Source of the DNA: Bacteroidaceae bacterium
GTDB lineage: Bacteria; Bacteroidota; Bacteroidia; Bacteroidales; Bacteroidaceae
Length of the DNA stretch: 38,497 nucleotides
Assembly (NCBI GenBank): GCA_017503065.1
Contig: JAFVTT010000035.1
Location: 1 to 38,497 of the forward strand
Direction of reading: 5' to 3'
Positions 1-38,497 of the stretch are shown one piece after another. The position numbers and the translations under genes were made by a program. The first letter of the stretch is position 1. Each line of letters starts with the position of its first letter. Below the pieces are notes generated by a model that did not search any database, was not told the origin of the DNA, and was given only the letters and a program-made list of their open reading frames with translations.

Positions 1-1436
1 AGACCTACCTTCATCATGCTCTTCTGCTCGATGAGGCCGGTGGCATGAGCCAGGGCATTGGGAGGAGTGCTGATGGGCAGAACCATGGCAACGGAAGAGC
101 AGAGGGCTACACCGATGAGCAGGGTGCTTACGCCGCCTACTCCGGAGAGTTCGTTGGTCATGCTCAGACCTACAACAGCCAGGATGGGCACCAGGAGGGC
201 TGCCGTGGCGGTGTGTGAGATGAAGTTGCTCATAGCATAGCATACCAGACCGGAACCGATGATGACAAGCAGGGGTGACCATGTGTTGAAGGGAATGGCA
301 TCAATCATGTGTGCGGCCAGACCGGACTTGTTCAGGGCAACGCCAAGGGCAAAGCCACCTGCAACCATCCAGAGGACGCTCCAGTTGATCTGCTCCAGGT
401 CGCGGCGGTCAATGATGCCTGTTGCACAGAACACGGCCACGGGGAACATGGCCACGGCATTGGTCTTCACGCCAAGGTACTTGTCGAACATCCACATGAG
501 GATGGTGGCAAAGAAGGTGATGTAAACCAATGTTGTGCGCCAGCCCTTCTGTGAGTTGTCGGGGATTTCCAGGTTGATGGTCTTCTGCTTGAAGGGGAAC
601 ATCTTCAGCAGGATAATCCATGACAGGAACAGAAGTAGGATGGTGAGGGGGAACATGAAGGCTGTCCAGTCGCCGAAACCGATGTTCATGTTCATGCCGG
701 CAGGGTCGTTCAGGTACTTCAGCACGATACCGTTGGGAGGTGTGCCGATGGGGGTTGCCATACCGCCGATATTGGCGGCCACGGGGATGGACAGGGCCAG
801 GCCAATCTTACCCTTGCCGTCGGCAGGCAGAGCCTTGAGCACGGGAGCCAGGAAGGCCAGCATCATGGCGGCGGTGGCGGTGTTGCTGACGAACATGGAG
901 AACAGGCCTGTTACCATGATGAAGCCCAGCATGACGAAGCGTGACTGTGTGCCGAAGGGCTTGAGCAGCACGCGTGCGATGGTAGCGTCCAGACCATACT
1001 TTGTAGCAGCAATGGCCAGGATGAAACCGCCGATGAAGAGCATGATGATGGGATCGGCGAAGCAGTGCAGAATGTCCTCATACTTGAGGATAACACCCAA
1101 CTGGTCGGCTTCGTAACCGCCAACAAAAGGTGTGAGCGCACTGGTGGAGACCATGAACAGGAGCAGCACCACCACGATGAGTGAGGTGGTCCATGCAGGG
1201 ATGGCTTCCATGAGCCACATCAGTGTGGCAAATACGAAAACACCGATGATGCGCTGCTCTACAACGGTAAGGTTAGCCATGCCAAATGACTCGGCAGGCA
1301 GCAGCCAGATGGTGAGGGTGGCGGCAATGGCCAGCAGGATTTTGAAGAACTTGCTGTTCAGTCGCTTGGCAGCCCTCTCCAGGTTTCTTTTGTGGAGTTC
1401 CTCTACAAGATGGAATCCGTGAAAGTTGTTAAACAT
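1..1436 (-). CDS. SLC13/DASS family sodium-coupled anion (dicarboxylate-type) transporter, 3' end cut by window
   Basis: Inner-membrane permease of the divalent anion:sodium symporter family. The frame opens at the ATG at 1436 and stays open to the left edge, giving 478 residues, so only a short C-terminal piece can be missing (family members are about 460-520 residues). It is rich in hydrophobic segments and shows the two family signatures that bind sodium and substrate carboxylate: SNTATA at residues 184-189 and, in the second half, SHTATA at 407-412. The usual second motif in characterised members is SNT, so His408 is a departure. The N-terminus is a short amphipathic stretch before the first membrane segment, as usual. 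Substrate (succinate, tartrate, citrate or sulfate) cannot be read from the sequence. It is separated from the upstream gene by a terminator, and no clear TAnnTTTG promoter is visible in the 82-nt gap. Confidence 0.9.
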   Translation of the reverse strand, partial: MFNNFHGFHLVEELHKRNLERAAKRLNSKFFKILLAIAATLTIWLLPAESFGMANLTVVEQRIIGVFVFATLMWLMEAIPAWTTSLIVVVLLLFMVSTSALTPFVGGYEADQLGVILKYEDILHCFADPIIMLFIGGFILAIAATKYGLDATIARVLLKPFGTQSRFVMLGFIMVTGLFSMFVSNTATAAMMLAFLAPVLKALPADGKGKIGLALSIPVAANIGGMATPIGTPPNGIVLKYLNDPAGMNMNIGFGDWTAFMFPLTILLLFLSWIILLKMFPFKQKTINLEIPDNSQKGWRTTLVYITFFATILMWMFDKYLGVKTNAVAMFPVAVFCATGIIDRRDLEQINWSVLWMVAGGFALGVALNKSGLAAHMIDAIPFNTWSPLLVIIGSGLVCYAMSNFISHTATAALLVPILAVVGLSMTNELSGVGGVSTLLIGVALCSSVAMVLPISTPPNALAHATGLIEQKSMMKVG

Positions 1437-1465
1437 AATTGTATAAGTTTAGGGTTTCTGTATGT

Positions 1466-1506
1466 CCTAAAAGGAAGGCGAGTGCTCCGTCTGTCGGGCA
1501 CTCGCC
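1466..1506 (-). terminator. Intrinsic terminator after the sulfhydrylase gene
   Basis: A perfect 9-bp stem (GGCGAGTGC at 1477-1485 pairing with GCACTCGCC at 1498-1506, 12-nt loop) lies just past the stop codon of the gene ending at 1519. On the minus strand it is followed by TTCCTTTT. It should separate the sulfhydrylase transcript from the downstream transporter. Confidence 0.8.
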
Positions 1507-1518
1507 TGATAGTATTCC

Positions 1519-2796
1519 TTACATCTTGTCCATGGCCTGCTGGAGGTCGGCAATGATGTCGTCCACGTTCTCAATGCCAACGGAGAGGCGAACGAGGTCG
1601 GGAGAGATGCCTGCCTCGCGCAGTTGTTCTTCAGACAACTGGCGGTGTGTGTGGCTGGCAGGATGCAGCACGCAGGTGCGGGCATCTGCCACATGGGTGA
1701 CGATGGAGATGAAGTCCAGATTGTCCATGAAGCGGATAGCCTCTTCGCGGCTGCCCTTCAGACCGAAGGCAATGACACCGCAGGTGCCGCCAGGCAGATA
1801 CTTCTGTGCCAGGGCATGGTCCTGGTTGCTGGGCAGGTCGGCATAACTGACCCAACCCACCTTTTCGTTCTTCTCCAGCCATTCAGCCACCTTCTGGGCA
1901 TTGGCGCAATGCTGGCGCATGCGCAGGGCCAGGGTCTCCAGACCTATGTTCAGCAGGAAGGAGTTCTGGGGAGCGGGGATGCTGCCCAGGTCGCGCATCA
2001 GCTGTACAACGATCTTAGTGGTGTAGGCCATGTTGCCGAAGGCGGTGGTGTAGGTAAGGCCGTGGTAACTCTCGTCGGGTTCGGTCAGGCATGTGAACTT
2101 GTCGTGCTGGGCCTCCCAGTCGAAGTTGCCGCTATCCACCACGCAACCGCCCACCTGTGTGGCATGGCCGTCCATGTACTTGGTGGTGGAGTGTGTGACG
2201 ATGTCAGCGCCCCACTCGAAGGGACGGCAGTTGATGGGTGTGGCAAAGGTGTTGTCCACGATGAGGGGTACACCATGCTTGTGTGCTATGCGTGCAAAGC
2301 GCTCTATGTCGAAGATACGGCAACCGGGGTTGCTGATTGTCTCGCCGAAGAAACACTTGGTGTTGGGGCGGAACTCGGCTTCAATGCGCTCGTCGTCCCA
2401 GTCCTGGTCGATGAAGGTGCACTCTATGCCCAGTTTCTTCAGCGTCACGCCGAAGAGGTTGAATGTGCCGCCATAGATGTTGTTGGAGGTTATGAAATGG
2501 TCGCCTGCCTGGCAGATGTTGAAGATGGCGTAGAAGTTGGCTGCCTGTCCGGATGAGGTGAGCACTGCGCCCACGCCGCCTTCCAGTGCGGCAATCTTCT
2601 TGGCTACGGCATCGTTGGTGGGGTTTGCCAGACGGGTGTAGAAGTAGCCTGTGTCTTCCAGGTCGAAGAGTTTGGCCATTTGGTCGCTGGTCTCATAGCG
2701 GAAGGTGGTACTCTGGTATATGGGCAACTGCTGGGGTTCGCCCTTCGTGGCCTTCCATCCGCCATGGATGCAGATAGTTTCGAGGTTCTTTTTCAT
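1519..2796 (-). CDS. metY: O-acetylhomoserine aminocarboxypropyltransferase / sulfhydrylase (PLP enzyme)
   Basis: Cytosolic Cys/Met-metabolism PLP enzyme of 425 residues that makes homocysteine from O-acetylhomoserine and sulfide. Recognisable family features are the N-terminal ETICIHGG, the PIYQSTTFRY segment, YTRLANPTN, the LTSSGQAAN phosphate-binding loop and the PLP-lysine motif HSTTKYMDG (Lys206). The start is set at 2796 (MKKNLETICIHGG). A longer frame reaches 2874, but its extra 26 residues translate the CTAGANNNN repeat and are unlikely to be protein. The long QDWDDERIEAEF-type insertion and overall length fit MetY rather than MetB/MetC. The gene lies 97 nt downstream of the queA-Nudix gene on the same strand and may be co-transcribed with it, since no TAnnTTTG promoter is visible in the gap. 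No SAM riboswitch fits in the leader. Confidence 0.92.
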   Translation of the reverse strand: MKKNLETICIHGGWKATKGEPQQLPIYQSTTFRYETSDQMAKLFDLEDTGYFYTRLANPTNDAVAKKIAALEGGVGAVLTSSGQAANFYAIFNICQAGDHFITSNNIYGGTFNLFGVTLKKLGIECTFIDQDWDDERIEAEFRPNTKCFFGETISNPGCRIFDIERFARIAHKHGVPLIVDNTFATPINCRPFEWGADIVTHSTTKYMDGHATQVGGCVVDSGNFDWEAQHDKFTCLTEPDESYHGLTYTTAFGNMAYTTKIVVQLMRDLGSIPAPQNSFLLNIGLETLALRMRQHCANAQKVAEWLEKNEKVGWVSYADLPSNQDHALAQKYLPGGTCGVIAFGLKGSREEAIRFMDNLDFISIVTHVADARTCVLHPASHTHRQLSEEQLREAGISPDLVRLSVGIENVDDIIADLQQAMDKM

Positions 2797-2830
2797 ATTG
2801 TTGTTTTGTGTTTTAGGTTTTATTTGGAAA

Positions 2831-2893
2831 CTAGAAGTTCTAGAAATTCTAGATATACTAGAAGAACTAGACATACTAGAAAATCTATCAGTC
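2831..2893. repeat. Nonamer tandem array CTAGANNNN, six units plus a degenerate seventh
   Basis: Six consecutive 9-bp units begin with CTAGA at 2831, 2840, 2849, 2858, 2867 and 2876, each followed by four variable bases; a decayed unit (CTATCAGTC) starts at 2885. The array fills most of the gap between two same-strand genes and ends exactly at the stop codon of the queA-Nudix gene (2894). Its 9-bp period and fixed-five/variable-four layout match the TCNGANNNN arrays at 20112 and 23368. Confidence 0.9.
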
Positions 2894-4636
2894 CTATTCT
2901 TTGTTGTCTTTGTTTTCGAAGAGCCGCATGAATTCCTGTTCGAAGTTGGGTGTCAGTATGCCATGGCCGATGGCATCGCGTATTTCTTGCATTGTCCAGA
3001 AGCGTCCGCCGTCCGTTTCCTCGCTGGGCTTTATCTCCTTGTTATAGACAATCTTGTGGGCATAGACAAGTTCGTGTTCGCGTTCGGAGTGGAACTCATA
3101 CATCTGCACCAGTTCGTTTCCCTCGGCATTGATGCCCAGTTCCTCGCGTGCCTCTCGCAGAAGAGCGGTGTAGATGTCCTCGCCGAAGTCCACGTGCCCA
3201 CCTACGGCCGTATCCCACTTGCCGGGTTGTATGTCTTTCCACATGGGGCGTTTCTGCAGGTAGAGTTCGCCTTTCTCATTGAAGACATGCAGGTGCACCA
3301 CGGGATGCAGAAGCATGGAACCGTTGTGGCATTCGGTGCGTGTGGCCTTGCCAATGACATTGCCGGCGGGGTCAACGAGGGGGAGAAGTTCCTGAGGGGA
3401 CTCGGGAATGAGCAAACTGCTGTCCCCATAGGAAAGGAAGCGGAAGTCGTTCTCCAGGGCGTAGTCGTAGATGCTGCGCCAGTTGCCCTGTACGAAGGCA
3501 CTGACAAGGAGCAGGAGCGTGCTCTGCGGCTGGTGGAAGTTGGTCACCATCATCCTGACTATGTGGAACTTGTATCCCGGTGCTATGATTATCTGGGTAG
3601 AGGAGTGCAGGATGTCCAGATTCCTTTCGTCCATGTATTTCAGCAGGGCTTGCAGGGCCTGGCAGGTATCCACCTCTGAAGTGGTCGTTCCCGAATATGG
3701 CATCCATTGCTCCACATGCAGGTCTTCCTTGCCCTGCATGGCCAGAATGCCCATGTAGTAGAGACTCTCCAGTGTGCGCACGCTGGTTGTTCCCACGGCA
3801 ATGGCGGCACCTTCGTGCGCTATGAGCCTTTCTATGGTGGTGCGGTGCACGGCAATGTGCTCCGTGTGCATGTCGTGGTCGCCAATCTCCTCGCTCTTGA
3901 CGGGTTTGAAGGTACCGGCACCAACGTGCAGGGTCACCTCCTCGCGCTCTATGCCGTGGGCATCCAGTCCTGCCAGCACCTCGGGTGTGAAGTGCAGTCC
4001 TGCCGTGGGGGCGGCCACGCTGCCCTTTATCTTGGAGTAGACGGTCTGGTAGGTGGTGAGGTCGCTCTGCTCAGTCTTCCTGTTCAGGTAGGGAGGTATG
4101 GGCAGTTCGCCCGTGGCTTCAAGGATTTCCGCCCAGGTGTGGCCGGTATCCCATGTGAAGTCTATCTGGTGGCTCGTGCCGTGTGCCTCGCCGCGTGTGG
4201 CTGAGAGGGTTACGGTTTCCTCGCCAATTCTTATTTGCTGATGCAGGGAACCGGTCTTCCACTTCTTCAGGTTGCCCACCAGACAGTACCACGAGCACCG
4301 GCCTCGGCTGAGGAAGTTTTCCTGATACTCGGCAGGCAGGGCAGGCTCCAGGATGAATATCTCTATGAGTGCCCCCTGGGGCTTGTCGGAAACGCCTCCC
4401 GACGCCACTGCCTTCCTGAAGTGAAGCCTTGCCCTCACCACACGGGTGTTGTTGAAAATCATCAACGCACCCTTGGGCAAATATTCGGGCAGGTGATGGA
4501 AAGTGTCCTGACTGATGTCCCCGTGGCGGTACACCAGCAATTTGCTTGTGTCCCGTCGGGACAGGGGGAATTTCGCTATCCTCTCGTCAGGGAGTGGATA
4601 GTTGTAATCCTTTATGTGTATGTGCTTAGGCTCCAT
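2894..4636 (-). CDS. queA: QueA (SAM:tRNA ribosyltransferase-isomerase) fused to a C-terminal Nudix hydrolase domain
   Basis: Fusion of 580 residues. The first about 420 residues are QueA, the queuosine-pathway enzyme that moves the ribosyl group of SAM onto preQ1 in tRNA; visible family motifs are FNNTRVVRARL, SVAAPTAGLHFT, VTLHVGAGTFKPV, HTEHIAV, GTTSVRTLESL and MMVTNFHQPQSTLLLLVSAF. From about residue 425 a complete Nudix domain follows (LLPLVDPAGNVIGKATRTEC onward) with a canonical Nudix box, G480-x5-E-x7-REAREELGI to residue 502, of the YfcD/IPP-isomerase-like kind. Nudix proteins of this type are normally separate, so the product is bifunctional or a translational fusion. Start: a longer frame begins at 4687, but a TAACTTTG promoter at 4654-4661 lies inside it, leaving ATGs at 4642 or 4636; 4636 is chosen. 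Substrate of the Nudix part is unknown. Confidence 0.88.
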   Translation of the reverse strand: MEPKHIHIKDYNYPLPDERIAKFPLSRRDTSKLLVYRHGDISQDTFHHLPEYLPKGALMIFNNTRVVRARLHFRKAVASGGVSDKPQGALIEIFILEPALPAEYQENFLSRGRCSWYCLVGNLKKWKTGSLHQQIRIGEETVTLSATRGEAHGTSHQIDFTWDTGHTWAEILEATGELPIPPYLNRKTEQSDLTTYQTVYSKIKGSVAAPTAGLHFTPEVLAGLDAHGIEREEVTLHVGAGTFKPVKSEEIGDHDMHTEHIAVHRTTIERLIAHEGAAIAVGTTSVRTLESLYYMGILAMQGKEDLHVEQWMPYSGTTTSEVDTCQALQALLKYMDERNLDILHSSTQIIIAPGYKFHIVRMMVTNFHQPQSTLLLLVSAFVQGNWRSIYDYALENDFRFLSYGDSSLLIPESPQELLPLVDPAGNVIGKATRTECHNGSMLLHPVVHLHVFNEKGELYLQKRPMWKDIQPGKWDTAVGGHVDFGEDIYTALLREAREELGINAEGNELVQMYEFHSEREHELVYAHKIVYNKEIKPSEETDGGRFWTMQEIRDAIGHGILTPNFEQEFMRLFENKDNKE

Positions 4637-4653
4637 GTTCATGTTTTCGTGCG

Positions 4654-4661
4654 CAAAGTTA
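4654..4661 (-). promoter_or_regulatory. Bacteroidetes -7 element (TAACTTTG) for queA-Nudix
   Basis: TAACTTTG on the minus strand matches TAnnTTTG exactly. The start site would fall near 4648, leaving a leader of only about 6-12 nt before the ATGs at 4642/4636. This argues against the longer frame beginning at 4687. No good -33 TTTG is visible. Confidence 0.6.
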
Positions 4662-4765
4662 CACTTTTTTGACGAAGAAAAGGCCACGGGTCAGGGAAAT
4701 AATTTCATAAATGCAAGGCATAAGTGACATTTGAGTTATCAAGTGCGTTAAAGATTGTTTTAATG

Positions 4766-4796
4766 TTTTGTAATTATTGCAAAAGTGGTATATTTG
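4766..4796 (+). promoter_or_regulatory. Bacteroidetes promoter for the secreted peptidase
   Basis: TTTTG at 4766-4770, an 18-nt spacer, then TATATTTG at 4789-4796, a close match to the Bacteroidetes primary sigma consensus. The inferred transcript starts near 4802 and has a leader of about 65 nt. Confidence 0.75.
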
Positions 4797-4868
4797 TGCG
4801 ATGAAATAGATACAACACCACCAATTAACCCGAGATAAGAAACCTAACAAAACAACACAATCTATTTT

Positions 4869-7800
4869 ATGAGAAAACTTACATTATTCATGCTGGCCTG
4901 CTGTGCTATGGCCGCAAGTGCTCAGGACGTTCCCGTGAATCGCGAGAAGTATCCTGACTATGTAGACCCGAGGACGGCCTATAAGCCCGAACCCCGTCTG
5001 ATGAAGTATGTACAGGTGGAAGGCGAGTCGCAAAGCAGGGCCGTAGCCCGTGCTGCATCGGATTTGCCCGAATACTGGAACAATGCCGACACGAAGTACT
5101 TCCCCCCCGCATTCAACCAGCAGGGCGGCTCCTGCGGTAGTGCAAGCCGTATCGGTTATATGTTCACGCACGAAATCAACGCTTTGCGCGACCTTGACGC
5201 CAGTTTGCCTGAGAACCAGTATCCCACACACTTCGTTTGGCTTCACACCAACACGAGCGACGGTAAGGACCAGTTCGTGGAGTTCGTGGGTGTACCCAAC
5301 GTAGTGCACTATGGAGGACGTACCTATAGCGAACTGTTCGGCTATCAGGAAGAGTCAAACAACTATTTCGGTTGGATGACCGGCTATGACAAATGGATGA
5401 ATGCCATAGGCAACCGTATGATGAAGCCCACTTCCATGCCCCAGAGCGTGGAGACAGAGGCCGGCCGTACGGCTGCCAAGATGTGGCTTTACAACCATGC
5501 AGGCGATACCGATTTCAAGGCTGGTGGCCTGATAGGTCTTGGCGTTGCATCCGGTGGCCAGTGGTACGACATTCCCAAGACCGCGGCCAATGACGCTGCC
5601 GGCGTAACTGGCAAGTACTATGTACACCGCTGGGGAACTCAGGTTGACCATGCCGTGACAATGGTAGGTTGGGACGACCGCATCGAGTTCGACCTGGACG
5701 GCAATGGCGTTGCCGGCGAATTGGACAAGGACGAAAAGGGCGCATGGATTATCGTGAACAGTTGGGGCAACTGGTGCAACGATGGCTTCATCTACTGCCC
5801 TTACAAGTATGCTGGTCCTGTCAGCGATCCAGCTACCGGTGCCATGAAAGGCGGTTATTGGTGGGGCGAACTCTACCACGCACGTAAGAACTTCCGCCCC
5901 CTGCGCGTGATAAAGTTGAAGATGGACTACACTCACCGAAGCGAACTGTTCCTGCAGGTGGGCATCAGCACCGACCTGAATGCTACAGAGCCTGAGGCAG
6001 TTAGTGATATGCACCACTTCCGCTATGCCGGTGACGGTAACAATGGCAATACGAATCCTGCTCCTGCCATTCCCATGCTGGGCAAGTGGAAGAACGAGTG
6101 GCACGAAGAACCCATGGAGTTCTGTTACGACGTGACAGACTTCAGCAACAAGTTCGATACCAACAAGCCTCTGAAGTACTTCTTCATCATCAACAGAAAG
6201 AAGGCTACAAATACCGGCTACGGTAACGTGTATGACGCCAGCATCCTTGACTTGGAACAGGACCTGGACGGTATAGAGACTCCCTTCGACCTCGGAGGCG
6301 AGAAGTTTGAGATTACCAAGGAGGGCAATAAGCTGATGATTTCCACCATTGTGTATGGCAAGGGTTACGAACCGGTAAACAATCTCTCCTATGCCGAGGG
6401 CACACTCAGTTGGGACCTTCCCAACAAGGGTTCCTACCAGATTGTCTCCTATAATATATATAAGGATGGAGCACTTGCAGGCAACACCACAGAACTGTCC
6501 TATGCCATAGAGGGCGGACAGGAGTACGGTGTAAGTGTCCTGTATGCCGACGGCACAGAGAGTGCAAAGGCAACCTGCGCATCCGCAGTGCAGAAGAACA
6601 ACGTGGCCGTAGCTTTCGAGAATGCAGGCTTCACTATTCCCAATGTCTTTGCCAGTCACTATGACGAATGCACAATCGAGTTCTTTATCAAGCCTACCAT
6701 GTTCCTTGACTGGAACAACGCTGCAGGTCCGGGTTGGGGCACATACATGCATCACTTCAATGCAAACGGTAGGTTCACATGCGGTTGGAACACCAATGCA
6801 CGTGTAACCAGTGATCAGGCGTTCACTCTCAATGCATGGTCACATGTGGCTTTGGTATTTGACAATAACAAGATTACCATGTACAAGAACGGTGCCGTTG
6901 TAGGCACTGCTACCAGTTCCGGGTACAGTGGTCTTGGCGGTTTCGGCAACTTGGTGTTCAATTCCAACAGCAGCAACAATTCATGGCAAAATGCTGTGTA
7001 CGATGAGATTCGTATCTGGGATCATGCGCGTACCCTCCAGCAGATCAAGGGTTCTACCTACACAAGTTTCAGACGTCAGGAATTCTATGGTGACGTTCTC
7101 CCACAGGGTTTGCTCGCATACTACAAGGGTGACACCTTCCAGGGTGAGGACGGCAATTATTATATGAGGGATTGCGTTGGCGGCAACCATGCCAGCATAC
7201 AGGCAGCCGGCAATCCTCAGGTAGAGGACAGTCCCACTCTGGTAAACACTCCGTTGAAGGCAACTCTCGAGGCCAATCCCGTATCCGACGTTTATGCCGG
7301 TATTCCTGTTGCCCTTACCGCTACACGCAGCGAGGGTGTCAACAAGATGTGGTGGACGATTCCTTCATGCGGCATCGTGGAAAAGTGTGTTGAGTCTCCC
7401 GTCGTTACATTTACTGAAGTCGGTACCCACACCGCCACCGTCTATGGCTTGAGTTACAAGGGAGATACCCTGAGCAGCGAGGTGAAGATAGAGGTTATTG
7501 AACCCGCTGCATTGGATCCTGCCTTTACAATGAGTGCACAGGTAATACCATGTAGCGAGCATCTGAGTCTGGTTGCCAACCAGTATATCGAAGCATGCAG
7601 TTACGAGTGGATTCTCCCCGGAGCAGAAGTAGAGCACGTTTACGGTGCCAAGGCAGGTGCCACATATGTGGCCGATGGTGAGTACACCGTTACCTTGAAG
7701 ATGACAACCGCTGACGGACGCACTGCTGAGAGCAGCCAGACAGTAAGTGTAACTGCTGTAGCACCTTTGGCAGACTTTGTCGTAACAGACCCCGTTGTCC

Positions 7801-8843
7801 TTAAGGAAACTCCTGTACAGATGAACAGTACCTCACGCTATGGTGCCACTGCTTATGAATGGATACTGGACGGTCAGGCTCAGAAGACTACCATTACTCC
7901 TGGCAACAAGGAGCAGGTTTGGGTTCCCAAGTATCCCGGCAAGTATAATATCAGCCTGAAGGCAAGCAATGCCATCGGTGACAATACCGTTACCAAGGAA
8001 CGTGCCCTCATCGTAACCAATGATGACTCCAAGAACGGCCTGTCATTCTCAAGAGAAGCCTCAAGGGTTACTCTTACCAATGTACCTGCTACACTCAATG
8101 AATTCACCGTCGAGTTCTGGGCTAACCCCACACGTTTCTCTACAAACTGCTGGGGCTTCGGTGATAGCGAGGAGACCCTGCTCTTGAAGGTCGGCAACTA
8201 TGGAGAGATGTCTGTTTGCATCAATGGTACAGTCATTACCTCGGAAATAGGTTATTTCATCGCCAACGAGTGGAACCACTATGCCATCCAGCGTACCTCT
8301 TCTGGTGCAATCCGCTTCATGCGTAACGGTGTGCTCGTCAAGTCCTATCCCGCTCAGTACAAGGGTGAGATTACCGGCATCAAGAAGTTTGCCATCGGTG
8401 GTGTCAACACTCCTGTCATCGGTGTAATTGACGAGTTCCGCCTGTGGGGCAAGTTCATCAGCAATGTCAAGGACCTGTGCAACCAGCACATGGAGAATCC
8501 TGAGGCATACGTGGCAAGCGACAATCTGCTCGCCTACTATGACTTCAACCAGAGTGGCGGCGATGTGATTGACCGAAGCGGTAACAACAACACCGGCGTG
8601 CGCACAGGCTTCGGTCCTGACGGTGACGCTTGGGGCTTGTCTAAGGGCGTGTTCTCTCTGTACTTCGGCGAGAAACTCCCCGACGAGACGGTAACCGCCG
8701 TTGATGACGTATGGCAGGATGAGCCTGTATCAGCAGGACGCAAGGGCGTTTACACTCTCTCCGGTCAGTATGTAGGAACTACCGTCAAGGGTCTGCCTGC
8801 CGGTATGTACATCGTAGACGGCAAGAAGGTTGCCTTGAAGTAA
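4869..8843 (+). CDS. Secreted multidomain papain-like (C1) cysteine peptidase with LamG and PKD-like domains
   Basis: Exported protein of 1324 residues. Residues 1-18 are a signal peptide (MRKLTLFMLACCAMAASAQ, cut near Ala18/Gln19). Residues about 70-330 look like a papain-fold peptidase: Cys89 in NQQGGSCGSAS, His261 in DHAVTMVGWDD and Asn297 in NSWGNWCNDG are the candidate catalytic residues. The Gln-to-Cys spacing is shorter than the usual Q-x5-C, so the active site is putative. A fibronectin-III-like stretch is near 500-570. LamG/concanavalin-like modules lie near 576-720 and 1055-1230 (TIEFFIKP, TVEFWANP, and DEIRIWDHART, DEFRLWGKF). Two or three PKD-like modules lie between them (about 800-1045). 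The last about 30 residues, LSGQYVGTTVKGLPAGMYIV and onward, form a short tail shared with the proteins at 17622 and 32292, resembling a reduced T9SS C-terminal domain. Likely a surface or extracellular protease; its target is unknown. Confidence 0.85.
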   Translation: MRKLTLFMLACCAMAASAQDVPVNREKYPDYVDPRTAYKPEPRLMKYVQVEGESQSRAVARAASDLPEYWNNADTKYFPPAFNQQGGSCGSASRIGYMFTHEINALRDLDASLPENQYPTHFVWLHTNTSDGKDQFVEFVGVPNVVHYGGRTYSELFGYQEESNNYFGWMTGYDKWMNAIGNRMMKPTSMPQSVETEAGRTAAKMWLYNHAGDTDFKAGGLIGLGVASGGQWYDIPKTAANDAAGVTGKYYVHRWGTQVDHAVTMVGWDDRIEFDLDGNGVAGELDKDEKGAWIIVNSWGNWCNDGFIYCPYKYAGPVSDPATGAMKGGYWWGELYHARKNFRPLRVIKLKMDYTHRSELFLQVGISTDLNATEPEAVSDMHHFRYAGDGNNGNTNPAPAIPMLGKWKNEWHEEPMEFCYDVTDFSNKFDTNKPLKYFFIINRKKATNTGYGNVYDASILDLEQDLDGIETPFDLGGEKFEITKEGNKLMISTIVYGKGYEPVNNLSYAEGTLSWDLPNKGSYQIVSYNIYKDGALAGNTTELSYAIEGGQEYGVSVLYADGTESAKATCASAVQKNNVAVAFENAGFTIPNVFASHYDECTIEFFIKPTMFLDWNNAAGPGWGTYMHHFNANGRFTCGWNTNARVTSDQAFTLNAWSHVALVFDNNKITMYKNGAVVGTATSSGYSGLGGFGNLVFNSNSSNNSWQNAVYDEIRIWDHARTLQQIKGSTYTSFRRQEFYGDVLPQGLLAYYKGDTFQGEDGNYYMRDCVGGNHASIQAAGNPQVEDSPTLVNTPLKATLEANPVSDVYAGIPVALTATRSEGVNKMWWTIPSCGIVEKCVESPVVTFTEVGTHTATVYGLSYKGDTLSSEVKIEVIEPAALDPAFTMSAQVIPCSEHLSLVANQYIEACSYEWILPGAEVEHVYGAKAGATYVADGEYTVTLKMTTADGRTAESSQTVSVTAVAPLADFVVTDPVVLKETPVQMNSTSRYGATAYEWILDGQAQKTTITPGNKEQVWVPKYPGKYNISLKASNAIGDNTVTKERALIVTNDDSKNGLSFSREASRVTLTNVPATLNEFTVEFWANPTRFSTNCWGFGDSEETLLLKVGNYGEMSVCINGTVITSEIGYFIANEWNHYAIQRTSSGAIRFMRNGVLVKSYPAQYKGEITGIKKFAIGGVNTPVIGVIDEFRLWGKFISNVKDLCNQHMENPEAYVASDNLLAYYDFNQSGGDVIDRSGNNNTGVRTGFGPDGDAWGLSKGVFSLYFGEKLPDETVTAVDDVWQDEPVSAGRKGVYTLSGQYVGTTVKGLPAGMYIVDGKKVALK

Positions 8844-8867
8844 AGGGATATCCCGACAACATAGAAT

Positions 8868-8904
8868 TGCCCCCGTCAGTTTGTACTGGCGGGGGCAGTT
8901 GTTT
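8868..8904. terminator. Bidirectional terminator between convergent genes
   Basis: A 13-bp stem with one G-U pair (8868-8880 with 8885-8897) and a TTGT loop, G/C-rich at the base, followed by GTTGTTTGTTC. It lies between the peptidase stop (8843) and the stop of exonuclease III (8950). Confidence 0.75.
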
Positions 8905-8949
8905 GTTCTTTGCTAAAGGGACGTCAGGGTAGGGCCTGTTGGTATCTGC

Positions 8950-9702
8950 TTATCTCAGAACCAACCCTACCGGGCAATGGTCGCTGCCCATGATGTCTGT
9001 GTGGATGGTGGCGGATTCTATCCTGTCGCGCAGGCGGTCAGATGTGATGAAGTAGTCGATACGCCACCCCGTGTTCTTCTCGCGCGCCTTGAAACGGTAA
9101 CTCCACCACGAGTATATCTCCTTTGTGTCCGGGTAGAGGAAGCGGAAGGTGTCCGTGAAGCCGGAATCCAAGAGTTCGGTCATCTTGGCGCGCTCCTCGT
9201 CGGTAAAGCCAGCGTTCATGCGGTTTGTCTTCGGGTTCTTCAGGTCTATCTCCTGATGCGCCACGTTCAGGTCACCGCAATATACGACGGGTTTCTTTCC
9301 GTCCAGTTGCATGAGGTAGGCCCGCAGGTCCGTTTCCCACTGCATGCGGTAGTCAAGGCGCTTCAGCCCGTCCTGCGAGTTCGGCGTATAGCAGCACACG
9401 AGATAGAAATCCTCCATTTCCAGAGTGATGAGGCGCCCTTCGTGGTCGTGTTCCTCTATGCCCATGCCGTAGGATACGGACAGGGGCGTGTGGCGTGTGA
9501 AGATGGCCGTGCCGCTGTATCCTTTCTTTTCGGCATAGTTCCAGTAGCAGTTATATCCCGGCAGGTCAAGGGCAATCTGCCCCTCCTGAAGTTTCGTTTC
9601 CTGAAGGCAGAAAAAATCCGCATCCAAGGCATTGAATGCCTCGTGGAAGTTCTTGCCTACTACGGCACGAAGGCCGTTTACATTCCAACTGATGAATTTC
9701 AT
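8950..9702 (-). CDS. xth: Exodeoxyribonuclease III (AP endonuclease family)
   Basis: Complete 250-residue DNA-repair nuclease of the EEP superfamily: it cuts at abasic sites and has 3'-5' exonuclease activity. Visible motifs are [13 protein letters not shown] at the N-terminus, the metal ligand Glu35 in CLQETKLQ, the [14 protein letters not shown] block, and the C-terminal GSDHCPVGL holding the catalytic Asp-His pair. Length and start match the family. Its ATG overlaps the stop of the upstream phosphopantetheinyl transferase gene (ATGA), so it is the last gene of a three-gene operon. The partners have no obvious link to repair, so the operon is probably one of convenience. Confidence 0.95.
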
Positions 9703-10280
9703 GTCTTAAGTATTGCTGTTGATATTACATATCCTCGGTCGGAGTGGTCTTCCGTATGGAATTCCACGTCGGCCGTGTTGTGTGGCAGAAGCAGGTCGTG
9801 CAGGTTGTCCTGAAGCCCTGTGCCCCGCAGTTTTACCAGAGCCTCCTTCTGTGTCCAGAGGTGAAAGAAACGCACGTGGTCGCCTTCCATTTCCTCCTGC
9901 TCCTGTGGGCTCATCGTGTGCCGTATCAGTGCGTCGCTGATTTTGCGCTCCGTGCTCTCCACGTCTACACCCACAGGGTGGTCTGCCACTGCACAGGCAA
10001 TGGCTTTGGCGCAATGGCTCAGGTTGAAGTGTATGTGTGGATATTCCAACAGGGAGGGTTTGCCATGTCCGCCTATGACGAAGGTAGGCTTTTCCGTTAT
10101 GCCATACTCTTCCTCCAGTGCCTGGCAAAGAAGCAGATAGGACAAGGTGCAATTCCTACGCCCCTGGAAATGCCTGTATCTCAGGGCCTGTTCCCTGCGC
10201 CACCGGGGGAGCAGGACCATGTCCGTGTCCAAGTCTTCCTGCGTGTACCCGGCAAGGTTGTCCCTGACAAAAAGCCTCAT
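9699..10280 (-). CDS. 4'-phosphopantetheinyl transferase (Sfp family)
   Basis: A 193-residue enzyme that would transfer the phosphopantetheine arm from CoA to a serine of acyl or peptidyl carrier proteins. The diagnostic motifs are present: [18 protein letters not shown], the magnesium-binding GVDVE, and the [19 protein letters not shown] helix (W-x-KEA). The start is placed at 10280 (MRLFVRDNL), where ATGA overlaps the stop of the MATE gene; the 23 extra residues of the longer frame lie inside that gene. No carrier protein or biosynthetic cluster is present here, so it may serve fatty-acid ACP or a distant cluster. Confidence 0.88.
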
Positions 10281-11635
10281 GCCTTGCTCTCCTCCTTGGA
10301 ACGAATGTGCCTTACCTGCCACCATAGCAGTGTGGCGGCAATGATGCAACTCATGGCATCGGCAAAGGGCATGCTATACCACACGCCGTCCAGTCCGAGG
10401 TATTTGGGCAGGATCAGTATGCCAGGTATCAGGAAGATGAGTTGGCGTGACAGGCTCAGGAAGATGCTCTTGCCGGCATGTCCTATGCTTTGGAAGAAGT
10501 GGCTGACCACTATCTGACCGCCCACCAGAGGGAAAATGAGCACACAGATGCGGAATCCGTGTGCCGCCATGGATATTATCTGCTCGTCGTTGGTAAATAT
10601 CCTGGCAGGCATTTCGGGAATGAACATGCCGGTTAGAAATCCTATGATGGTAACCGCCGTAGCAGCAGTCATGGTGTAGCGGAGCACCTGCCAGACACGG
10701 TCGTTCTGGTGTGCACCCCAGTTGTAGCCGGCAATGGGTTGCATGCCTTGGTTCAGTCCCATGACAATCATTATGAACACGAATGCAATGCTGTTCACTA
10801 TGCCGTATGCCGCCAAAGCGTTGTCGCCGCCATACTCCTGCATGCTGCGGTTCAGGAGCAGCACCACCAGGCATGCACATGAGTTCATCAGGAATGGCGA
10901 CATGCCGATGGCCAGTGTCTGCCTTACTATGCTTGCCTTCAGTTTGTAGATGCCGCGTCTCAGGTGCAGAAGTTCGCTCTTGCGGCTGAAAAGCAGCAAT
11001 ATGGCTACCAGTGCCAGGCTTTGGGAGATTATCGTGGCTATGGCCGCTCCCCGTATGCCCATGTCCAAGACAATGATGAACAGGGGGTCCAGTGCTGCGT
11101 TTACCATCACGCCGCAGAGTGTCAGCGCCATGGCCGTGATAGGGTGTCCTGCCGCGCGCATTATGGCATTTAGACCAAGGTAACTGTGCGATATCACGTT
11201 GAACGCCAGTACTATCTGCATGTATTCACGGGCATAGGGCAGGGTAGTCTCCGATGCTCCGAATATCTGCAGGATGGGGTCAAGGAACGTCAGGCATACG
11301 ATGGTGAACAGTGTGCCCAGGATGAGGTTCAGGGTGATGGTGTTTCCCAGCACGTTCTGTGCCGTGGCATAGTCCTTTTGTCCCAACCTTACGCTTATCA
11401 CCGTACATGCACCCACGCCCACCATGGCGCCGAAGGCTGCTCCCAGGTTCATGAACGGGAAGGTGGCCGTCAGGCCTCCCAGGGCCAGAGTGCCGACGTA
11501 ATGTCCGATGAAGGCCCTGTCCACTATGTTATACAACGAACTTGCCACCATAGCCATGATGGCAGGAAGGGCATAGTTCATCAGCAGTATGCCGATGGGT
11601 TTCTCGCCCAATTCTGTAGGTACTCTCTGTGCCAT
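10277..11635 (-). CDS. MATE family multidrug/sodium antiporter
   Basis: Inner-membrane exporter of 452 residues with about twelve hydrophobic segments. It carries typical MATE sequence: LMNYALPAIMAMVASSLYNI VDRAFIGHYVG near the N-terminus, GVGACTVISVRLGQKDY, and in the second half MGLNQGMQPIAGYNWGAH. The start is set at 11635 (MAQRVPTELGEKPIG): a TAACTTTG promoter sits at 11645-11652, inside the longer frame that reaches 11716. It is the first gene of the operon MATE, phosphopantetheinyl transferase, exonuclease III. MATE proteins expel cationic drugs in exchange for sodium or protons; the substrate here is unknown. Confidence 0.9.
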   Translation of the reverse strand: MAQRVPTELGEKPIGILLMNYALPAIMAMVASSLYNIVDRAFIGHYVGTLALGGLTATFPFMNLGAAFGAMVGVGACTVISVRLGQKDYATAQNVLGNTITLNLILGTLFTIVCLTFLDPILQIFGASETTLPYAREYMQIVLAFNVISHSYLGLNAIMRAAGHPITAMALTLCGVMVNAALDPLFIIVLDMGIRGAAIATIISQSLALVAILLLFSRKSELLHLRRGIYKLKASIVRQTLAIGMSPFLMNSCACLVVLLLNRSMQEYGGDNALAAYGIVNSIAFVFIMIVMGLNQGMQPIAGYNWGAHQNDRVWQVLRYTMTAATAVTIIGFLTGMFIPEMPARIFTNDEQIISMAAHGFRICVLIFPLVGGQIVVSHFFQSIGHAGKSIFLSLSRQLIFLIPGILILPKYLGLDGVWYSMPFADAMSCIIAATLLWWQVRHIRSKEESKA

Positions 11636-11644
11636 ATCGGATGC

Positions 11645-11652
11645 CAAAGTTA
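11645..11652 (-). promoter_or_regulatory. -7 element (TAACTTTG) for the MATE operon
   Basis: Exact TAnnTTTG match on the minus strand, ending 9 nt before the ATG at 11635. It implies a very short leader and decides the start codon. No clear -33 box at the normal spacing. Confidence 0.6.
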
Positions 11653-11758
11653 TAAAAAAAGGAGCAAACACCGTCCTCCGTTGCTTATTATTTGGGAAAA
11701 AGCATGGTATTTGCATAAAAACCGCCCGATGCCTCCCTGTTCATTCGCGGATTATTGC

Positions 11759-11766
11759 TAACTTTG
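11759..11766 (+). promoter_or_regulatory. -7 element (TAACTTTG) for the mmd operon
   Basis: Exact TAnnTTTG match about 95 nt upstream of mmdA. The inferred leader of about 90 nt is AT-rich. The 11645 and 11759 promoters are divergent and about 107 bp apart. Confidence 0.6.
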
Positions 11767-11860
11767 CAGAAGTTTGTGCTTATATATATAAATAAGTACG
11801 CGCGAGAGTTTGAGGTAACGACAAGAACGAGTAATAACACTATATCATTTAAAACTCAAA

Positions 11861-13432
11861 ATGAGCAATCAAACAGAAAAGATCAAGGAGTTGATGGAAC
11901 TCCGCGAGAAGGCTCGCATCGGCGGTGGTGAGAAGGCCATTGCCAAGCAGCACGAGAAAGGCAAACTGACAGCACGCGAACGTATCGCCTTGTTGCTGGA
12001 TCCAGGCAGTTTCGAGGAAATGGACATGTTCGTAGAGCACCGTTGCTACAACTTCGGTATGGAGAAGAAGCACTATCTGGGCGACGGTGTGGTTACTGGT
12101 AGCGGTACCATCGACGGCCGTCTGGTCTATGTCTTCGCACAGGACTTTACCGTCAGCGCAGGTTCTCTGTCAGAGATGCTTGCCAGCAAGATCTGCAAGG
12201 TAATGGACATTGCCATGAAGGTGGGCGCTCCCGTTATCGGTCTGAACGACTCGGGCGGTGCACGTCTGCAGGAGGGTATCAACGCCCTGGCCGGTTATGC
12301 CGAGATTTTCCAGCGCAACATCATGGCCTCTGGTGTGGTTCCCCAGATCAGCGCCATCATGGGCCCCTGCGCAGGTGGTGCCGTTTACAGCCCTGCACTT
12401 ACCGACTTCACCCTGATGGTGGAGAACACCTCATACATGTTCCTCACAGGCCCCGGCCCCGTTAAGGCAGTTCTTGGCGAGGTGGTTACCCAGGAGCAGT
12501 TGGGTGGTGCCAGCGTGCATGCCACCAAGAGCGGTGTGACACACTTCACAGCCAGCACTGAGGAGGAGGCCATCTCCATGATCAAGAAGTTGATGAGCTA
12601 CATTCCCCAGAACAACATGGAGAAGACTCCCCGCAAGGTCTGCACAGACCCCATCGGCCGCATGGAGGACTATCTGAACGATATCATCCCCGACAACCCC
12701 AACATGCCCTACGACATGTACCAGGTTATTGCCGGTATCGTTGACGATGGCGAGTTCTTCGAGGTTCAGCCCAACTATGCCAAGAACCTGATTATCGGTT
12801 TCGCCCGTTTCAACGGTCAGAGCGTGGGTATCGTTGCCAACCAGCCCAAGCAGTTGGCCGGTGTGCTGGACTGCAACAGCAGCCGCAAGGGTGCACGCTT
12901 CGTACGCTTCTGCGATGCCTTCAATATCCCCATCGTCACCCTCGTGGACGTTCCCGGCTTCCTGCCCGGCACTGCACAGGAGTACAATGCAGTCATCCTG
13001 CACGGTGCCAAGTTGCTCTATGCCTACGGCGAGGCCACTGTGCCCAAGGTTACCGTCACCCTGCGCAAGAGTTATGGCGGCAGCCACATCGTGATGAGCT
13101 GTAAGCAGCTCCGTGGCGACATCAACTATGCATGGCCCTCTTCCGAGATTGCCGTTATGGGTGCCAGCGGTGCAGCCAGCGTGCTCTATGCCAAGGATGC
13201 CAAGGCCCTGAAGGACGAAGGCAAGGTGGAGGAAGCAAAGGCCTACATCAAGGAGAAGGAAGACGAGTACACCAAGCTCTTCGCCAACCCCTACCAGGCT
13301 GCCAAGTTCGGTTACATCGACGATGTCATCGAACCTCGCAACACACGTTTCCGCGTGATCCGCGCATTGGCACAACTGGAGAACAAGAAACTTACCAACC
13401 CTGCCAAGAAGCATGGCAACATACCTCTGTAA
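11861..13432 (+). CDS. mmdA: Methylmalonyl-CoA decarboxylase alpha subunit (carboxyltransferase)
   Basis: Carboxyltransferase subunit of 523 residues that moves CO2 from (S)-methylmalonyl-CoA to the biotin of the carrier subunit, releasing propionyl-CoA. It belongs to the propionyl-CoA carboxylase beta / MmdA family: [21 protein letters not shown] near the N-terminus, [11 protein letters not shown] and the oxyanion-forming [17 protein letters not shown] in the N-half, and [17 protein letters not shown] plus [11 protein letters not shown] in the C-half. The operon (alpha, delta, biotin carrier, beta) identifies it as the sodium-pumping decarboxylase rather than an ATP-dependent carboxylase: no biotin carboxylase gene is present. 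It heads the operon, 3 nt from mmdD. Confidence 0.95.
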
Positions 13433-13435
13433 CCT

Positions 13436-13765
13436 ATGAATTTCCTTGCATTAACTATAGATAGCGCATGGCTGGCACTTACCTGTGTGGTGGTTGTCTT
13501 TGCCATTCTCGTTGTCCTGGTGGTAATTCTTCAGGTATTCACTCTGGTGGCCAAGACGACCGCCACCAAGGCCAGCAGTGCCAAGGTGGCATATAACCAG
13601 CAGAAGCAGGCCAAGACCTTTGCCAATGCCAGCGATGAGGACAAGGCAGCCGTGGCCATGGCTCTCTACCTTTATGAGGAGGAGAAGAAGAACCTGGAAA
13701 GCCGTGTGCTCACCATCACGCATACCAGTCAGACCTGGACATCACAGTTGAACCCCAGGCTCTAA
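13436..13765 (+). CDS. mmdD: Small membrane subunit of the decarboxylase (OadG/MmdD-like)
   Basis: Protein of 109 residues with one N-terminal membrane helix (about residues 9-39, ALTCVVVVFAILVVLVVIL) followed by an Ala/Lys-rich and then acidic cytosolic segment. This is the layout of the OadG/MmdD delta-type subunit, which anchors the carboxyltransferase to the membrane beta subunit. The sequence is poorly conserved in this family, so the call relies on topology, size and position 3 nt after mmdA and 30 nt before the biotin carrier. Confidence 0.82.
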   Translation: MNFLALTIDSAWLALTCVVVVFAILVVLVVILQVFTLVAKTTATKASSAKVAYNQQKQAKTFANASDEDKAAVAMALYLYEEEKKNLESRVLTITHTSQTWTSQLNPRL

Positions 13766-13795
13766 GTCGTGTAACCCATTTTAAATAACGTACAA

Positions 13796-14503
13796 ATGAA
13801 AGAATTCAAGTTCAAGATAGGTGGCACCGACTATCTGGCCACCGTGGAAGACCTCAGAGGCGGCAACATGCAGGTAACTGTGAATGGCCAGACCTATCAG
13901 GTGGAGATTCCCCAAACCAAGGCTCAGGGCCCCCGTCCCGCAGCCTCTGCCCCTGCCGCATCACAGGCAGGCGGTCCCAAGAACGTAGTCAGCGAACTGC
14001 CCGGCACAGTTACCGCGGTCAAGGTAGCTGCAGGCCAGCACGTGAAGCGTGGTGAAGTACTGCTCGTTATCGAAGCCATGAAGATGGCCAACGACATCGT
14101 GTCCGAGGTGGACGGTACCGTACAGCGCGTAGCCGTGAGCAACGGCCAGAGCGTGAACCAGGGCGACCTGCTCGTGGAGATGGTGGCCGACTTCGTTGCA
14201 GCCAAGGCACCTGCACTGGAGCCCAAGCCTGCACCTGCCACACCTGCCGGTGTGAGCACAGCGCCCACCATGTCGGCTCCTGCTACAGGCAGCAAGACTG
14301 TTACTGCACCCCTGCCCGGTTCCATCACCAAAATCAGCGTAAAGGTGGGTGACCGAATCAACGTTGGCGATCAGGTGTTGCTCATGGAGGCCATGAAGAT
14401 GGAGAACAGCATTTCTGCGGAGGCCGCAGGTACTGTCAAGGCCATCCTCTGCAAGGAGGGCGACCAGGTGCAGAGCGGACAGGCACTCGTGGAGTTGGAC
14501 TAA
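13796..14503 (+). CDS. mmdC: Biotin carboxyl carrier subunit with two tandem biotinyl domains
   Basis: Carrier subunit of 235 residues whose biotin shuttles CO2 between MmdA and the membrane decarboxylase MmdB. It has a short N-terminal beta-rich region (1-40), a first biotinyl domain (about 63-130, biotin lysine Lys96 in IEAMKMAND), a Pro/Ala linker (about 135-165) and a second biotinyl domain (about 167-235, Lys201 in MEAMKMENS). Both keep the full EAMKM signature and the flanking glycine-rich turns ([20 protein letters not shown]). MmdC and related carriers usually have one such domain and about 120-150 residues. The two domains are only moderately alike, so the duplication is not recent. 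It lies 22 nt before mmdB. Confidence 0.93.
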
Positions 14504-14525
14504 ACATAGCATCATTTCCATAATC

Positions 14526-15809
14526 ATGAAGAATTATATCAAGTATTTCTCCCTGGTGGTCCTGTTGCTCCTTGTCGCAACGCCAGTCATGGCCTTTGAG
14601 GTGAAGGAAGGACTTTCCAAGTTCGTTGGCGAGATGGGATTCACCAGTTTTCTGGTCGATGGCGGCTGGAAGAATCTGGTGATGCTCGCCATAGGCTGTT
14701 TCCTCCTGTGGCTGGCCATAGTGAAGAAGTTCGAACCTCTGCTTCTGCTTCCCATTGCCTTCGGTATGGTGCTTACCAACCTGCCCGGAGCCGGTCTGTT
14801 CCATTCCGAAATGTGGAACAATGAGTTCCTCAATCCGGCCAGCCCCCATTACCACAGTTATGGCTACATCATGGCCAACGGAGGCTTGCTGGACGTGCTC
14901 TACATAGGTGTAAAGGCAGGCGTTTATCCCTGTCTTATCTTCCTTGGCGTGGGTGCCATGACCGACTTCGGTCCTCTGATTGCCAACCCCAAGAGCCTCC
15001 TGCTGGGTGCTGCCGCACAGATCGGTATCTTCGCAACCTTCATCGTAACGCAGATTGACATTCCCGGACTCGGCTTCACTCCCGAACAGGCTGCTTCTAT
15101 CGGCATCATCGGTGGTGCGGACGGTCCCACGGCCATCTTCCTTACCTCCAAACTGGCCCCCGAACTGCTTGGTCCCATTGCCGTAGCGGCATACAGTTAC
15201 ATGGCGCTGGTTCCCGTTATCCAGCCCCCCATCATGCGTGCCCTTACCACCAAGGAGGAGCGTCTCATCCGCATGTCCCAGTTGCGTACTGTCAGCAAGA
15301 AGGAGAAGATCATCTTCCCCATTGTCGTTACCATTGTCGTCAGTCTCGTAGTGCCCAGTGCCGGCACTCTGGTGGGCTGTCTTATGCTCGGCAACTTGAT
15401 GAAGGAATGTGGTGTGGTGGACCGTCTCAGCAAGGCCGCACAGAACGAACTAAACAACATAGTGGTCATCTTCCTTGGTATTACCGTGGGTGCTACCGCC
15501 TCAGCCGAGTCTTTCATGAACGTGCAGACCATCGGTATCCTCTGCGTGGGCATCGTAGCCTTCGGTGTAGGTAGCGCCTGTGGCGTGCTCATGGCCAAAC
15601 TGATGAACCTGTTCCTGAAGGAGAAGATCAATCCCCTCATCGGTTCTGCCGGTGTCAGCGCCGTACCTATGGCCGCCCGCGTCTCTCAGGAGCAGGGTCA
15701 GAAGGAGGACCGTCGCAACTTCCTGCTCATGCATGCCATGGGTCCCAACGTTGCCGGCGTTATCGGTTCTGCCGTGGCGGCAGGTCTGTTGCTGAGTTTC
15801 CTGGGATAG
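14526..15809 (+). CDS. mmdB: Sodium-pumping decarboxylase beta subunit
   Basis: Polytopic membrane protein of 427 residues of the OadB/MmdB/GcdB family. It decarboxylates carboxybiotin and couples this to sodium export, conserving fermentation energy as a sodium gradient. Supporting sequence: the hydrophobic N-terminus, the family signature [17 protein letters not shown] around residues 198-214 with the Asp involved in sodium and proton movement, an earlier conserved block [21 protein letters not shown], and the C-terminal [11 protein letters not shown] and [18 protein letters not shown]. It is the last gene of the operon and is followed by a heptamer repeat, a palindrome and a terminator. 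Confidence 0.95.
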
Positions 15810-15813
15810 TATG

Positions 15814-15834
15814 TTTAACGTTTAGCGTTTAACG
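15814..15834 (+). repeat. Heptamer array TTTAACG-TTTAGCG-TTTAACG after mmdB
   Basis: Three back-to-back 7-bp units begin 5 nt after the mmdB stop codon. The period is the same as in the GGAAAAC arrays elsewhere in the window, but the unit sequence differs. It leads directly into a GTAGGGAC palindrome. Confidence 0.75.
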
Positions 15835-15858
15835 TAGGGACACTGAAATGCTGTGTCC
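15834..15858. repeat. GTAGGGACAC palindrome (dispersed family)
   Basis: GTAGGGACAC at 15834-15843 with GTGTCC at 15853-15858 gives a short hairpin. Related palindromes lie at 36729-36752 and 38105-38177, all carrying GTAGGGAC or its complement at one edge. Confidence 0.6.
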
Positions 15859-15877
15859 GGGATAAAGATAATAAAAG

Positions 15878-15907
15878 CGCCCCGAGGTTTGTTCCTTGGG
15901 GCGTTTT
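15878..15907. terminator. Intrinsic terminator of the mmd operon
   Basis: A 10-bp stem with one G-U pair (15878-15887 with 15894-15903), a TTTGTT loop and a TTTT tail; A-rich on the other side, so it may also end the convergent ATPase gene. Confidence 0.85.
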
Positions 15908-15953
15908 GCACATCACGACCGGGCCTGTATTGCGTCTTGGGGGGCGGGGGGAG

Positions 15954-17207
15954 TTACTTTCCCATAAGCCACTTCCACACTGGCACCACGGGTATTCCCT
16001 CTTCTGTACCCTCCTCATCATAAGTAATCAATAGGCAGGTCCAGTCTTCGTGTGTTTTGGAATATTTTACCAGTGGCGCAACCTCTCTGTTGTGTGTTGC
16101 CTCCTCTTTGATGCTATATGATACTTGTATGGCCAACTTCACGTCAGGCACAATGAAGTCTATCTCTTTCTCTGCGCTCAGGAAAAACACGTTCTTTTTG
16201 CCAAACCGTCTGCATAGTTCCACCGCCACAATGTTCTCCAGTAGCGATGTCTCAGAGTTCATCAGAAACAGGTTCAGCAGACCATTGTCAACGAAGTAAT
16301 ATTTCTTCTGCATTTCCTTCTCCGTAAGCTTGCCAATCTCATTCTCCATTGGCAGAATCAGCCAACTGTCGGTGGCATAATCCACATAGTCTATTGTTGT
16401 AGGCACACTGATGGACGACCCCGTTGCCACGATTACATTCTTCAGTCTGTTATACGACAACGGTTGCTTTACGCTCTCAGCCATTTTTTTTATCAAGATG
16501 TTCAAAATCCTGTCGTTCTTAATGTTGTTTCGTGCACAGATGTCACCAAGATAGATTTTCTGATACAAACTAGAAAGCATGGCTCGCTTGTTCTTAAACG
16601 ACGGAATCTCTGGCAGTCCTCCGTAGTAGAAGTATTCGTTCAGATGCCGTTTCACCTCGCTGCGCTGTATTGTGTCGTACTCCCAATGCTCTTTCAGTTT
16701 CACCTGCTGCGCCGCCAGATACTCCTTGAACGAATATGGGTATGCGTCATAGATAAAGAAGCGTCCGCCTAATGTTGTTGCTACTTCCTTGCTCAGCATC
16801 TTTGCATTGCTGCCCGTCACATAGACCCTGTATTTTGCATCAGCCAATCTGCGTACGAACTTGTCCCAGTGCGGAATGTTCTGCACCTCGTCCAAAAAAA
16901 CTATGGGTTTCTTTCCATACAGTTCCAGATGAGCTTCCAACAGACTATTGAAGTCTTCCGTCTGAAATTCCGCCAGACGTTCATCCTCAAAGTCAGCAAA
17001 TAGAATCTCATCCCATCCCTTTCCTGCTGCTTGAAGTTGACGGACATGCTGGTACAGCAAGTACGATTTGCCTGCATGTCTTACACCAACAATCACATAG
17101 TTGCCGTTCTCTTCAAATTCTACGGGACGGTTCACAATCACCGCCTCATCCACTTCGCGCTGCTTGCTAATCAGACACAGCTTTAGGATGTCTTTGCTAA
17201 TGCCCAT
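15954..17207 (-). CDS. AAA family ATPase with DUF4143 domain
   Basis: Protein of 417 residues of the widespread family with an N-terminal AAA-type domain and C-terminal DUF4143. Walker A is GVRHAGKS (41-48), Walker B is KPIVFLDEVQNI, and a sensor-like VYVTGSNAKML follows. The DUF4143 part carries YYFVDNGLLNLF and a nuclease-like EIDFIVPD ... IQVSYS segment near the C-terminus. The biochemical role of this family is not established; members are variable between strains and often found alone. Base composition is clearly more AT-rich than the neighbouring mmd operon and codon choice is looser, suggesting acquisition by transfer. It stands alone, with gene-poor DNA upstream. Confidence 0.9.
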   Translation of the reverse strand: MGISKDILKLCLISKQREVDEAVIVNRPVEFEENGNYVIVGVRHAGKSYLLYQHVRQLQAAGKGWDEILFADFEDERLAEFQTEDFNSLLEAHLELYGKKPIVFLDEVQNIPHWDKFVRRLADAKYRVYVTGSNAKMLSKEVATTLGGRFFIYDAYPYSFKEYLAAQQVKLKEHWEYDTIQRSEVKRHLNEYFYYGGLPEIPSFKNKRAMLSSLYQKIYLGDICARNNIKNDRILNILIKKMAESVKQPLSYNRLKNVIVATGSSISVPTTIDYVDYATDSWLILPMENEIGKLTEKEMQKKYYFVDNGLLNLFLMNSETSLLENIVAVELCRRFGKKNVFFLSAEKEIDFIVPDVKLAIQVSYSIKEEATHNREVAPLVKYSKTHEDWTCLLITYDEEGTEEGIPVVPVWKWLMGK

Positions 17208-17498
17208 ATAAACTAAGATTTATAAAAAAGTATAGTTTTTATTAAATTCTGTTTGTAAATATAGGCATTTTCTATAAAACAGGATTAACAAAATCCCTTT
17301 TTATGCAGTAATTTCACATTCTTTACCACAAACACATTGAATTTTATACCACTTTATTTCCTTCTTGTTGCTCCAAAGAGTTCTGAGTGGGAACCAAGGC
17401 GGACCAAAATGTAATACAAGGGATTTAAGTTGGCAACTTTTCCTGCATGTCTTTTTGCAGGGAACAAGCGTAGCATTCTCAACATGGAGGCTGTTAAA
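17208..17498. other. AT-rich gene-poor stretch upstream of the ATPase
   Basis: No confident gene. On the minus strand TATATTTA (17256-17263) is a one-mismatch -7 element that could drive the ATPase. A 68-codon minus-strand frame (17301-17507) encodes a basic, Cys-rich peptide with a CVCGKEC ending; it has no recognisable family and overlaps the promoter of the next gene on the other strand, so it may be a decayed fragment. A small GTTGGCAAC palindrome lies inside. Confidence 0.4.
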
Positions 17499-17530
17499 TT
17501 TTGTCATTCCCAGAAAAACTTGTATCTTTA
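17499..17530 (+). promoter_or_regulatory. Promoter for the BspA-like gene
   Basis: TTTTG at 17499-17503, a 19-nt spacer and TATCTTTA at 17523-17530 (one mismatch to TAnnTTTG). Leader about 85 nt. Confidence 0.6.
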
Positions 17531-17621
17531 CCCCTGAATTCCGTCACCACAGCGGTGGTGTGAGGAAGGACTTTACCGAAAAAGGTGTTATTGAAATTAC
17601 TAATCTTTAAACAATAATTTT

Positions 17622-18461
17622 ATGAAACATTATTTACCCAATTCCTTGCGTGCGCTGTTCCTGTCCCTGGCGGTGCTCCTGTCCCTGCCCATGCTGGCAG
17701 TAGAGGTTGAGATTGATGGGATAAACTATGACCTTAATGCAGAGGCAAAGCAGGCTACTGTAATAAAGAAGAGCAGTGGCAAGTATTCTGGTGAAGTTGT
17801 TATCCCAGAGTCTGTGGAGCACGAGGGCGCTGCATATAGAGTGACGAGCATAGGGGATGCTGCTTTCTTTAATTGGCCGGGTTTGACCTCGGTTACTATC
17901 CCCAATAGTGTGACGAGCATAGGGCATTCTGCTTTCGCTTATTGCTCTGGTTTGACCTCGGTTACTATCCCCAATAGTGTGACGAGCATAGGGAGGGGGG
18001 CTTTCGATTATTGCTTAGGTTTGAGCTCGGTTACTATCGGCAATAGTGTGACGAGCATAGGGCGTGAGGCTTTCCATGATTGCTCTGGTTTGATCTCGGT
18101 TACTATCGGAAGTGGTGTGGAGAGCATAGGGTGGAGTGCTTTCTCTGATTGCTCCAAACTCCTTGATGTTTATTGCTATGCCGAGAAGGTGCCTTCTACA
18201 GAGAGCACTGCATTTAATTATTCGCCAATAGTAAATGCCACCCTTCATGTTCCTGCTGCTTCCATTGATAGTTATAAGGCAACTGCACCTTGGAGAAGGT
18301 TTGGCAAGATTGTGGCCCTTACCGAAGAGGAGACAGGCATTGACGAACTGAAAGGTGAAAACGGAAAAGTGAAAACTGCCCTCTACGACCTCTCCGGCCG
18401 TCGTGTGCAGAAGGGGCAGAAGGGTGTCTTTATCCAGAACGGCAAGGTGATGGTTAGGTAA
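17622..18461 (+). CDS. Secreted BspA-like leucine-rich repeat protein (LRR_5 type)
   Basis: Exported protein of 279 residues. A signal peptide covers about residues 1-26 (hydrophobic core LRALFLSLAVLLSLPMLA). Residues about 72-190 contain five 23-residue BspA-type leucine-rich repeats with the core (V/I)TSIGxxAFxxCxGLxSVTI. Proteins of this type are surface or secreted binding proteins in Bacteroidales and oral bacteria. After a spacer, the C-terminus carries the tail TGIDELKGENGKVKTALYDL and onward; the 'DLSGRRV...GVFIQNGKVMV' part is shared with the glycosidase at 32292 and, more distantly, the peptidase at 4869, and the GENGKVKT part is encoded by a dispersed DNA heptamer repeat. It is short for its family, with few repeats. 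Ligand unknown. Confidence 0.88.
   Translation: MKHYLPNSLRALFLSLAVLLSLPMLAVEVEIDGINYDLNAEAKQATVIKKSSGKYSGEVVIPESVEHEGAAYRVTSIGDAAFFNWPGLTSVTIPNSVTSIGHSAFAYCSGLTSVTIPNSVTSIGRGAFDYCLGLSSVTIGNSVTSIGREAFHDCSGLISVTIGSGVESIGWSAFSDCSKLLDVYCYAEKVPSTESTAFNYSPIVNATLHVPAASIDSYKATAPWRRFGKIVALTEEETGIDELKGENGKVKTALYDLSGRRVQKGQKGVFIQNGKVMVR
17841..18185 (+). repeat. Five 69-bp tandem DNA repeats inside the LRR gene
   Basis: The motif GTGACGAGCATAGGG recurs exactly every 69 bp at 17841, 17910, 17979 and 18048, with a diverged copy at 18117. Each unit encodes one 23-residue LRR. DNA identity is highest between the second and third units, so repeat number can change by recombination. Confidence 0.9.
18354..18378 (+). 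repeat. Heptamer array (TGAAAAC, GGAAAAG, TGAAAAC) inside the LRR gene tail
   Basis: Three 7-bp units in frame encode GENGKVKT between the repeat domain and the conserved tail. Nearly the same 25 bp occurs at 36486-36510 in an unrelated gene at the equivalent place. Confidence 0.8.
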
Positions 18462-18492
18462 GCATTTCCCAAGTACAGACTGATACATACGC

Positions 18493-18533
18493 AATCCGCA
18501 GGCACCCAATGGCGAGGGCCTGCGGATTTTTTT
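18493..18533 (+). terminator. Intrinsic terminator after the LRR gene
   Basis: Perfect 11-bp stem (18493-18503 with 18518-18528), 14-nt loop, followed by a run of seven T. Confidence 0.9.
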
Positions 18534-18569
18534 GGGGGGAAGCAAATACATGCTTCATGGCCGTTTTAT

Positions 18570-18632
18570 AGTTTCCTCCATAGGAAACTCGAGTTTCCTA
18601 TGGAGGAAACTGCAGTTCTCCTATAGGGAAAC
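18570..18632. repeat. 42-bp perfect palindrome made of nested hairpins, plus a third hairpin
   Basis: 18570-18611 is its own exact reverse complement, centred on CTCGAG (18588-18593). Each half is itself a hairpin, GTTTCC-tccata-GGAAAC and GTTTCC-tatgga-GGAAAC. A third, imperfect copy (GTTCTCC-tata-GGGAAAC) lies at 18615-18632. It sits between the LRR terminator and the 3' end of the efflux operon. The repeated-hairpin design recalls REP/BIME elements; no transposase is nearby. Confidence 0.85.
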
Positions 18633-18673
18633 TGGTGAGGCGAAACGATGACACCTTAAGGAAAATTACTCAT

Positions 18674-18721
18674 CCGCTCACCGTTAACTCCTCCCCCTTT
18701 AGGGGGGGGACCGAGGGGGGC
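18674..18721. repeat. CCGCTCACCG module and G-rich hairpin after the efflux operon
   Basis: CCGCTCACCG (18674-18683) is the same 10-bp joint found at 20184 and 23422. It is followed by CCCCC-TTTA-GGGGG (18693-18706) and a second G run (18715-18720), a variant of the C/G-rich dispersed element. It may act as the terminator of the minus-strand efflux operon. Confidence 0.6.
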
Positions 18722-18730
18722 TTCACCCTC

Positions 18731-21700
18731 TCACCTCGTCTTCCTCAGGTAGTCGGCACGTTTGGTCATGTAGTCGGCCTGTGCCTGTGCGAGGCGGTTC
18801 TGGCTTTCACGCAGGAGGGTTTCGCTCTCCAGCAGGTCGGAGAGGATTTCCGTGCCCATGCGGTATTTGTCCAGAGACATGCGCATGTTCTCCGTTGCCT
18901 CCTCCACGCTGGTCATGGCTATGGCTATCTGCTTGTATGCCTCTACGAGGGAGGACCAGGAGGATTCGATGTCGATGATGAGTTGTTCGCGTGCATCCTG
19001 CAACTGGTTGTCGGCCTGCTGGAGGGCAAGTTTCTCGCGGCGTATGGCATGCGCTCCGCCCCACCATGCTGTGAGGGGCACGCTGACGGTGCCGAAGACC
19101 ATGCCGTTGTTCACCGTGTTGTCCATCATGGACTTGGTGCCTTCGGACAGTCCTCCGATGCCTGTGTGGCTGAGGGCAAGGCCTACGGCCACGGTGGGCA
19201 GACGCTTGCCCACCTCCATGCGCACCTTCAGTTTGCCGGCTTCCACACCCTTTTGTGCCATGGCCAGTTCCTGACGTGAGGCAAGGGCCTGCCGTGGCTC
19301 GATGTAGTAGGCGATGGGGTTCTCCGTTTCGGTGGGCAGGTGCAGGCTGACGTCCACCTCCTCTCCTGCCATGCCTATCTGCTGGGCCAGCAGGAGGCAC
19401 ATGACGTGGTGCGCATTGCTGAGGGTGAGGCTGTCCGAGGAGAGACGCTGCAGTTCCAGACGCACGCGGAGCAGGTCGTTGCGGGTGGTCACTCCGGCAT
19501 CCACATAGGTCTGCACCTCCTTGTAGATGGCGCGCAGTTGTGCCTGTGCGGCACCGACGGTGGCCTGGTTCAGTTTCAGTTTCACTATCTGGTAGTAGTT
19601 CTCCGTCACCTTCTGCAGGATGTCCTTGGTTTGCAGTTCCATCTGCAGTTCCGCCACATCCTGTCCTATGGCGGCCAGGCGGTTGCCGTTCACTATCTGC
19701 CCTCCGGCAAAGAGGGGCTGTGTCACCGTTCCCATCACGGCATAGGCCTGGTCCATCTCGCGTACGGAGAAGGGCTGCCCTGCCAGAGCCGCCAGTTGCG
19801 GGTTTATCTGCTCCAGTGCCGCCAGTTCCTGGGGGTAGTAACCGTCGGCCTTCACCATCTTGTCGAAGGCATGGAAGGCCATGACGTTGGCGGATATTTC
19901 GGGGAAGAACTTTGTGAAGGCTTCCTTTTTCTGTTCTCCAGCCTTCTGTATTTCCAGGGCGGCATTCTGCAGGGTGCGGTTGCGTGTGGCTGCATTTTGC
20001 AGGCATTCCTCAAGGGAGAGGGTACGAGGCTGAGCTTGCATGGCAAGGCAGCAGAAGAAAAGACCCACCCCCAAACCCCTCCCTCTATGGAGGGGAGTGG
20101 TAACAGCCGACTCGGAGTGCTCAGAATAGTCGGAGTTTTCAGAATAGTCGGAGTTTTCAGAATAGTCGGAGTTTTCTGAATTTCCGCTCATCGCTCCAGG
20201 CTCACGCGCAGTTTTCCGTTTTCCGTTTTCCGTTTTCCGTTTTGTCTCATACAGTTTCCAGTACACCACGGGCAGCACGGTGGTGACGAGCAGGAGCATG
20301 CCCACACCGCCGGCAAAGATGGTGATGCCCACGGGCATCCAGAAACTGCTGCCTGCAATGATCATGGGCACTACGCCCACGGCCGTGGTGGCCGTGGTCA
20401 GGAAGATGGGCACCATGCGGCGCTTGCCGGCATCGAAGGCGGCCTCCTTGGCCGACATGCCGGCGGCCATCTTCTCGTTGGCATGCTCGAAGATGAGTAT
20501 CTCGTTGCGCATGATCATGCCCATGAGGGTGATGAAGCCGAACAGGCTGGTGAGTCCCAGAATCTTGTTGGCAATGAGCAGGCCCACTATGGCGCCCGGC
20601 ATGCCCAGGCTGATGGCCACGATGCAGATGATGGCAATGGAGAACTTGCGGAAGTTGAACAGCAGGAAGAAGAAGATGAGCACCACGGCCATGCCCAGGC
20701 CTGCCATTATGTCGGGGGTGATGTCGTTGTTCTCCTCCGTCTCTCCTCCCACCTCGGCACGCACTCCCCGGGGCAGGGGCATTTGGCCGATGTAGTCGAT
20801 GATGCGGTTCTGTATGTTCAGGGCAAAGGTTCCGCGCTTGCCCTCGGCGGTTACGGAGATGCAACGCTCGCCGTTGCGGTGCACTATCTTGGTGTGCCCC
20901 CATCGGGGAGCCACGCCGGCCACCTGTCGCAGAGGCACGGAGGCCCCGGTGGGCGTACTCAGGTAGGTGTCGTCCACATCGCTGAAGGTCATCTGTTCGG
21001 TGGCACGGTCCTTGAGAACCAGAGGCACCTCGTAGGTACGGCTCTTGCCGTCCACGCTGCCTGCCTCCCAGATGGAACCAATCTGCATCTTGCCCGTCTG
21101 GAGCATGAGTTGCAGTTCGGCAGAGGTGCGCGATATGCCCAGTTGGCTGGAGGCTACGGGGTCCAGAGAGACTTCCACAAGGGGCGAGGGACGGTCATAG
21201 TCGGTATGCACCCATTCCAGTTCCGGAATGGTGCGCATCTCCTGCATGAGCATGTCGGCCGCCTGTTGTATGGAATCTATGTTGTTGCCATAGAAACGGT
21301 ACTCATAGGTGGGCACGGGCAGATAGTCCATCTGCTTCCAGCGCACGTAGGCGCCCGGCCAGTGGTTGCTGTACTTGGGAGCCAGTTTGTCCAGCAGTTC
21401 CAGCGAGGCCTCTATGCTCTCCGTGTTTACGATGAGTTGGGCGAAGTTCTTGCCCGCTATGACTGGAGCGTAGGACATGTGGAAGCGCGGTGAGGAACAG
21501 CCAATGAAACTGGTCACGCCCGTCACCTTCTCCTCCTTCTCGAGGATGCCGGTCAGTTCGTAGGTAATCTTCTTCGTCTCCTCCAGGCCGCTGCCCTCCG
21601 GCAGGTATATCTCCACGGCAAACTGGTTGCGGTCGGCATAGGGGAACTGGCGCATCTTCAGAAGCGGGAAGAGCACCCCGGTGGCCACCACCAGCACTAT

Positions 21701-23308
21701 GCTCCCGGCGATGGTGAGCCACGGATGGCGGAAGTTCCACGCCAGGGTCCTGTCGTACCAGTCCTGCACCCAGTCGGTGATGTCACGCTTGCCGGGAACC
21801 TTCTCCTTCACCTTGCGTATGATGGCCACGTTGAGCAAGGGTATGATGACCGCCGCCACCACCAGGGAAACCATCAGGTTGATGGTGATGGTCGGGGGGA
21901 AGATCCGTATGGCATCAGCGGCCTCGCCCTTCAGGGTGAGGAGTATGGGGAAGAAGATGGCGCAGATGCATACCGTGGCCAGAAGCATGGGCCAGAAATA
22001 CTGCTGCACGCTCTTTATGGCGGCCTCCATGCGGCTCATGCCGCCAGCCAGATACTCCAGATAGCCGTCTATGACCACGATGCTGTTGTCCACAATCATG
22101 CCCAGCACCACGATGAGGCATGCCAGGGTGATGATGTTCAGTTCTATGCCCATGGCATACATGATACCCGTGCTGACGAAGGTGGACAGCGGTATGGTGA
22201 GTGCTGCCACCATGGCACTCCTGATGGGGAAGAGCACTATCATTACGGCCACGATGATGACCATGGAGATGAGCAGGTCGCGCAGGAAGTCGCTCACGCT
22301 GGTTCCCACCACCTCGGGTTGGTCGGTGATGCGGCGCATCTGCACGTCCTCGGGCAGGCAGTCCTGGCGGAACTGGTCCAGTATCTCGTCCACATCCTCG
22401 CCGAACATGACTATGTTGTTGCCCTTCAGCATCTCCAGCGACAGGATGACGCAACGCTTGCCGTTGGACTCTATGTAGCCGTCGCTCAGGTCGTATTCCC
22501 TCAGCACCGAGGCAATGTCGCGCACACGCACCGTCTTGCCGTCGGGCGTGGTGAGGATGATGCGCTCGCTGATTTCCTGTTCGGAACTGATGGACGGAGC
22601 CACGTGTATGTTCAGGTTCTGTTGCGGTGTGGACAGGGTTCCGCTCATGGTGGTAAGTCCCTGACTTGTCAGAGCCTGGATGAGGGCCGACTGCCCTATG
22701 CCGTAAGCCGCCAGGCGCTCTCTGTCCACGCAGATGGTCAGTTGCTCCTTCTTCTCGCCCAGTTGCTGCACCTTGCTCACGCTGGGCAGACGGCGCAGGC
22801 GGTCGGCCAGTTCGTCGCTATAGCCCTGCAACTCGCGGTAGGAGCGCTGGTCGCTCTCCACGGTGATGAGCAGAGCGCTGGTGTCGCCGAAATCGTCCTG
22901 GACCACCAGGGCCACGACACCTTTGGGCAGTGAGGACTTGAAGTTGTTCAGTCCGTGCTTCATCTTGCTCCACACGGGGGTGAGGTTGTTCTGGTCGTCC
23001 TGGAACTCCACCATGACGATGCACATGCCGTTCTGGCTGGTAGAGTAGGTCTTGCTGCGGTTCACCTCCTTGTAGGTGAAGATATACCTTTCCAGTGGTC
23101 GTGCCACCTGTTCCTCTATCTCCTCGGCCGTGGCGCCCGGCATTACGGCAATGACCACGCCCTGACGGATGGTGAAGGCTGGGAACTCGTCCTTGGGCAT
23201 CACATACATGGCCCAGATGCCGAAGGCCAGAAACAAGGCCGTTATAAAGGCCGTAATCTTATAGTTTTGGATGGGCCACGCTATCCATGAGTTGGTTTTG
23301 AATGCCAT
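18731..23308 (-). CDS. Single open frame joining an RND efflux pump to a TolC-like outer-membrane factor
   Basis: Unbroken frame of 1525 residues. Residues 1-about 1020 are a full AcrB-family inner-membrane RND pump: MPGATAEEIEEQVARPLE near the N-terminus, VLGMIVDNSIVVID with Asp407-Asn408 at the AcrB Asp407-Asp408 position, and LMGMIMRNEILIFEHA with Arg934 where AcrB has Lys940. Residues about 1090-1525 are a TolC-like outer-membrane factor (RTLSLEECLQNAATRNRTL, then TQPLFAGGQIVNGNRLAAIG, and a second similar repeat half). The linker, about 1021-1090, is translated repeat DNA: KRKTENGKRKT heptamer peptide, SENSDY nonamer peptide, then TPLHRGRGLGVG from a dispersed element, running into LFFCCLAMQAQ, the remains of a signal peptide. 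An in-frame ATG (20191, residue 1040) could start the outer-membrane factor separately. RND and outer-membrane factor are normally separate genes. The adaptor lies upstream, 117 nt away. Confidence 0.85.
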   Translation of the reverse strand: MAFKTNSWIAWPIQNYKITAFITALFLAFGIWAMYVMPKDEFPAFTIRQGVVIAVMPGATAEEIEEQVARPLERYIFTYKEVNRSKTYSTSQNGMCIVMVEFQDDQNNLTPVWSKMKHGLNNFKSSLPKGVVALVVQDDFGDTSALLITVESDQRSYRELQGYSDELADRLRRLPSVSKVQQLGEKKEQLTICVDRERLAAYGIGQSALIQALTSQGLTTMSGTLSTPQQNLNIHVAPSISSEQEISERIILTTPDGKTVRVRDIASVLREYDLSDGYIESNGKRCVILSLEMLKGNNIVMFGEDVDEILDQFRQDCLPEDVQMRRITDQPEVVGTSVSDFLRDLLISMVIIVAVMIVLFPIRSAMVAALTIPLSTFVSTGIMYAMGIELNIITLACLIVVLGMIVDNSIVVIDGYLEYLAGGMSRMEAAIKSVQQYFWPMLLATVCICAIFFPILLTLKGEAADAIRIFPPTITINLMVSLVVAAVIIPLLNVAIIRKVKEKVPGKRDITDWVQDWYDRTLAWNFRHPWLTIAGSIVLVVATGVLFPLLKMRQFPYADRNQFAVEIYLPEGSGLEETKKITYELTGILEKEEKVTGVTSFIGCSSPRFHMSYAPVIAGKNFAQLIVNTESIEASLELLDKLAPKYSNHWPGAYVRWKQMDYLPVPTYEYRFYGNNIDSIQQAADMLMQEMRTIPELEWVHTDYDRPSPLVEVSLDPVASSQLGISRTSAELQLMLQTGKMQIGSIWEAGSVDGKSRTYEVPLVLKDRATEQMTFSDVDDTYLSTPTGASVPLRQVAGVAPRWGHTKIVHRNGERCISVTAEGKRGTFALNIQNRIIDYIGQMPLPRGVRAEVGGETEENNDITPDIMAGLGMAVVLIFFFLLFNFRKFSIAIICIVAISLGMPGAIVGLLIANKILGLTSLFGFITLMGMIMRNEILIFEHANEKMAAGMSAKEAAFDAGKRRMVPIFLTTATTAVGVVPMIIAGSSFWMPVGITIFAGGVGMLLLVTTVLPVVYWKLYETKRKTENGKRKTAREPGAMSGNSENSDYSENSDYSENSDYSEHSESAVTTPLHRGRGLGVGLFFCCLAMQAQPRTLSLEECLQNAATRNRTLQNAALEIQKAGEQKKEAFTKFFPEISANVMAFHAFDKMVKADGYYPQELAALEQINPQLAALAGQPFSVREMDQAYAVMGTVTQPLFAGGQIVNGNRLAAIGQDVAELQMELQTKDILQKVTENYYQIVKLKLNQATVGAAQAQLRAIYKEVQTYVDAGVTTRNDLLRVRLELQRLSSDSLTLSNAHHVMCLLLAQQIGMAGEEVDVSLHLPTETENPIAYYIEPRQALASRQELAMAQKGVEAGKLKVRMEVGKRLPTVAVGLALSHTGIGGLSEGTKSMMDNTVNNGMVFGTVSVPLTAWWGGAHAIRREKLALQQADNQLQDAREQLIIDIESSWSSLVEAYKQIAIAMTSVEEATENMRMSLDKYRMGTEILSDLLESETLLRESQNRLAQAQADYMTKRADYLRKTR
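20062..20098 (-). repeat. 36-37 bp G-rich dispersed element, copy in the RND/OMF linker
   Basis: On the minus strand it runs ACTCCCCTCCATAGAGGGAG then G-rich to GGGTGGGTC, nearly identical to 36901-36936. It contains the hairpin CCCCTCCATAGAGGGAGGGG and encodes TPLHRGRGLGVG just before the hydrophobic stretch of the outer-membrane factor. Its 3' edge lies 21 nt from the first Met codon of the factor's old signal region. Confidence 0.85.
20112..20193. repeat. Nonamer array TCNGANNNN (eight units) plus CCGCTCATCG joint
   Basis: Units start at 20112, 20121, 20130, 20139, 20148, 20157, 20166 and 20175; TCGGAGTTT and TCAGAATAG alternate as an 18-bp higher-order unit. They are followed by CCGCTCATCG (20184-20193). 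Translated on the minus strand it gives the SENSDY repeat of the fusion linker. Confidence 0.9.
20211..20243 (-). repeat. Heptamer array (GGAAAAC)4 at the end of the RND domain
   Basis: Four perfect 7-bp units plus a partial, A-rich on the coding (minus) strand, directly after the last membrane helix of the pump. Encodes KRKTENGKRKT. Confidence 0.9.
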
Positions 23309-23321
23309 GATAGTATAAATT

Positions 23322-23466
23322 TGAAAACGGAAAGGGGAAAACGGAAAACTGAAAGTTTTTCCTTTGCTCGGAGGAGTCAGAGAACTCGGATTATTCGGAA
23401 AACTCGGACTTTCCCGAGAAACCGCTCACCGCAGTTTTCCGTTTTCCGTTTTCCGTTTTCCGTTTG
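23322..23466. repeat. Composite repeat: heptamers, nonamers, joint, inverted heptamers
   Basis: Between the adaptor and pump genes. A-rich heptamers at 23322-23350 (plus strand), five TCNGANNNN nonamers from 23368 with a sixth decayed unit to 23421, the joint CCGCTCACCG at 23422-23431, then four GTTTTCC heptamers at 23434-23461. The 16 bp at 23336-23351 are the exact reverse complement of 23432-23447, so the nonamers sit in the loop of a possible hairpin. The adaptor's stop codon (23426-23428) is inside the joint. Confidence 0.9.
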
Positions 23467-24481
23467 TCACCCTCGTCCCTTCGCTCACCTTCTGGTATCC
23501 CTCCACGATAACCTTGTCTCCTTCGGACAGGCCGGAGAGTATCTGTATGCGGTCGCCAACGGTCTCTCCCACGGACACGTTGCTTCTGTGGGCCTTGCCG
23601 TCTGCCATGGTCCATACGAAGAGGTTGCCGCCAGCTGATTGTTGTACGGCACGTATGGGCAGGTACATGCCCTGCTGTCCTGTCTGGCCGGACAATGCCA
23701 CCTTGGCTACCATGCCGGGCAGGATGTCGCCATCGGGGTTGTCTATGTTTATGCGTATGTCGTAGGTATGAGTGGCTGCATCGGCAACTACCCCTTTCTC
23801 AATAGCGCCACCGCTGACCTGCTTGCCGTTCAGCGCCTCTATGGTAAGGCTGGAGGGCGTGGAGGGCGATATGACGGCAATCTCCCTCTCGGGGATGCTG
23901 ACCTTGACCTTCAGTTTGCGGATGCTCAGTATGCTCACCACAGGCTGGGAGGGCAGGGCGGTCTCGCCGGTACTGAGGGACTTCTTGCCCACCACGCCGT
24001 CGATGGGAGCATGGATGCTGCAGTCCTCCAGCATCTTCCTGGCGGCAGAGAGCGAAGCCTCGGCCTGTTTCACCTTGCTCTGCACCTCCACCCATTTCAT
24101 GTCGGCCAGCGACTTGTTCTCATGCAGTTTTCTCATGCGCTCCAGGGCATCGGTGGCCTGCTTGTGAGTGGCCTGTGCCATGGCCAGGGCGTTCTCCGCC
24201 TGGGTTTTGTCCATCTCGGCCAGCAGTTGGCCCTTGCGCACGGCTTGTCCCTCGCTCACATGCACCTGCCTGATCATGCCCATGCCGGTGAAACTGACTG
24301 CCACTGACGTACCTTCTTCCACTACACCCACATAGGATGCCGGAGCGGCATCGCTGCTGAGGCATACGGTTTCCGTGGTCACTTTCAGAACGTCGGTGTT
24401 CTGCTTCTTCTCCTTGCCAGAGCATGCCATCATGCACAATGCCGCCAGCACGGTGCACAGGATATATGCATTCTTCTTCAT
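23426..24481 (-). CDS. HlyD/AcrA-type periplasmic adaptor lipoprotein of the RND efflux system
   Basis: Membrane-fusion protein of 351 residues linking the RND pump to the outer-membrane factor. It has a lipoprotein signal (LAALCMMAC, lipid-modified Cys20), a barrel-sandwich half-motif MIRQVHVSEGQAVRKGQLLAEMD, an alpha-hairpin of about 60 residues (AENALAMAQATHKQ onward), the second half IHAPIDGVVGKKSLSTGE, and a beta-barrel region ending in VGETVGDRIQILSGLSEGDK. The last residues (NGKRKTENGKLR) are translated heptamer repeat and follow the normal end VIVEGYQKV. Start: 24481 is chosen because the promoter TATCTTTG at 24519-24526 puts the transcript start next to the longer candidate at 24517. 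It is the first gene of the efflux operon. Confidence 0.9.
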   Translation of the reverse strand: MKKNAYILCTVLAALCMMACSGKEKKQNTDVLKVTTETVCLSSDAAPASYVGVVEEGTSVAVSFTGMGMIRQVHVSEGQAVRKGQLLAEMDKTQAENALAMAQATHKQATDALERMRKLHENKSLADMKWVEVQSKVKQAEASLSAARKMLEDCSIHAPIDGVVGKKSLSTGETALPSQPVVSILSIRKLKVKVSIPEREIAVISPSTPSSLTIEALNGKQVSGGAIEKGVVADAATHTYDIRINIDNPDGDILPGMVAKVALSGQTGQQGMYLPIRAVQQSAGGNLFVWTMADGKAHRSNVSVGETVGDRIQILSGLSEGDKVIVEGYQKVSEGTRVTNGKRKTENGKLR

Positions 24482-24518
24482 GATTGGTTTTATGTTGCTT
24501 TTGTTCTTTTTCGGCATA

Positions 24519-24526
24519 CAAAGATA
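24519..24526 (-). promoter_or_regulatory. -7 element (TATCTTTG) for the efflux operon
   Basis: Exact TAnnTTTG match on the minus strand, 37 nt before the chosen ATG at 24481. It faces away from the xseA promoter, about 130 bp apart. Confidence 0.6.
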
Positions 24527-24634
24527 TGCTATGTGGCGGATAAATTGTTCTGCCCGCTTGCTTTTTTTAGCATAGCAGAGGGAAAAAGAACATGTTATTA
24601 ACCATTTTTGTCAGTTACATCCTTGCCGAAACTC

Positions 24635-24665
24635 TTGCACGTGGACATAAAAAGGCGTATATTTG
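24635..24665 (+). promoter_or_regulatory. Promoter for xseA
   Basis: TTG at 24635-24637, 20-nt spacer, TATATTTG at 24658-24665. It lies inside the longer frame starting at 24592 and so supports the ATG at 24700. Confidence 0.65.
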
Positions 24666-24699
24666 TACTCTGGATACCTTTCTGCGCGATACAAGAAGT

Positions 24700-25998
24700 A
24701 TGGAAGCACTTACCCTGTTCGAACTCAATGCCCGTGTGCGTGCCCTCATAGAAGGGGGCATGGAGACCTCCTATTGGGTTCAGGGCGAACTGATGGAAGG
24801 GCGCGAAGGCTATGGGGGGCACTTCTATGGCGAACTGGTGGAGAAGAGCGAGGCCACGGGCAGTGTCGTTGCACGCGCACGCATAACGATATGGGCGCGT
24901 ACATATAATATATTGGCCCTGCGCTTCCGCGAGGAGACGGGGCAGAGCCTCCGCCCCGGGTTGAAGGTGCTCATGCAGGTGCGTGTCACCTTCAGCGAAC
25001 TCTATGGCTACTCCCTCAATGTCCTGGACATAGACGGAACCTACACCCTTGGCGATATGGCACGCCGCCGCCAGGAAATACTGCGCCAGTTGGAGCGGGA
25101 TGGCATCATAGATGACAACAAGACCCTGCCCCTTCCCACACTGATGAAGCGCATTGCCGTAGTGTCCAGTGCCACGGCGGCAGGCTATGGCGACTTCTGC
25201 CGCCAGTTGCAGGAGAACGACTGGGGACTGGCCTTCGACGTGCGCCTGTTTCCTGCCGTCATGCAGGGCCAGCATGTGCCGGAAAGCATCTCTGCCGCCC
25301 TTATGGCCATTGCCGATGAGGCGGAGCACTGGGATGTTGTGGTGATTATCCGTGGCGGCGGTGCCACCAGCGACCTTTCCGACTACGACTCATACGATCT
25401 GGCTGCCTGCATAGCCCAGCACCCCCTGCCCGTGATTACCGGTATAGGGCACGACCGCGACGAAACGGTGCCCGACCATGTGGCGCACACATCCGTGAAG
25501 ACGCCCACGGCAGCCGCTGCCTTCATTGTGGAACATCAGTTGGAACTCCTCTCTCACCTCCAGGACCTGCAGCAACGTATCCCCCTGGCTGCCACAGCAT
25601 TGATGCAAAGGGGCGAGCAGCGTCTGGCACTGCTCCGCCAGCGCCTTCCATCCATGGCCATGCTAATGATACAGATGGAACGGCAGCGCATAGACCGTTT
25701 CTTCATGCTCCTGCCCATGGCCACCAAGGGCCTGTTGGAAAGGGAGAAGCACCGCATAGACCTCCTCGCCCAACGTATGGACGACATGAACCCCGAACTG
25801 CTGCTACGGCGTGGATACAGCATCACTCTGATGGATGGCAAGATAGTGACCAAGGCCTCCTCTCTCCGCCCTGGGGCCAAACTCATCACACGTTTTAGCG
25901 ATGGTGATGTGGTGTCGGAGGTGAGGGAAACGGGAAAAGTGAAAACGGAAAACCGACTGGACTCTCTCTCCCAATCCCTCAATAAGAGAGGGGAGTAG
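24700..25998 (+). CDS. xseA: Exodeoxyribonuclease VII large subunit
   Basis: Catalytic subunit of 432 residues of the single-strand-specific nuclease ExoVII. It has the N-terminal OB-fold (SYWVQGELMEGREGYGGHFY ... ARARITIWA), then the catalytic domain with IAVVSSATAAGYGDF, VVVIIRGGGATSDLSDYDSY and PVITGIGHDRDETVPDHVAHTSVKTPTAAA, then a coiled-coil region and the C-terminal LLRRGYSITLMDGKIV segment. The final about 20 residues after SDGDVVSEVRE (TGKVKTENRLD...) are not family sequence: they derive from a heptamer repeat. The start at 24700 (MEALTLFELN) is chosen because the promoter lies just upstream. It precedes xseB by 106 nt. Confidence 0.95.
   Translation: MEALTLFELNARVRALIEGGMETSYWVQGELMEGREGYGGHFYGELVEKSEATGSVVARARITIWARTYNILALRFREETGQSLRPGLKVLMQVRVTFSELYGYSLNVLDIDGTYTLGDMARRRQEILRQLERDGIIDDNKTLPLPTLMKRIAVVSSATAAGYGDFCRQLQENDWGLAFDVRLFPAVMQGQHVPESISAALMAIADEAEHWDVVVIIRGGGATSDLSDYDSYDLAACIAQHPLPVITGIGHDRDETVPDHVAHTSVKTPTAAAAFIVEHQLELLSHLQDLQQRIPLAATALMQRGEQRLALLRQRLPSMAMLMIQMERQRIDRFFMLLPMATKGLLEREKHRIDLLAQRMDDMNPELLLRRGYSITLMDGKIVTKASSLRPGAKLITRFSDGDVVSEVRETGKVKTENRLDSLSQSLNKRGE
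25925..25953 (+). repeat. Heptamer array in the 3' end of xseA
   Basis: GGGAAAC, GGGAAAAG (8 bp), TGAAAAC, GGAAAAC, A-rich on the coding strand. It supplies the in-frame tail TGKVKTEN. Confidence 0.8.
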
Positions 25999-26060
25999 TT
26001 GCAGCAGATAATATAAATAAACTAACCCTTTAACAAAATTCTCATTCCCCAGTACAATAT

Positions 26061-26097
26061 ACTCCCTCCCATACAGGGGAGGGTTGGGGGAGGGGTC
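26061..26097 (+). repeat. G-rich dispersed element directly before xseB
   Basis: A copy of the element at 20062 and 36901, same orientation relative to the next gene: ACTCCC...ATACAGGGGAGGG...AGGGGTC. Its end lies only 7 nt before the xseB ATG (26105). Confidence 0.75.
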
Positions 26098-26104
26098 TTA
26101 TAAT

Positions 26105-26293
26105 ATGAAATACGAAGAAGCCATAAAGACTCTTGAAACCATTGCCCGCCAGTTGGAGCAGAACGAACTGCCCATCGACCAGATTGCCGACCGTCTGCGC
26201 GAGGCACAGAAACTTGTCGCCTTCTGTCGGGAGCAACTCCTTTCCGTGGATCAGGAGATAAAGAAAATCATCGACGAGGAGCCTGCCGGGTAG
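26105..26293 (+). CDS. xseB: Exodeoxyribonuclease VII small subunit
   Basis: Protein of 62 residues that binds XseA to form ExoVII. The sequence MKYEEAIKTLETIARQLEQN with the following DRLREAQKLVAFCREQL is typical of the two-helix XseB fold. The start is set at 26105; seven extra codons upstream would translate the dispersed G-rich element. It is co-directional with xseA, the usual arrangement. Confidence 0.92.
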   Translation: MKYEEAIKTLETIARQLEQNELPIDQIADRLREAQKLVAFCREQLLSVDQEIKKIIDEEPAG

Positions 26294-26336
26294 CAAATAA
26301 TCGTCCGTGTGGAGAAAAACATGGAAGATTGTATCG

Positions 26337-26363
26337 TTGTTACGATATAATTGTGTACTTTTG
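26337..26363 (+). promoter_or_regulatory. Promoter with inverted repeat for the Bro-N gene
   Basis: TACTTTTG at 26356-26363 matches TAnnTTTG; TTG at 26337-26339 is a possible -33 box at a short 16-nt spacing. The inverted repeat TATCG-N6-CGATA at 26332-26347 overlaps the -33 region and could be an operator. Confidence 0.5.
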
Positions 26364-26396
26364 CAAGCAAATACGCTTGGATGACCACAACTTGAA

Positions 26397-27239
26397 ATGA
26401 CAAAGAAGCAGGCTTTGCAGATATTCAACTCGGCACAGGTGCGTACCGTGTGGGACGATGAACAGGAGAAGTGGTACTTCTCCGTGGTGGACGTGGTAGG
26501 CATTCTTACTGACCAACCTGATACCGACCGGGCCAGGAATTACTGGAAGGTACTGAAACACAGGTTGAAGAAGGAAGGTGCCGAGTCGGTTACAAATTGT
26601 AACCAACTGAAATTAGTGGCTGGCGATGGCAAGAGTTATAAGACAGACGTTGCCGATACGGAGCAACTCCTCCGCATCATCCAGTCCATCCCCTCTCCCA
26701 AGGCCGAACCTTTCAAGCAATGGATGGCCATGGTGGCAAGCCAGCGCATAGACCAGATGCAGGACCCGGAACTTTCCATCGAGCAGGCCGTGGCTGATTA
26801 TCGCAGACTTGGTTATTCCGAGGCGTGGATAAACCAGCGCATCAGGAGCATTGAGGTACGCAAGAACCTTACCGACGAGTGGCAACGTTCGGGCGTGGAG
26901 GGTAATCAGTATGCCACCCTTACAGATATCATCACCCAGGCATGGAGCGGACGCACTACCAGACAATACAAACAACTGAAGGGGCTGAAGAAGGAAAGTC
27001 TTCGCGACAATATGACCAATATCGAACTTGCCCTGAATATGTTGGCAGAGGCTTCTACAACCGAGATTTCAAAAATAAGGAATCCCAAAGGCTTCGCCGC
27101 AAGCGCCAGAATAGCCAAGGAAGGCGGTTGCGTGGCTCAGGCGGCCCGAAAGGAATTGGAAAGCAAGACGGGTCACTCCGTCATTTCTCCGGCAAAGGCC
27201 TCCGATTATCTTCTTTCGCCAGATGAGTCGGAGGATTGA
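26397..27239 (+). CDS. Bro-N domain protein, DinD-like
   Basis: Protein of 280 residues. The N-terminal about 110 residues are a Bro-N domain (VRTVWDDEQEKWYFSVVDVV, then LLRIIQSIPSPKAEPFKQW), as found in phage antirepressors and baculovirus BRO proteins. The rest, with YRRLGYSEAWINQRIRSIEV, TDIITQAWSGRTTRQYKQLK and LRDNMTNIELALNMLAEAST, is the DinD/Bro-N partner region found in many chromosomal copies in Bacteroidales. E. coli DinD is SOS-induced and has been linked to RecA; function here is not established. No phage genes surround it, so this is not evidence for a prophage. It sits between xseB (repair) and ilvE with its own promoter. Confidence 0.8.
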   Translation: MTKKQALQIFNSAQVRTVWDDEQEKWYFSVVDVVGILTDQPDTDRARNYWKVLKHRLKKEGAESVTNCNQLKLVAGDGKSYKTDVADTEQLLRIIQSIPSPKAEPFKQWMAMVASQRIDQMQDPELSIEQAVADYRRLGYSEAWINQRIRSIEVRKNLTDEWQRSGVEGNQYATLTDIITQAWSGRTTRQYKQLKGLKKESLRDNMTNIELALNMLAEASTTEISKIRNPKGFAASARIAKEGGCVAQAARKELESKTGHSVISPAKASDYLLSPDESED

Positions 27240-27287
27240 GGGCCAAAACGGCAGAACTTAATACGAGCAAAAACAAATCAAACGACA

Positions 27288-28310
27288 ATGAACGAAATAG
27301 ATTGGAGTAGCCTTTCCTTTGGCTACATGAAGACAGACTACAATGTGCGCTGCTATTATCGCAATGGCGCATGGGGAGAGATAGAGAATTGCAGCGAGGA
27401 GACCATCCCCCTGCACATGGCTGCCACCTGCCTGCACTACGGACAGGAGGCTTTCGAGGGACTGAAGGCTTACCGTTGCCCTGACGGCAAGGTGCGTGTG
27501 TTCCGCTCCGACGAGAATGCTGCCCGTCTGCAGAGCACCTGCCGTGGCATACTTATGCCCGAACTGCCCACGGAGAAGTTCAACGAGATGGTGGACCGTG
27601 TGGTGCGCCTGAACGAGCGCTTCATCCCTCCCTACGAGAGCGGTGCCAGCCTCTACATCCGTCCCCTGCTCATCGGCACCAGCGCCCAGGTGGGCGTGCA
27701 TCCCTCCGAGGAGTATCTGTTCCTTATCTTCGTTACACCTGTTGGTCCCTACTTCAAGGGCGGTTTCTCCACCAACCCCTATTTAATCATCCGCGAGTAT
27801 GACCGTTCGGCCCCTCTCGGCACCGGTGTGTACAAGGTGGGCGGAAACTATGCGGCCTCTCTTCGTGCCAACAAGATGGCGCACGATCTGGGCTACTCCT
27901 GCGAGTTCTATCTTGATGCCAAGGAGAAGAAGTACATCGACGAGTGCGGTGCTGCCAACTTCTTCGGTATCAAGGACAATACCTACGTTACCCCCAAGTC
28001 AACCAGCATTCTGCCCTCCATCACCAACAAGAGTCTGATGCAGTTGGCTCAGGACCTCGGCCTGAAGGTGGAACGCCGTCCCATTCCCGAGGAGGAGTTG
28101 GATACCTTTGAGGAGGCCGGAGCATGTGGCACGGCAGCAGTCATCTCGCCCATCGAGCGCATAGACGACTTGGAGAACAAGCGCAGTTACGTCATCTCCA
28201 AGGACGGCAAGCCCGGTCCCATTTCCACCAAACTCTACAATAAACTGCGTGGCATTCAGTACGGTACCGAACCCGACATCCATGGCTGGACACGAGTGGT
28301 GATAGAGTAG
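27288..28310 (+). CDS. ilvE: Branched-chain amino acid aminotransferase
   Basis: Fold-type IV PLP transaminase of 340 residues that interconverts branched-chain amino acids and their 2-oxo acids. The PLP lysine is Lys183 in GTGVYKVGGNYAAS. Other family marks are HYGQEAFEGLKAYRCPDG near the N-terminus, RPLLIGTSAQVGVHPSEEY, the DECGAANFFGI segment and GACGTAAVISPI near the C-terminus. Length and sequence fit the larger, eukaryote-like BCAT class that is common in Bacteroidetes. The gap of 48 nt to the Bro-N gene has no visible promoter, so read-through from upstream is possible. Convergent with the acyl-CoA synthetase gene, the two separated by a dispersed element. Confidence 0.95.
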   Translation: MNEIDWSSLSFGYMKTDYNVRCYYRNGAWGEIENCSEETIPLHMAATCLHYGQEAFEGLKAYRCPDGKVRVFRSDENAARLQSTCRGILMPELPTEKFNEMVDRVVRLNERFIPPYESGASLYIRPLLIGTSAQVGVHPSEEYLFLIFVTPVGPYFKGGFSTNPYLIIREYDRSAPLGTGVYKVGGNYAASLRANKMAHDLGYSCEFYLDAKEKKYIDECGAANFFGIKDNTYVTPKSTSILPSITNKSLMQLAQDLGLKVERRPIPEEELDTFEEAGACGTAAVISPIERIDDLENKRSYVISKDGKPGPISTKLYNKLRGIQYGTEPDIHGWTRVVIE

Positions 28311-28321
28311 AAAGAAAGAGG

Positions 28322-28376
28322 GACCCACCCCCGGCCCTTCCCTGTATGGAGGGGTTAGGGGGTGGGTCTCCTTTTA
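28322..28376. terminator. Dispersed G/C-rich element acting as a bidirectional terminator
   Basis: 28322-28368 begins GACCCACCCCC and ends GGGGGTGGGTC, an 11-bp perfect outer inverted repeat with a further CCCTTCCC/GGAGGGG pairing inside. It occupies nearly all of the 63-nt gap between two convergent genes and is followed by TCTCCTTTT. It is the palindromic version of the element at 20062, 26061 and 36901. Confidence 0.75.
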
Positions 28377-30053
28377 AGAGTACAAGTATCTCTTGATGCT
28401 CTGCTTTGGGGTCTTTTCAAAGGCCTCGGTGCGAATCTCGGTGCTGGAGATTTTGCTGTAGGCGGCCAGTTCCGGGTTCAGGGCAAGGACGTTGTGGTTG
28501 ATGAGTTTATCAAGTGCCTGGGCGTCAATGCCGTCCTTCTTTCCTGCCTCGTAGTCGGCAACGACAAGAGCCACGATGGCGTTCTTGCGGCCTACAACCA
28601 ATGACTCCATGACGTAGGGGAGGTTGTTTATCTTGTCTTCTATCTCCTCGGGGTAGATGTTCTGGCCGTTGGCGGTGAGAATCATGTTCTTGCAACGTCC
28701 CTTGATGAAGACATTGCCCTTGGTGTCCAGAACGCCCATGTCGCCGGTCTTCAGCCAACCGTCTTCAGTAAATGCGGCTGCTGTCGCTTCCTCGTTCTTG
28801 TAGTATCCGAGCATGACGGCATCGCCCTTTACCTGAATTTCGCCCAGAACCTTGATGGGGTCGGCAGAGTCGATGCGCAACTCCAGAGGGTCGGCCTTTT
28901 TGCCACATGAATACTTGGCAAACTCGCTCTTGTCGCAATATGAGATGAGGGGGCCGCACTCGGTCATGCCATAACCAACGACGTATGGGAAGTCCATGCG
29001 CTTGAGCAGGTCTTCCACTTCTCGGTTGAGTGCCGCCCCGCCAAGGATGAGGCCTGTGGAGAATCCGTTGCCAAAGGCGGAGAGAAGTCCCTTCTTTATC
29101 TTGTTGAGGGCTATTCTATCAAGGCCGGGAACCTTCAGGAGCATGTTGGCCGGGAACTTGTGTATGGCCGGGAACACCCTTGACTTGAATATCTTCTCTA
29201 TGACCAAAGGCACGGTAAGGAACATGAAGGGCTTTACCTTGCCCAGCCCCTCCAGCAGACGTGCAGGGGTAGGCTTGCCCGGCATGATGTAAACGTGGCA
29301 ACCGCCTGCCAGGGGGAAGAGTACGTCGAATGTTTGGCCGAACATGTGTGCCATGGGCAGGATGGCAAAGATGTGTCCGCCCTGAGTGGCTGGAATCTCG
29401 CGGCGTGCAAAGTCGAGGTTCACCGACAGGGAACGTGCCGGCAGAACCACACCCTTGGAGGTTGCGCTGGTTGTGCCTGATGTGAAACTGATTTCCACGA
29501 CGGCCTCCATGTCGCGCTCCTCGGGATAATAGTTTATGAGGTCTGCGCTCAGACCGTTGGGATAGCGTTTTGCAAAGTGTTCATCAAGGGTGTATTGGGC
29601 TTCGGCCAAAGCCTTTTCCGTTGCCACGCAGATGCTTATGTCCTTCACGTTGATGATGCCGGCAAAACCGGGAGTGGATTCAAGTTGCTTGATGTACTTT
29701 TCGTCGCTCTCCAGGCTGTTGAAGGCAATGTCGTCGGCTATGAGCAACTTGCACTCGGAGAAAGCGCCCAGTTCTGCCACTGCGGCAGGGGTGAAATCGG
29801 GGAGGAAGGGCACTGAGACGGCCTCGTAGGTCAGTGTGGCGAAGTATGCGATGACCCATTCTGCCGAGTTGCGGGCATAAAGGGCAATCTTGTCTCCCTT
29901 CTTGATGCCGGCCTCAGCAAACAGGATGTGATACTTCTCTATCTGTTCGGCCATCTGGCCATAGGTGTAGGTTGTGCCGCCAAAATTAGTTACGGCAGGA
30001 AATGTCCAATTCTCTTTTATCGAGTCATTCAAAAGACTTGCGAAGTGCTTCAT
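28374..30053 (-). CDS. AMP-binding long-chain acyl-CoA synthetase
   Basis: Adenylate-forming ligase of 559 residues that activates a carboxylic acid, probably a fatty acid, to its CoA thioester through an acyl-AMP. Motifs in order: SFTSGTTSATSKGVVLP (phosphate loop), LPMAHMFGQ, VVGYGMTECGPLIS, GWLKTGDMGVLD, KGRCKNMILTANGQNIYPEE, and the C-terminal lysine region EKTPKQSIKRYLYS. The length is typical of FadD-like enzymes. The C-terminus ends almost at the dispersed element between the convergent genes. Promoter TACATTTG lies at 30162-30169, giving a leader of about 100 nt. Exact chain-length preference cannot be read. Confidence 0.9.
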   Translation of the reverse strand: MKHFASLLNDSIKENWTFPAVTNFGGTTYTYGQMAEQIEKYHILFAEAGIKKGDKIALYARNSAEWVIAYFATLTYEAVSVPFLPDFTPAAVAELGAFSECKLLIADDIAFNSLESDEKYIKQLESTPGFAGIINVKDISICVATEKALAEAQYTLDEHFAKRYPNGLSADLINYYPEERDMEAVVEISFTSGTTSATSKGVVLPARSLSVNLDFARREIPATQGGHIFAILPMAHMFGQTFDVLFPLAGGCHVYIMPGKPTPARLLEGLGKVKPFMFLTVPLVIEKIFKSRVFPAIHKFPANMLLKVPGLDRIALNKIKKGLLSAFGNGFSTGLILGGAALNREVEDLLKRMDFPYVVGYGMTECGPLISYCDKSEFAKYSCGKKADPLELRIDSADPIKVLGEIQVKGDAVMLGYYKNEEATAAAFTEDGWLKTGDMGVLDTKGNVFIKGRCKNMILTANGQNIYPEEIEDKINNLPYVMESLVVGRKNAIVALVVADYEAGKKDGIDAQALDKLINHNVLALNPELAAYSKISSTEIRTEAFEKTPKQSIKRYLYS

Positions 30054-30161
30054 TTATATGTCAAATGTTTTGTGTACAACTTACTGTCAAGGCGCTCAGT
30101 CCGTTTGGAACGGTCTTTTAGTTTTGACCTGTTTGCCTTTTAAAGGTTTAATTTTAGGGCG

Positions 30162-30169
30162 CAAATGTA
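30162..30169 (-). promoter_or_regulatory. -7 element (TACATTTG) for the acyl-CoA synthetase
   Basis: Exact TAnnTTTG match on the minus strand about 109 nt before the start codon at 30053. Confidence 0.55.
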
Positions 30170-30282
30170 CTTATTTTTGAGCAATTTTCTCTTCTTTTTG
30201 GCAAGAAAATGCGCAGAAAGTGCGATATAGGTGCAATAGACGGCTCATGATTCCTATGTAAGGCAAAGTTGTGGGCTTCGTC

Positions 30283-30315
30283 TTTTGGAGAAAAGAAAGA
30301 TTATTTGTATTTTTG
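30283..30315 (+). promoter_or_regulatory. Promoter for the membrane protein at 30353
   Basis: TTTTG at 30283-30287, 20-nt spacer, TATTTTTG at 30308-30315. It lies inside the longer frame starting at 30269 and supports the ATG at 30353. Confidence 0.65.
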
Positions 30316-30352
30316 TTCTGTTGTTTTCATTAACTTGCTATATAGGGAAACT

Positions 30353-31240
30353 ATGACAGATTACAGTAATAAGGAGAAAAGAGTTAATAGCGTTAACTCT
30401 GTAGGATGGTTGGGGTATCTCTTGGGCGCCGTTGCCATATTTGCCGGCTTCTTCTGGGCTTTTACACATGGAATAAATACAGACATGAGTACAAGGGATA
30501 AGGGGATGGTTGGTTTTGCGATATTGATGGTATTATTCCTTGTTTATGCCTTCTTGAGCATTGCTTTCAATAGAACCGGATTCTATCTTGATAGGATAGA
30601 GTATAAAGTAGGTTTATTCCGGAAGAAAGTGGTATGGCGCGATGAAATTGCCAGTGTATGTGTCAAGTATACTTACGAAAGTGGATCCAAATCTTCTAAA
30701 TACACTGAACTTGAGGTGGTCAAGACGGACGGAGGGTCTGTTTGTCTAAGGACAGAGACATCAAATAAGTTGATGGAATACTATGATTTAATGCTTCGCT
30801 TTCTGTATGTTGATTACCCCATAAGAAAAGGCACTCCAGCCAGAACCATAAATTTGCATAATCCGGATGGCTTGAAACTAAGGGCATCTGTAAATAATTT
30901 AGAGGACTCGAAGGTCTTGAAGGTTACGCCTGGAGATGTTGTGTGCTTACTGGTATCTATAGGCCGGTCATCAGGCCGGTCATTGAAGTATGCCGATAAT
31001 CTGAATCTTCATCTGTTTCCTATACGTAAAGATGACAAGAGCGAAATCATAGTCAAGTATTATGATAATGTGACGTATGCGGCGCTTTCCAACGTTGCAA
31101 ATCTGGAGCAAGAGACGGAAAAATTGGACAAGCGTGCTCAGGATGAAAAGGACACTGAACGTGGATGCATGATTGCATATGTTTTTGTATTGATACTTCT
31201 CTTTATGATTGTGTATATGCTGTCATTAGCACCTGCTTAG
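30353..31240 (+). CDS. Membrane protein of unknown function
   Basis: Protein of 295 residues (start MTDYSNKEKR, chosen for its position after the promoter). I do not recognise the family. Three membrane segments are visible: about residues 17-39 (GWLGYLLGAVAIFAGFFWAF), about 53-75 (MVGFAILMVLFLVYAFLSIA) and a C-terminal one near 272-292 (MIAYVFVLILLFMIVYML). Between the second and third lies a soluble region of about 190 residues, beta-rich at first (FYLDRIEYKVGLFRKKVVWR, resembling a PH-like pattern by eye only) and charged near its end. Base composition is more AT-rich than neighbouring genes and codon use is mixed, suggesting a recent or weakly selected gene. No partner gene is adjacent on the same strand. 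Confidence 0.75.
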   Translation: MTDYSNKEKRVNSVNSVGWLGYLLGAVAIFAGFFWAFTHGINTDMSTRDKGMVGFAILMVLFLVYAFLSIAFNRTGFYLDRIEYKVGLFRKKVVWRDEIASVCVKYTYESGSKSSKYTELEVVKTDGGSVCLRTETSNKLMEYYDLMLRFLYVDYPIRKGTPARTINLHNPDGLKLRASVNNLEDSKVLKVTPGDVVCLLVSIGRSSGRSLKYADNLNLHLFPIRKDDKSEIIVKYYDNVTYAALSNVANLEQETEKLDKRAQDEKDTERGCMIAYVFVLILLFMIVYMLSLAPA

Positions 31241-31260
31241 GGTTAATATTCCGGAAGGTT

Positions 31261-31319
31261 GACGGTTGACAATTAGATATTCTGCGTACAGGCGAATTCT
31301 TAACTGTCAGCCGTCAGTC
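31261..31319. terminator. Long-loop inverted repeat between convergent genes
   Basis: GACGGTTGACA (31261-31271) pairs with TGTCAGCCGTC (31305-31315) with one G-U pair; 33-nt loop; TCTTTTT follows. It overlaps the last codons of the convergent tcdA gene. Confidence 0.5.
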
Positions 31320-32046
31320 TTTTTATCACCTCTCCTGCCAGCATCATGCCGAAGATGGCGGTTATGTGGCAGAGGGAGCCGTTTGTCTGTACCTTGCGGA
31401 ACTGTAGTTCCTCCTGTACGATGTGTCCTCCGGTGCGGTTCTCCATGGCGGGTTCTTCGCTATGGACGCAAAGGAACTTGCGGCGTGGCCATGTCTTTGC
31501 CTTCTTGAATCGGTTGCGTACGGCACGGGCCAGCGCGTCGCCCTGCACCTTGGAAAATTCCGTCAGCCTCACCTTCGTGGGGTCTATGCGCAGTGCTGCC
31601 CCCATGCTGGATAGCAGGGTGGGGCGGGGCAGTGAGGTGGTTCGCAGGATGAGGTCGCACTTGTCGCGGAGCGAGTCTATGCAGTCTATCACATAGTCGT
31701 AGTCACCGAGGCGGAATTCTTCTGCCGTCTCCTCGGTGTACATGGCCTCCAGGGCAGTGATTTCGGCATTGGGATTGATGGAGAGCAGGCGTGCCTTCAT
31801 GGCCTCCACCTTTGCCTGTCCTATGGTGTTTTGTGTGGCCATAAGTTGGCGGTTCAGGTTGGTGGGGCACACGCGGTCGCTGTCCACTATGGTCAGGTGC
31901 GTCAGTCCTGCACGGATGAGTCCCTCGGCACACCACGAGCCTACGCCTCCCACGCCGAAGAGTATCACTCTGGCATCGTCCAGTGCCGTCATTCCCTCGT
32001 GCCCCAGGAGGAGTTCTGAGCGGTTGAATATTTCTGCCTGCTTCAT
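31300..32046 (-). CDS. tcdA: tRNA threonylcarbamoyladenosine dehydratase (TcdA/CsdL family)
   Basis: ThiF/E1-like ATPase of 248 residues that would cyclise the t6A base at position 37 of ANN-decoding tRNAs to ct6A. It has the adenylate-binding VILFGVGGVGSWCAEGLIRAG, the acidic IVDSDRVCPTNLNRQ segment, VIDCIDSLRDKCDLI, and a TcdA-type C-terminal part (DPTKVRLTEFSKVQGDALAR, RRKFLCVHSEEPA). The start at 32046 (MKQAEIFNRSELLLG) is chosen because the promoter TATCTTTG at 32085-32092 lies inside the longer frame from 32115. Single-gene unit. A distant alternative, a ThiF/MoeB sulfur-carrier activator, is less likely without the zinc CxxC pairs. Confidence 0.9.
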   Translation of the reverse strand: MKQAEIFNRSELLLGHEGMTALDDARVILFGVGGVGSWCAEGLIRAGLTHLTIVDSDRVCPTNLNRQLMATQNTIGQAKVEAMKARLLSINPNAEITALEAMYTEETAEEFRLGDYDYVIDCIDSLRDKCDLILRTTSLPRPTLLSSMGAALRIDPTKVRLTEFSKVQGDALARAVRNRFKKAKTWPRRKFLCVHSEEPAMENRTGGHIVQEELQFRKVQTNGSLCHITAIFGMMLAGEVIKRLTADS

Positions 32047-32084
32047 CTGGTCTTTATTGGGTATTTGTCGTTCTTCATTCTCTG

Positions 32085-32092
32085 CAAAGATA
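32085..32092 (-). promoter_or_regulatory. -7 element (TATCTTTG) for tcdA
   Basis: Exact TAnnTTTG match on the minus strand, 39 nt before the chosen start. Confidence 0.6.
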
Positions 32093-32163
32093 CATATTTT
32101 AACCATTATAACCATAATTGCGCTGAAATATGATACTTTATTATATATAATAAGGTATTTTTG

Positions 32164-32193
32164 TTGTTATATGGAGAAAAATACGTAAATTTG
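32164..32193 (+). promoter_or_regulatory. Promoter for the secreted glycosidase
   Basis: TTG at 32164-32166, 19-nt spacer, TAAATTTG at 32186-32193. Leader about 90 nt, AT-rich. Confidence 0.65.
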
Positions 32194-32291
32194 CATGTGC
32201 CAGATATAGTGTTAATATGTGGGCAAGCGTAGACTATATAAGATAAACCTAACAAAATATTTATTAACCTTGATTAATTAACTACCAACTT

Positions 32292-35200
32292 ATGAAGAAA
32301 AACCTACTAATGTTGGCTCTGTTGCTCCCTGCCATGGCGGGATGGGCACAGACGGATGCCATCAAGGCATCTACATCGGTGGACAGTCCAGAAAGCATGT
32401 TCACCATGAAGAACGGCAATGGTCTGATCATGACCTCCTACACCTCTCCCACGGAGACAGCGGAGAATGCCGGCAAGTTCGCCTTCTATGCCGAGGATGG
32501 CAAGGAGAACTCCTACTACATCTACAGCGTAGACCGCAAGAAATGGGTGTCCTACACCAAGGCCGCCAGTTACAACAACGGCGTTAATTTTGCCCAGTTG
32601 GTGGATGCCAAGGAAAGCGCACAGCCCTGGAATGCCACCAAGGTGACGGTAAGTGGCAACGAGGTTTATCAGTTTGCTCCCTACAATACCACTTCCGTGG
32701 CCGCCAAGTACATGAACTGGTTCGGTGGCAAGGACCAGAACGCTCTGGACAATACTACTATAACCGTAGGTCTGTGGCAGGATGGCGCAAGCAAGGATGG
32801 AGGCAGTCGCTGGATTATCAGTGAAGTGAGTCTTTACACTTACACTATCGAACTGCAGGAGGGTAGCGTAACCATCAACGGTCAGGAGTATACCAACGGC
32901 CAGACGGTTACCGTTACCGGTCATCTCTCTCCCAGCGACGTGGTTGCCACACAGAAGGAGGGCAAGTTTGCTGTGGTTAGCGTGGACAACGAGACCAAGA
33001 CCGTTTCCGTTACCTACTACGACATGCCCGAACTCCGCGACAGCGAGGCATACACTCAGGCATGGGTATATCCCAAGCAGCAGGATGCCGTAGGCACTGC
33101 CATGAGCGAGAAGGAGGGTGAGGTTTACACCCTGTACAACAATGTACTGGCCGCCAGTTTCCTGAAGGGCGACAAGGGTGTCTACTTCTTGGGTAGCAAG
33201 GCCATGAACCTGGTGGCAGGCACAGAACTCTTCATCGTGGGCTTCGGCGCAGGCGAGAAGGTTGCCGCCAGCCAGATGCAGATGAAGAGTTTCGAGCAGA
33301 AGGACCTCGCAGCCAACCCCACTGCCATCGGCGGTGCCGAGCACTATGCCGGCAAGGCTCTGGAAGCAGTCTTCGGTTACACCTACAAGGGTGAGGAAAT
33401 AGAGATCCTCTGGCGTGCAGTGCTGCGCGACGGAAGCCATTATCTGCGCACCGAGATGGAACTGCTCGGCAAGGGCAACGTGGACATGTTCGACATCATT
33501 GCCATGACCTACAACGTGGATGCCAAGGCAGCCGGCACCAAGCCTGCCGCCATCGGCAACACCCGCGGTAAGGTGATCATGAGCAACAAGATATTTGCAG
33601 GTCTGGAGACTCCCACTGCCTACAACACCGTGGGCGGAGCCAGCGACGACGAGGACAAGTGGAACCTGGTTTCTACTCCCGTTACCGACAACTTGGCTGC
33701 TTCTGCATGGACACAGCAGAACATTGCCGACGTGCCCATGCGCATACAGGAAGTAGGCGGTTCGGACAAGACCTACTACACCTACGCCAAGCAGGTGGAA
33801 CTGAAGAAGGACCAGAAGGTGACCACAACCCTCACTTATAAGGGCGGTGCCAAGCGCTTTGACATCGACGGCGTGGTGCTTCTGGACGAGAACGGTTCTA
33901 TCGTGGCCAGCGACTATCACCACGGTTATACCGGTTCTGCCAAGGAGAACAATTCATACACCTTCACCGTGCCCAACGACGGTACCTTCCGTGTATGCAT
34001 GTATGTGGACGGCCGCGAAGGCGAACTCGTCTCTACCGCTGAATTCAAGGTGGAGGTCTACGAGGCAAAGGCCGGTGTGGACGTATCTTCCGACATCGTG
34101 AACATCCAGGGCCGCTGGAGCCGCAACACCACTCTGGCCGCAGGCGAGACCTGGAAGGTGGCTGCCGTTGTGGGCCTCGTTGCACAGGACGGTGCTCAGG
34201 ACAACCCCGACATCCGCAAGACACAGAAGCGTCGTTCGTTCCTGGCATACAGCGAGCGCGAGCGTGCAGTGCCCTGGCGTGCAGTACCCGCATACGTGGC
34301 ATGGTACGAACTCCAGATCAACCGCAACAATGCCGCTCCCGGCCGTGAGCATATCGATAACACCAAGGCAGAGGACGTCCTCAACGTAATGGCTCAGTGG
34401 AAGACTCAGTTCTACGACCGCTACGGTGTTTCTCCCAGCATGTTTGTCATCGACGACGGATGGGACCTCTATGGCGAATGGACCTTCCATAGCAGTTTCC
34501 CCAACGAGTTGCGCGACATGTCCAAGGCTGCCAAGGAGATGGGTGCCGGCATCGGTGCATGGCTCGGCCCTGTGGGCGGTTACGGCCAGAGCGGTAACTA
34601 CCGTCGCCAGTACTGGAACGACAAGGGTGGCATGCAGCTCTCCAACCCCCGCTACTATGAAGCATTCAAGAAGGCCGCATACAACCTCGTATGTAATCAG
34701 GACGGTACAGAAGGCTATCAGGCAGGCAGCGACAACTATGTATTCTTCAAGTTCGATGGTATTTCCGGCCAGTTCTCTTCTGTAGGTCCCGACAACGGCG
34801 ACACCGGCAACGAGAATGCCGAGGGTATCATCCGCCTGGAGCGCTATGTGCGTGAGGAACTCCGCGAGGACATCTTCTTCAACACTACCGTAGGTACATG
34901 GGCTTCTCCCTTCTGGTATCAGATTTCAGATGCTACATGGCGTCAGGAGAACGACCACGACCGCATTGGCAACAATACCATCAAGCGCGAGAACTGGATC
35001 ACTTACCGCGACAACCTGGTTCACCAGAACTACGTTACCAACTCTCCCATCTGTCCCATCAACACACTGATGACCCACGGATTCATCCTTACCAAGTTCG
35101 GTCCTCCAGCAAGTGACGAGCGCGACTACAAGTCAGTGCTGAACGAAATGCGTTGTGCTTTCGCGTGCGGTAGCGGTCTGGTGGAACTCTACAACGACTA

Positions 35201-36593
35201 CGACCTGATGAACAGCATCGAGGGCGGCCGCCTGTGGGCAGACCTTGCCGACCTCATCAAGTGGCAGAAGGAGAACTCCGACGTGCTGATGGATGCACAC
35301 TGGGTGGGCGGCGATCCCTGGACAGGCTCAAAGGCCGAGGTTTACGGCTGGGCAGCATGGAATGGCGAGAAGGCAGTCCTGACCCTGCGCAACGGTGGCA
35401 ACGACACACAGACCTTCACCACCACCCTGCGTGAGGCTCTGGAGATTCCTGCCAACATTACCGGTTCTATCGTGCTGACCAAGGCATTCTCTGACCAGGC
35501 CAACCTTGAGGGCTTGACCGAAGGCCAGGCAATCGACATTGACCAGACCTTGACCGTGACCCTGCCCGGCAGCAGCGTCTACATGTTCAACGGACGCGAC
35601 AGCAAGGCTTCTGTGGTGGCAGTGGAAAGCATCTCCTTCAACCAGGAGCAGTATGAGGTAGAGGAGGGTTCGTCCGTGGCTGTTGTTGCTACGGTAAACC
35701 CTACTGATGCCACCAACAAGATTTTGGAATGGACATCAAGCGATGAGTTGGTGGCTACTGTGGTGAATGGAGTTGTCAAGGGTGTTGCCCCCGGCGTAGT
35801 GACAATCACCGCTTCTGCCACCGATGGCAGTGGCGTGGTTGCCCAGGTGCAGGTGACCGTTACCGAGAAGGTAGTGCCTCCCTATAGCATCAACTTTGAC
35901 AAGGGTATTTCTCAGAATGCAGGTGCCAGGGCTGTAACGCAGATTGTCTTTGCTCCGGCAACGTCAGATGCCAAGACACTGGACGTGGACACCTCTACCA
36001 AGCGATATCTGGACATCAGCGAGAACGAGGATATGATACTTTCCTGCGCTCCCGGCGAGGAAATCAATGTTACCCTGAAGCATGGCGGTGCATGGATGCA
36101 GGGCTATGTCTACATTGACCTGGACAATGACCAGCAGTTCAGTTTCAAGGAGGGCAGCACCGACCAAAGCGGAACCGACCTGGTAAGTTTCTTCTTTTAT
36201 AGCGGAGACTTTAACAACGATGCATCTGGTGTGAACTCACTGGGAGAGACCATTACCGGCGCAGCCCGCAACCCCGGAAGCAGCATTCCTTGCCCCAAGT
36301 TCACTGCCCCCGAGGAGGGTACATACCGCATCCGTTTCAAAGTTGACTGGAACAGCGTAGATGCAGGTGGCCAGATTGCTGCCGACGGCACATGTACCGG
36401 TACAAACGGTATCCTGGCAAACAACGGTACCATCATTGATGCTACTTTGCAGGTGGGCATTGCTACAGGGATAGACGATCTGAAGGGTGAAAACGGGAAA
36501 GTGAAAACTGAAGTTTTCGACCTCAGCGGACGCAAGGCCAATGTTTCTCAGCATGGTGTATTCATCCAGAATGGCAAAAAGGTTGTGAAATAG
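32292..36593 (+). CDS. Very large secreted glycoside hydrolase, clan GH-D-like, with Big_2 and C-terminal modules
   Basis: Exported protein of 1433 residues with a signal peptide (1-19, cut after GWA or near Gln20). The central part, about 680-1000, looks like a TIM-barrel glycosidase of the GH27/31/36 clan: FVIDDGWDLYG (Asp721-Asp722), FFKFDGISG with Asp822 as candidate nucleophile, and QISDATW with Asp880 as candidate acid/base, 58 residues later. It is preceded by a long beta-rich N-terminal region (about 240-650), like the beta-supersandwich before a GH36 catalytic domain. A bacterial Ig-like (Big_2) domain lies near 1112-1195, then a beta-rich module near 1200-1390 (YVYIDLDNDQQFSFKEG), then the tail GIDDLKGENGKVKTEVFDL onward shared with the LRR protein. 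Substrate unknown (alpha-galactoside or host-glycan type is a guess). No SusC/SusD pair lies nearby. Exact GH family is uncertain. Confidence 0.75.
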   Translation: MKKNLLMLALLLPAMAGWAQTDAIKASTSVDSPESMFTMKNGNGLIMTSYTSPTETAENAGKFAFYAEDGKENSYYIYSVDRKKWVSYTKAASYNNGVNFAQLVDAKESAQPWNATKVTVSGNEVYQFAPYNTTSVAAKYMNWFGGKDQNALDNTTITVGLWQDGASKDGGSRWIISEVSLYTYTIELQEGSVTINGQEYTNGQTVTVTGHLSPSDVVATQKEGKFAVVSVDNETKTVSVTYYDMPELRDSEAYTQAWVYPKQQDAVGTAMSEKEGEVYTLYNNVLAASFLKGDKGVYFLGSKAMNLVAGTELFIVGFGAGEKVAASQMQMKSFEQKDLAANPTAIGGAEHYAGKALEAVFGYTYKGEEIEILWRAVLRDGSHYLRTEMELLGKGNVDMFDIIAMTYNVDAKAAGTKPAAIGNTRGKVIMSNKIFAGLETPTAYNTVGGASDDEDKWNLVSTPVTDNLAASAWTQQNIADVPMRIQEVGGSDKTYYTYAKQVELKKDQKVTTTLTYKGGAKRFDIDGVVLLDENGSIVASDYHHGYTGSAKENNSYTFTVPNDGTFRVCMYVDGREGELVSTAEFKVEVYEAKAGVDVSSDIVNIQGRWSRNTTLAAGETWKVAAVVGLVAQDGAQDNPDIRKTQKRRSFLAYSERERAVPWRAVPAYVAWYELQINRNNAAPGREHIDNTKAEDVLNVMAQWKTQFYDRYGVSPSMFVIDDGWDLYGEWTFHSSFPNELRDMSKAAKEMGAGIGAWLGPVGGYGQSGNYRRQYWNDKGGMQLSNPRYYEAFKKAAYNLVCNQDGTEGYQAGSDNYVFFKFDGISGQFSSVGPDNGDTGNENAEGIIRLERYVREELREDIFFNTTVGTWASPFWYQISDATWRQENDHDRIGNNTIKRENWITYRDNLVHQNYVTNSPICPINTLMTHGFILTKFGPPASDERDYKSVLNEMRCAFACGSGLVELYNDYDLMNSIEGGRLWADLADLIKWQKENSDVLMDAHWVGGDPWTGSKAEVYGWAAWNGEKAVLTLRNGGNDTQTFTTTLREALEIPANITGSIVLTKAFSDQANLEGLTEGQAIDIDQTLTVTLPGSSVYMFNGRDSKASVVAVESISFNQEQYEVEEGSSVAVVATVNPTDATNKILEWTSSDELVATVVNGVVKGVAPGVVTITASATDGSGVVAQVQVTVTEKVVPPYSINFDKGISQNAGARAVTQIVFAPATSDAKTLDVDTSTKRYLDISENEDMILSCAPGEEINVTLKHGGAWMQGYVYIDLDNDQQFSFKEGSTDQSGTDLVSFFFYSGDFNNDASGVNSLGETITGAARNPGSSIPCPKFTAPEEGTYRIRFKVDWNSVDAGGQIAADGTCTGTNGILANNGTIIDATLQVGIATGIDDLKGENGKVKTEVFDLSGRKANVSQHGVFIQNGKKVVK
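36488..36508 (+). repeat. Heptamer array in the glycosidase tail
   Basis: TGAAAAC, GGGAAAG, TGAAAAC, in frame, encoding GENGKVKT immediately before the conserved DLSGR tail, as at 18354. Confidence 0.8.
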
Positions 36594-36642
36594 CAGAACA
36601 GAAATCTGCGAGTAAGCTAATTGCTGAAAACGCCTATATAAT

Positions 36643-36690
36643 ATACCGTCGTGTGGTTCCATCCATGCGACGGTATTGTTTTGTCCTTTT
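36643..36690 (+). terminator. Terminator after the glycosidase gene
   Basis: Perfect 9-bp stem ATACCGTCG (36643-36651) with CGACGGTAT (36668-36676), 16-nt loop, followed by the T-rich TGTTTTGTCCTTTT. Confidence 0.75.
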
Positions 36691-36728
36691 CTCTCCTCCC
36701 AAAACCGAGTCCGCTTGGTTATTGTTTT

Positions 36729-36752
36729 GGACACGGCATTCCGTGTCCCTAC
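36729..36752. repeat. GGACACGG palindrome ending GTCCCTA
   Basis: GGACACGG-CATT-CCGTGTCC (36729-36748) followed by CTAC, a member of the GTAGGGACRC palindrome family seen at 15834 and 38105. Confidence 0.7.
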
Positions 36753-36772
36753 CATGCTCTCGTTTGAGTGTT

Positions 36773-36879
36773 TTTGGGGATTTCTCTCACTTAATCGTAC
36801 TTTTGACTGTCGTCTTAGGTACTCACGCTCGGAAATTCTCAAACAAGTTTGGAATTTCTCTCACTTAATCGTACCTTTG
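36773..36879 (+). promoter_or_regulatory. Duplicated promoter for mrp
   Basis: A 25-bp block is repeated with one mismatch at 36781-36805 and 36855-36879, 74 bp apart. Each ends in a -7 element (TACTTTTG at 36798-36805; TACCTTTG at 36872-36879) and each has a TTTG -33 box (36773-36776 with a 21-nt spacer; 36848-36851 with a 20-nt spacer). Two transcript starts are expected. Confidence 0.7.
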
Positions 36880-36900
36880 CATAATCTTTCCCACCATTCT

Positions 36901-36936
36901 ACTCCCCTCCATAGAGGGAGGGGATGGGGGTGGGTC
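36901..36936 (+). repeat. G-rich dispersed element upstream of mrp
   Basis: Nearly identical to the copy at 20062-20098 (read on the minus strand) and in the same orientation to the next start codon, which lies 17 nt away at 36954. Contains the hairpin CCCCTCCATAGAGGGAGGGG. Confidence 0.85.
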
Positions 36937-36953
36937 CTAAATAATAATATAAT

Positions 36954-38063
36954 ATGGAACTGTATCCCAAACTCATCATGGATGCCCTTGCTACGGTGCG
37001 ATACCCCGGTACGGGCAAGAACATTGTGGAGATGGAGATGGTGGAGGACGACCTGCGCATAGCAGGTATGCATGTCGGTTTCTCCCTCATCTTCGACAAA
37101 CCTACCAATCCCTTCCTGAAGTCACTTGTCAAGGCGGCAGAGGCGGCCATTCATGCCTATGTGAGCAAGGATGTGGAGGTGGAGATAAAGACAAAGACCC
37201 TGCAGGCCCCCCGTCCCGACCTGCCCGACCTGCTCCCCGGAGTGAAGAACATCATTGCCGTAAGCAGTGGCAAGGGGGGTGTGGGCAAGAGCACCGTGGC
37301 CACCAATCTGGCCGTGGCCCTGGCACGCATGGGGCATCGTGTGGGCTTGCTCGATTGCGACATCTTCGGCCCCAGTGCCCCCAAGATGTTCGGCATGGAG
37401 GATGCACGTCCATATAGCGAGAACATCGGTGGGCGCGACCTTATCATGCCCGTTGAGAAATACGGCATCAAGGTGCTCAGCATAGGTTTCTTCGTAGACC
37501 CTGCCACTCCCACTCTGTGGCGTGGCGGTATGGCCTCCAATGCCCTGAAGCAACTCATAGGCGATGCTGCATGGGGCGACCTCGACTATTTCGTGTTGGA
37601 CACGCCTCCCGGCACATCCGATATTCATCTGACCCTCGTGCAGACCCTGCCCATCACAGGTGCGGTTATCGTAAGCACACCCCAGCAGGTGGCGTTGGCC
37701 GATGCACGCAAGGGTATCAACATGTACACCAACGACAAGGTGAACGTTCCCATCCTCGGCCTTGTGGAGAACATGGCATGGTTCACTCCCGAAGAGCACC
37801 CCGAGGAGAAATACTACCTCTTTGGCCGTGAGGGCGTGAAATCCCTGGCAGAGGAAATGAACGTCCCCCTGCTTGGACAGATTCCCGTGGTGCAGAGCAT
37901 CTGCGAGAACGGCGACGGCGGTACACCCGTTGCCCTGGACCCCGGCAGCATCACCGGCCAGGCCTTCCTCCAACTCGCCGCCCGCGTGGTCACCGAAACC
38001 GACCGCCGCAACATCGAGCGCGAGAAGACAAAGATAGTGGAAATTAACCGAACGGAAAGGTGA
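36954..38063 (+). CDS. mrp: Mrp/ApbC-family Fe-S cluster carrier ATPase, without the CxxC motif
   Basis: P-loop ATPase of 369 residues of the Mrp/NBP35/ApbC family, thought to carry Fe-S clusters to target proteins. The N-terminal about 90 residues are a MIP18/DUF59 domain (IMDALATVRYPGTGKNIVEM). The ATPase follows: GKGGVGKST deviant Walker A (106-114), LLDCDIFGPSAPKMFG, FVLDTPPGTSDIHLTLVQ and VIVSTPQQVALADARKG. In ApbC-like proteins the ENM segment is followed by a CxxC pair that binds the cluster; here it reads VENMAWFTPEEHPEEKYYLF with no cysteine. From memory, Bacteroidetes relatives also lack it. The last codons and stop lie in a heptamer repeat. Twin promoters and a G-rich element precede it. 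Confidence 0.92.
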   Translation: MELYPKLIMDALATVRYPGTGKNIVEMEMVEDDLRIAGMHVGFSLIFDKPTNPFLKSLVKAAEAAIHAYVSKDVEVEIKTKTLQAPRPDLPDLLPGVKNIIAVSSGKGGVGKSTVATNLAVALARMGHRVGLLDCDIFGPSAPKMFGMEDARPYSENIGGRDLIMPVEKYGIKVLSIGFFVDPATPTLWRGGMASNALKQLIGDAAWGDLDYFVLDTPPGTSDIHLTLVQTLPITGAVIVSTPQQVALADARKGINMYTNDKVNVPILGLVENMAWFTPEEHPEEKYYLFGREGVKSLAEEMNVPLLGQIPVVQSICENGDGGTPVALDPGSITGQAFLQLAARVVTETDRRNIEREKTKIVEINRTER

Positions 38064-38074
38064 AAACGTAAAAC
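38054..38074 (+). repeat. Heptamer array at the mrp stop codon
   Basis: GGAAAGG, TGAAAAC, GTAAAAC. The stop TGA (38061-38063) is the first three bases of the second unit. Confidence 0.75.
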
Positions 38075-38104
38075 CGATTACAGATTAAATAATCACTGTC
38101 CACT

Positions 38105-38183
38105 GTAGGGACGCTGCGTGCAGCGTCCGCATTATATCAACCTGGTGTTTTGCGGACGCTGCACGCAGCGTCCCTACTTTTTT
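38105..38183. terminator. Perfect 27-bp inverted repeat between convergent genes (terminator-like, dispersed GTAGGGAC family)
   Basis: 38105-38131 is the exact reverse complement of 38151-38177, with a 19-nt spacer. Each arm begins or ends in GTAGGGACGC and is itself nearly palindromic (GGACGCTGC/GCAGCGTCC), so cruciforms or single-arm hairpins are possible. It is followed by TTTTTT. It lies between mrp and nhaC, which converge. Confidence 0.85.
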
Positions 38184-38200
38184 CTCACCTTTCACCTTCC
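38181..38200 (-). repeat. Heptamer-like array at the nhaC stop codon
   Basis: On the minus strand GGAAGG, TGAAAGG, TGAGAAA: 7-bp spaced G(A)n units, with the nhaC stop being the TGA of the third unit, as at the mrp stop. Confidence 0.55.
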
Positions 38201-38497
38201 TTTATCCACTCTTCGTGCCTCTTTATCTTCCAGCCGAAAGCGGCGTGGATGATGGACATCAGTGGGGAGAGCAGACAGAAGAAGGTGTAGGGCAGGTAGG
38301 TGAGCGTTGCCACACCCAGCACGGTGGCCTGTGTCATGCCGCAGGTGTTCCAGGGAATGAGGACGGACACCACGGTGGCACTGTCCTCGGTGGAGCGTGA
38401 GAGCAGTCGTGATTCATACCCCTGGCGGGTGTACTCGTCCTTGAACATGTTGCTTGAAAGAATGATGGAGATGTATTGGTCGCCGGTCATCAGATTC
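38185..38497 (-). CDS. nhaC: NhaC family Na+/H+ antiporter, C-terminal part cut by the window
   Basis: The frame is open through the right edge (it continues upstream as ...Asn-Leu before the internal Met at 38490), so these 103 residues are only the C-terminal end. LMTGDQYISIILSSNMFKDE, then LIPWNTCGMTQATVLGVATL and YLPYTFFCLLSPLMSIIHA, match the last membrane segments of NhaC antiporters, which exchange sodium for protons at the inner membrane. The last codons (KEGER, stop at 38185) again end in the heptamer-like GAAGGTGAAAGGTGA. The convergent mrp gene lies beyond the inverted repeat. Confidence 0.85.
   Translation of the reverse strand, partial: NLMTGDQYISIILSSNMFKDEYTRQGYESRLLSRSTEDSATVVSVLIPWNTCGMTQATVLGVATLTYLPYTFFCLLSPLMSIIHAAFGWKIKRHEEWIKEGER

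What the first reader, a model, noticed from the sequence alone, without database searches (positions are those of the whole stretch)
18731..23308. RND pump and TolC-like outer-membrane factor fused into one 1525-codon frame through repeat DNA
The frame is unbroken from an AcrB-type pump into an outer-membrane factor, normally two genes. The linker (about residues 1021-1090) is not protein-like: it translates a heptamer array, the CGATGAGCGG joint, a nonamer array and a 36-bp dispersed element in that order, then enters what looks like the damaged signal peptide of the factor (LFFCCLAMQAQ). The dispersed element even supplies basic residues (PLHRGRG) just before the hydrophobic core. Either the product is a polyprotein cut by signal peptidase at AQA/Q, or the factor starts at the internal ATG at 20191 with a repeat-encoded n-region. 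Both would be unusual ways to build an efflux system.
Basis: partly seen in the sequence, partly recalled or inferred. Interest (0 to 1): 0.78.

Follow-up and report, generated by a model that had tools for sequence, protein, structure and literature searches.

The report
Efflux pump fused to its exit channel
Two parts of a bacterial drug-type efflux machine, one for the inner and one for the outer membrane, are encoded here as one long protein that is probably cut in two by the cell's ordinary signal-cleaving enzyme, and the join between them is built from wandering repeat DNA that differs greatly between relatives while the reading frame stays open.

Summary
One unbroken 1525-codon minus-strand frame (18731-23308) joins a complete AcrB-type RND pump to a complete TolC-fold outer-membrane factor (OMF) through a 73-residue linker of heptamer array, 18-bp array and dispersed element. 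It is not an assembly accident. An independent roe-deer MAG holds the same fusion (about 99% identical), and 52 listed protein clusters of the same clade are fused. In the genus, 90 of 98 loci counted are two adjacent genes and 8 are fused; the state changed repeatedly. In the window's clade, 56 fused rows carry 31 different linkers of 17 lengths, in 11 combinations of 5 left and 5 right repeat modules, all in frame. Forty-one of the 56 rows have no Met before the hydrophobic core; two loci of another fused group have no ATG, GTG or TTG there. So the OMF generally depends on read-through; the window itself keeps an ATG. Best reading: a polyprotein whose retained OMF signal peptide follows TM12 and is cut by signal peptidase I, giving pump and channel 1:1. 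Cleavage is inferred. Similar fusions recur in distant lineages. The repeats also lie in frame in uvrA and an mfd-like gene.

The parts
23426..24517 (-). Periplasmic adaptor (MFP) gene, upstream in the same direction; its C-terminal tail (..TNGKRKTENGKLR) is translated heptamer repeat
   Evidence: TIGR01730 E 2e-66; 36-bp stretch 23430-23465 identical to 20207-20242 (D4)
20255..23308 (-). RND pump half, residues 1-1018 of the fused frame
   Evidence: ACR_tran 18-1018; nearest solved chains MexK 9xwg and 6vej by sequence
20033..20251 (-). Linker, residues 1020-1092, made of repeat DNA and ending in the signal-peptide-like core
   Evidence: 219 nt; pLDDT about 30
20211..20243 (-). Heptamer array (AAAACGG)n, read KRKTENGKRK
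   Evidence: TRF period 7, 4.7 copies, 100%
20184..20193 (-). CGATGAGCGG joint with the internal in-frame ATG at 20191
20112..20181 (-). 18-bp tandem array, read ENSDYS
   Evidence: TRF period 18, 3.9 copies, 94%
20061..20098 (-). Dispersed GC-rich element, read PLHRGRGLGVG; other copies in the window at 28321-28369 and 36901-36937
   Evidence: I2, I3, I5
20039..20074 (-). Hydrophobic core LGVGLFFCCLAM: predicted internal signal peptide / TM13
   Evidence: KD12 2.42 against 2.44 +/- 0.35 for 88 split OMF signal peptides
18731..20032 (-). OMF (TolC-like), residues 1093-1525 plus stop; predicted mature channel
   Evidence: OEP; AlphaFold model matches TolC 1ek9 at TMt 0.80; dN/dS 0.09-0.21 against L140, L141 and L144

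Best explanation
The adaptor gene is followed by one gene for a pump-OMF polyprotein. Ribosomes read from the pump (12 TM helices, C-terminus in the cytoplasm, by the known AcrB topology, recalled) straight through a 73-residue disordered cytoplasmic linker into the OMF's retained signal peptide. That hydrophobic segment is exported N-in/C-out, and signal peptidase I cuts after it (..LAMQA/QPRT.. or three residues earlier). This frees a mature TolC-type channel for the outer membrane and leaves the pump with a C-terminal tail. The result is a standard RND-MFP-OMF tripartite pump made with pump and channel at 1:1, the ratio of the 3:3 assembly (recalled). The linker is a tolerant stretch in which dispersed repeat cassettes, which also sit at other gene junctions here, land and are swapped. 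Frame-breaking swaps are lost because the OMF mostly has no good start of its own. Shown here: the frame, its conservation, the linker turnover, purifying selection on both halves, missing starts in relatives, and the TolC fold. Inferred: cleavage, topology, stoichiometry, and selection as the cause of frame keeping.
For: Fused orthologs: L001/L140 99%, L011/L141 98%, L012/L144 81%, L154, and 52 listed protein clusters. In the window's clade: 56 fused rows, 31 distinct linkers, 17 lengths (57-84 aa), and 11 combinations of 5 left and 5 right repeat modules, all in frame (correcting, where one row was mis-sorted). Fewest changes on the pump tree: 15 (left), 12 (right), 17 (combined), 22 (length). 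The window and P0010 have nearly identical pumps and 97.5% identical OMFs but wholly different linkers. The 3 split rows of the 59-row clade show no translated repeat tail (DNA seen only for L043). No ATG/GTG/TTG before the core in L057 and L067. Core hydropathy is like that of ordinary OMF signal peptides. OMF dN/dS 0.09-0.21. TolC fold, first strand and helix 5 and 9 residues after the core. The 22 distant fusions show the same layout by eye: a signal-peptide-like segment soon after the pump end.
Against: No protein-level data. The window, L040 and L041 keep an in-frame ATG. In 42 of 56 rows, the window included, the end is MQA/Q with Met at -3, a poor fit to the signal-peptidase rule; 14 of 56 end AQA/Q, a good fit; in the window C-L-A/M three residues earlier fits better. 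The split state works in 90 of 98 loci counted, so fusion is not needed. The adaptor-pump junction, which is not fused, gives no contrast: in the four fused loci with DNA its length is also a multiple of three (156, 156, 156, 195). Recombination among alleles already in frame would keep the frame for free, so only about 8 first appearances of modules are strict tests (about (1/3)^8 if frame did not matter; rough).
Confidence: 0.72

Rival explanations
1. Internal initiation: the OMF is translated separately from the ATG at 20191 (MSGNSENSDYS...LFFCCLAMQA), with a repeat-encoded n-region, and the open frame between pump and OMF is incidental.
For: The ATG exists in WIN, L040 and L041; L042 and L068 have GTG and L063 TTG before the core.
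Against: 17 of 31 distinct linkers (41 of 56 rows) lack Met before the core; L057 and L067 lack any common start there; the n-region from 20191 would be 39 residues, rich in Asp and Glu; the frame would not need to stay open through 11 module combinations.
Confidence: 0.13
2. Uncleaved single chain: the core stays as TM13 and tethers the channel to the inner membrane in the working pump.
For: The frame is continuous, no cleavage is shown, and 42 of 56 rows have Met at -3 of the likeliest cut site.
Against: The first OMF strand and helix begin 5 and 9 residues after the core, while in TolC the N-terminus lies in the mid-periplasmic equatorial region (recalled), far from the inner membrane. All 56 rows keep a QAQ end.
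Confidence: 0.1
3. Artefact or decaying locus: a collapsed repeat or a pseudogene joined the frames.
For: Repeats of this kind (92 pattern matches in G001, overlapping ones counted apart) are hard for short-read assembly.
Against: Same fusion in independent MAGs of roe deer, water deer, yak and water buffalo hindgut and in 52 listed clusters; dN/dS 0.05-0.21 over the two halves; no stops.
Confidence: 0.03

Closest known systems
AcrAB-TolC / MexJK / TriABC type RND tripartite pumps
   Same: Same three parts; the pump is nearest by sequence to MexK (9xwg) and 6vej among solved chains, and the OMF has the TolC fold
   Different: Pump and OMF are one frame here; in the named systems they are separate genes (recalled)
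RND-OMF fusion proteins in databases (JGI product name 'multidrug efflux pump subunit AcrB/outer membrane protein TolC')
   Same: Same order of domains and a signal-peptide-like segment between them
   Different: 25-40% identical in the OMF; by eye most of the 22 show no repeat module, though P0121 has a short SPLPSRKG stretch that may be one
Bradyrhizobium fbcH cytochrome b/c1 polyprotein, cut by signal peptidase (recalled; only the title of Thony-Meyer 1989 was seen, in a reference list)
   Same: Polytopic membrane protein followed in frame by an exported partner with an internal signal peptide (recalled)
   Different: Not an efflux pump; the partner stays in the inner membrane; no repeat-built linker known to me (recalled)
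Rickettsia palindromic elements (passages of PMC10969869)
   Same: Dispersed palindromic repeats read in frame inside protein genes
   Different: Another phylum; here several repeat families replace one another at one junction; no sequence comparison with them was made

Membership tests
RND (HAE-type) efflux permease | Full ACR_tran domain | tested here: met
   residues 18-1018, 509.5 bits, cut-off 28
RND (HAE-type) efflux permease | Named NCBI subfamily above its curated cut-off | tested here: not met
   best RND_permease_2 437.5 bits against cut-off 1250; so no named subfamily is assigned
TolC-type outer-membrane factor | Two OEP repeats and TolC fold | tested here: met
   OEP with 2 stretches; TMt 0.80 to 1ek9
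Tripartite RND operon | Adaptor gene next to the pump | tested here: met
   RND_mfp TIGR01730 at 23426-24517, 117 nt before the pump
Tripartite RND operon | Transport activity | not testable with these tools
   needs experiment
Signal-peptidase-cut polyprotein | Internal signal peptide with usable cut site | tested here: inconclusive
   hydrophobic core met; cut site fits well in 14 of 56 rows and poorly at -3 in 42, window included; cleavage not shown
Signal-peptidase-cut polyprotein | Second partner lacks its own start | tested here: inconclusive
   no Met in 41 of 56 rows; no common start in L057 and L067; but WIN, L040 and L041 keep an ATG, and L042, L063 and L068 have GTG or TTG
Palindromic elements translated in frame (as in Rickettsia) | Dispersed repeats inside several unrelated genes, in frame | tested here: met
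   uvrA and an mfd-like gene of G001 plus this linker; mobility of the repeats was not tested

The most novel reading that the evidence does not exclude
A true inner-membrane/outer-membrane polyprotein: pump and exit channel are made as one chain and separated by signal peptidase. Its junction is a hot spot where several families of translated dispersed repeats replace one another by recombination while the frame is kept by selection, as part of a wider habit in this genus of translating repeat DNA inside protein genes.
Probability: 0.5. Interest if true: 0.75.

Novelty: new variant of a known kind. Interest (0 to 1): 0.62.

Why it matters
If cleaved as predicted, one translation event delivers an inner-membrane pump and its outer-membrane channel in equal numbers, a simple answer to how the stoichiometry of a two-membrane machine is set. 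The repeated gain or loss of the fusion and the turnover of the linker give a natural experiment on what a polyprotein junction needs. It also points to a second bacterial phylum in which dispersed repeats are read as protein.

Tried and rejected
Assembly collapse, pseudogene and chance open frame were rejected. Use of the 'open_frame_aa' column of the genome search as a sign of fusion was rejected, because it reads through stops (G038 is listed at 1502 but is split). The adaptor-pump junction was tried as a control and failed as one: it is unfused, yet in the four fused loci with DNA its lengths are also multiples of three. A first module sorting left one row unassigned, a one-residue variant of the main type, and gave 12 combinations; the corrected count is 11. 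An apparent early stop in the L141 adaptor was an artefact of where the match began; the gene reads through intact. A codon-level test on the linker itself was not done: too few DNA sequences, and alignment between modules is uncertain. Literature: six searches for natural RND-OMF fusions; four returned no paper, and two returned listings (5 and 4 papers) in which I saw no such fusion in titles or abstract starts. I looked at passages of three of these: PMC8277102 (first 300,000 of 747,799 characters held), PMC2891726 and PMC13328181; none describes one. Most subscription journals are not in the library. Searches for fbcH and for bacterial polyproteins with internal signal peptides gave no usable text. 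Rows dropped: of 112 genus genomes with a match at E 1e-100 out of 139 searched, one locus was fetched from each of 100; 12 with only partial or paralogous matches were not, though G042 came in later as L154. Of the 100, three (L073, L086, L088) had no OMF match in the fetched stretch. So 98 loci are counted, L154 included and the window not. The fetched and listed rows may include some species twice (a locus and a protein cluster).

Full report
What is in the window. The frame at 18731-23308 on the minus strand is 1525 codons, ATG to stop, without a break. Residues 18-1018 are a full ACR_tran domain, and the C-terminal part holds two OEP stretches. A periplasmic adaptor gene lies upstream at 23426-24517, so adaptor, pump and channel are in operon order. 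The linker (residues 1020-1092, nt 20033-20251) translates a heptamer array (20211-20243), the CGATGAGCGG joint with an in-frame ATG at 20191, an 18-bp array (20112-20181) and a dispersed element (about 20061-20098). It then runs into a hydrophobic core and the start of the OMF.

It is real and conserved. The window's own assembly is not held. The nearest genome G001 (MAG RGIG4159, roe deer colon) has the fused frame at 99%. Water deer (98%) and yak (81%) MAGs have it, and so does a water buffalo MAG whose contig starts inside the pump (L154). A protein search, with the best 120 of 7966 hits listed, shows 52 fused clusters of the same clade and four more at 60-62% identity. Both halves are under purifying selection: dN/dS against L140, L141 and L144 is 0.05, 0.06 and 0.19 for the pump and 0.10, 0.09 and 0.21 for the OMF. 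An AlphaFold model of linker plus OMF gives a disordered linker (pLDDT about 30) and a TolC-type fold (mean pLDDT 73; TMt 0.80 to 1ek9).

The genus is mixed. Of 139 genomes of the genus, 112 gave a match at E 1e-100. From 100 of these I fetched one locus each. In 97 an OMF match follows the pump: 90 are split, and 7 are fused. In the split junctions printed (14 of 90) the pump's stop comes before an OMF with an ordinary Met-Lys or similar signal peptide. L154 (G042) is an eighth fused locus, so 8 of 98. On a FastTree tree of 218 pumps (64 fused) the fused state needs 8 changes, at least 6 forced by well supported branches. Four of the eight fused genomes (G029, G119, G132, G134) lie in a second group of 17 rows, 8 fused and 9 split. 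Within the window's clade of 59 rows, 56 are fused and 3 split. One split member, L043, has a pump 97% identical to the fused P0038, but its OMF is at most about 68% identical to any other OMF compared. This suggests that the split state returned by replacement of the downstream gene.

The linker turns over, the frame does not. The 56 fused rows of the clade (52 protein clusters, the window and three loci; some may stand for the same species) carry 31 distinct linkers of 17 lengths, 57-84 residues. Sorted by motif, they hold 5 left and 5 right repeat modules in 11 combinations (one search gave 12 because one row was mis-sorted). On the pump tree the fewest changes are 15 for the left part, 12 for the right part, 17 combined and 22 for length. 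The pumps of the window and P0010 are nearly identical and their OMFs 97.5% identical, yet the linkers differ entirely. No frame-shifted repeat linker was seen among the listed proteins: the three split rows end in LYEK or in an unrelated tail, but their DNA was seen only for L043. Recombination between alleles already in frame would keep the frame for free, so only the first appearance of each module (about 8 events) is a strict test. If frame did not matter, the chance of all eight being in frame would be about (1/3)^8. The adaptor-pump junction, tried as a control, gives no contrast: unfused, its length is still a multiple of three in the four fused loci with DNA (156, 156, 156, 195). The argument for selection is therefore suggestive, not tight.

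How the OMF gets out. In all 31 linkers the segment before the OMF is about as hydrophobic as the signal peptides of split OMFs (88 of 90 could be scored; mean KD12 2.44, sd 0.35; linkers 2.28-3.06). All 56 rows end in QAQ; 14 end in AQAQ, a good signal-peptidase site, and 42, the window among them, in MQAQ, with Met at -3. For the latter a cut three residues earlier (C-L-A/M in the window) fits better. Forty-one of 56 rows have no Met before the core. L057 and L067 have no ATG, GTG or TTG there; the window, L040 and L041 keep an ATG, and L042, L063 and L068 have GTG or TTG. So for the window alone internal initiation stays open. The first OMF strand and helix begin 5 and 9 residues after the core, while in TolC the N-terminus sits mid-periplasm (recalled), so an uncut product could hardly form a normal channel. 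I therefore favour a polyprotein cut by signal peptidase I. Cleavage, topology and 1:1 output are inferences.

It recurs. A search with residues 1085-1525 alone, open only to proteins of comparable total length, lists 78 proteins, all with both ACR_tran and OEP: 56 of the two groups above and 22 more distant ones, among them records named Breznakibacter and Thermoanaerobaculales, and two that JGI names AcrB/TolC (only the 7993 candidates sharing most words were scored). By eye, 16 of these 22 have no Met before the hydrophobic segment, though several have one inside it. So the architecture is not unique; the repeat-built, fast-changing linker is what sets this clade apart. The linkers of L057 and L067 also hold a short CCTCCCCGAGGGGAGGGG palindrome, so repeat DNA may have entered the second group too.

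The repeats. The heptamer pattern matches 92 times in G001 (overlapping matches counted apart) against 0 for the reversed control. Of 30 fetched matches, read by a crude frame test that also marks doubtful frames, I looked closely at those in long frames. One lies in frame in uvrA (TIGR00630, 925 bits over a cut-off of 730) and one in an mfd-like gene (TIGR00580, 309 bits, below the cut-off of 800; the locus is cut). In uvrA, heptamer plus a GC-rich element lengthen a variable loop to 70 residues, against 47-61 in the 15 of 29 other loci that my pattern could read. The mfd case was not compared with relatives. The adaptor's tail is also translated heptamer. This resembles the Rickettsia palindromic elements as described in passages of PMC10969869.

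Known or new. The components are textbook. A polytopic membrane protein followed by an internally signalled partner has a precedent in fbcH (recalled). Six searches of the held library for natural RND-OMF fusions found none described (passages of three papers). I call it a new variant of a known kind.

Noticed in passing
L172, minus strand (G001 uvrA); L174, minus strand (G001 mfd-like): Heptamer repeat read in frame inside uvrA (with a GC-rich element, KIKTENGKGRTLPLTPPQGRG) and inside an mfd-like gene (LKRKTENG); in uvrA the loop is 70 residues against 47-61 in 15 relatives read.
   Followed up: partly
window 23309-23465: The adaptor-pump junction is itself a compound inverted repeat (heptamer, 9-bp units, inverse heptamer) and forms the adaptor's C-terminal tail; 36 bp of it are identical to the linker's heptamer stretch.
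   Followed up: partly
L144 (G049) adaptor-pump junction: The other repeat family (GACCC..CCCTCC element) sits there as an inverted pair, so two repeat families seem to replace each other at more than one junction.
   Followed up: no
L043/L142 (G038): Pump 97% identical to a fused relative but OMF at most about 68% identical to any compared: downstream gene probably replaced, giving back the split state.
   Followed up: partly
P0037: Its OMF is 98-99% like the window's subclade while its pump falls in the other subclade: recombination at the linker or a chimeric assembly.
   Followed up: no
L057 and L067 linkers: A CCTCCCCGAGGGGAGGGG palindrome in both linkers of the second fused group, although their pumps are not sisters on the tree.
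   Followed up: no
window 17836-18180: Tandem 69-bp repeats (about 4.6 copies) in an ORF of 279 aa with leucine-rich-repeat-like translation.
   Followed up: no
window 38105-38177: Perfect 27-bp inverted repeat with a 19-bp loop.
   Followed up: no
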